NCBI GenBank assembly: GCA_024648695.1
Contig: JACAVV010000042.1
Location: 1-37,793, forward strand
Origin: Nitrospina sp.
GTDB lineage: Bacteria; Nitrospinota; Nitrospinia; Nitrospinales; JACRGP01
DNA length: 37,793 nucleotides
Direction of reading: 5' to 3'
The position numbers and the translations under genes were made by a program. Every line of letters begins with the position of its first letter. Positions within the stretch are counted from its first letter, which is position 1. Of this stretch, positions 1-37,793 are shown one piece after another. Under the pieces are notes generated by a model. It was not told the DNA's origin and did no database searches. It worked only from the letters and a program-made list of their open reading frames with translations.

Positions 1-225
1 AGATAAATTCAGGGGTAAAACGGGACAACATATACCCGGCATAAATCGAATACAAAAATTTATTACCTACTTTTTCAATCTTAAATTCTAAATTCCTCTA
101 ATTTCTCAATTTTTAGAGGTGCCCTAAAATAGGTTTTTTTTGGGCCGGGCTTAAATTAAAATAGGAAATGAGGGCTCTTTAGTTAGACCTTTGAGCTCCC
201 CTTTTATTCCCAAAAAGGAGGCTAT

Positions 226-711
226 ATGAAAAAAATTCTGTTATACGCATTCACTCTCTTGCTGATCACCTTGCCGGCTTATGCCAGTTCGCCTAAACAG
301 GGGGAAAAGGCACCGGACTTTTCCGTTGTTTCCATGGATGGCGGAGAGGTTTCACTTTCGAGCTTAAAAGGGAAAGTGGTCTTGATGGGCATGTTCCATA
401 TTTGCGTTCCCTGTATGAATCAGGCTATGGAATTTCAAAAGGTGAGAAACCAAATCCCGTCGGACAATTTAGTCGTCATGGGGATCAATACCAACGGCGA
501 TACTAAAAAGAATGTGAAAGAATATTTGAGCCAGTTTCCGAAGAAGATTGATTTTCCCTATTACCTCGATCCGCCCATGTCGGTTCATAAGGCCTATATT
601 CAACGGGATATGCCTACGGTGTTAATTATTGATAAAGATGGTATAATCCGTGCGCGTGGCCCGTCTGTTGGTGCTGGGCAACTGGTTCCTTATTTAAAAA
701 AAATGCTTTAA
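226..711 (+). CDS. TlpA/ResA-like periplasmic thioredoxin-fold protein
   Basis: This 161-residue protein begins with a typical signal peptide (Lys-Lys start, hydrophobic stretch to about residue 18, then an Ala-Tyr-Ala-Ser cleavage region), so it should act in the periplasm. The AhpC/TSA-Redoxin-type thioredoxin fold follows, with a CVPC active site at residues 60-63 and the cis-Pro region DMPTVLIID near residue 127. Family members reduce or exchange disulfides, for example in cytochrome c maturation, but no cytochrome gene is nearby to fix the substrate. The start is well supported by an AAAAAGGAGG ribosome binding site 5-6 nt upstream. The next gene starts about 170 nt downstream, beyond a hairpin, so it may be a separate unit. 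The fold assignment is secure; the physiological partner is unknown. Confidence 0.88.
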   Translation: MKKILLYAFTLLLITLPAYASSPKQGEKAPDFSVVSMDGGEVSLSSLKGKVVLMGMFHICVPCMNQAMEFQKVRNQIPSDNLVVMGINTNGDTKKNVKEYLSQFPKKIDFPYYLDPPMSVHKAYIQRDMPTVLIIDKDGIIRARGPSVGAGQLVPYLKKML

Positions 712-742
712 CTTTAATATTGGCAGAATTCGTCTGATACAA

Positions 743-783
743 CCCGCCTGAATAAAATTTATTAAATTGTATTCAAAGGCGGG
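743..783 (+). other. Intergenic RNA hairpin between the thioredoxin and SPOR genes
   Basis: CCCGCC then TGAATA (743-754) pair with TATTCA (770-775) and GGCGGG (778-783), with a two-A bulge. No T-tract follows, so this is not a classic intrinsic terminator. It may be an attenuator, an mRNA-stabilising stem or a weak terminator. Confidence 0.4.
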
Positions 784-878
784 GAAGCCCCGGATTGGAT
801 CTATTTCCAACTGGAAATTTATGATTCTTCTTCCCGATTTTGTTCCTTGCAATCAACCTACGCTTTCCTTTAAAGGTT

Positions 879-1778
879 ATGCTCAAAATCATTTCCAATC
901 AGAAACTGAAGTTTCCTGAAAATCATCTGGTTAAGGGCATTGCCTGTTCGGTTTTTTTAATGGCCATTTTGCTGGTTGGAAACCGAACCGCCTGGTCCTT
1001 TCCTCTTGCAGTAAAACTCCCCGATATTGTATTTGATAGCCCCAATTACATGCTTCAATTGAACGCTTATCTGGATAAGGCCAACGCTACCAAGTTTATT
1101 AAAAAGTTGAATAAAAAGGGCTATTCGGCTTTTGTATTCACTTCAAAAAAAGAACGGACTTGGTACAAGATTATGATGGGTCCTTTTAAGTCAAGGTCTC
1201 GCGCAATGAGCCAGGTCGAGGAGTTGAATGAAAAGGAGAAGATCAAAGCGATTCTGTTCACTTCCGACCATATACCTGCAAAGAAGAAACCTGCAAAAGC
1301 AATGAAATCGACTCGACCCAGGCCGGTTAAAGTGGCACCCGCGTCCTTTACAAAACTCCAGCCGGAGGTTTCCTCGGAAGATGATGATGAGTCGATATCG
1401 CCGCTTTCTCATGCAACCGTTGGAAAGCCTAATGACACTGTGGAAGTGATCATTTCCATGTTGCTAGCCTGGAAAAAAGCATGGCAGAGTCAGCGGGTCG
1501 AGCAGTACCTTGGGTTTTATTCGAGAACCTTTTCCCACAAAGCTTCGAGTTACGGGGAATGGGAGAAAGCCAGGCGATTGGCATTGACTAAGAATCACAA
1601 TATTAATATCGAAATGAGCGATATCCGGATCCTTGAGGGAACCGATACCATTCAAATTTCCTTCACTCAAAAATACGAATCGGACGGTTTCTCGGATATT
1701 GGCAAAAAAACCTTGATCTGGAAGCTGGAAAATTCTGAATGGGTCATCGTCAAAGAGTTGTGGAATGCTTCGTCTTGA
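879..1778 (+). CDS. Membrane-anchored SPOR-domain protein with C-terminal NTF2/SnoaL-like domain
   Basis: I place the start at ATG 879 (299 residues). An in-frame TTG at 840 is possible, but the ATG has an AAAGG sequence a few bases upstream and still leaves a basic N-terminus before the membrane anchor. One hydrophobic segment (about residues 22-38) is followed by a SPOR-like region (about 58-130; YMLQLNAYLDKANATKF and WYKIMMGPFKSRSRA are typical). SPOR domains bind denuded peptidoglycan at division sites. A basic, Pro/Ala-rich linker leads to a C-terminal domain (about 187-299; LLAWKKAWQSQRVEQYLGFY). It resembles the SnoaL/NTF2-like domain found on L,D-transpeptidase-associated proteins. 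It is probably an envelope protein facing the periplasm; no catalytic residues are evident. Confidence 0.78.
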   Translation: MLKIISNQKLKFPENHLVKGIACSVFLMAILLVGNRTAWSFPLAVKLPDIVFDSPNYMLQLNAYLDKANATKFIKKLNKKGYSAFVFTSKKERTWYKIMMGPFKSRSRAMSQVEELNEKEKIKAILFTSDHIPAKKKPAKAMKSTRPRPVKVAPASFTKLQPEVSSEDDDESISPLSHATVGKPNDTVEVIISMLLAWKKAWQSQRVEQYLGFYSRTFSHKASSYGEWEKARRLALTKNHNINIEMSDIRILEGTDTIQISFTQKYESDGFSDIGKKTLIWKLENSEWVIVKELWNASS

Positions 1779-1837
1779 TATAATAATTATCCGGGACTCG
1801 GCCTGGTCAGACGATTAGAGCCTGTAAGGTTTTCTCA

Positions 1838-2995
1838 ATGCGCATCTTTTATTTTTCGAGAATTGATATTTCCAGAGAAGATGCAAGCACCCGGCACGTT
1901 TCCGAATTTTGTTGCCAGATGGCAATTTTGGGACACGATATCACTTTATTCATTCCGGACCTGGGTAGCAGAAAAAGTCTGGATGGCGTGAAGATGGCCT
2001 ACGTCCCGGTTTTCAGTAAAAAACCGTCCGTCACTTTTATCTCCTTTTACCTTTCCCTGTTTTTTGTTTTTTTAGTCAAATACTTTCAGCTTCGACCTGA
2101 TGTGGTTTACACACGCCACCAGCAAATGGAATGGCTGTGTACCTGGCTCCGTCTGTTGCTTAAATTCATTTATGTGGTCGAGGTGAATGGTCATGCGACT
2201 CATGAGATGAAGATGAATTCCGTTTCCCCCTGGAAAGTGTTTATGGTTCATTGGATGGAGTTTTTCCTGTTTCGTCTGGCAGACCAAATAGTTACCTCCT
2301 CCGCCCATTTACGCTCTGCGTTTTGCAGAGATTATGGACTGGATCCGGATCATTTTTTGGTGGTGAGTAATGCCGCAAATCCGGAATCTTTCCAACCCAG
2401 AGATGTGCAGGAATGCCGCCGGAGTTTGGGTCTGGGTGAGGATAAGCGTTACCTCCTGTTCCTGGGGTCGTTCAAAAAGTGGCATGCTTTGGATCCAATA
2501 CTTGAAGCGGTTCCGGCTCTTGTGCTCAAATATCCAGACCTGCATTTGATGATGGTTGGTGATGGCGAGCAAAGATCCTCTCTGGAAACTCTCAGTGAAA
2601 AACTGGGTTTGAAAGATCGTGTCCTGTTTATGGGCCAAAAGGTCTATGAGGAAGTGCCGGTCTGGATCAATTCCGCGGATATATGTTTGGCCTCTTTGAA
2701 AGATCATCCGGGAGTATCTCCCTTAAAAATTTTTGATTATATGTCTTGTGGTAAACCGGTGGTCAGCAACGGTGTGGGAGGCCTTAAAGAATTTTTTGAA
2801 CAACACGCTATCGGGGTGTTGGTGGAGTCGATGTCGTCTGAGGCCTGGCAGGATGCTATTTCACAGTTGCTTGATGACCCGGAACGTATAGCATCTTGTG
2901 GGGCCAATGGACGGTCTGCGGTATTGAAGTTTTTCAATTGGGAATACGTGTGCGGCCAAATCGAAAAAACCTTAAAGTCCCTGGTCAATTCCTGA
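1838..2995 (+). CDS. GT4-family glycosyltransferase (GT-B fold)
   Basis: This 385-residue protein has both halves of a retaining GT-B enzyme. The N-terminal half has FSRIDISREDASTRHV and RPDVVYTRHQQMEW. The C-terminal nucleotide-sugar half has LLFLGSFKKWHALD, LMMVGDGEQR and the acceptor/phosphate motif SPLKIFDYMSCGKPVV near residue 290. The usual Glu in the E-x7-E motif appears as Asp (FDYM), a tolerated variation. The family transfers sugars from UDP- or GDP-sugars to lipids, polysaccharides or proteins; the donor and acceptor cannot be read here. There is no signal peptide, so it is cytosolic or peripheral on the inner membrane. The stop codon overlaps the start of the next gene by 1 nt (TGATG), which implies translational coupling to the beta-barrel protein. 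Confidence 0.87.
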   Translation: MRIFYFSRIDISREDASTRHVSEFCCQMAILGHDITLFIPDLGSRKSLDGVKMAYVPVFSKKPSVTFISFYLSLFFVFLVKYFQLRPDVVYTRHQQMEWLCTWLRLLLKFIYVVEVNGHATHEMKMNSVSPWKVFMVHWMEFFLFRLADQIVTSSAHLRSAFCRDYGLDPDHFLVVSNAANPESFQPRDVQECRRSLGLGEDKRYLLFLGSFKKWHALDPILEAVPALVLKYPDLHLMMVGDGEQRSSLETLSEKLGLKDRVLFMGQKVYEEVPVWINSADICLASLKDHPGVSPLKIFDYMSCGKPVVSNGVGGLKEFFEQHAIGVLVESMSSEAWQDAISQLLDDPERIASCGANGRSAVLKFFNWEYVCGQIEKTLKSLVNS

Positions 2996-4125
2996 TGAAC
3001 TTTGCACGACTTTTATTGATTGCCCTGGCCTTTCAGAGTATTCCTTCGTTCACATGGGCGATTGAGACCAATTGGGAAACGCGTTTTTTATCCCGCGCTC
3101 TTTTTGTGGTCGATCCGCCTGAGGAATTCGAAAGGGTCGATAGAGAAGCCGAATTGCTGTTGGGTGTGGAAGGCAACGCCTGGCGTTTCAATGGATGGAA
3201 TGTGGACTACGAGCTCACCGGCCGATTCGACTATGTAGGGGGTCCTCGCGAAGAGGCGGATTTGAGTGAGGATTTTGATGCGGATTTTTTCCGTGCCTGG
3301 ATTCGAATCGACAACGAGACGTTTAAACTGCGTGGTGGCAGGCAACAGATTCTGTTTGGTGCAGGCGCCTTATATCGTCCTTTGGGCTTGTTCGACACTC
3401 GTAATATTTCCGGCATCGCTCCACTCACCCAGGGAGTGGACGGGGTACGGGCGACTTACTTTTTAAATGCAACTTCGTCCCTGGAAAGCTGGGTGGTGCC
3501 TGCCAGGAAAGGCGACCGGGCGATCGTCGGAGTTAGAGGCGAGGCGGTGGTGAAAGATCTGGATGTGGGTGCTGTGTTTCAGTACCATCCACAAACCGAA
3601 CTGGACACCTTGATAGATTTTGATCTGGAGCTATACCAGTTCGGCTATCATGTGAAAGGTGAAAAGACTATTGGATACTGGAATGAAGGTCGTCTGGATA
3701 TCGAGCAGGGGGTTGCGGGAAATCCTGTCCGATTCGATACAGTTTTCGGGATCGATTACACGTTTGATGTGGGTGAAGGATTGCATGCCCTGGTTGAGTA
3801 TTTTTTTTCCACTCGCGAAGACGGGTTTTCCCGAATGGACTTGTTGGGCGACAATACCATCCATCAACTGGGTTTGCTTCTTGACCAGCCCATTGGGATC
3901 AGTCTGGCGTGGAAAGCTTTTACCTTTATCGATTTGGTCGACGGCAGTTTTCAATTCGTACCGCAAATCGAATATTCCATTACCGATCAGGCCTTTTTGT
4001 ACCTCACTGGAAACTGGGGGGGGAACTTTGGCGGAAACGAGGAACCCGGCCGTTTGTTTTTGGAAAGCCCCCGGTTTAATGGGAGCGAATCTAAAGTGGG
4101 CTTGACTTTATTGATTTATATCTGA
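2995..4125 (+). CDS. Predicted outer-membrane beta-barrel (porin-like) protein
   Basis: The start at ATG 2995 (376 residues) is chosen because it overlaps the upstream stop by 1 nt and immediately gives a signal peptide (FARLLLIALAFQSIPSFTWA). The upstream in-frame extension would run through the glycosyltransferase gene. The mature part is made of alternating hydrophobic/polar strands rich in aromatic and acidic residues (for example FRAWIRIDNETFKLRGGRQQ, ALVEYFFSTRED). It ends in a hydrophobic strand, LTLLIYI, as expected of outer-membrane barrels. I do not recognise a named family; it resembles alginate-export or DUF1302-type porins in general texture only. Its position between a glycosyltransferase and a Lol-like ABC transporter suggests a role in moving an envelope molecule. 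Confidence 0.7.
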   Translation: MNFARLLLIALAFQSIPSFTWAIETNWETRFLSRALFVVDPPEEFERVDREAELLLGVEGNAWRFNGWNVDYELTGRFDYVGGPREEADLSEDFDADFFRAWIRIDNETFKLRGGRQQILFGAGALYRPLGLFDTRNISGIAPLTQGVDGVRATYFLNATSSLESWVVPARKGDRAIVGVRGEAVVKDLDVGAVFQYHPQTELDTLIDFDLELYQFGYHVKGEKTIGYWNEGRLDIEQGVAGNPVRFDTVFGIDYTFDVGEGLHALVEYFFSTREDGFSRMDLLGDNTIHQLGLLLDQPIGISLAWKAFTFIDLVDGSFQFVPQIEYSITDQAFLYLTGNWGGNFGGNEEPGRLFLESPRFNGSESKVGLTLLIYI

Positions 4126-4191
4126 ATAGTATTAGATAGCCCCATTCTACTGTACTGTCCTTAACCTTCATGTGATTTGAACCCTAACTCC

Positions 4192-4890
4192 ATGCTGGAA
4201 TTAAAACAGGTAAGCAAAACCTACCGTGTGGGCAACCAGGATTTTCCTGCGCTCAAAAACATCTCCCTCACCATCGAAGAAAATGCTTTCATGTCTTTTG
4301 TCGGTCCCTCGGGGTCCGGCAAAACCACTTTGCTCAATCTTATGGGAGGGTTGGACCGGCCGACCTCCGGCCAGGTGCTTTTTGATGGCGCGCAACTTGA
4401 GTCTATGAACCGAAGCGAGTTAGCGCAAATTCGTAAACAGCATATCGGGTTTATATTCCAATCGCACAACCTGCTACCGGTTTACTCGGTCTATGAGAAT
4501 GTGTTGTTTCCACTTTTATTGAACCATTTGAAGGAGCAGGATGCTCGAGAGCGAGTGATGGCTTTGGTTGAAAAAGTGGGGTTAACCGAACAGGCGAATA
4601 AAAAACCTGCCGAGTTGTCTGGCGGCCAATGCCAGAGGGTTGCAATTGCCAGGGCTTTGATCAAGCGGCCCAAACTGGTGTTGGCAGACGAACCCACAGC
4701 TAACCTGGATACCGAAAACTCGTTTCGTATTTTGGAATTGATGCAGGATCTCAATGAACAGTACGGCGCGGCATTTGTTTTTTCGACTCACGATCAGCGT
4801 GTGACCCAATTCATCAATCGCGAAGTCCGGTTGGAAGACGGCGCCGTTTTATGGGACAAGGCCAAAAACGGGAATGGTGAGTTGGAGTGA
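4192..4890 (+). CDS. LolD/MacB-type ABC transporter ATP-binding protein
   Basis: From ATG 4192 this is a 232-residue ATPase of normal LolD/FtsE size; a TTG at 4177 would add five residues and neither has an obvious ribosome binding site. All ABC motifs are present: Walker A GPSGSGKT at residues 38-45, the Q-loop (FIFQSHNLLP), the signature LSGGQCQRVAIARAL, Walker B LVLADEPTAN and the H-loop STHD. It would power the two permeases encoded directly downstream. In the family, this ATPase type drives mechanotransmission across the inner membrane (lipoprotein release by LolCDE, efflux by MacB, hydrolase activation by FtsEX) rather than conventional import. The specific substrate is not known. Confidence 0.9.
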   Translation: MLELKQVSKTYRVGNQDFPALKNISLTIEENAFMSFVGPSGSGKTTLLNLMGGLDRPTSGQVLFDGAQLESMNRSELAQIRKQHIGFIFQSHNLLPVYSVYENVLFPLLLNHLKEQDARERVMALVEKVGLTEQANKKPAELSGGQCQRVAIARALIKRPKLVLADEPTANLDTENSFRILELMQDLNEQYGAAFVFSTHDQRVTQFINREVRLEDGAVLWDKAKNGNGELE

Positions 4891-4918
4891 AGGTTAGCAA
4901 CCATTGAATGATTAGAGA

Positions 4919-6094
4919 ATGAATATGCTCATTCAATTCGCAATAAAAAATTTTCTACGACAGGGATTGCGCTCGATTCTCAATGTACTCATCACAGCCA
5001 TCACTATCGTAACGGTTATCTTCAACCTGTCGCTGTTGAATGGGTTCCAGGCGCGCGCGACCCTGAACATGGTCAAAACCGATGTGGCCGGGGGACATTA
5101 CCGAATTGCCGGATTCGACCTGCTGTCTCCTACTGAGTGGGAGGATCATACGGGTCTTGTCCCTGATTCCTTAAAAGCTTTGCCCGAAGACCAAAAGGCG
5201 GAAACCTTGATCCTGCAAGGGCAGATTTTTCCCAACAATCGACTGTACCCTGTGCAAATGCGTGGGGTAGGACCTGGCCAGGAATTGCTGGATTTGCCCT
5301 TGCAAGGATTGAAACGATTCCCCGAAAAAATTACGGATCAAATTCCCGTGGTTATCGGAACCAAGATGGCTGAACGTACCCATTTAAAACAAGGCGATTC
5401 GGTGGTTTTGAAGTGGCGGGACAAATTTGGCGCGGTGGATGCCCGGGATATCCTGGTGGTGGATGTCGTGAAATTGTTGAATCCCAGAGTGGATGAGGGC
5501 ATGGTGTGGTTGCGGCTGGACCATTTACAGGATATGGCGCGCAGGGAAGGGGAGGTCAGTTGGGTGGCAGTTGAGTTATTTCAGGGGCCCGTGCCAGATA
5601 TGGAATTTCATTCTGTGGACGACTTGATGAAGGATCTCCTCATCCTCCTGAAAAATGACCGCAGAAATTCTATCATACTCTGGATCATTCTGATGTTTCT
5701 TGCGGGTATCAGCGTGTTCAACACGCAAATCCTGAATGTGTTCAAACGGCAAAAGGAAATCGGAACCCTGCTGGCACTTGGTGTGGAATCGAAACAGGTG
5801 GTGCGAATTTTCACCTGGGAAGGCGCCGTCACGGCGGGGATATCTGTCGTGGTGGCGGGTTTGATTGCTGTACCTTTGTTCATGTGGTTTCAAACCGTAG
5901 GATTGGATGTGTCCCACCTGGAGGAATCGACCATCCCTGTTCGCGATGCGATTTTCCTGGAGTTCAATCCCTTTGAAATTTTTTATTCCATTACAGTGGT
6001 GGTTGCCTTGACGATATTAGTCGCATGGTTGCCGGTTCGAAAAATTTCTCACATGGATCCCACTCTTGCATTGAGAGGAAAGGCGATCACATGA
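4919..6094 (+). CDS. FtsX/MacB-type ABC transporter permease (first subunit)
   Basis: This 391-residue permease has the typical four-segment topology. There is one N-terminal helix (about residues 18-43), then a large periplasmic domain (about 45-240). Three C-terminal helices follow (about 243-270, 300-325 and 350-378), with the FtsX-domain signature VFKRQKEIGTLLALG. The C-terminus HMDPTLALRGK is the usual MacB/LolC-like end. It overlaps the next permease by 4 nt (ATGA), so the two are made together and probably form a heterodimer as LolC and LolE do. The substrate is unknown. Confidence 0.87.
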   Translation: MNMLIQFAIKNFLRQGLRSILNVLITAITIVTVIFNLSLLNGFQARATLNMVKTDVAGGHYRIAGFDLLSPTEWEDHTGLVPDSLKALPEDQKAETLILQGQIFPNNRLYPVQMRGVGPGQELLDLPLQGLKRFPEKITDQIPVVIGTKMAERTHLKQGDSVVLKWRDKFGAVDARDILVVDVVKLLNPRVDEGMVWLRLDHLQDMARREGEVSWVAVELFQGPVPDMEFHSVDDLMKDLLILLKNDRRNSIILWIILMFLAGISVFNTQILNVFKRQKEIGTLLALGVESKQVVRIFTWEGAVTAGISVVVAGLIAVPLFMWFQTVGLDVSHLEESTIPVRDAIFLEFNPFEIFYSITVVVALTILVAWLPVRKISHMDPTLALRGKAIT

Positions 6095-7386
6095 TCCGTT
6101 GGCTGATCCAGGGCATTGTCCGGGATAAAACGCGTTTTTTGTTTCCTTTCATTGTTGTGGGAGTGGGTGTGGCTTTGATGATCACCATGCTGGGTTTTAT
6201 GGACGGGATTTTCATGAGCATGGTCGAGACGACTTCCATTCTGGATACCGGGCACTTGCGCCTGGTCAACAAGGCTTACTACGATGAAGAACATCTGAAT
6301 CCGATGGACCGGGCTTTGGGTGGGCAAAAGGCAACGGGGAAATGGTTGGAAGAACACAGCGGTACCTCCATTCAATGGTTGCCAAGAATTCGCTGGGGAG
6401 CCATTCTCGATGTGCCGGATGAGCAGGGTGAAACATTGAGTCAAACTCCCATTCAGGGAATGGCTATGGATTTGTCTTCCGCCTCTCCAGAGATTGAGCG
6501 GTTGAAACTTCAAAAGTCATTAGTTCAGGGGAGCCTTCCGCAACATCGTTTTGAAATGTTGATTGGTTACCAATTGGCAGAGACGCTCGATTTGCAACCC
6601 GGCGATAGCGTTACATTGATCGGGCAGTCTTTTGATGGCGGCCTGGCATCGGATAACTACAAGGTGACAGGGTTGATCCGGTTCGGTGTGTTTGCCATGG
6701 ACAAAAAAATGGCCCTCATTGATTTGAAAGATGCGCAGGATACATTTTATATGGAGGACATGGTCACCGAGTGGCTTGGGTTTTTCCCATCGCGTGTGGC
6801 TTTTCAGGATTATGGCAGAAGGAAAATGGAGCTGGAACCTGAATTGAAGGCATTGAAGAGTCAGCCGCCCGCTGGTTGGTATGTGGATGATGATCCCATT
6901 TTGCTGACGATTCTGGAACAACGGAATATGGATGAAATGGCGAAAATGTTTTTGTTGATTCGGGGAATCCTGTTGGTCATCTTTACCTTTTTGATGGTGC
7001 TGGTACTGTGGAATGCAGCCTTATTGAACGGGATTCACCGCTATGGGGAAATGGGTCTGCGCCTGGCTTTGGGAGAAACTCATATACGCCTGGTGGGTCT
7101 CGCGGTGTTCGAAGCCTTGGTCATTGGATGTGCCGGAGCGTTAGCGGGATCGCTTCTGGGCGGGGGATTGGTCTGGTACCTGCAGGAAGTGGGAGTCGAT
7201 ATGGGCGATGCCTTTGCTCAATCAGGCATGATGTTAACCGATGTCATGCGCGGTCGATTGAGCCTGGAAGGTTTTGTTTACGGCATCGTTCCCGGTTTGG
7301 CGGCCAGTGCTTTGGGTACGCTGTGTGCCAGTTTTGCCATCTTTAAACGCTCGGAAGCCAATCTGTTCCGCGAAATGGAAGTGTGA
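6091..7386 (+). CDS. FtsX/MacB-type ABC transporter permease (second subunit)
   Basis: The start is ATG 6091, in the 4-nt ATGA overlap with the upstream permease; a longer in-frame reading would run back into that gene. The 431-residue protein repeats the same design: a basic start, a membrane helix (FLFPFIVVGVGVALMITMLG), a long periplasmic domain, and three C-terminal helices beginning near residue 285 (LLIRGILLVIFTFLMVLVLW). The FtsX-type motif is MGLRLALGETH. Its sequence is clearly different from the first permease, so the transporter is likely asymmetric. The LolA-like gene starts 4 nt after its stop, supporting one operon. Confidence 0.86.
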   Translation: MIRWLIQGIVRDKTRFLFPFIVVGVGVALMITMLGFMDGIFMSMVETTSILDTGHLRLVNKAYYDEEHLNPMDRALGGQKATGKWLEEHSGTSIQWLPRIRWGAILDVPDEQGETLSQTPIQGMAMDLSSASPEIERLKLQKSLVQGSLPQHRFEMLIGYQLAETLDLQPGDSVTLIGQSFDGGLASDNYKVTGLIRFGVFAMDKKMALIDLKDAQDTFYMEDMVTEWLGFFPSRVAFQDYGRRKMELEPELKALKSQPPAGWYVDDDPILLTILEQRNMDEMAKMFLLIRGILLVIFTFLMVLVLWNAALLNGIHRYGEMGLRLALGETHIRLVGLAVFEALVIGCAGALAGSLLGGGLVWYLQEVGVDMGDAFAQSGMMLTDVMRGRLSLEGFVYGIVPGLAASALGTLCASFAIFKRSEANLFREMEV

Positions 7387-7390
7387 CTGT

Positions 7391-8182
7391 ATGCTGAATA
7401 CGATCTCAAAAATACCTGCTCAATGGAAAAAAACTTTATTCATTCTTACATTTAGTTTTGGCGCTTTTTTCTCGTGGCCAGTCTTTTTTATTTCTGCAGA
7501 GGAAATTGACGCCAATGCCCTGGTGCGCGCTGTCGACGAAAACCTTTGGGCCACCACAAAGTTTATCGCGGGACGCCTGATTATTGATAACGGAAGACGT
7601 GTGCGCACTCTGAAAATGGATACCTGGATGCAGGGAGTGACTCGTTCATACAGCGTTTACAAATCACCGGCCCGCGAAAAGGGGACCAAAATGCTCAAGC
7701 GTGATAGCAAACTATGGATGTACACACCACGCACTGACCGCAAATTGCTGATTGCCGGGCACCTCCTTCGCCAATCCATGATGGGTAGCGATTTGTCTTA
7801 TGAAGATATGATGGAAGATAAAAAATTGAGCAAGGCCTACAACGCCATGGTGGATCGCAGGGAAACTATTGAGGGTAAAGAGTACCTGGTTCTGCACCTA
7901 ATCGCCAACGACAAAACCACGACCTATCAATCGCGCCTCGGCTGGGTCGATCCCGAAAAAAAGATTGTTCGGAAGGAAGAGTTGTATGCCAAAAGTGGCA
8001 AATTATTGAAGAAGGTGGATTACCTGGACTATCGAAAAATCGGGAATCGGCTGTTCCCCAAAAAAGTGATTTTCCGCGATACGCTTAAAACGAACACTCA
8101 AACCACCTATGTGTTCGATGAAATCCAGTTCGACGTGGATATCCCCAAAAAATATTTTTCCCAAAGCATCCTCAAACGCTAG
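7391..8182 (+). CDS. LolA-like periplasmic outer-membrane lipoprotein-sorting protein
   Basis: I choose ATG 7391 (263 residues), just after the permease stop, because it gives an N-terminal hydrophobic signal segment (TLFILTFSFGAFFSW) ending near ISAEE. The mature part matches the LolA-like 'outer membrane lipoprotein-sorting' group: GVTRSYSVYKSPAREKGTKML, the WMYTPRTDRKLLIAGHLLRQSMMGSDLSYEDM core, and LGWVDPEKKIVRKEELY. This group has an open, hydrophobic-lined barrel that carries acyl chains across the periplasm. Encoded with an ABC ATPase, two permeases and an outer-membrane barrel, it probably accepts or passes on a lipidic cargo. It need not be the housekeeping LolA, which is usually shorter. 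Confidence 0.85.
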   Translation: MLNTISKIPAQWKKTLFILTFSFGAFFSWPVFFISAEEIDANALVRAVDENLWATTKFIAGRLIIDNGRRVRTLKMDTWMQGVTRSYSVYKSPAREKGTKMLKRDSKLWMYTPRTDRKLLIAGHLLRQSMMGSDLSYEDMMEDKKLSKAYNAMVDRRETIEGKEYLVLHLIANDKTTTYQSRLGWVDPEKKIVRKEELYAKSGKLLKKVDYLDYRKIGNRLFPKKVIFRDTLKTNTQTTYVFDEIQFDVDIPKKYFSQSILKR

Positions 8183-8320
8183 CCAGGCAACGCCTTGAGG
8201 TGGCACCGGGCGACTGGGGGTGACTTGCTCCCGCGCCGGGACTGGTGGCCTGAGTTATACTTTCAAAAATTTCCCCTCGCCCCTTGTGGGAGAGGATTAG
8301 GATGGGAGCAGAAGAGGTCG
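8183..8320. repeat. GC-rich degenerate palindromic intergenic repeats
   Basis: Two imperfect palindromes lie between the LolA-like and HTTM genes. At 8275-8295, CCTCGCCC pairs with GGGAGAGG around a 5-nt loop, one mismatch away from a perfect stem. It resembles the CCTCTCCC/GGGAGAGG intergenic repeats dispersed in many bacterial genomes. A second imperfect GC-rich stem lies around 8203-8250. Copy number elsewhere in the genome cannot be judged from this window. Confidence 0.4.
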
Positions 8321-8385
8321 AAGGCTCTCCTTTGGAGGTCCCCATATTACTGGCAGACAACTTTAAAAAATCACTATCCTGGTCC

Positions 8386-9732
8386 ATGAAGGGAAAACCT
8401 TTTTTCAATCCATTCTGGTTTCGGCCCGTCGATGCCGCTCCCCTTACAGCCTTTCGAATTTTGTTCGGCCTAATCATGATTTGGGAGATCGGGCGTTATT
8501 TTGCTTATTCTAGAATCGAAAAATACTATATAGACCCTCTGTTCTTTTTTACCTATCCTCTTTTCAGTTTTGTGAGCCCATTGCCGGGCAACTGGATGTA
8601 CTTGGTGTTTATCCTGATGGGAACATCCGCTTTATTTATTGCGCTGGGTTTGTTTTACAGAATAGCCGCGGCATGCTTTTTCCTGACCTACAGTTATGCC
8701 TTTTTAATCGATTGCACCCAATACAACAACCATTATTATTTTATATGCCTGTTGGGATTGCTCATGTTCTGTATTCCTGCGCATCGTAACGTGTCCCTTG
8801 ACGCATGCCGTAAACCAGGGATTCAAACCGCAAAGATTCCATTTTGGTGTCTTTTCCTTTTAAAGTTCCAGATTATCATTGTCTATTTTTTTGGCGGTGT
8901 GGCGAAACTGAATTCTGACTGGCTGAGAGGCGAACCCATGCGCCATTGGCTGGAAGACACCACCACGTTACCCTGGATAAACGAAGTATTGACATCCGAG
9001 CCCAGCGTTTATTTTTTCTCCTACGGCGGCCTGGTTTTCGATTTGTTCATTGGATTCGCATTGCTCAATAATAAAACAAAACCTATAGCGGTCTTTCTTG
9101 TTTTAATGTTCCACCTAACCAACGCCTGGATGTTTTCAATTGGAATTTTCCCTTATTTAATGATTGCCGCCACAGTTCTTTTTTTACAGGCAGAGACGAT
9201 CAACGAATATTTTTTGCGCTTTCTATCACTTGCAAAGGGTGAGGGTGGTGGTGATGAAAATTTAAAAAACGAGCCCCGAATTTCCGTCCTTATATTTCTT
9301 GGAATCTATTGTGCAATTCAAATTTTATTGCCATTGCGCCATTGGCTGTACCCTGGAAATGTCAACTGGACGGAAGAAGGCCATCGGTTTTCATGGCATA
9401 TGAAACTTAGGGATAAATATGGAGATATTGGTTTCGTCATCCGCGACCCATCAACCGGGAAGATGTGGAAATGGAGAATGGAGGACGATTTAACTCAGCG
9501 CCAGATTGGAAAAATGTCGGGTCGCCCGGATATGATTCTCCAATACGCTTCCTATATAAAAGATACCCTGAATTGGCAAGGCTACGAAGGATATCAGATT
9601 TTCGCGGATTCCACGGTGTCTTTGAATTTCAGAGAGCCCAGTCCTTTGATAGATCCTTCTGTGGATTTATCCAAGGTCGAATTTTCTCCATGGATTTATA
9701 ATAATTGGATTTTGCACCTTGAAGAGGATTAA
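8386..9732 (+). CDS. HTTM-domain (vitamin K-dependent gamma-carboxylase-like) membrane protein
   Basis: From ATG 8386 the protein has 448 residues. An upstream ATG at 8302 has a better-looking AGAGG signal, but that lies inside a palindromic repeat and would add an atypical polar extension. The N-terminal half has several hydrophobic helices of the horizontally transferred transmembrane (HTTM) type, beginning FWFRPVDAAPLTAFRILFG and including YAFLIDCTQYNNHYYF. The C-terminal region (HRFSWHMKLRDKYGDIGFVI and later VSLNFREPSPLIDP) matches the luminal part of bacterial VKGC-like proteins. Human VKGC carboxylates glutamates using vitamin K; bacterial homologues mostly have unknown substrates. The stop lies only 3 nt from the end of the convergent gene. 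Confidence 0.8.
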   Translation: MKGKPFFNPFWFRPVDAAPLTAFRILFGLIMIWEIGRYFAYSRIEKYYIDPLFFFTYPLFSFVSPLPGNWMYLVFILMGTSALFIALGLFYRIAAACFFLTYSYAFLIDCTQYNNHYYFICLLGLLMFCIPAHRNVSLDACRKPGIQTAKIPFWCLFLLKFQIIIVYFFGGVAKLNSDWLRGEPMRHWLEDTTTLPWINEVLTSEPSVYFFSYGGLVFDLFIGFALLNNKTKPIAVFLVLMFHLTNAWMFSIGIFPYLMIAATVLFLQAETINEYFLRFLSLAKGEGGGDENLKNEPRISVLIFLGIYCAIQILLPLRHWLYPGNVNWTEEGHRFSWHMKLRDKYGDIGFVIRDPSTGKMWKWRMEDDLTQRQIGKMSGRPDMILQYASYIKDTLNWQGYEGYQIFADSTVSLNFREPSPLIDPSVDLSKVEFSPWIYNNWILHLEED

Positions 9733-9735
9733 ACC

Positions 9736-11457
9736 TCAAGGGCATTTCTGAAAACGGACATACCCGATGCGAACGCCGGACGCCTTTTGGTATTTACCAC
9801 CACCCTCATATTGTTCAGTCAGAGTGTAAGACCGCAATTGGCAAAAAGGATCGTCTGGCAATTTGAACAGGATATAACCTGGCATGGTTTTTCTTAAAGG
9901 GACGCCTAAGGCATTTTTGTGAATCTTGTAACTGGCCCGGCTGAGATATGCTTTGTGAATTTTTGCATCGGGATGCATTTTCTGAATTTGATTGCGGGCC
10001 AGTTTCGTGCTGTAGTTGCCCGCTTTTTCTTCAGGTGATTTCCAGGTGCCTGCAGTTTTTTCGACTTCCTTGCGCAGAGTGTCTAAACGTCCTTTTTGTT
10101 CTCCCCATAAAGTCTCCTCCGCATTTTCCACCCCAACCGATGCTAATAGAGATTTGACTGAGCCCATGACATTTTCGCGCCCATGGGAACTGAAAAAGAG
10201 TTTGTCTTTATAGGTAACCTTACCTTCAAAAGTTAGCCATCCATCGCGGTCCATAAATTCCTTCGGGCTTTGAATTGATGCTGTTCCAACTATAGATATG
10301 GTCTGTTTGGCACTATTGAGGGCAGCTGCCTTGATTAATTCCCCACTTTTTGCCGCAGCTTCGCACCAGTTTACGGGATCATTATGGGGGCCATTGATAA
10401 CGTAATAACAGGGCTTTGATGTTAATTTGGCATAGTCGATACCTTTACAAACGGAGTCTACCTGGGCGGCAACTTTTGCATGGGTCTCAACTTGCTCCGG
10501 GGTCCCGATTTTTTGGTTGTTGTGTTTCAGTTGCTGGATCAGGCGAGTGATTGGATCTCTATTAAGCGGGAGCATAGCTTGTTTCATAAATGATCGGCAA
10601 ACTTTTTGATGCTCGGCCTTGTCTGCCTGTGCCGCTTTTTTTGCCTTGGCCTTGGAGTCTTTATTAGCTTGGATAAGAGCGAGTTGACCTTTTTCATAAG
10701 CAGGGTACTGGGCTTCCATGGCCCTGGCCCACTCGCTGGCATCATTGAGGCGTTCTAATAGAGCCTTGCCATCTGCCGAACCTTTGGCGGAAGGCGAGAT
10801 GTTGCTGTTCCATTTATTATTAGCATTATTCAGATCCCGAATGAATCCATTGTAATATTGCTTTACCTTTTGATATGCGGCTCCCTTAACAAAATTTTTG
10901 CCGTCGAATATGGTTGTGTCTTGTCTCATATTCTTTCCATCGAGATAGTGTGTGACGGATTGCTTTTGGTAACTTGTCATGCCTCCACCTGAACTCGGAA
11001 CTTGTTTCCTTTTAGTGTCTGTGGCCCCTTTAGCTACGCCTTTGTTTGCACTGAAAGTTGGATAAGCCTTTTGCATGGCTTGACCCCATTTGCTCTTTTC
11101 CTCAAGTCTGGCGAAGATTTCCTGTGCTTCAGGTGATCCTTTGTCACTGCTGGAAAGCATTTTCCATCCACGCAAAGCCCGTTTAAGGTAATAGACGTAG
11201 TCTTTGTAATATTTGCCCGCTTTTGCTTTATCGGTTCCAGCGACAAAATGGGTTCCGTCAAAAATGGATGTGTTCATTTTCATTTTAGGATGATCCAGAT
11301 TATCCGTAATCTGTTTTCTTTGGTAATCGGTAAGGGCAAATGCATCGGTCAAAAAACAGGTCGCCAAACACATCCAGAAGAATGTGAATATAAAAATTGA
11401 TTTAATACCGGTTTTTTTCGAATAGGAAAAACAGGCCATTGTGAGATCCCCCAGCAT
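9736..11457 (-). CDS. Secreted protein of unknown function with duplicated N-terminal domain
   Basis: This 573-residue protein starts at 11457, or more likely six codons later at ATG 11439, which has a GGGGGA sequence upstream. A signal peptide (SIFIFTFFWMCLATCFLTDAFA) is present; cysteine 34 is not in a convincing lipobox. Two copies of a domain of about 95 residues follow (roughly 42-137 and 160-258). They share YQ(R/K)-Q, IFDG-FV-G, KYY/QYY, GS-(A/D)-LLERL and AM-YP motifs. A lysine/alanine-rich, possibly coiled segment (about 262-285) leads to a C-terminal domain of about 290 residues with paired cysteines (CYYVINGPHNDPVNWC, then a final CP). I recognise no family. It is probably periplasmic or exported. 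Confidence 0.72.
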   Translation of the reverse strand: MLGDLTMACFSYSKKTGIKSIFIFTFFWMCLATCFLTDAFALTDYQRKQITDNLDHPKMKMNTSIFDGTHFVAGTDKAKAGKYYKDYVYYLKRALRGWKMLSSSDKGSPEAQEIFARLEEKSKWGQAMQKAYPTFSANKGVAKGATDTKRKQVPSSGGGMTSYQKQSVTHYLDGKNMRQDTTIFDGKNFVKGAAYQKVKQYYNGFIRDLNNANNKWNSNISPSAKGSADGKALLERLNDASEWARAMEAQYPAYEKGQLALIQANKDSKAKAKKAAQADKAEHQKVCRSFMKQAMLPLNRDPITRLIQQLKHNNQKIGTPEQVETHAKVAAQVDSVCKGIDYAKLTSKPCYYVINGPHNDPVNWCEAAAKSGELIKAAALNSAKQTISIVGTASIQSPKEFMDRDGWLTFEGKVTYKDKLFFSSHGRENVMGSVKSLLASVGVENAEETLWGEQKGRLDTLRKEVEKTAGTWKSPEEKAGNYSTKLARNQIQKMHPDAKIHKAYLSRASYKIHKNALGVPLRKTMPGYILFKLPDDPFCQLRSYTLTEQYEGGGKYQKASGVRIGYVRFQKCP

Positions 11458-11666
11458 TGGAAAAATGAATAAAAGTTACAGGTATAAAAGCACAGTTTTT
11501 CGTCTGCGGCAAGAATCATTCTTTACCTGTATGGGGCTCCCATGTTTTTGGTCTGGAGACTAGTTGGCATCAGAGTTTAGGCTTGTCTTGATTCCTAAAA
11601 AAATGATAAATTTAACAATTGAAGGAATTGGAGGTTATAAACTTTTATTCAAAAGGGGAAGACACT

Positions 11667-12026
11667 ATGAAAAAGCTTTTCATTCTTTTGGTTATTTTAG
11701 GATTGATGATGCCAGTTTCTGTTATGGCTGGCAGTAATGAAGCGCCAATGAAGTTGCCTGCGGGATCTCCCGTGGACGCTATCAAGCACAATCAGGAAGG
11801 AATCGCCCATTACCTCCAGGGTCACTTGGATGTTTCACTCCAGCATTTTAATTTGGCGGAAAAAAATGGTCCAAAGATTGGGGAAATTCATTTTAACAAG
11901 GGATTGGTGCTGGATAAGCTTGGAAAGCATGGTGCGGCATCAATGCATTTCAAAATTGCCAAAGAAAACGCCAATGGAAACAAACACATTTTGATTTCTC
12001 CCATCTTGAATGCACATATTAGATAA
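11667..12026 (+). CDS. Small secreted TPR-like protein
   Basis: The 119-residue protein starts at ATG 11667, behind AGGGGAAG, with a clear signal peptide (KKLFILLVILGLMMPVSVMAG). The mature part has about two TPR-like helical hairpins: HNQEGIAHYLQGHLDVSLQHFNLAE and IHFNKGLVLDKLGKHGAASMHFKIA. The Gly/Ala/Leu spacing is that of the tetratricopeptide fold, so it likely binds another periplasmic protein. A strong intrinsic terminator follows, so it is probably transcribed alone. It is divergent from the unknown secreted protein upstream. Confidence 0.75.
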   Translation: MKKLFILLVILGLMMPVSVMAGSNEAPMKLPAGSPVDAIKHNQEGIAHYLQGHLDVSLQHFNLAEKNGPKIGEIHFNKGLVLDKLGKHGAASMHFKIAKENANGNKHILISPILNAHIR

Positions 12027-12069
12027 AAAATTTTGAAAAATGGGGCTTTAATCCCAAACCGAAATTGAG

Positions 12070-12102
12070 AAGCCGGAGGTTTAGTATCCGGCTTCTTTTT
12101 TT
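12070..12102 (+). terminator. Rho-independent terminator after the small TPR protein gene
   Basis: AAGCCGGA (12070-12077) pairs perfectly with TCCGGCTT (12087-12094) around a 9-nt loop, and is followed by C and seven T residues. Confidence 0.88.
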
Positions 12103-12202
12103 GGCCTTGCATGGGTTTACCCAAGGAAACTTTAGTACATCCTTTGAGGTTATGATATTATGGGATTGAATCCAAAACATTCCAGTCTAGGAGATTGAGA
12201 TT

Positions 12203-12631
12203 ATGATGGGCATAGGTTTTCCAGAATTGATGATTATTTTGGTCATCATTATGATTATTTTCGGAGCCGGTAAATTACCGGAAATCGGCAGTGCATTTGG
12301 TAAAAGTATCAAAAATTTCAAGGGTTCCATGAAAGAAGCTCAGGAAGAGGAAGCTCCCGAAACCGGGGCCAGTGAGGTGACTGCGGAAAATCAGGCGGCT
12401 GAATCCCAATCCGTTGAAGGAAAGCCTTCTGAAACAGCAAAAGCGGCCAAGGAAAAGGAAGAAGATATTCTTGATGAAGCGGCCAAGGAGATCAAAGAAA
12501 ACCGTATCGGAACCATCAAAACCAAACATGATGGCTTAGTGCAGGAACGCGATGTTTTTACCGATTCCGTGAGGCGGGTTCCCTTTGGAATGAAAAAATC
12601 GGACCGGGGTGTTTCGCGCGACGTTCTTTAA
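12203..12631 (+). CDS. tatA: TatA/TatB-family twin-arginine translocase subunit
   Basis: The N-terminus has the short TatA-type transmembrane helix ([20 protein letters not shown]), the hinge [10 protein letters not shown] and an amphipathic helix ([17 protein letters not shown]). These mark a pore-forming TatA-type component that exports folded proteins. At 142 residues it is longer than most TatA proteins (about 60-90). The extra part is an acidic, Ala/Glu/Lys-rich tail followed by a basic end, closer in length to TatB. AGGAG about 9 nt upstream supports ATG 12203; ATG 12206 would differ by one residue. No tatC is adjacent, so A versus B is judged on the hinge sequence only. Confidence 0.82.
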
Positions 12632-12662
12632 GTTTTTGCTTCTACTTTTGACTTAGTTTTAT

Positions 12663-13670
12663 TCAAGAGCTTTTTGAGGCATCCCATTGTATTTTTCCGG
12701 GCTTGAAGGCTGAACTCCACGACATTTGCAATCCCAATCCCACCCATAGGAGTTCCTTCAGCCTGCGGACGAATGATACGGTGAGTCCCAGATCAGCTGT
12801 CATTCCCATCGAAACGAAGATCAGTACAAGTCCCCCTTCCTGGGCTCCCAGGCTCAGGGGGATAAAAAAACTGCCCACCCGTACCAGTTGAATTAATGAC
12901 TCGATGATCCACAAATCCTTAAAATCAGGTTGGTAACCCAAAAAGTAAAGGGTGGCGTAAAGCTCCCCGATCCCTATCAACCATCCCGATAAACCCCAAA
13001 GCGCCGATCTGATAAAACGCATCGGATGATCTTTATAGTAATCAGCCATGAAATCGCTCAAAACCTGCGATTGTTCCAGCTGGGGTTTGATGGGCTCACT
13101 AACCGGGAACCTGGAAATCCATGACGTGATTTGATTCAAACATCCGGTTACTTGAAAAAGAAAAAACAATAAAATTAAAGTAGAAAATACAATCAACCCC
13201 ACCAGACTGACCTGCTTAAAAGTATCCGAAACGAAACTCGCATCAAAAATTAAAAAGGTGCCGATGAGCAAAAACAGGATCAAGGCAATGAGCAGGGTCG
13301 TGCGGGCGATGACCTGGGAAGCCATGCCTTGCTTAAAGCTCAGGGAATGACAATCTTTAAGCAATTGGGATTTGACCGGCTCACCACCCATCGTCCCAAA
13401 GGGGGTGATGACATTGAAGGCTTCTCCAATAATTCGAATTCGCCATAAATTGAAGTTTGATATGGAAGCCACTTCATCGGGTTTGAAATTGTTCCTCCAG
13501 GCCAAAGTGTCGACAAAGGTGACAAAAAAATAGATCACCTGAATAAAGACAAATCCCCAGCCCAGATCAATCAGCAGGGAAGCGACTTCAGATAAATCGA
13601 CCCGGGTGATGGCCCAAAGGAAGAGAGATAAGCCTAAAAGAAAAAAGGTGGGTTTGAGGTATTTGGCCAT
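12663..13670 (-). CDS. Flippase-like (LPG synthase transmembrane domain / UPF0104) membrane protein
   Basis: This 335-residue integral membrane protein has about eight hydrophobic segments. It carries family hallmarks of the lysylphosphatidylglycerol-synthase transmembrane domain: RIIGEAFNVITPFGTMGGEPVK near residue 80 and SLIQLVRVGSFFIPLSLGAQEGG near residue 265. MprF-type proteins use this domain to flip lipids; stand-alone versions such as this one are predicted lipid flippases or glycolipid transporters. No synthase domain is attached. It converges on the tatA gene with only about 30 nt between stops. A role in lipid or isoprenoid-linked translocation is inferred from the family. Confidence 0.82.
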   Translation of the reverse strand: MAKYLKPTFFLLGLSLFLWAITRVDLSEVASLLIDLGWGFVFIQVIYFFVTFVDTLAWRNNFKPDEVASISNFNLWRIRIIGEAFNVITPFGTMGGEPVKSQLLKDCHSLSFKQGMASQVIARTTLLIALILFLLIGTFLIFDASFVSDTFKQVSLVGLIVFSTLILLFFLFQVTGCLNQITSWISRFPVSEPIKPQLEQSQVLSDFMADYYKDHPMRFIRSALWGLSGWLIGIGELYATLYFLGYQPDFKDLWIIESLIQLVRVGSFFIPLSLGAQEGGLVLIFVSMGMTADLGLTVSFVRRLKELLWVGLGLQMSWSSAFKPGKIQWDASKSS

Positions 13671-13787
13671 GAAATCGTTTGAGGGTTTATATTTGCCAAT
13701 AGTCTACTCTTGATTCCGTGCTTAGAAAAGTTAAAAGATTAAAAGTGGGCAAAAGAAAGCATTGAGAATGCTTTTCGGGAGCCGAAA

Positions 13788-13820
13788 TAAAAAAAAGCCC
13801 GCGCCTAAATGGGCGCGGGC
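13788..13820 (-). terminator. Intrinsic terminator of hsp20
   Basis: Nine perfect G/C base pairs (13797-13805 with 13812-13820) around a 6-nt loop are followed on the minus strand by eight T residues (13789-13796). A second short perfect stem (AAAGCATT/AATGCTTT, 13756-13774) lies just beyond it. Confidence 0.9.
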
Positions 13821-13838
13821 AAAAGGGAGAGGGAAATG

Positions 13839-14279
13839 TTAACCTCCGGGAGAAACTTCGATTCTCCGTGGCAGGGCTTTTTCTTTCTTGGGTAAAGTAA
13901 CATGTAAAATTCCATTTTCGGTACGAGCACTGATTTTTTCCTGATCGATTTCTTCCCCTAAGTGAAAGCTCCTTTCAAAATGAGCTTGCTCGAACTCCCT
14001 GATTCTGTAGTTTCGTTGCGTTGCTTCATTATTCGCATCCTTCATTACAGATCCTTTAATGGTTAACTGATTATTTAAAACCTCAAGTTCGATGTCCTCA
14101 CTCTTCATTCCCGGAACCTCTGCTTCCAGGGTAAAACCGTTTTCCTGTTCCCATACATTTATTCGAGGCCATAAAGAGGTTGGAGCCTGGAGAGGGGAAG
14201 AATAATACTGGTTCATCCAATCCCTGACTTCCTGAGAAATGTCGAAAGCATTTTGAGGTCGGTAAGCGATAAGATTCAT
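13839..14279 (-). CDS. Hsp20/alpha-crystallin family small heat-shock protein
   Basis: This 146-residue chaperone has the alpha-crystallin domain at about residues 40-135. The core is INVWEQENGFTLEAEVPGMK and the C-terminal family motif is ENGILHVTLPK. An N-terminal arm and a short C-terminal tail ending in IEVSPGG flank it. Small Hsps form oligomers that hold unfolded proteins without ATP. AAAGGAG sits about 7-8 nt upstream of the start. A sigma70-like promoter, a 5' leader with an inverted repeat and a strong terminator frame it as a single-gene unit. Confidence 0.93.
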   Translation of the reverse strand: MNLIAYRPQNAFDISQEVRDWMNQYYSSPLQAPTSLWPRINVWEQENGFTLEAEVPGMKSEDIELEVLNNQLTIKGSVMKDANNEATQRNYRIREFEQAHFERSFHLGEEIDQEKISARTENGILHVTLPKKEKALPRRIEVSPGG

Positions 14280-14375
14280 AATGTTTTCTCCTTTCTTTCC
14301 ATACTGAAGTGAGTTTTAAACAATCTTGTGTATTGGATTATTTAGGGAAAGTCCAAACAGCATTTTTTAAACTCG

Positions 14376-14396
14376 GAGAGTTTTTTCATAACTCTC
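14376..14396 (-). promoter_or_regulatory. Inverted repeat in the hsp20 leader
   Basis: GAGAGTT (14376-14382) and AACTCTC (14390-14396) form a perfect 7-bp inverted repeat with 7-nt spacing, in the transcribed leader downstream of the predicted -10. It is not the HrcA/CIRCE sequence. It may be an operator for a different repressor or an RNA stem. Confidence 0.4.
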
Positions 14397-14418
14397 AAAG
14401 TGATTCCCTATTGTCGAA

Positions 14419-14447
14419 TTAATAATATTCAGGTTTTAAGAAGTCAA
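14419..14447 (-). promoter_or_regulatory. Candidate sigma70-like promoter for hsp20
   Basis: On the minus strand a -35 TTGACT (14447-14442) and a -10 TATTAA (14424-14419) are separated by exactly 17 nt. Transcription would start about 130 nt before the hsp20 start codon. I see no convincing sigma32-type site. Confidence 0.5.
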
Positions 14448-14479
14448 GCCGCAACAAAAAAATTTTAATTTGGATGGCC

Positions 14480-14508
14480 TTGACAGTGAAGGAGATTAAT
14501 TTTATTTC
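14480..14508 (+). promoter_or_regulatory. Candidate promoter for the small-protein operon
   Basis: A perfect -35 TTGACA (14480-14485) lies 17 nt before a poor -10 TATTTC (14503-14508). It faces away from the hsp20 promoter, so 14280-14590 is a divergent control region with no other gene visible. Confidence 0.4.
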
Positions 14509-14590
14509 TAAGTCACATTAAAGAGGAACTTTTTATCTTTAAAAGCCAAGCCAAATCAAACCGTTATTATTTAAAGAAAGGAGGTTTTTT

Positions 14591-14671
14591 ATGTATATAA
14601 GAGCCAGGGCTCGCCCTTCTTTGAATGAAGATGGTGTCGCCTCACCGGTTAAAAAAGTGGGAGGGAGGTAA
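14591..14671 (+). CDS. Tiny basic protein of unknown function (26 residues)
   Basis: An ATG at 14591 opens a 26-codon frame ending in TAA, preceded by a full AAAGGAGG ribosome binding site 7 nt upstream. The product is rich in arginine and lysine (starts MYIRARARPSL, ends VKKVGGR) and has no membrane segment. It is the first of three small frames, each with its own ribosome binding site, between a promoter candidate and a strong terminator. I do not recognise it. The strong initiation signal is the main evidence; it could also be a leader peptide. Confidence 0.5.
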   Translation: MYIRARARPSLNEDGVASPVKKVGGR

Positions 14672-14710
14672 TCCCTATAATAATTTATTAAACGTCTGGA
14701 GGTGTTATCA

Positions 14711-14806
14711 ATGGAACCTACAACAATTGCGATCACCCTTTTGATGGGCGTCGTTGTGTTGGGTTTTGTTAGCTATTTCGCGTTCGGACTGTTAGATCAA
14801 GATTAA
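14711..14806 (+). CDS. Single-pass small membrane protein of unknown function (31 residues)
   Basis: CTGGAGG lies about 8 nt before ATG 14711. The 31-residue product is one hydrophobic helix (IAITLLMGVVVLGFVSYFAFGLL) with a short acidic tail (DQD), so it should insert in the inner membrane with an N-out or N-in single pass. Its size and form resemble accessory subunits of respiratory or transport complexes (CydX-like in style), but there is no sequence match I can claim. It lies 39 nt after the previous tiny gene and 38 nt before the next, consistent with one operon. Confidence 0.6.
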   Translation: MEPTTIAITLLMGVVVLGFVSYFAFGLLDQD

Positions 14807-14844
14807 AAAATAACCAAACAATAAGATAAAAGAGGAGAATGATA

Positions 14845-15033
14845 ATGACAGCAGTAATGGAAACCGAACCCAAAGAAAAAGTGGAATACTCAAATCAGAA
14901 AAAAGATCCTGTGAGTTTTAAATCGCCAGGAAAAAAGGTGGGATTTTGGATGAAAAAGTACCGCAGAACTGATTGGAAAGATAGTGGCTCTAGAATGGAT
15001 GTTCCCTACCGATATGGAGCTTACTATTCTTAA
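14845..15033 (+). CDS. Small basic, tyrosine-rich protein of unknown function (62 residues)
   Basis: I start at ATG 14845, because AGGAG (14833-14837) is 7 nt away; the ATG at 14839 would touch the ribosome binding site. The 62-residue product is hydrophilic, starts with an acidic/basic segment (METEPKEKVEYSNQKK) and ends in an aromatic cluster (MDVPYRYGAYYS) after KVGFWMKKYRRTDWKD. There is no signal peptide or membrane helix. It is the last gene before a strong terminator. No family is recognised. Confidence 0.6.
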   Translation: MTAVMETEPKEKVEYSNQKKDPVSFKSPGKKVGFWMKKYRRTDWKDSGSRMDVPYRYGAYYS

Positions 15034-15050
15034 AGCCTTATTAAAAATCA

Positions 15051-15089
15051 GCGGCAATTAGAAATTGGTTTTTCTAATTGCCGCTTTTT
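15051..15089 (+). terminator. Terminator of the small-protein operon
   Basis: Fourteen perfect base pairs (15051-15064 with 15071-15084) around a 6-nt loop are followed by TTTTT. Confidence 0.92.
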
Positions 15090-15101
15090 GATTGTTTATC
15101 C

Positions 15102-15137
15102 AAAAAAAAACGGCTTCCCATTTGGGAAGCCGTTTTT
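15102..15137 (-). terminator. Bidirectional intrinsic terminator
   Basis: CGGCTTCCC (15111-15119) pairs with GGGAAGCCG (15124-15132). Nine A residues on one side (15102-15110) and five T residues on the other (15133-15137) let it work in both directions. It mainly serves the minus-strand secreted-protein gene. Confidence 0.88.
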
Positions 15138-15150
15138 GTGAAAATCACTT

Positions 15151-15432
15151 TTAAGAAGATTTGTTTGTCTCCTTTTCATAATCATAAGAGCTCGTTTCTT
15201 TTAAGAAATCAAACTCCTTCACTTTGTCATTCATCGTTTCAGTCTTAGAATGTTCCCCATTGCCATTATGTGAATAAGTCGGCGTGGGTTTATACATGGG
15301 GTCTTCCTTAATCCAGTTGGTCCAAACGGAGTGCCTGTCAATATTAACAGGCTGAGGATCACTTGCCAAAGCACTTCCGGCGAAAGTGAAACATAAAGAA
15401 ATTGCAATGAACATAACAGCCAATTTTTTCAT
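15151..15432 (-). CDS. Small secreted hydrophilic protein of unknown function
   Basis: This 93-residue protein has a clean signal peptide (MKKLAVMFIAISLCFTFAG, cleavage after SALA). A hydrophilic tail rich in Asp, Glu, Ser, Thr and Tyr follows (for example SVWTNWIKEDPMYKPTPTYS and KEFDFLKETSSYDYEKE). There are no cysteines in the mature part and no known domain. GGAGG lies 6-7 nt upstream of ATG. It is transcribed from its own promoter candidate and ends at a strong terminator, so it appears to be an abundant, independently controlled periplasmic or surface protein. The function is unknown. Confidence 0.75.
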   Translation of the reverse strand: MKKLAVMFIAISLCFTFAGSALASDPQPVNIDRHSVWTNWIKEDPMYKPTPTYSHNGNGEHSKTETMNDKVKEFDFLKETSSYDYEKETNKSS

Positions 15433-15495
15433 ATCAAACCTCCATAGAAAAGAAGTGGATTGGAAAATTACCGGTGCATTGCCGCGACCTTTGAG

Positions 15496-15524
15496 TGTAT
15501 AGTAAGGTCAAAATCTACCAGCAA
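15496..15524 (-). promoter_or_regulatory. Candidate promoter of the 93-residue secreted protein gene
   Basis: On the minus strand, a -10 TATACA (15501-15496) lies 17 nt after a weak -35 TTGCTG (15524-15519). Upstream at 15546-15557 is a perfect 12-bp palindrome, GATCTTAAGATC, that could be an activator site. Confidence 0.4.
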
Positions 15525-15644
15525 GACACCAGCCAAATTATTTGAGATCTTAAGATCATGATAGATAAATAAAATATTTTTTCTTGAAGGCAAGGTTATT
15601 AAAAATTTTTAATGTTTTCGTGTTTTTTATGATTGAAAAACAGG

Positions 15645-16799
15645 TTATGCGGGCATTTCCTCCAATAAAACTTCCAGAGTTATTTTTTTTCCATTTCTCC
15701 ACACCTGCATTCTAATTGGGTCCCCAACCTGGTGGCGATTAACTTCTGCGACAAGAGCATCCATATCCTTCAGTTTTTTTCCATCGATTGAAAGAATAAT
15801 GTCGCCGCCCACCGATAACCTTAAATTACCGTAAATCAGATCGGTTTTTCCACCACGTATGCCACCTTTTTCAGCGGGGCTTCCTGGAACAACTCCTGCC
15901 ACTAATACTCCTTCGTGGATTCCAATTTTGAGAAGAGAGTCCAAATCCTGGTTTAATCCTATTCCTGAAATTCCCAGCCAGGGTTTTGCATACCGTCCCC
16001 GGGTTATCAATTGTGTGGCTACCTGTTTCGCCCGGTTTACGGGTATGGCAAATCCTATTCCCTGGTACCCGCCCGACATGCTGAAAATGGCGGTATTAAT
16101 ACCAATAACCTCTCCATTGGAATTCAGTAGAGGTCCCCCGGAATTCCCCGGATTGATGGCCGCGTCTGTCTGGATAAGATGGTAAAGAGCTCCACCATTG
16201 CTCTGGATCTGGCGATTGAGTGCACTTATGATTCCCGTAGTTAAAGTATGAGAAAGTCCAAAAGGATTGCCAATGGCGATAGCTTTTTGCCCGACTCGAA
16301 TTTCATCAGAATCACCTAACTTCGCCACTTGTTGGACTGCACGTTGAGGAATTTTTATTATAGCTAAATCGGAGGAAGGGTCTCGCCCGATCAAAACAGC
16401 ATCCACTTTGGATCCATTCCCTAAAGTGACAGAAATTTTATTGGCGTCTTCCACCACATGGTTATTGGTTAAAATATAACCTTTTTTATCGATAACAAAA
16501 CCAGTCCCCTGACCCTGTTTGGGAATAATCTGGCGCCAAAAATTCATAGTTAAGGTGGTCGCCGCGATATTTACAACTGCATTGTGAGTGTTTTGAAATA
16601 CCTCAGTAGTAATTTGCTCATCCCTGGAAATCAACCCGACGGCAGGCGAGTTTTCGGGCTGGTTAAAGTCCAGATCGGATGCTCCTGGGCGACCCCATAG
16701 TTTTAGAGAAATTCGATCCCAATCGCTGTGGATTATCGAGGATAAAAGTAGGACAGACAAACCCAGGAAAATGAAACTCATAAATTTGGAAAACCGCAT
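15645..16799 (-). CDS. HtrA/DegS-type membrane-anchored periplasmic serine protease
   Basis: This 384-residue protease has an N-terminal hydrophobic anchor (residues 6-22), a trypsin-like domain with the full catalytic triad (His114 in NNHVVED, Asp144 in SSDLAIIK, Ser220 in GNSGGPLL), and one PDZ domain (about 285-380). A single PDZ plus an uncleaved anchor is the DegS/HhoB layout rather than two-PDZ DegP. Such proteases sense or remove misfolded envelope proteins; whether it controls a sigmaE-like pathway is not visible. AAAGGAGGAG is 3-8 nt from the start. A near-consensus sigma70 promoter precedes it. Its neighbours (hsp20, small secreted protein) fit an envelope-stress setting. Confidence 0.92.
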   Translation of the reverse strand: MRFSKFMSFIFLGLSVLLLSSIIHSDWDRISLKLWGRPGASDLDFNQPENSPAVGLISRDEQITTEVFQNTHNAVVNIAATTLTMNFWRQIIPKQGQGTGFVIDKKGYILTNNHVVEDANKISVTLGNGSKVDAVLIGRDPSSDLAIIKIPQRAVQQVAKLGDSDEIRVGQKAIAIGNPFGLSHTLTTGIISALNRQIQSNGGALYHLIQTDAAINPGNSGGPLLNSNGEVIGINTAIFSMSGGYQGIGFAIPVNRAKQVATQLITRGRYAKPWLGISGIGLNQDLDSLLKIGIHEGVLVAGVVPGSPAEKGGIRGGKTDLIYGNLRLSVGGDIILSIDGKKLKDMDALVAEVNRHQVGDPIRMQVWRNGKKITLEVLLEEMPA

Positions 16800-16873
16800 A
16801 AACTCCTCCTTTGGAACTCGAAACTTTTAAATAGGAATTGGAGAGGATTCAGGTGTTTTCAGTTTATTTGTTT

Positions 16874-16902
16874 TTAATAAAATTCCCGGGTGATTTTGTC
16901 AA
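16874..16902 (-). promoter_or_regulatory. Candidate sigma70 promoter of the htrA-like gene
   Basis: A perfect -35 TTGACA (minus strand 16902-16897) and a -10 TATTAA (16879-16874) are 17 nt apart. The remaining 16903-17092 between here and nuoD shows no gene or clear structure. Confidence 0.6.
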
Positions 16903-17092
16903 AGTCGGATAGGCCGAAAATCCAAGTTTCAAATGAAAGGGATAAGAAGGATTGTGGGGGGCTCTCGGTTGGGAATCCACATAAGGCCTGAAAAACAGGG
17001 CGAGCAAACACGCTTTGGCTTTACATAGCGATACTATCAAAGATAAAAATATTTTGCTGGCGCTACAAATTCAAAGGAAGGGAAGGTACGAA

Positions 17093-18283
17093 TTAGCGAT
17101 CACATTCGCCGCCGATCATGTTGATCATGTCGAAGGTCGGAATCAAATCAGCCAACATTTCTCCTTTAATCATATGGCTCATCGCGGATGTGAGGGAAAA
17201 GCAAGGGGGACGGACACGGCATTTATAAGGTTTTCCGGAACCGTCACTGACAAGATAAAAGCCCAATTCGCCATTGGCGGCTTCCGTGGGGAAATAAACT
17301 TCGCCAACAGGAGGTTTTAATCCCTCGATAGTCAACTTGAAATGCGCGATCATTTCTTCCATTTTGCTATACACGTCAGTTTTAGCAGGTTGCCTCATAA
17401 ATGGATTAGCAACATTGACGGGGCCATCAGGCATATCTTTCATCGCTTGCTTGATAATTTTAAAGCTTTGCTTGATTTCTTCCATGCGCACCAAGTAACG
17501 ATCAAAGTTATCTCCGGTAGTACCCAACGGAATGTCAAAGTCAATTTTGTCATAGCTCGAATAAGGGTGTTGCTTACGGACATCGTAATCCACGCCGCAG
17601 GCGCGGAGACAGGGACCCGTGAAACCGAAGGAAATAGCATCTTCGGTGGAAATTTTACCGGTGTCGCGCATGCGGTCCAGAAAAATACGGTTTTTAGTAA
17701 GCAGTTTGTCTACATCATCGAACAAGGGATCGAGTTTCTTGTAGCTGTCTTCCAAATCTTCAGCAAAACCCGGTGGAAGGTCGCACATCAGGCCGCCAAT
17801 GCGCACATAATTGGAAGTCAGTCTCGCTCCACATACTTTTTCCAAAAGATCCCAAACAATTTCACGAGCCTCAACGAAATAAATGAATGCGGTGAGTGCG
17901 CCCAGTTCCAGTGCAGCGGCCGCAATATTGGTGTAATGATCGGAAATACGGGATAATTCGTTAGTCACCATTCGAATGTATTGGCACCGTGGAGTGGCTT
18001 CAATGCCTAACAGTTTTTCTACAGCAAGGGCATAGCCGATATTGTTCATGATGGCCGAACAATAATTCAAACGATCGGTGTAAGGGAATACATTATTCCA
18101 GGTTACGCTTTCGCACATCTTTTCGAAACCTCTGTGCAAATAACCGATTTCAGTCACGCAATCGACGATAGTTTCCCCATCCAGGGTCAATAAAAATTTA
18201 ACCGTCCCATGCGTAGCAGGGTGGGAAGGACCCATATTCAAAACCAGATGTTCGGTCTTTAAATTTTCTTTTAAGTCGGCCAT
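17093..18283 (-). CDS. nuoD: NADH-quinone oxidoreductase subunit D (49-kDa subunit)
   Basis: This 396-residue protein is a full-length NuoD of complex I, which with NuoB forms the quinone-binding cavity at the base of the peripheral arm. Hallmarks are LNMGPSHPATHGTVKF at the start, EIGYLHRGFEKMCE near residue 42, the NELSRISDH motif near 110 and the end MINMIGGECDR. As usual, the [NiFe]-hydrogenase metal cysteines of the ancestral family are lost. It is the third gene of nuoE-nuoG-nuoD, 53 nt after nuoG. No nuoB, C, H or I follows: the next 290 bases contain nothing, so the remaining subunits must be elsewhere. Confidence 0.96.
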   Translation of the reverse strand: MADLKENLKTEHLVLNMGPSHPATHGTVKFLLTLDGETIVDCVTEIGYLHRGFEKMCESVTWNNVFPYTDRLNYCSAIMNNIGYALAVEKLLGIEATPRCQYIRMVTNELSRISDHYTNIAAAALELGALTAFIYFVEAREIVWDLLEKVCGARLTSNYVRIGGLMCDLPPGFAEDLEDSYKKLDPLFDDVDKLLTKNRIFLDRMRDTGKISTEDAISFGFTGPCLRACGVDYDVRKQHPYSSYDKIDFDIPLGTTGDNFDRYLVRMEEIKQSFKIIKQAMKDMPDGPVNVANPFMRQPAKTDVYSKMEEMIAHFKLTIEGLKPPVGEVYFPTEAANGELGFYLVSDGSGKPYKCRVRPPCFSLTSAMSHMIKGEMLADLIPTFDMINMIGGECDR

Positions 18284-18336
18284 AAGATTGTTCTAATTCA
18301 CAGAGGTTATGAAATTAAAGTTAAGGAAGATGAGGG

Positions 18337-20967
18337 TTAACCCGCTTTCGAAATTTTTACCGAAACGAGGCCTTCTTCACCATTGCGTAGCATATTCACC
18401 GGAATTTCCGTCCAGTTTTTGGGAATGTAAACAGTACCCTGAGTGGATACGAACGAAACTTCGACAGGTACATTAAACTTATGATTCTCCGATTGCACCT
18501 GAATGGTATCGCCTGATTGCAACTTTAGTTTTTTGGCGTCTTCCGGATGAATTCCGGCACGGCACTCAGGCCCGATTTCCTTCAAGGCTGATGACCGTTG
18601 GGAATGGGACCCGCTATGGAACATATGATTGTTGGAAATAAGTTTAAATGGAAAATCTTTTTTATCGGATGTTTCCTTGAACTCGGAAGCCAATGCAAAT
18701 TCAGGGTTTTCAGCAAACGAATCAGCAGGCCATTGACCGTATTTATCACCAGGCATCAGGCCTTTATACAATGGGATGACTTGCTCGATTTCATTTTGAA
18801 CGTCTGCAAGGTCCGTATTGCTAAAAGGCTTGCCAAGGGCTTCGGCAATTTCGCAGAATACATCGTAGTCCGGTTTGGAATTACCTTCAGGAATGACCGC
18901 ATGATTCACGGGCAAAACGTGTCGGGTAATATTTGTAAACGTACCATCCTTTTCGGCGAACGAACTGACAGGAAGAACGATGTCAGCCATCTCTGCCGTT
19001 TCGGTCATGTAGAGGTCCTGAACCACCAGGAATGATACGGTTTTCAACGCTTCCCGAACCAACGAACCTTTGTAATAGGAATTGACCGGATTTTCACCGG
19101 CAATGTAAAGGAATTTCAACGACCCGTTTCGGCAATTTTCCAGTAAAGCTTCGGCAAGGTTCTCACCTTCAAAAGAAAGACTTTCAACTCCCCAGGCATT
19201 TGCTAATGAAGTAAGAGCTGTCTGATCATCGGTTCCTTTATACCCCGGCAAGAACTGGGGAGCCACTCCCATATCAATAGCGCCCTGAGAGTTGGCATGT
19301 TCGCGTGGAGGATAAATACTAACACTTCCTTCCCCGCCATGATGCACTACGATTGCCAGATTTAAAAGCGCATCCAGGATTTCCTGACCCTGGCCGTTTT
19401 CCAGAATATCGTTGCCAATCAAAACAAAACGGTCAGCTTTTTTCCCGAAGGATTCCGCCGCTTGCGTGAACACATCGTCATTAATACCCGTTGCTTTTTC
19501 CGCAAACTTGGCGGTGTATTTCGACAAAGATTTGGTCATCTGACTGTAATTCGGAACTGCTTTTTTCAGTTTGTCTACATCCACGATATTGGAGTCGATC
19601 AGAATCCGGGTAAGACGATTCGCAACCACCAAATCGCTTCCTGCACTGAACTGCAAGCGGATATCGTTTTTCGTTTCACTATTAAAAATAACGTTACGTG
19701 GATTCGCAATAATGATATCTGCGCCAAAATTGATCGCCGCTTTGCGAATCGCATTGCCACCCACCGGATACTCAGAAGGCAGATCCGAGTTGAAGACCAG
19801 AGCAACATCAGCCTCTTCCATTTCCATGATCGGTTTTGAATGAATTCCGTTTTCAAAACACTTCAACATGAAGGAATTGATGTATGGGGCGCGCAGGTTT
19901 TGCAGTGTCGTGATCTGATTGGATCCCAAGCCCGCTCGAAACAGCTTCTGGAACAGATAGCTTTCCTCATTGGTCAACTTTTCGCCGCCAATACCAGCAA
20001 CCGTCCCGGCACCGTTTCTATTGACAGTGGTTTGCATGCGCTCAGCAATCGCTTCAATGGCTTCTTCCCAGGAGACTTCCTTAAAATTGCCGCCGACGTT
20101 CATCATCGGACTTTGAATCCGTTCGTCGTTATGAATAATGCCGTGTCCAAGCCGGCCTTTAGCGCACAGGTTGCCATTGTTGATCCCAACTTTTTCATCA
20201 TCGATAGGTTCGATGCGAACCACTTTACCTTTTTTAGCTTCCAACCGGACTGAACAGCCCCAGGAACAATAATCGCAAGTGGACTCCGTTTTGGCGAACA
20301 AAGCCGCCAAACCACGTGCTTCCGACGTCATGTCCATCAAAGCACCCGTGGGGCATACCGTAATACATTGCCCACAAAATTCGCAATCGAGAGGCTCTTC
20401 GTTGGCCGTTCCGATAGTGACGCTCATTCCGCGCTTATGAAAATCCAGCGCTTGCACACCCTGAATCTCGTCGCAGGCGCGCACACACATGCCACACATA
20501 ATGCATCGATTCAGGTAAAACTCAATGATGGGATTGGTCTTGATGCTCGGCTCATTGCGGCGGTTGATTTCAAACCGGCCGTCAAAGATACCCAAAGCAT
20601 CCGTGTTGTCCTGGAGCGGACATACGCCGGACTTATCGCAAATCGGGCAATCGAGGGGATGTTCCACCAACAGCATTTCCAGACACGCACTATTGTAGCG
20701 GTTGGTTTCGTCAGTGTTGGTGTAAACCTCCATACCATCTTCCGGGGGGTGCGTGCAGGAATAAACAAGCTCTTTTTTACCGTCGACGTTCACCTCGACC
20801 ATACAAGTCCGGCAGGCCGCGAAAGGTTTCAGGTTGCGGTGCGAACACAGGTTTGTGATTGGAATATCGTTGCGTTTGGCGACGTCCAGGATCACCGTGC
20901 CTTCTTTGGCCGTGACCTCTTTGCCATTAATTTTGAAGTTGATATCTTTACGTTCAACGGTGCTCAT
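18337..20967 (-). CDS. nuoG: NADH-quinone oxidoreductase subunit G, dicluster-ferredoxin variant
   Basis: This 876-residue protein has an N-terminal [2Fe-2S] domain (Cys41, 52, 55, 71), a His-Cys3 [4Fe-4S] site (His103, Cys107, 110, 116) and two complete CxxCxxCxxxC motifs (Cys155/158/161/165 and Cys195/198/201/205). A further Cys231/234/238/268 site opens a molybdopterin-oxidoreductase fold that runs to a C-terminal dinucleotide-binding-like domain (about 765-860). Ordinary NuoG proteins usually have a single N4 site in place of the paired ferredoxin motifs. The paired layout is that of formate dehydrogenase and hydrogenase electron-transfer subunits. Operon position between nuoE and nuoD supports complex I, but an FDH-like or ferredoxin-linked activity is an alternative. 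Confidence 0.9.
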   Translation of the reverse strand: MSTVERKDINFKINGKEVTAKEGTVILDVAKRNDIPITNLCSHRNLKPFAACRTCMVEVNVDGKKELVYSCTHPPEDGMEVYTNTDETNRYNSACLEMLLVEHPLDCPICDKSGVCPLQDNTDALGIFDGRFEINRRNEPSIKTNPIIEFYLNRCIMCGMCVRACDEIQGVQALDFHKRGMSVTIGTANEEPLDCEFCGQCITVCPTGALMDMTSEARGLAALFAKTESTCDYCSWGCSVRLEAKKGKVVRIEPIDDEKVGINNGNLCAKGRLGHGIIHNDERIQSPMMNVGGNFKEVSWEEAIEAIAERMQTTVNRNGAGTVAGIGGEKLTNEESYLFQKLFRAGLGSNQITTLQNLRAPYINSFMLKCFENGIHSKPIMEMEEADVALVFNSDLPSEYPVGGNAIRKAAINFGADIIIANPRNVIFNSETKNDIRLQFSAGSDLVVANRLTRILIDSNIVDVDKLKKAVPNYSQMTKSLSKYTAKFAEKATGINDDVFTQAAESFGKKADRFVLIGNDILENGQGQEILDALLNLAIVVHHGGEGSVSIYPPREHANSQGAIDMGVAPQFLPGYKGTDDQTALTSLANAWGVESLSFEGENLAEALLENCRNGSLKFLYIAGENPVNSYYKGSLVREALKTVSFLVVQDLYMTETAEMADIVLPVSSFAEKDGTFTNITRHVLPVNHAVIPEGNSKPDYDVFCEIAEALGKPFSNTDLADVQNEIEQVIPLYKGLMPGDKYGQWPADSFAENPEFALASEFKETSDKKDFPFKLISNNHMFHSGSHSQRSSALKEIGPECRAGIHPEDAKKLKLQSGDTIQVQSENHKFNVPVEVSFVSTQGTVYIPKNWTEIPVNMLRNGEEGLVSVKISKAG

Positions 20968-20994
20968 GAAGAATGGGTCTCCTCTCCTTCCCGG

Positions 20995-21495
20995 TTATTC
21001 TTTATCTTCGTAACTGCCCAGCAGGCTTTGGGTCACTTCAGGATCAATCGATCCATGCGTGTCATCGCCGATAATAGCCATAGGGGCCGCGCCACAGTTC
21101 CCAAGGCATGACGCCAATTGCAGAGTGAACAGTTTTTTCGCGTCAGTTTCGCCCGCTCCGATATGGTAAACTTCCTTGATTTTGTCCGCGATGATGGGGG
21201 CGCCTTTCACGAAACAAGCTGTCCCATAGCACAATTTGAGGATGTATTTACCAGGTTCCACAATCCGGAATTGCGGATAAAAGGAAATCACCCCGTACAA
21301 TTGCGCGCGCGAGATGCGCAGGTATTGCATTACCAATTCCATAATATTCGGGGGCAAATAGCGGTAGGACTGCTGAATTTTGTCCAGAATGGGAATCAAA
21401 TGCCTTTTTTTCTGCGGGAAAGAAGCTAAAATTTCCTCGGCGGCTTTAGGATCTTTTATTTCTTGTTCTTCTTCTACGGCTTCTGTCGTTTCCAT
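20995..21495 (-). CDS. nuoE: NADH-quinone oxidoreductase subunit E (24-kDa, [2Fe-2S])
   Basis: The 166-residue protein has the thioredoxin-like [2Fe-2S] fold of NuoE, with the four ligands as CYGTAC (Cys-x4-Cys) and CLGNC (Cys-x3-Cys). The helical N-terminal segment contains KKRHLIPILDKIQQSYRYLP, typical of the family. In complex I NuoE carries cluster N1a and pairs with NuoF, which holds FMN and the NADH site. NuoF is not encoded here: nuoG follows after 27 nt. HymA/HoxE-type proteins share this fold, so the partner could differ. It is the first gene of the operon, about 115 nt from the predicted promoter. Confidence 0.93.
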   Translation of the reverse strand: METTEAVEEEQEIKDPKAAEEILASFPQKKRHLIPILDKIQQSYRYLPPNIMELVMQYLRISRAQLYGVISFYPQFRIVEPGKYILKLCYGTACFVKGAPIIADKIKEVYHIGAGETDAKKLFTLQLASCLGNCGAAPMAIIGDDTHGSIDPEVTQSLLGSYEDKE

Positions 21496-21616
21496 AGAGT
21501 TACCGTTCGTTTAAAAAGTGTTTAATATGTATATATAGAGAAAATCTCGATTAAATTGCCACTAAAAATTATAAACCCAAAGGGCAAAAAAAGAAGCCAA
21601 ATAAATTAAAATCGGC

Positions 21617-21645
21617 AGTATAGGGGCCGATCATTGGGCTGTCAA
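21617..21645 (-). promoter_or_regulatory. Near-consensus sigma70 promoter of the nuoEGD operon
   Basis: On the minus strand, TTGACA (21645-21640) and TATACT (21622-21617) are separated by exactly 17 nt. It sits in the 367-nt gene-free stretch 21496-21862; the rest of that stretch shows no gene or structure I can support. Confidence 0.8.
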
Positions 21646-21862
21646 CCCATTTATTGATGGAACCGTTATTTTAAAGACACTTGTTTTAAAGAGCTTATGA
21701 AAAGTGAGGTGGGTCCGGGAGAATTTTGCGAAATTATTCGTGGGTAAGCCGCACATTCTTTGGGCCAACCGTAGGGGATCAAATGAGTGATTCGTGTGAT
21801 ACCACCATAAAAATAAAATGGCATTTTAGATTCATACCAAAAGCCTGTCCTGACCCATCAAT

Positions 21863-22237
21863 TCAATATGGGCGGAGAGGACTTTTTAACATTGGAAAAT
21901 GCTTGAGGTTCCTTGTAACAAGAGTGAGTTCTTTTTGCTCGGCGGAAGATGCAATTAGAGCATCCATGATTCCCACTCCATGACTCTTCCCGTATTGCTG
22001 ACGATAATAACCACCCTTTATCGCCATATCTTCTGTTAAAGGGATCACCGGAAGATGCTGGGCTAGATTGTCAAGCGCAGTGCGTTCCTTACCTTCGCGA
22101 ACGCCCGCATAGAGTTCAGCAAGTGTAAGCGCGGATAAGAAAGGCGGATTTTCCAAACTTCCAAAAAACTGAACGGCCTGTTCCTTTCCACGGAACAAAT
22201 CGATCAGAATGCAGGTGTCCAGCAGAAAGTTTACCAT
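21863..22237 (-). CDS. vapC: VapC-type PIN-domain ribonuclease toxin
   Basis: This 124-residue protein is a complete PIN domain, with the metal-binding acids Asp7 (LLDTCILIDLF), Glu41 (TLAELYAGV) and Asp92 (GIMDALIASSA), and a final LVTRNLKHF motif. In VapBC modules the toxin cleaves specific tRNAs or other structured RNA until the antitoxin blocks it. Its start overlaps the antitoxin stop by 7 nt, the usual coupling. The last acidic position, often Asp in TRNxxDF, is His here, which is seen in family variants. It looks intact and probably active. Confidence 0.92.
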   Translation of the reverse strand: MVNFLLDTCILIDLFRGKEQAVQFFGSLENPPFLSALTLAELYAGVREGKERTALDNLAQHLPVIPLTEDMAIKGGYYRQQYGKSHGVGIMDALIASSAEQKELTLVTRNLKHFPMLKSPLRPY

Positions 22238-22494
22238 TTCTGACGATCAAACTCCTGGCGAATGGATTGCATACGGTTGTCGGCATCTGCATCATCCGCC
22301 CAAATGCCTTTCATGCAGAATAAAGCTTGTTTCCACTGATATGGCTGAACGTTCTTTTCTGCCAGGAGCAAGTCTACTGCCTCACGGATCAGCTCACTTT
22401 GCCGCGTTCCGGAACTGATAGCAAGGGCCTTTAATGCCCGCTCCTGATCCTGGGATAAGTATACCTGTGTACGGATCATTGAATCTTTTTTCAT
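22231..22494 (-). CDS. vapB: VapB-type ribbon-helix-helix antitoxin
   Basis: The N-terminal part is a CopG/Arc ribbon-helix-helix DNA-binding domain (MIRTQVYLSQDQERALKALA, then SGTRQSELIREAVDLLL). An acidic C-terminal tail with DDADADNRMQ would neutralise the toxin. I use ATG 22494 (87 residues); ATG 22479 (82 residues) is also typical for the family, and neither has a clear ribosome binding site. The 22494 codon lies inside the upstream palindrome, so a leaderless transcript is possible. The pair should autorepress. Confidence 0.88.
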   Translation of the reverse strand: MKKDSMIRTQVYLSQDQERALKALAISSGTRQSELIREAVDLLLAEKNVQPYQWKQALFCMKGIWADDADADNRMQSIRQEFDRQKW

Positions 22495-22511
22495 ATACAG
22501 TATTGTATATG
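22492..22511. promoter_or_regulatory. Perfect palindromic operator of vapBC
   Basis: CATATACA (22492-22499) and TGTATATG (22504-22511) form a perfect 8-bp inverted repeat around GTAT. The minus strand also reads TATACT and TATAT sequences like a -10 box. Ribbon-helix-helix antitoxins bind such sites, so this is the likely autoregulatory operator. Confidence 0.72.
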
Positions 22512-22572
22512 TTTTATTTTTGAAAACCAAGATGAACTCAAGAATTTTTCAATTCATCATCGACTTATCTAC

Positions 22573-22836
22573 GTGAATACCCTGATCGAATATTTAGCGG
22601 GAGTCTCGGAAAACCGATTAGAAGAATCCCGTCAGTTTTTAAAAGATATCTTCGAAGTCGTTTACCCTAATGCAAGAAATTTTAAACTTGCACTAAATAT
22701 TAGGGGACGATTTCGTTTAAAGCTTCCCGATTGCTTTATTTATGCCACTGCAAAATCCCTGGACATCCAGTTTGTAACCAGAAATACAAAGGATTTTGAA
22801 GCATCAATGGATGGAATTCATATTCCTGATGCATAA
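22573..22836 (+). pseudogene. Decayed PIN-domain (VapC-like) remnant
   Basis: An 87-codon frame opens with GTG and carries fragments of a PIN domain: LIEYLAGVSENRLEESRQFL at the start and KLPDCFIYATAKSLD plus FVTRNTKDF at the end. The reading frame just upstream (IYVNTLIEYL) lacks the first catalytic Asp of the normal IYVDTN motif. The central segment carrying the conserved Glu (SVITLAEL-type) is absent, so the protein is about 40 residues short. There is no antitoxin gene and no ribosome binding site. This is most likely an inactive relic beside the intact vapBC pair. Confidence 0.65.
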
Positions 22837-22933
22837 TTATTTGCAACTTTCCAGGATGGATTCCATTAAGAGGATTCATCACTGCAAATAAAAACCAATC
22901 TATCTATGGAAACTTTGAAGTTTAGTTTGTTGC

Positions 22934-25216
22934 TTATTTCTCGATTATGGGGATACCAGAAGGTGTGACCAGGGTGTCGTCTGTAGCGGCTTCCGGTGCG
23001 GTATCCATCAAGCGGTAGGCGGTTTGGAGACGGAGTTTGGCGGAGGCGTGTTTGGGGTCGAGGTCCAGAGTGCGGGTGAGGGGACCGATGGCGTCGCGGT
23101 GGTGGCCCAGTTCTCCGTAGGTCCAGCCCAGACTGAAATGGGCGTCGGCGTTCGCCGGATCAATGCGAGTCGCCTGGCGGAAGGGTTGCAGGGCCTCCTT
23201 GTAGCGTCTTTGTTCGCTTAAAACCCAGCCGAGGCTCAGGTAGCAGTCGAGGCATTTGCGGTCGCGTTCGAGTGCCCTTTTGTATTGGTGGGTGGCTTCC
23301 CGTTTACGTCCTAACAGTTCCAGGGCGAGGCCATAATTGTAATGGTTTTTCGCTTTATCCGGTTCCATCTCCACCACTTTGCCGAAATAATACACAGCGC
23401 GCGCATGTTGCCCGAGCAGAGTGTGCGCGGAGCCTAGATGACTGAATGCGACCACCTTGTTCGGGCTCATTTCGACGGCTTTTTCGTAGGACGCTATGGT
23501 GTCCTGATACCGTTCCAGTTTCCAGTAGGTGAACCCCAGAGTGGACCAGGCTGAGGGATGTTTGGGATTCAACTCGGTGGTTCGCTTTAATGGGGGCAAG
23601 GCTTCCTTGTATCGATGTAAATGGAACAGGCTTTTTCCCAGTAAAAAGTGGGCTTCGGATTGTTTGGGATCCTGCATCACCGCCACTTGTAAATGCGGAA
23701 CGGCTTGTTTGTATTTTCCCAATTCTGCAAATGCGCGCCCCAGTGCGAAATGAGCGGGACCGTGTTTTTTGTCCTGCTTGATGACTGCTTTCAGAGGCGG
23801 CAAGGCGTCTTTAAATTTTTCCAATGCGAGATAGGTTCGGCCCAGCTCATACAAATAGGTCACCGACCTGGGCTTGAGTTTGGACGCTGTTGTTAACGGT
23901 TTGACTGCCTTATCAAAACGGTTCAACTTACCGAGCAGGGCGCCGAGGTGGTAATGTCCTGGAGCATATTTGGAATTGATCTTCACCGCTTCACGATATG
24001 TATTCAGTGCCTTTTCGTGGGCCTCCAGTTTTTCATAAACCATGCCCAGTTTCGTACGTGCGATAAAGTGTTTGGGACGGATTTTTACAGCAGACTCAAA
24101 CGCACTTGCGGCCTCTTCATATTGTTTCAGCTGACTTTGCAATTTTCCCAAAGCGTAATAGGCAACGAAATATTTTGGAGACAGTTCAATGGCTTTGGTG
24201 AAGGAGTCGATAGCATTTTTGGGTAACTTGAGAGCCTTGTAGGAGAGGCCTTTTCGGTAATACGCCCTATGGTGTTGCTTATTGTACCTCAGTGCCATGT
24301 CAAAATTTTCGATGGCATCTGCGTGCTTGCCGAGTCCGGCCAGAGACAGCCCCAGATTAAAATAAGCCGCGGGACTTCGGTAGTTGCTTCGGGTCCATTC
24401 CTTGAAATTCGCGAGCGCCTTTTGGTGTTTCCCCATACGATTATAAGCTTTGCCGAGAAGGTGATACGCTTCGTCCCTTTGAGGGCGCAGGCGGATAGCG
24501 TCTTCCAGCGGAGCCAGGGCCTTTGAATACTTTTTAGTCTTCAGATAAGCCGAAGCCAGGCCGGTATAGCCGGAATAAAAAAAGGGATTGAGACCGAGCG
24601 CACTGCGGTATGCCTCGATGGCCTTATCCGGTTTTTTGAGAGCCAGATAACTGTGTCCAAGATTCAGCAATGCTTCGGGGTGAAGCGGGTCGATATGCAG
24701 TGTCTTTAAAAATTCCTTCACCGCTTTTTTATGTTTTTTCATGGCGGCGAGGGACAAACCCAGATTGAAATGGGCGGGTGCAAGGTTTGGTGAAATCTCT
24801 ATCGCGATATTGAGATGTTTGGCGGCTTTTTGGTATTTGCCTAATTTGATATAAGCCAGTCCCAGTCCTGCCTGGGCATCGGCGTAGTTGGGGTCAATGT
24901 CCACTGCCTTCATGTAAGCGTCGCGGGATTTGGTGAAATCGTCCATCTGCCCGTAACTGCCGCCGATCCCTTCCAAAGCGGCCACATAAAGCGGTTCGAT
25001 TTTTAAAGTTTCCTCGAACTCTTTAATTGCCAGATCGTACAGGCCCATCAATCGGTAGGTATTGCCCAGGGCGAAGTGGGCCAGATAGTCTTGCGGGTCC
25101 TGCTCAATGACCTTTTTGATATCTTCAATCCGATCCAGTTCAGCATGGGAGGGAAGGACGCCGGATACCAACAGCAAGCCAACAATTATAATGCGGAAAT
25201 AAAATTTCACTTGCAT
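22934..25216 (-). CDS. Secreted tetratricopeptide-repeat protein with about 20 TPRs
   Basis: After a signal peptide (FYFRIIIVGLLLVSGVLPSHA) the 760-residue protein consists almost wholly of about 20 consecutive 34-residue TPRs plus one partial repeat, from about residue 39 to 735, then a short tail (LVTPSGIPIIEK). Each repeat keeps the W/Y-x2-LG-x2-Y and A-x3-F/Y-x2-A pattern (for example AHFALGNTYRLMGLYDLAIKEF). Twenty repeats would make nearly three superhelical turns, a scaffold for protein complexes in the periplasm or on the outer membrane. No enzymatic domain is present. Partners cannot be identified; the neighbours amt and the PIN remnant offer no clue. Confidence 0.88.
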   Translation of the reverse strand: MQVKFYFRIIIVGLLLVSGVLPSHAELDRIEDIKKVIEQDPQDYLAHFALGNTYRLMGLYDLAIKEFEETLKIEPLYVAALEGIGGSYGQMDDFTKSRDAYMKAVDIDPNYADAQAGLGLAYIKLGKYQKAAKHLNIAIEISPNLAPAHFNLGLSLAAMKKHKKAVKEFLKTLHIDPLHPEALLNLGHSYLALKKPDKAIEAYRSALGLNPFFYSGYTGLASAYLKTKKYSKALAPLEDAIRLRPQRDEAYHLLGKAYNRMGKHQKALANFKEWTRSNYRSPAAYFNLGLSLAGLGKHADAIENFDMALRYNKQHHRAYYRKGLSYKALKLPKNAIDSFTKAIELSPKYFVAYYALGKLQSQLKQYEEAASAFESAVKIRPKHFIARTKLGMVYEKLEAHEKALNTYREAVKINSKYAPGHYHLGALLGKLNRFDKAVKPLTTASKLKPRSVTYLYELGRTYLALEKFKDALPPLKAVIKQDKKHGPAHFALGRAFAELGKYKQAVPHLQVAVMQDPKQSEAHFLLGKSLFHLHRYKEALPPLKRTTELNPKHPSAWSTLGFTYWKLERYQDTIASYEKAVEMSPNKVVAFSHLGSAHTLLGQHARAVYYFGKVVEMEPDKAKNHYNYGLALELLGRKREATHQYKRALERDRKCLDCYLSLGWVLSEQRRYKEALQPFRQATRIDPANADAHFSLGWTYGELGHHRDAIGPLTRTLDLDPKHASAKLRLQTAYRLMDTAPEAATDDTLVTPSGIPIIEK

Positions 25217-25287
25217 ACTCTCAGGTAAATCCAGTGAGGCATTTCCCTGAAGTATGCAGAGACCAGGTGATGTATAGTCTCAGCCAA

Positions 25288-25321
25288 CCCGGCCCTCCAT
25301 CCAGAAGGTAGAGGGCTCGGG
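25288..25321 (-). terminator. Hairpin downstream of amt
   Basis: On the minus strand CCCG-A-GCCCTC pairs with GAGGGC-CGGG (10 bp, one bulged base) about 25 nt after the amt stop. No T-run follows, so it may be a Rho-assisted end or an mRNA 3' stabiliser. Confidence 0.4.
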
Positions 25322-25346
25322 ATACCAAACTATAGAAAAATGCCAA

Positions 25347-26579
25347 TTATAGGAATCGACTCGTGACCTCTTCCGGATTAGACTCGATTTTATGAATCGC
25401 CAGGTCGGAACCGCGCATTTCATCTTCTTCGGAAAGGCGGATGCCGAATAAGTTGTCCAATACCTTATACACGAGGAATCCAAACCCCACGGCAATCACA
25501 ACCGCAATGATGGACCCGATGGTTTGCGCCATAAAGCTAACGCCTCCCATTCCACCTAAAGCTTTGGAGCCAAAAATTCCGCAGGCGATACCTCCCCAGG
25601 TGCCGGAAATGCCATGCAGGGGCCATACGCCTAGTACGTCGTCGATTTTCAGTTTTTCCTGTTCCCAGGTAAACCCTTTTACAAAAATGATTGCGGCTAC
25701 CGAGCCGATGATCAAGGCCCCGATCGGGTGCACTTTGTCGGACCCGGCACAAATGGCGACCAAACCGGCCAATGCACCGTTATGAACGAACCCAGGGTCA
25801 TTTTTGGATATGACCAAAGCGGCGATAATGCCTCCAACCATTGCAAAGAGAGAATTCATGGCGACCAAACCGGAAATCCCATTGAGCGTTGCGGCAGACA
25901 TCACGTTGAATCCAAACCAGCCAATGCACAGCATCCAGCTTCCCAGGGCGAGGAAGGGAATGTTGCTGACCGGAATGGGCCGACTTCTGCCTTTGGAGTC
26001 CCAGCGCCCTAAACGTGGTCCCAGAATATAAACACCCGCCAAAGCGATCCAGCCACCCATGGAATGAACCACTACGGAACCGGCATAATCATGAAAAGGA
26101 GCCCCGGTCAAATTGGCCAGCCAGGATCCCTCCTGGCCCAAAAAGCTGATTTGCCCCCATACCATGCCTTCAAACAGGGAATAAATAAATGCGACAAAAA
26201 TTCCCGCCGCCAAAGCCTGTGTCCAGAATTTCGAACGCTCCGCGATTCCACCAGAGATAATTGCCGGAATAGCCGCGGCAAAAGTCAATAAAAAGAAAAA
26301 GTGAACCAGTTCATAACCCTGGTTATCTCCCATCAAACTCTCTGCCGATTGGAAGAAATAAACTCCATAGGCTACGGCATAACCAATAAAAAAGTAGATG
26401 ACGGTTGAAAAAGCAAAATCTGCCAAAATTTTAACCAAAGCATTCACCTGGTTCTTTTTTCGAACAGTTCCTACTTCTAGAAAAGCAAATCCGCCATGCA
26501 TGGCGAAAACCATCACGGCACCGAACATCATGAAAAGGACATCTCCACTCTTTTCCAATGCCACTATGTCTTTTTCCAT
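25347..26579 (-). CDS. amt: Ammonium transporter of the Amt family
   Basis: This 410-residue integral membrane protein has about 11 hydrophobic segments and the Amt signatures HDYAGSVVVHSMGGWIALAG and VWPLHGISGTWGGIACGIFG. These supply the pore twin histidines (His172 and His322) and the recruitment-site Asp164. It conducts NH4+/NH3 for nitrogen assimilation. GGAGGAA lies about 5 nt before the start. Most amt genes are followed by a PII gene (glnK); none is present here, as the TPR gene follows. The upstream leader may encode a 25-residue peptide. Confidence 0.95.
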   Translation of the reverse strand: MEKDIVALEKSGDVLFMMFGAVMVFAMHGGFAFLEVGTVRKKNQVNALVKILADFAFSTVIYFFIGYAVAYGVYFFQSAESLMGDNQGYELVHFFFLLTFAAAIPAIISGGIAERSKFWTQALAAGIFVAFIYSLFEGMVWGQISFLGQEGSWLANLTGAPFHDYAGSVVVHSMGGWIALAGVYILGPRLGRWDSKGRSRPIPVSNIPFLALGSWMLCIGWFGFNVMSAATLNGISGLVAMNSLFAMVGGIIAALVISKNDPGFVHNGALAGLVAICAGSDKVHPIGALIIGSVAAIIFVKGFTWEQEKLKIDDVLGVWPLHGISGTWGGIACGIFGSKALGGMGGVSFMAQTIGSIIAVVIAVGFGFLVYKVLDNLFGIRLSEEDEMRGSDLAIHKIESNPEEVTSRFL

Positions 26580-26667
26580 TAATTCCTCCTCTTAGAAAAG
26601 CTTATCGTCAACTTTGGCTAAAAAAAAAGCCGGAATCAAATTTTAGCGTGTTCTACTTTAATCCGAG

Positions 26668-26745
26668 TTAAGAATAAATGCCCAAAAAACCACTTAAATT
26701 GGCCCAATCCTTTTTTGAGGACTCAATTATGTTGGACCGCGGCAT
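26668..26745 (-). CDS. Possible 25-codon leader ORF upstream of amt
   Basis: An ATG at 26745 follows a very strong GGAGGAG ribosome binding site with 6-nt spacing. It reads 25 codons (starts MPRSNIIESSKKDW, ends FLGIYS) to a TAA 88 nt before the amt start. The product has no known domain. It could be a leader peptide that affects amt expression, a small protein, or chance. The remainder of 26580-26866 shows no gene or convincing promoter. Confidence 0.4.
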   Translation of the reverse strand: MPRSNIIESSKKDWANLSGFLGIYS

Positions 26746-26866
26746 TATGTTCTCCTCCCCCTCCGTCTTAGGAAAAGTGGGGCTTCTTATCAAAAACTGG
26801 AGTTACTTTAGCATTTTTGCCCGGAAATGGCATTAATTGAGGAAATAAAAGTACCAATATGGGAGG

Positions 26867-27682
26867 TCATTTTGAGGAAGGAGCAGTGCTAGATGCTAGC
26901 CTGAAGCCGATGATAGTGTGTTTATGGTCCGGTTTGCTCCGGTAACGGATGGCAGACCTTATATAACTGGTGGCATTGGCCCAGGAGCCACCGCGGCGAA
27001 CCCGAAACTTTCCATTTTTGGGACCGGTTGGGTTTTGGGGCCCAGCATGTCTCCAATAATCTTTGGAATACCAGTCTTGCACCCATTCCCACACATTGCC
27101 GAACATATCGAACAGGCCGTAGCCATTGGGTTTTTTTTGTCCTACAGGGTGGGTTTGGTAATTGGAGTTGCCAAAATACCAGGCGTAATCATTGTCGATT
27201 TCGTTTCCCCAGTAAAAGAGGGTGGAGGTTCCTGCTCGGGCGGCGAATTCCCATTCTGCTTCCGTGGGCAAACGGTACACCCGAGTGGATTCCGCTTTAT
27301 TGAGTTTTTTTAAAAAAGTGTGAACGTCCTCCCAGGTCACTCTTTCTACTGGCCTTTGTTTACCATCAAAACGGGAGGGATTGGTTTTCATCAAGGATTT
27401 CCACTGTTGCTGAGTGACTTCATACTTACCAATAAAAAAATCGTCCAAACAGACTCTGGCCCCTGGTTTGCCGGGGTTGTTTTCGAAAAAACCCATTTGG
27501 TAGCAGTCACCGGGAATGAACACAAACTCCATTCCCGTTGAGGGCGATTTAAAACCCGAACTCGATTCGGTCGGTTGAGAGTCCACAGCAAAAGTTTTTC
27601 CTGAAATAAATATTATCCAAAGGAAGGTGGTAACTATTAGCAATTTCGCAAACAGGGAATACATAATCCAATTTTGTTTCAT
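26867..27682 (-). CDS. FGE/SUMF1-family (formylglycine-generating enzyme-like) exported protein
   Basis: The 271-residue protein begins with a signal or anchor segment (LFAKLLIVTTFLWIIFISGK) and then a full FGE-sulfatase fold: MEFVFIPGDCYQMGFF, IGKYEVTQQQWKSLM, YRLPTEAEWEFAARAG, GYGLFDMFGNVWEWVQDWY and a final IIGFRLA. True formylglycine-generating enzymes use a pair of C-terminal cysteines; I see no such pair here. It is therefore more likely one of the many non-FGE members used as binding or structural modules. Its start overlaps the upstream methyltransferase stop by 4 nt, so the two are co-translated. The partner is unknown. Confidence 0.86.
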   Translation of the reverse strand: MKQNWIMYSLFAKLLIVTTFLWIIFISGKTFAVDSQPTESSSGFKSPSTGMEFVFIPGDCYQMGFFENNPGKPGARVCLDDFFIGKYEVTQQQWKSLMKTNPSRFDGKQRPVERVTWEDVHTFLKKLNKAESTRVYRLPTEAEWEFAARAGTSTLFYWGNEIDNDYAWYFGNSNYQTHPVGQKKPNGYGLFDMFGNVWEWVQDWYSKDYWRHAGPQNPTGPKNGKFRVRRGGSWANATSYIRSAIRYRSKPDHKHTIIGFRLASSTAPSSK

Positions 27683-29265
27683 TCCGTTAATAAGGAAAAA
27701 TCTTTAAGTTTTCGTAAGGTCATTTGAAGATATTGGGCCACTATTTTTTGATTTTTTTCAGAGTCGTTGGCTTGTTTTCCTTCAAGGCTGAGGTTGAGTT
27801 TTCCGGAACGTAAAAGGAATAACATTTCTTTCTCCAGGTCCTCATGCGACCGGGAACCATCCAGCAAGGTAAGCAGTTGGTGTGCAAAATCGTCGTCCAA
27901 TTCAATTATTTCATGCCGATAGTTGGTGATGCGTTTTGAAAAACCACCCTGATACCGGGCCAAAAGACTGGTTCTGGGAAATGCCCCCAAACGGTGGCTA
28001 CAGTTAAGGGGAGAACACCGCAGTTCTATAAAGGATCCCAGTGCTATCTGAAACAACTCCCTGGCGAACAGGGAAGGATTGCTGGAGTACGCTTCCTCTC
28101 CCAATGCTAACGCTTCCGGACTTAATTTCAATTTTATCTGCTCATTTAGCTCAGTAAAGGGAACCGCCTGCGGCCAATAATCTTTTAAAATCATGAAGCA
28201 GGTTTTCATGTATGGGTTATTGGTTTCGACGGCAATGGACTTGTTTCTCAGCTTGAATTTTTCGGCTTTGGACGATTCAAATTCGGGCGACGGGGAAACT
28301 GGTTCGACGGATGATGCGATGTATAAATCCTTGACTGCTTCGGGAATTATTTGCGGTTTCAGTTCAACCTTAGCATGGCATACCAGCGAGCGGCGGAATT
28401 TACGATTTCTCAAAAAGTCCAGGTACTGTTCCCTTTCCAGAGAGTTCGAACTATAGGCGTCCAGTTGTGCCATAGCCTTTTTGGAAAAGTAATGGGTGTA
28501 TAAAGATTGAAAGTCGGCGTCTCCCAAATATTGCAATCCCTCCGTTTCGGCCCTTTCCGTAAACTCGTGGAAATAAAACGGAGTGTTCATGGTTTCAAGG
28601 TGTTCGTGAAATAAAAACCAATCGCCTTTTCCGGCAAAGACACTTTTTTCTTCCCGAAGTAAAGCACCGTAGGCTGTGTTTTGCGCATTGGGGGGAATTT
28701 CCAGAAAGTTCATAAACGCCCTGGCCTGTTCCATTTTGGATTTTGGATCCGGGTATTTATTGGTATGGTACAAAAGCATATCGCGAAACATTTGCCGGGT
28801 GTGCCAACCCGGAAGAGTGTTGTAACTGATATAAGCGACTCCTTGGGAACTCAAGTTTTGTTTGCATATCTGCAATACTTTTCGCTGAACTTGCTCCGGG
28901 ACCCAGGAATACACACCATGAGCGATGATGTAATCGAAGCTTCCGAAATTCTCATCCACATCCATAATGTTTTTCTGCTCCAGCCGAATATTCTTTAATT
29001 CCAGGCGATTGATGATGTTGGTACCCGCCTCAATTCCGTATTGAGCCAGATCAATACCATAAAAACTGCTTTGAGGATAATCACAGGCAATAGGGATCAG
29101 ATTTTCTCCTCCACCACAACCCAGCTCCAGCACGCGGCAATGTTGAATGTCCGGAGACTCCAAACCATAAAGGTGCGCAATTGTTTTTAAACGGTCTGGG
29201 TGGGAGTGCTTAAAAGGCTGACTTAAATAAGGAATGGCATCATAAGGGTTGGCAGATTCATTCAT
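27679..29265 (-). CDS. Class I SAM methyltransferase with methyltransferase regulatory domain
   Basis: This 528-residue protein has a Rossmann-type SAM-binding N-terminal half with motif I VLELGCGGGENLIPIA (about residues 44-59), FYGIDLAQYGIEAG as the acidic second strand, and FDYIIAHGVYSWVP as the motif IV region. A middle segment, from YISYNTLPGWHTRQMFRDML on, matches the methyltransferase regulatory domain (PF10119 type), and a C-terminal extension (about 330-528) contains LNCSHRLGAFPRTSLLARYQ. The substrate is not known for this family. It overlaps the FGE-like gene by 4 nt and follows mltG after 65 nt. Confidence 0.86.
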   Translation of the reverse strand: MNESANPYDAIPYLSQPFKHSHPDRLKTIAHLYGLESPDIQHCRVLELGCGGGENLIPIACDYPQSSFYGIDLAQYGIEAGTNIINRLELKNIRLEQKNIMDVDENFGSFDYIIAHGVYSWVPEQVQRKVLQICKQNLSSQGVAYISYNTLPGWHTRQMFRDMLLYHTNKYPDPKSKMEQARAFMNFLEIPPNAQNTAYGALLREEKSVFAGKGDWFLFHEHLETMNTPFYFHEFTERAETEGLQYLGDADFQSLYTHYFSKKAMAQLDAYSSNSLEREQYLDFLRNRKFRRSLVCHAKVELKPQIIPEAVKDLYIASSVEPVSPSPEFESSKAEKFKLRNKSIAVETNNPYMKTCFMILKDYWPQAVPFTELNEQIKLKLSPEALALGEEAYSSNPSLFARELFQIALGSFIELRCSPLNCSHRLGAFPRTSLLARYQGGFSKRITNYRHEIIELDDDFAHQLLTLLDGSRSHEDLEKEMLFLLRSGKLNLSLEGKQANDSEKNQKIVAQYLQMTLRKLKDFSLLTE

Positions 29266-29330
29266 TGAATGTCTCCAAAATATTTCGGGAAAGAAAGGGG
29301 AGTTGGAAGGAAGCGGTTAAACGCAACCTG

Positions 29331-30356
29331 CTACGATTTGTTAAGTTGAAACTTCGCCACTGCACGGTTGTGACTCTGAAGATCTTTTGAAAACTGGTGG
29401 CTACCATTCTGCCTGGAAACAAAATACAAAAATTCCGATTCGGCAGGATAAAGCGCGGCGTGAATGGAGTCAAAGCCAGGGTTGGCAATGGGACCCGGCG
29501 GTAAGCCCGGATACTTGTAGGTGTTGTAAGGCGAATCAATGGACAAGTCTTTTTTTCGAATGTTTCCATCAAAGTTGGGTATGGCATATATTACAGTTGG
29601 GTCCGTCTGAAGCAACATTTTCTTTTTCAATCGATTGTGAAACACTGATGAAATAAGCGGACGTTCCGATCCTTTACCCGTCTCTTTTTCAATCAACGAA
29701 GCCAATGTAATCACTTCGTGCAAGGTAAGGCCGATTTCCTTTGCTCGATTGAGAATTTCCGGTTTCATGACCCTCGATTTGAAAGTATCCAGAAACGTTT
29801 TTAGAATTTTTTGTTCTCCGGGATTTTTACTAAAGTTGTAGGTTTCCGGAAACAGGTACCCCTCCAGTGAATTGGATGGCAGGTTCAGGGTCTTGGCCCA
29901 ATCGGGTGAATTACATAACTCTAAAAAACGGTCCTTTTGGGCGAGACCCTTTTCCTCCAGCAACGAAGCAATCTCCGTGATGCGGTAACCTTCAGGAATG
30001 GTTATGGGATAAAGCACACTTTGACCGGAGGTGATCTTTGCCAATATTACAGGGGGTGAAAGGGAAGGAGAAATTTTGTACTCGCCTACCTTGATAAGGT
30101 TTTGCTTCTTTTTTATATAGGCCATGATTCGAAATGCCAGTGCGCTACGGATCAATCGCTTGTATTGCAATTCTTTGGCGACCCCTTGCAGGTTCATTCC
30201 CGGCTTGATGGTGATGATTCGCTCCCGTTTTACCTGGCTCAAAGGGGAGGTTGCCTGAAAATACAGGTAACCCGATATAGAAACGATCAGGAGGGTGGAA
30301 CCGAAAATCCATGAAAGCAAAAATATAACCTTTTTGCTCCACGTGAACTTGATCAT
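29331..30356 (-). CDS. mltG: Endolytic murein transglycosylase MltG
   Basis: This 341-residue protein has an N-terminal membrane helix (KKVIFLLSWIFGSTLLIVSI), a LysM-like segment, and the YceG/MltG catalytic domain. Conserved parts are IPEGYRITEIASLLEEKGL, LEGYLFPETYNF, LASLIEKETGKGSERPLISS (with the catalytic Glu), FHNRLKKKMLLQTDPTVIYA and SPYNTYKYPGLPPGPIANPG. MltG cuts nascent peptidoglycan glycan strands in the periplasm and so sets their length. It sits in a run with hisC and gmk. Confidence 0.95.
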   Translation of the reverse strand: MIKFTWSKKVIFLLSWIFGSTLLIVSISGYLYFQATSPLSQVKRERIITIKPGMNLQGVAKELQYKRLIRSALAFRIMAYIKKKQNLIKVGEYKISPSLSPPVILAKITSGQSVLYPITIPEGYRITEIASLLEEKGLAQKDRFLELCNSPDWAKTLNLPSNSLEGYLFPETYNFSKNPGEQKILKTFLDTFKSRVMKPEILNRAKEIGLTLHEVITLASLIEKETGKGSERPLISSVFHNRLKKKMLLQTDPTVIYAIPNFDGNIRKKDLSIDSPYNTYKYPGLPPGPIANPGFDSIHAALYPAESEFLYFVSRQNGSHQFSKDLQSHNRAVAKFQLNKS

Positions 30357-30431
30357 GAAACCGTATGCCCTTTAATTCCAGAAAACGATTATTAACAATG
30401 GATGAAAATCAGATAGGGTCGTAATGCCTTC

Positions 30432-31520
30432 TTACGCCTGAAGTTTGCTTGGCTGGATTAAATTCTTGATTTGAGACAAAAACCGGTCGTTTTCCTGTGG
30501 TGTTCCGATGGTCACTCTTAAACAGTTTTTTAAGCGCGGGTGAGCCCCCAGGTCTCGAACAAGTATACCGTTTTCTGCCAGGTCCTTAAAAATAGACAGG
30601 CCTTCCTGTTTAACCTTGAAAAGTAGAAAATTGGAATCAGAGCGATACACATGCAGGGCATCCAAACCCGAAAGTTTGGTATACATTCTCGATCGTTCCT
30701 GAATGATCGAATCGATTTGTTTTTTAACCGACCCAAAATGCCTTAAAAGTTTTTCCGCTATGGTTTGTGAAACGGTATTGGAGTTGTACGGAAGGCGAAT
30801 TTTGTCTATTTGATTAATAATTTCAGGATCGGCGATTCCATACCCTACGCGTAATCCAGCCAGACCAATCTTTGACAGGCTTCGCATTATAATAAGGTTG
30901 TTGTGCGAGGCCAACCTGGGTAAAAATGTTGTGCGGGAAAAATCATAATAAGCTTCATCCAGAACCACGATTCCAGGAAAGGATTCCAGGATTTCAGTTA
31001 AAGCACTTTCTGAAAAACAATTTCCAGTTGGATTGTTAGGAAAACTGAAAAACAAAACCTTGGGCTTATGTTTGTTTATCGCTTCCAGAAAAGTCTGCGA
31101 TTTAAAATCCCATTGTTCGTCCAAAGGAACCTTCACGGCTTCGACTCCCATTCCCTGGGCTATGATGGAATACATGGCGAAAGTGGGTTCCGGAAAAGCA
31201 ATGCAGTCACCGGGACCACAAAAGATCTGCATGATCAATTGAATCAATTCATCGGACCCATTACCTATGACCAGTTGATTTTTATCGACTCCCAGGTTTT
31301 CGCAGATCACCGATTTCAAACCATCGCAATTGGGGTCCGGGTATCTATTGAGTTGGAATCCTTTAGGCTCATTTTTTAAAATTTCAATGATTTCTTCAGG
31401 AGGCGCATAAGGACTTTCATTGGCGTGGAGCATGGTTTCACAATCGACGGTGTCCACATGATAGGCTTTGAGCTTTTTAATATTGGGTTGAACCAACTCT
31501 AACAAGTTAACTTGGGTCAT
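30432..31520 (-). CDS. hisC: Histidinol-phosphate aminotransferase
   Basis: This 362-residue PLP enzyme has the HisC-type landmarks ANESPYAPPEEI, the GNGSDELIQLIMQIFCGPGD cofactor loop, FSFPNNPTGNCF, VVLDEAYYDFSR, and the Schiff-base lysine in MRSLSKIGLAGLRVGYG. It catalyses the glutamate-dependent transamination in histidine biosynthesis; some close relatives also take aromatic or phenylalanine substrates. No other his gene is in the window. Its start overlaps the gmk stop by 14 nt. Confidence 0.92.
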   Translation of the reverse strand: MTQVNLLELVQPNIKKLKAYHVDTVDCETMLHANESPYAPPEEIIEILKNEPKGFQLNRYPDPNCDGLKSVICENLGVDKNQLVIGNGSDELIQLIMQIFCGPGDCIAFPEPTFAMYSIIAQGMGVEAVKVPLDEQWDFKSQTFLEAINKHKPKVLFFSFPNNPTGNCFSESALTEILESFPGIVVLDEAYYDFSRTTFLPRLASHNNLIIMRSLSKIGLAGLRVGYGIADPEIINQIDKIRLPYNSNTVSQTIAEKLLRHFGSVKKQIDSIIQERSRMYTKLSGLDALHVYRSDSNFLLFKVKQEGLSIFKDLAENGILVRDLGAHPRLKNCLRVTIGTPQENDRFLSQIKNLIQPSKLQA

Positions 31521-32148
31521 AAACCTTTGCCTTGGATTGGATGAGTTGCTGAATGTCTTCCGAAGGAGGTATGAAGCGACGAGTCCGGTTTCGTTCGGAA
31601 ATAAAAATGGATTTCAGGGTCTGGACGGTATCCTCTACGGAGTGATTCACAATCACGTAATCATAAAGTTTGTATTGGGTGATTTCTTTTTCTCCGGTGC
31701 TTAGCCGGGCTTCAATTTTCTCCTGCGATTCGGTTCCTCTTTTAGTGAGGCGTTTTCGCATTTCTTCTAGAGAAGGGGGCAGTAAAAAAATAAAAACGCC
31801 ATCGAAATTCAATTTCCTCAGAATCTTTGCGCCCTGAACATCCAGTTCGCACAAGATATCATTTCCCTCACTTTTTACAGACTCTAAAGTTTCGAGTGCC
31901 GTTCCATAATAGTTGTTATGAATTTTTGCGAATTCGAGAAACTCCCGGTTCTTAACTTTTTTACTGAATTCGGTTTCGCTGATGAAATGGTAATCGACTC
32001 CATTGGTTTCATTCGGCCGGGGTGCACGGGTTGTGTGCGAAACGGAGAACTTAAGGTCTGCACATTGTTCGCGAAGAATTTTACAAATGGTGGTTTTTCC
32101 TGTTCCGGAGGGGGCGGAAAGGATGAATGAAATTCCATATTGAATCAT
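31507..32148 (-). CDS. gmk: Guanylate kinase
   Basis: This 213-residue kinase phosphorylates GMP to GDP with ATP. The P-loop APSGTGKTT (residues 12-20), the GMP-binding region SVSHTTRAPRPNETNGVDYHF (a typical SxSxTTRxPRxxExxGxDYxF motif) and ILCELDVQGAKILR are all present, and the length is normal. It is followed at once by hisC with a 14-nt overlap. The yicC-gmk order seen here is widespread in bacteria. Confidence 0.96.
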   Translation of the reverse strand: MIQYGISFILSAPSGTGKTTICKILREQCADLKFSVSHTTRAPRPNETNGVDYHFISETEFSKKVKNREFLEFAKIHNNYYGTALETLESVKSEGNDILCELDVQGAKILRKLNFDGVFIFLLPPSLEEMRKRLTKRGTESQEKIEARLSTGEKEITQYKLYDYVIVNHSVEDTVQTLKSIFISERNRTRRFIPPSEDIQQLIQSKAKVYDPS

Positions 32149-32219
32149 CTATTGGGCCGCTTGGAAACTACCGAATATAAGGTTAAGAAACAACGGGCTC
32201 GGCCAAAAAGCAGTCCCCG

Positions 32220-33107
32220 TCACTCAATATTTTGTAACTGTTCTCGTACCTTTTCCAAAAGGCTTTTTACATCGATCACCCATTCGGAAACCTGGTAATC
32301 ACTCGTTTTGGACCCAATGGTATTGGTTTCGCGGTTGATCTCCTGGCAAATGAATTCCAGCTTTCTTCCCATCGGGCCTTCGGAAGAGAGCAGGTTCTGG
32401 AACTGGACAAGATGGCTTTCGAGCCGCGTGATTTCTTCCGAAATATCGCTACGGTCGGCAATCAGGGCCGTTTCCTGCGCCAGGCGCGATTCTTCCAATT
32501 CTATGCCTTCGCTCAGGATTTTAACCTTTTCATTCAGACGGTTTTTATACTCCTTGATGATCTGCGGTTGACGTTCCAGAATCTGGGCAGACAACTTTTT
32601 AACTTCCGCGATGCGGTGAGAAAGGTCGTCCTGGAGATTCTTCCCTTCTACCTCGCGCATTTTAATTAACTCGGAAACCGCCTTATCGACCGTATTTAAA
32701 ATTTCTTCCTGTTGATCGGAGTCAATTTCAATGGGTTGAACCTTTATCAAATCGCGGTCCCTGAGATTGAGAACGGAATTGATATCAATTTCCCCTGCAA
32801 GCCCGACTTCTTCTTTGATTGCCTTCAAGGCATTCACATATTGACCGGCCAGTTCAAGGTTTGGGCGGATTTCCTGGTCGCCTGCATCCCCATTATTTTT
32901 CTCCAGACCAATGGTGATGTCAAAGGATCCGCGTGAACAGCGCTTTTTAATAAGGCTACGGACGGGATTATCCAGGACGGAAAATGATTTTGGGATTCGT
33001 GCGTTGATCTCAACGTAACGGTTATTTACGGATCGAATTTCCACCTTACAGGAATACCCGTTGAACATCGATTCCGCCCTGCCAAACCCCGTCATGCTTT
33101 TTATCAT
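32220..33107 (-). CDS. yicC: YicC-family endoribonuclease-like protein
   Basis: I start at ATG 33107 (295 residues); a TTG one codon upstream would add one residue. The N-terminal signature IKSMTGFGRAE, the middle NRYVEINARIPKSF and the C-terminal GRKLEFICQEINRETNTIGSK are diagnostic of YicC. E. coli YicC is an RNase acting in sRNA turnover. The middle is strongly helical, as expected for its oligomeric form. Its ATG overlaps the upstream reductase stop by 1 nt (TGATG), so the two are coupled. The pairing with gmk 71 nt downstream is the common one. Confidence 0.93.
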   Translation of the reverse strand: MIKSMTGFGRAESMFNGYSCKVEIRSVNNRYVEINARIPKSFSVLDNPVRSLIKKRCSRGSFDITIGLEKNNGDAGDQEIRPNLELAGQYVNALKAIKEEVGLAGEIDINSVLNLRDRDLIKVQPIEIDSDQQEEILNTVDKAVSELIKMREVEGKNLQDDLSHRIAEVKKLSAQILERQPQIIKEYKNRLNEKVKILSEGIELEESRLAQETALIADRSDISEEITRLESHLVQFQNLLSSEGPMGRKLEFICQEINRETNTIGSKTSDYQVSEWVIDVKSLLEKVREQLQNIE

Positions 33108-35509
33108 CAATTGTTCTTTTCTATGACCATTTTAAAATGGTCGTCTACTTTATCGAGTGATATTAATGTATGCCCATCGTTCTGAACGCTTTTGGGAACA
33201 TTGTTAACGGGGTCCCCGTCATCAAGCAGAACCTCAAGACGCTGACCCGATTCCATGGTCTCCAGCTTCAGTTTGGTTTTTACATAATTGAACGGGCATT
33301 TGACTCCCAGCAGATCGATACTTTGAATCGAAGCGCCATTCCCCCCGGAAGAACCATTGCCGGATTTGGCAGAAACATTGCCTTCGGAACCCACCCGGAT
33401 TCTTAGGGACTTATCTCCCTGCATTTTGTTATAAGCATTTTGGCTTTGCTTCAACAGTTCTTCGGATTCAGAAAACCGGCTTTGCGCTTTGGCTTCATCT
33501 ACACTATCTGTAGGTTCCTGAAACCGCTGTGCGATGCCCGTGAATTCTTCGGAAACGATTCCTGCGTCCACAATTAGAGATTCAAACTTTTGTAAGGTTT
33601 CCAGGTCCTCTGAAAAATCCATACCCTCGGTAACCAATAAGCCTCTAGCGGATGCTACCACAGATCGGTTGATGTGCTGAACCGCACTTGAGTAATCATT
33701 GCTTTCAATGGCCAGCTTGGCCTGAAAATGAGTGCGCTCGGCCTGACTCAAATGATCCTGGATCATGTCTGTCATTGCACCGGCACATTCTCCCTGACCT
33801 CTATCCTCAAGACTGAATTTTTCAGTTGAATGATAGTCGATATAGGATTCAGGCGCCTCTTCAATGTCTGGCAATTCTTTAAGGTCACTTAACATATTAA
33901 GGAAATAACCTTTTCCTTTTCTATCAACAAATTCGGGAAAGGTTTCATTCTCCAGCTTTTCGTTCTTGTAAGCTTCGGTCGTCCTTTTGACTGACTCAGG
34001 AACGTTTTTAGCTGGAATTTTTATCACAGAAGTTCCAAAAACCACCTGGTCTTCAAATACTCGCCCACCCAGCATCATTTCGTAATGGGGGGCCAGGATG
34101 CCGTTGATTTTTTTCGCACCACCATGAAATCCGATGGAACCAATATGATGCTGACCGCAAGAGTTGGGACAGCCGCTGATCTTTACGGATATATCGTCCA
34201 GGATTTTGGAGTCGGTATAATTTTTTTCGAACTCGCTGGTTAAATGGTCGGCGAGTCCTCTGGACGCGGTGATGCCCAGATTACAGGTTTCTGATCCCGG
34301 ACAGCAGGTCACGTCCCGCAACTCTTCGGTTCCGGCCTTATGGAGTCCATTCTCTTTTAATTCGCCATAAAGTTTTCCGAAAGCTTCCGGTTTGACCCAA
34401 GGGATCATGACGTTTTGATTCACCGTATTCACAAGCTGTCCTGCGCCATATTTTCTGGCCAGTGAACTCATAAAACGACCTTCTTTAATTGTAAAATCAC
34501 CTAACAGCAGTTTTATGTGAATATTATAATAACCTTCTTGCTTTTGCTCACAGGTATTGCGCGATTTCCAATTGACGAACTCAGGATCCGATTCAAAAGA
34601 GTCGTCCGCTTCAACAGATGGAGTTTCAGGAATGGAATCATCCTGAATGGCAATGTCGGGGTAAACCGTGTTTTTCAATTTGTCGAAATTCTCCTGGATC
34701 AATTCCTTAACTTTATCCAGGCCATATTTGTCCAATACAAATTTGAAACGGGCTTTGTTCCGGTTCTTTTTATCGCCGTGCTCATTGAACACTCTTACGA
34801 TGGCTTCCGACATGCGCAAGACATCATGGGTCGGGACAAAGTCCGATAAAAGCTGAGCCGCATGCGGAAACGATCCCAGTCCGCCACCGATTACAACTTT
34901 AAACCCTTTGATTTGTTCTCCATTTTCTTCCCGGATAACAGAGTTGTATCCAATGTCATGAATCGGGGCGATGCCACATCCGTTACAGCCGCCGAAACTG
35001 ATTTTAAACTTACGTGGCAGGTTCTGGGTTAATGGGTGACGAATCAAAAAATAGGAAACCGCACGGGCGTAAGGATTGACATCGAACAATTCGTTTTTAC
35101 ACGTTCCCGCTTTATGGCAAGCTGTAACATTTCTTACCGTATTACCACAGGCTTCGCGAGTGGTGATGCCGTTATCAGCCAAAGTTTGTAAGGCATTGGG
35201 AACATCTACCAATTTTACATAGTGGAACTGAATGTCCTGCCGAGTGGTTACATGCAGAATTCCATGGGAATATTTTTCAGCGAAGTCAGCCAGGCAATCC
35301 ATTTGGTCCGAAGTGAAACGGCCCATTGGTAATTTGGTGCGCACCATATGAACGTCTTCCTGCCGTTGTCCATAAATGCCCTGCTGTAATCGAAAGCGTT
35401 TGAATTCTTCTTCGCCCACTTCCCCTCGATTGAGCCTTTCAACTTCGGCTGTAAATTCCTCGATTTCCTGTTTGACTTCGAGAGGAATATTTAAATTTCT
35501 CGTATCCAT
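33107..35509 (-). CDS. Siroheme nitrite/sulfite reductase fused to a helical linker and TusA domain
   Basis: This 800-residue protein has two nitrite/sulfite reductase repeats. The second repeat carries the siroheme/[4Fe-4S] ligands as Cys403-x5-Cys409 and Cys447-x3-Cys451 (CCPGSETC and GCPNSCG). It lacks flavin domains, so the electrons should come from ferredoxin, as in NirA or SirA. A helical region (about 565-700) with paired SAVQHINRSVVASARGLL-type helices follows. The C-terminal TusA-like sulfur-carrier domain (about 728-800) has its CP motif at Cys738. Substrate (nitrite, sulfite or both) cannot be read from sequence. A GAGGTAA ribosome binding site precedes it. TGATG couples it to yicC. 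Confidence 0.9.
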   Translation of the reverse strand: MDTRNLNIPLEVKQEIEEFTAEVERLNRGEVGEEEFKRFRLQQGIYGQRQEDVHMVRTKLPMGRFTSDQMDCLADFAEKYSHGILHVTTRQDIQFHYVKLVDVPNALQTLADNGITTREACGNTVRNVTACHKAGTCKNELFDVNPYARAVSYFLIRHPLTQNLPRKFKISFGGCNGCGIAPIHDIGYNSVIREENGEQIKGFKVVIGGGLGSFPHAAQLLSDFVPTHDVLRMSEAIVRVFNEHGDKKNRNKARFKFVLDKYGLDKVKELIQENFDKLKNTVYPDIAIQDDSIPETPSVEADDSFESDPEFVNWKSRNTCEQKQEGYYNIHIKLLLGDFTIKEGRFMSSLARKYGAGQLVNTVNQNVMIPWVKPEAFGKLYGELKENGLHKAGTEELRDVTCCPGSETCNLGITASRGLADHLTSEFEKNYTDSKILDDISVKISGCPNSCGQHHIGSIGFHGGAKKINGILAPHYEMMLGGRVFEDQVVFGTSVIKIPAKNVPESVKRTTEAYKNEKLENETFPEFVDRKGKGYFLNMLSDLKELPDIEEAPESYIDYHSTEKFSLEDRGQGECAGAMTDMIQDHLSQAERTHFQAKLAIESNDYSSAVQHINRSVVASARGLLVTEGMDFSEDLETLQKFESLIVDAGIVSEEFTGIAQRFQEPTDSVDEAKAQSRFSESEELLKQSQNAYNKMQGDKSLRIRVGSEGNVSAKSGNGSSGGNGASIQSIDLLGVKCPFNYVKTKLKLETMESGQRLEVLLDDGDPVNNVPKSVQNDGHTLISLDKVDDHFKMVIEKNN

Positions 35510-35531
35510 GGTATTACCTCAATTGCAAAGT

Positions 35532-35559
35532 TTCCTAGTCTATCCGGATAGAACGTCAA
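35532..35559 (-). promoter_or_regulatory. Palindrome and possible promoter upstream of the reductase gene
   Basis: A perfect 14-bp palindrome, TCTATCCGGATAGA (35539-35552), lies 30-43 nt before the start codon. It sits between a possible -35 TTGACG (35559-35554) and a weak -10 TAGGAA (35537-35532) on the minus strand, where a repressor would block transcription. The rest of 35560-35805 is AT-rich and holds no gene I can support. Confidence 0.45.
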
Positions 35560-35805
35560 TGGTTTATTTGATGGCCTAAATCTAAAATCAGAAATGAGAT
35601 CCGGAACTTTTGTTATATATATAAAATTGGTGTGGAAAATTTTGTGTTTGTAGAGTCAAAGATTTAATGAATTTGACTGTTCCATGATTTTATACCAAAT
35701 TCACCTGGAAAAACAAACTAATCACAGAGATAATGTGAATTTTATTCAGCGTCTTTGTAATCATTCGATCTTCCAATTTTTACACATTATCAAATTTAAA
35801 AGGTT

Positions 35806-36561
35806 ATGAGCCTTTCCCAAAGCTTTTCCGAAGTTTACAGTCTCAGCCAATTATGGGCCTACAGTAACTTCTTTTTATACCTTGCAGTGTTTTTGACAGC
35901 ACTTTACATCAATTTGAACTTCAATACCGTGATGGTGGGGATTATTTACCTCATTCCCATTATCCCAATGGGTTTAAGCGCTGAAAATGAAGTAAGATTT
36001 TTGCTGGTCTCCTTTCAAAATACGATGTTTGGGATATTGGAAATTGTGATTTTTGTGATAACTGTAAGGCCGGGCGATACAACATTCGATAAGGGCCATA
36101 TAAAACAACTATTTGGTCATGTTCTGCCGATATCAGTAGCTCTGATCGGCTTATCATTGGTTGCCAGGGCGACAGAGGTACCGGTCGGTTTGGGGGAATG
36201 TGCTTTGATCCTATCCCTGTTTTTCCTGGGATCGGTGATGCGTGCCGTCGCGATTTATCAAATCGGGCAGATCGCTTTCAAATTCGATATCGTTTTTCGG
36301 GACCGGCAAAAGATTAAAACCGATCAGTTGTACCGATACATGCGGCATCCTTCCTACACTGCCATGATGATAGTTATAGTTGCTTATGCAGTGACCACCA
36401 CAAATTTGTGGATAGGAGCCTTTGGTGTGTTGATCGGCTGGTTTGGTTTTCAGTACAGGATTTACTTTGAGGAGAAAGCCCTGGAGGATCATTTTGGAAT
36501 CGAATATTCCAGTTATAAAGCTAAAACCGGAATGTGGTTTCCGTTCAGGATCCCGGGATAG
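35806..36561 (+). CDS. Integral membrane methyltransferase of the ICMT/PEMT family
   Basis: This 251-residue protein has about six membrane helices. The C-terminal motif YRYMRHPSYTAMMIVIVA followed by FGFQYRIYFEEKALEDHFG and YSSYKAKTGMWFPF is the isoprenylcysteine carboxyl methyltransferase/phospholipid methyltransferase signature. The RHPxY segment and the EE-x-L-x3-F-G part bind SAM. In bacteria this family methylates lipids or small substrates, as prenylated proteins are absent. It converges on the next gene, their 3' ends overlapping by 17 nt. AAAGG lies just before the start. Confidence 0.82.
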   Translation: MSLSQSFSEVYSLSQLWAYSNFFLYLAVFLTALYINLNFNTVMVGIIYLIPIIPMGLSAENEVRFLLVSFQNTMFGILEIVIFVITVRPGDTTFDKGHIKQLFGHVLPISVALIGLSLVARATEVPVGLGECALILSLFFLGSVMRAVAIYQIGQIAFKFDIVFRDRQKIKTDQLYRYMRHPSYTAMMIVIVAYAVTTTNLWIGAFGVLIGWFGFQYRIYFEEKALEDHFGIEYSSYKAKTGMWFPFRIPG

Positions 36562-37015
36562 CCGAAGCGGGCTCTTGATCGGGAAACAGGGTTTTCCAAT
36601 AGGGGACTGTCTCCCCCAAATGGTCCGTTGGCATTTGAAAGTAGTAAGCTAAAAAAATCACAAGGCCAATATACAAATAGCTGGCTCCATAAAACAAGAC
36701 AGGAACGGGGGGCTCGGCCTGGTCTTTTACCGGGTCGCTTGTTTTAACCTTCCCTTTGATTCTGTAAAAATTTGAAATTCCCATTAAAAGAAACAGGATA
36801 AACGGCTTGTAGTTGAAGATAGCCATCAGGAATCCGGAAGGCAGGGCAGAAATGGCCATCACGGGAATTTTTACAAAATGATTTTTAGTGATATCATCAA
36901 TAATGTTGAGCAGGGCCATGTAGCAGACTAGGTAAAATAACCCGGTCAGGACTACCCATCCCAGAAGTTGGGCGATAAACGTTCCACCGCTGATATCATC
37001 AAGTCCTAAAATCAT
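36545..37015 (-). CDS. Hypothetical membrane protein with about four helices
   Basis: The 156-residue protein has hydrophobic segments at about residues 15-40 (FIAQLLGWVVLTGLFYLVCY), 50-67, 69-83 and 108-126 (FYGASYLYIGLVIFLAYYF). A polar loop (KVKTSDPVKDQAEPP) and a hydrophilic tail are also present. It has no catalytic or binding motifs that I recognise. It overlaps the end of the convergent ICMT-like gene by 17 nt. Assigned as a real gene because of the consistent membrane-protein composition; the function is unknown. Confidence 0.55.
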   Translation of the reverse strand: MILGLDDISGGTFIAQLLGWVVLTGLFYLVCYMALLNIIDDITKNHFVKIPVMAISALPSGFLMAIFNYKPFILFLLMGISNFYRIKGKVKTSDPVKDQAEPPVPVLFYGASYLYIGLVIFLAYYFQMPTDHLGETVPYWKTLFPDQEPASAIPGS

Positions 37016-37107
37016 GGCGAAATGATAGCAATCTGGAATGAGAGATGTAAAGTTTTATCGAAGTAAAATTCTGATTATGAATCCTAACTTCCGGAGGGCC
37101 GCCCCAA

Positions 37108-37476
37108 ATGGTACCTAATCAGGAACTGGGCAAACAGGGTGAGGATGCCGCGGTTGCTTTTCTCAAGAAAAAAGGTTACCAAATTCTTGCCAGGAATGTC
37201 AGGACCCCTAGCGGCGAATTGGATATCGTTGCTGAACACGATTCGCAAGTGGTCTTTGTGGAGGTCAAGACTCGAACCCGCAAAAAATATGGTCACCCTT
37301 GGGAAGCTGTGAATAAGGCAAAGCAGAAAAAGTTGGCGCTATTGGCAAAGATCTATATAAGCAAAAACCGCCTTCAAAATAAAGTGTGCCGCTTCGATGT
37401 GATTGGAGTGATTCCCCAAGGGGATAGCCAGGACACTTGGGACATCGCCCTGGCGCAGGACGCCTTCAGAATGTAA
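37108..37476 (+). CDS. yraN: YraN/UPF0102-family nuclease-like protein
   Basis: This 122-residue protein matches YraN/UPF0102, a small restriction-endonuclease-like fold. The start LGKQGEDAAVAFLKKKGYQIL, the putative active-site strand SGELDIVAEH with VFVEVKTRT (D-x(n)-E-x-K) and YGHPWEAVNKAKQKKL are characteristic. The biochemical role is poorly defined; Holliday-junction-resolvase-like activity has been suggested for the fold. GGAGGG lies about 11 nt upstream of ATG 37108. It is the last complete gene before the insertion sequence. Confidence 0.9.
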   Translation: MVPNQELGKQGEDAAVAFLKKKGYQILARNVRTPSGELDIVAEHDSQVVFVEVKTRTRKKYGHPWEAVNKAKQKKLALLAKIYISKNRLQNKVCRFDVIGVIPQGDSQDTWDIALAQDAFRM

Positions 37477-37691
37477 TCCCCGTTATTTTCAATTTTTGAT
37501 TGTCTTTTGGTATGTCAGGATAATCCCCCGGTTTTTGGAGTTCGGGCACCATTTAAGGTGTTTATGCCCATTTCACTGGTTCCAAATTGCAAAAGCCCTG
37601 AAATTTCAAATAAATTGTATTTATTAATTGATTCCTCTGGGCGGATTTTTCATCATCATATAAAGACACTAGTGTCCGGTAAAAAATGAGA

Positions 37692-37770
37692 GTCATGGCT
37701 TAACCCCTTCAGCAATGAGATAATGTGATTGCGAAAAAACGTTATCTAAACTGGAGGATCAAGCCATGAC
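37692..37770 (+). promoter_or_regulatory. Long hairpin hiding the transposase ribosome binding site and start
   Basis: GTCATGGCTT (37692-37701) pairs perfectly with AAGCCATGAC (37761-37770), CCTTCAG (37706-37712) pairs with CTGGAGG (37751-37757, one G-U), and AGATAA (37718-37723) pairs with TTATCT (37742-37747). The GGAGG and ATG are inside the stem, so a transcript read through from outside would not be translated. Confidence 0.6.
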
Positions 37771-37793
37771 CCAAGTAGGAACCGTATTTTCAG
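37766..37793 (+). CDS. Transposase, 5' end only (IS4-like)
   Basis: An ATG at 37766, nine nt after a GGAGG site, opens a frame that runs off the window. The nine visible residues (MTQVGTVFS) resemble the beginning of IS4-type transposases carrying an N-terminal DUF4372 domain, which often start with an M-x-H/Q-x-TVF pattern. The catalytic DDE residues lie outside the window. The assignment rests on this short stretch and on the terminal-repeat-like sequence upstream. Confidence 0.55.

Follow-up and report, generated by a model that had tools for sequence, protein, structure and literature searches.

The window, a stretch of 37,793 nucleotides from a Nitrospina sp. genome, encodes three complex I subunits on its minus strand. 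Family scans agree on the gene order nuoE, nuoG and nuoD, which spans positions 17093-21495. The first gene, nuoE2 (20995..21495), encodes a thioredoxin-like [2Fe-2S] subunit of 166 amino acids that holds the N1a/C1 cluster (PF01257, 4e-41). Cys 89, 94, 130 and 134, the four ligands of the BfuC C1 cluster, are conserved in all 32 NuoE2 sequences. nuoG2 (18337..20967) encodes an 876 amino acid NuoG/formate dehydrogenase (FDH)-alpha-like subunit, and nuoD2 (17093..18283) encodes the 49-kDa quinone-site subunit, a protein of 396 amino acids that scores above the TIGR01962 cut-off. The initial annotation covered positions 18337-21495, which leave out nuoD.

Upstream of nuoE2 lie a vapC gene (21863-22237), as had been annotated, and a ribbon-helix-helix antitoxin gene (22231-22530). 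This pair (21863..22530, minus strand; PF01850 and RHH hits) sits between nuoE2 and a gene for a TPR-repeat protein (22934..25216, minus strand; TPR Pfam hits). The arrangement TPR-nuoE-nuoG-nuoD recurs across the Nitrospinales, in most of ~27 orthologous loci, with a shorter TPR-nuoE interval in the relatives than in the window. Because the conserved upstream neighbor in relatives is the TPR gene, the vapC/antitoxin pair is a local feature of the window and lies outside the complex. The observation that nuoF does not adjoin nuoE or nuoG holds for the window and extends to the ~27 orthologous loci.

NuoG2 carries the [2Fe-2S] site, the His-Cys3 site and the two CxxCxxCxxxC motifs that were first noticed in the sequence, with their ligands present. 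All of these features are encoded on the minus strand. The N1b [2Fe-2S] ligands are Cys 41, 52, 55 and 71 (residues 41-71; 20755..20847), and the N5 ligands are His103 and Cys 107, 110 and 116 (residues 103-116; 20620..20661). The ferredoxin-like pair reads C155xxC158xxC161xxxC165 and C195xxC198xxC201xxxC205 (residues 155-205; 20353..20505), followed by the N7 [4Fe-4S] ligands Cys 231, 234, 238 and 268 (residues 231-268; 20164..20277; PF04879). Every one of these ligand Cys residues is invariant in 29 NuoG2 sequences, and His103 is invariant in a 12-sequence alignment. The Cys residues once read as a molybdopterin-type site are present, but they are the N7 ligand set, which the ordinary NuoG of the genome's canonical complex I (NUO-1) also has.

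By the usual 2x[4Fe-4S] pattern, Cys 155/158/161/205 were assigned to N4 and Cys 165/195/198/201 to an extra [4Fe-4S] cluster. In the alignment, the NUO-1 NuoG of the same genome lacks all four extra-cluster residues, and the complex I NuoG of two other Nitrospinota lacks Cys 195/198/201; the paired motif is therefore real and specific. The set is present in FdsA and in soluble EFG proteins. The equivalent cluster in HydABC, A3 of HydA, joins the N7-equivalent site to the electron chain (PMC9499530). By analogy, the extra cluster of NuoG2 probably connects N7 to the chain, so that a second exit at the FDH-like domain is possible.

This degenerate FDH-like domain covers residues 283-860 (18388..20121, minus strand; PF00384 and PF01568). 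NuoG2 scores 437 bits against the TIGR01591 FDH-alpha model and 387 bits against the TIGR01973 NuoG model, both below cut-off. The resemblance to FDH proposed earlier thus stands at the level of the family models, but not at the active site. In an alignment to R. capsulatus FdsA, the catalytic Cys-His is replaced by Arg359-Ala360, both invariant, and NuoG2 was rejected as an active formate dehydrogenase. Two soluble EFG proteins (L130 and L131) also lack the Cys-His in the alignment and were rejected likewise. An AlphaFold model of NuoG2 built from 12 sequences had a mean pLDDT of 49.6, too poor to use. In one relative, nuoG2 appears split at runs of unknown bases in the scaffold, which is an assembly artefact.

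Two complex I sets in the host genome

The host is a Nitrospina-type nitrite oxidizer of the Nitrospinaceae. An NxrA fragment matches nitrite oxidoreductase (PDB 7b04) at 1052 bits in a PDB search, and a TIGR03479 search recovered NxrA pieces only below the cut-off, at contig ends. The genome also encodes three POR_N-domain proteins. Together with the NxrA match, these bear out the initial annotation's proposal of a nitrite oxidizer. Named Nitrospinaceae genomes supplied orthologues at 61-69% identity, and a NuoG match was found in 40 of the 41 genomes of the relatives search.

A search of the genome for nuoF, the remaining nuo genes and duplicate sets found two complex I sets. NUO-1 is a full canonical operon on contig C17, with its nuoF placed between the nuoE and nuoG of the same operon. 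NUO-2 is scattered: nuoEGD lies in the window, nuoACHIJKLMN on contig C10, nuoB2 alone on C23 and nuoF2 alone on C25. NuoL, NuoM and NuoN each occur once in the C10 cluster; an identity as 2M complex I was rejected because of the single NuoM. The possibility that NuoF is encoded elsewhere thus has support, in the form of a non-canonical protein.

NUO-2 as a system is already known. Passages of Lucker et al. 2013 describe it in Nitrospina gracilis 3/211 and propose reverse transport from quinol to ferredoxin (PMC3578206), and a second set of nuo genes is recorded for the class Nitrospinia in a survey from 2024 (PMC10839748). The passages on NUO-2 in these papers give the same split into nuoEGD, nuoACHIJKLMN and solitary nuoB2 and nuoF2, the same extra [4Fe-4S] cluster in NuoG2, extra clusters in NuoF2 and the ferredoxin hypothesis.

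FMN and NAD(H) contacts of NuoF2

NuoF2 is a protein of 607 amino acids with a thioredoxin-like N-terminal domain and a C-terminal 2x[4Fe-4S] domain. Its closest solved relatives are the bifurcating-type subunits NfnB, HydB and StnB-like proteins, and by its sequence it is classed as a Bfu/HydB-type subunit, not a canonical NuoF. The N3 ligands and the eight ligands of the C-terminal ferredoxin domain are present in all 32 NuoF2 sequences. The Cys ligands of BfuB clusters B1, B3, B4 and B2/Zn are all conserved in 32/32, except for one in 31/32, and the H525-equivalent His is found in 32/32. At the N-terminal [2Fe-2S] site (B5), three of the four usual Cys are accompanied by an extra invariant Cys59.

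The published contacts of A. mobile HydB (PMC8880783) were mapped onto the 32 NuoF2 sequences, using HydB numbering. K177, N194 and E197, which bind FMN in A. mobile HydB (PMC8880783), are invariant, as are the Gly-rich loop, E286 and N321/N322. The adenine pair is changed from F180 to K (30/32) and from F307 to H (32/32), and the ribose Glu, E287, is Ser throughout. The counterpart residues Phe78, Phe205 and Glu185 of T. thermophilus Nqo1 hold NADH (PMC4694087). Further changes are R304 to Q, D199 to N and G280 to E (31/32), with GGPSG becoming GGVTG and S427-G429 becoming QAS. All comparison sequences have K or R at position 304. From the fold, R304 and G280 are presumed to have roles in the nucleotide pocket. 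F282 and M204 are kept, whereas the other NAD(H)-binding residues are replaced. Of the three loop motifs specific to bifurcation, AFM and GGPSG are altered in each of the 32 sequences.

S287 and H307 also occur in two Bfu-type proteins, L132 and L072, which still have a basic residue at 304, D199, G280 and both the GGPSGG and the GSGG loop. E287S and F307H alone are weak evidence because they are common to these proteins; the argument is the full set of substitutions. The alignment therefore points to a NuoF2 that keeps its FMN contacts and has had its NAD(H) contacts replaced, although the lost contacts may still be compatible with another mode of nucleotide binding. This is the reverse of the account in the NUO-2 passages of Lucker et al. 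2013, in which NuoF2 retains the NADH domain but has no FMN site (PMC3578206). L132 belongs to a cluster that resembles a Bam cluster and includes one HdrA-like and one AOR-like gene.

These residues bear on whether NuoF2 still handles a nicotinamide nucleotide. NUO-2 could be an ordinary electron-bifurcating Nuo-Bfu, in which reverse flow from quinol yields NADH and reduced ferredoxin together at the NuoF2 flavin, or the confurcating counterpart. The nearly full Bfu cluster set in NuoF2 and NuoE2 fits this account, as do the bifurcating relatives of NuoF2 and the proposal of such complexes in other phyla (PMC9304861). NAD binding is held to control bifurcation in the Bfu family (PMC9304861), however, and with both of these motifs and the NAD(H) contacts altered in every NuoF2, bifurcation is unlikely. 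NuoF2 could also use NADP(H), E287S and F180K having switched its specificity, so that NUO-2 makes NADPH, perhaps with ferredoxin. A change of Glu to Ser with Phe to Lys is of the kind that admits a 2'-phosphate, and the organism would presumably need NADPH for biosynthesis. Yet the basic residue at 304 is lost, G280E adds a negative charge in a nucleotide-pocket loop, the adenine-stacking F307 is His, and the open-licence papers searched gave no support, which leaves a switch to NADP(H) improbable. The preferred reading remains that NuoF2 works with FMN and passes electrons to ferredoxin. The suggestion in the initial annotation that ferredoxin takes the place of NADH is supported in part, by the replaced NAD(H) contacts and the C-terminal 2x[4Fe-4S] domain.

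Histories of the input module and the core

NUO-2 and NUO-1 were compared with complex I operons, or parts of them, in four other Nitrospinota genomes. In every comparable case, A, B, C, D, H, I, J, K, M and N of the other Nitrospinota are closer to NUO-2, whereas E, F and G are closer to NUO-1. A true NuoL orthologue is present in only one of them, and it is closer to NUO-2. Identities between the NUO-2 core and the other Nitrospinota are 79% for NuoB, 69-71% for NuoD and 71-72% for NuoH; NuoD2 is 42% identical to the NuoD of NUO-1.

Trees of D, F and G, made from quick searches with few taxa and some long branches, give the same division. NUO-2 NuoD branches with the other Nitrospinota operons (100) and NuoF2 with Bfu-type and soluble EFG proteins (99). 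NuoG2 falls outside a clade (99) that unites all sampled complex I NuoG, from NUO-1 and others. With F and G outside the complex I clades and the NAD(H) contacts replaced, the canonical NuoEFG input module is absent from NUO-2. One of the other Nitrospinota has the complex I gene order A-B-C-D-E-F-G-H-I-J-K, and the C10 cluster is without exactly B and D-E-F-G of this ancestral order.

These comparisons indicate that E2, F2 and G2 have a different history from the rest of NUO-2, and that the core would be the phylum's own complex I. On the simplest reading, another module took the place of the NADH module in this complex I, a direction of exchange that we infer. The contrast between module and core could look larger than it is if E2, F2 and G2 diverged fast. 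The passages on NUO-2 in Lucker et al. 2013 and in the Nitrospinia survey contain no discussion of a module exchange (PMC3578206, PMC10839748), and neither the exchange nor the residue-level reading of NuoF2 was found in the open-licence papers searched. The reading of the NuoF2 residues, the separate histories of E/F/G and core, and an FDH-like NuoG2 without the catalytic Cys-His appear to be new.

Proposed electron flow through NUO-2 and comparison with known systems

With moderate confidence, NUO-2 is proposed to be a quinol:ferredoxin oxidoreductase that is driven in reverse by proton-motive force, with an FDH/Bfu-type input module on the phylum's core. The core (A, B, C, D and H-N) would be joined to a HydABC-like module (E, F and G), with NuoF2 joining E2, G2 and D2 as co-occurrence and homology suggest. 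Proton-motive force would push electrons from quinol at NuoD2/B2 through N2, N6, N5, N4, N1b and N3 to the FMN of NuoF2. From there, they would pass to the C-terminal 2x[4Fe-4S] domain and on to ferredoxin, which would feed CO2 fixation by the reductive TCA cycle. The assembly of the subunits into one complex, the FMN occupancy, the direction of flow and ferredoxin as the product are what we infer from the sequences. The three POR_N genes imply a demand for ferredoxin. If the donor is menaquinol, whose potential is -74 mV (PMC9304861), the translocation of 4 H+ per 2 electrons at 190 mV would lift electrons by ~0.38 V, to roughly -450 mV. The fuller account is more tentative, at somewhat below even odds: the NADH module was exchanged for the FDH/Bfu-type module, NAD(H) recognition was then lost while FMN was kept, and a bifurcation-family end came to relay electrons through flavin to ferredoxin, with which aerobic nitrite oxidizers would supply the reductive TCA cycle.

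NuoF2 might instead lie outside NUO-2, with electrons leaving through NuoG2, where the extra [4Fe-4S] cluster would wire N7 and the FDH-like domain into the chain. The role of cluster A3 in HydABC (PMC9499530) gives this a precedent, and nuoF2 is unlinked to nuoEGD and without conserved neighbors, such as a ferredoxin gene, among the orthologous nuoF2 loci. A NuoE without a NuoF partner is hard to explain, however, the genomes with nuoF2 are largely those with nuoG2, and E, F and G alike look FDH/Bfu-like, so an exit at NuoG2 is distinctly unlikely. It is very improbable that NUO-2 borrows the canonical NuoF of NUO-1 as a normal NADH:quinone oxidoreductase isoenzyme: that NuoF is available on C17, but its gene is flanked there by the NUO-1 nuoE and nuoG, NuoE2 shares just 29% identity with NuoE1, and almost every Nitrospinales genome searched retains a dedicated NuoF2.

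An aerobic nitrite oxidizer starts from electrons of very high potential and yet must supply its reductive TCA cycle with low-potential ferredoxin; NUO-2 is the published candidate for this task. For the proposed quinol:ferredoxin oxidoreductase, the residue pattern leads to precise predictions, namely FMN present, NAD(H) unused and ferredoxin reduced at the C-terminus of NuoF2; module exchange on the phylum's own complex I offers an evolutionary route. Such a NUO-2 would matter for how abundant marine nitrite oxidizers fix carbon. The initial annotation is confirmed in its observation and partly supported in its interpretation, and NuoG2 falls outside all complex I NuoG sampled.

The Nuo-Bfu complexes (BfuB clades 38 and 39; Schut et al. 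2022, PMC9304861) likewise pair a complex I core with an input module of BfuABC type that replaces the canonical NuoEFG. Their Bfu genes lie in one operon and NAD(H) use is proposed, whereas NUO-2 is scattered and has its NAD(H) contacts replaced; that paper makes no mention of Nitrospina (PMC9304861). Among the electron-bifurcating enzymes HydABC, NiFe-HydABCSL and StnABC, HydB is homologous to NuoF2, HydC to NuoE2 and HydA to the N-terminal half of NuoG2, and the cluster ligands are almost the same. Those enzymes are hydrogenases or transhydrogenases, whereas NUO-2 has a membrane complex I core and an altered NAD pocket. The 2M-type complex I of Nitrospira moscoviensis also belongs to a nitrite oxidizer, has an unlinked, solitary nuoF and has been proposed to play the same role (PMC6606698). 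Its cluster has two NuoM and is without nuoH and nuoE (PMC6606698), in contrast to the single NuoM and the nuoH and nuoE of NUO-2. Within the NAD-dependent formate dehydrogenase FdsABG, FdsA aligns end to end with NuoG2, including the extra cluster, and differs from it in having the catalytic Cys-His where NuoG2 has Arg-Ala.

NuoF2-like and Bfu-like loci in relatives

Three loci in other Nitrospinota (L129, L130 and L131) encode proteins resembling NuoF2, the solitary NuoF of the second complex I (NUO-2), and lie remote from all complex I genes. At each, the NuoF2-like gene is adjoined by nuoE, a NuoG/FDH-like gene, or both. The two G proteins of this set, those of L130 and L131, lack the FDH catalytic Cys-His. 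These loci may be related to the donor from which NUO-2 took its input module. A second nuoF-nuoE-like pair (L133, 12694-14433, + strand) adjoins the complex I operon of the relative G041. In the relative G012, a genome from the same order as the window's organism, a BfuABC-like trio (L132, contig C26) adjoins HdrA-like and aldehyde-ferredoxin-oxidoreductase-like genes, a set that we take to resemble a benzoyl-CoA reductase (Bam) cluster.

Genes beside nuoE2 and elsewhere in the window

A vapC gene and a ribbon-helix-helix antitoxin (21863-22530, - strand) lie between the TPR gene and nuoE2, and the interval they occupy is shorter in relatives. An 800-aa NirA-type nitrite/sulfite reductase (33107-35509, - strand), with two NIR_SIR domains and a C-terminal TusA domain, is an unusual fusion and a likely consumer of ferredoxin; it also has a weak HEPN-like match. 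The window further encodes an HTTM/vitamin K-dependent gamma-carboxylase-like protein (8284-9732, + strand; PF05090 and PF22777).

NxrA fragments in the genome

Pieces of NxrA are found on contigs C50 and C52 and at the end of C23 of the window's own genome, each broken at contig ends, a pattern that fits an assembly collapsed by repeated copies of nxrA.
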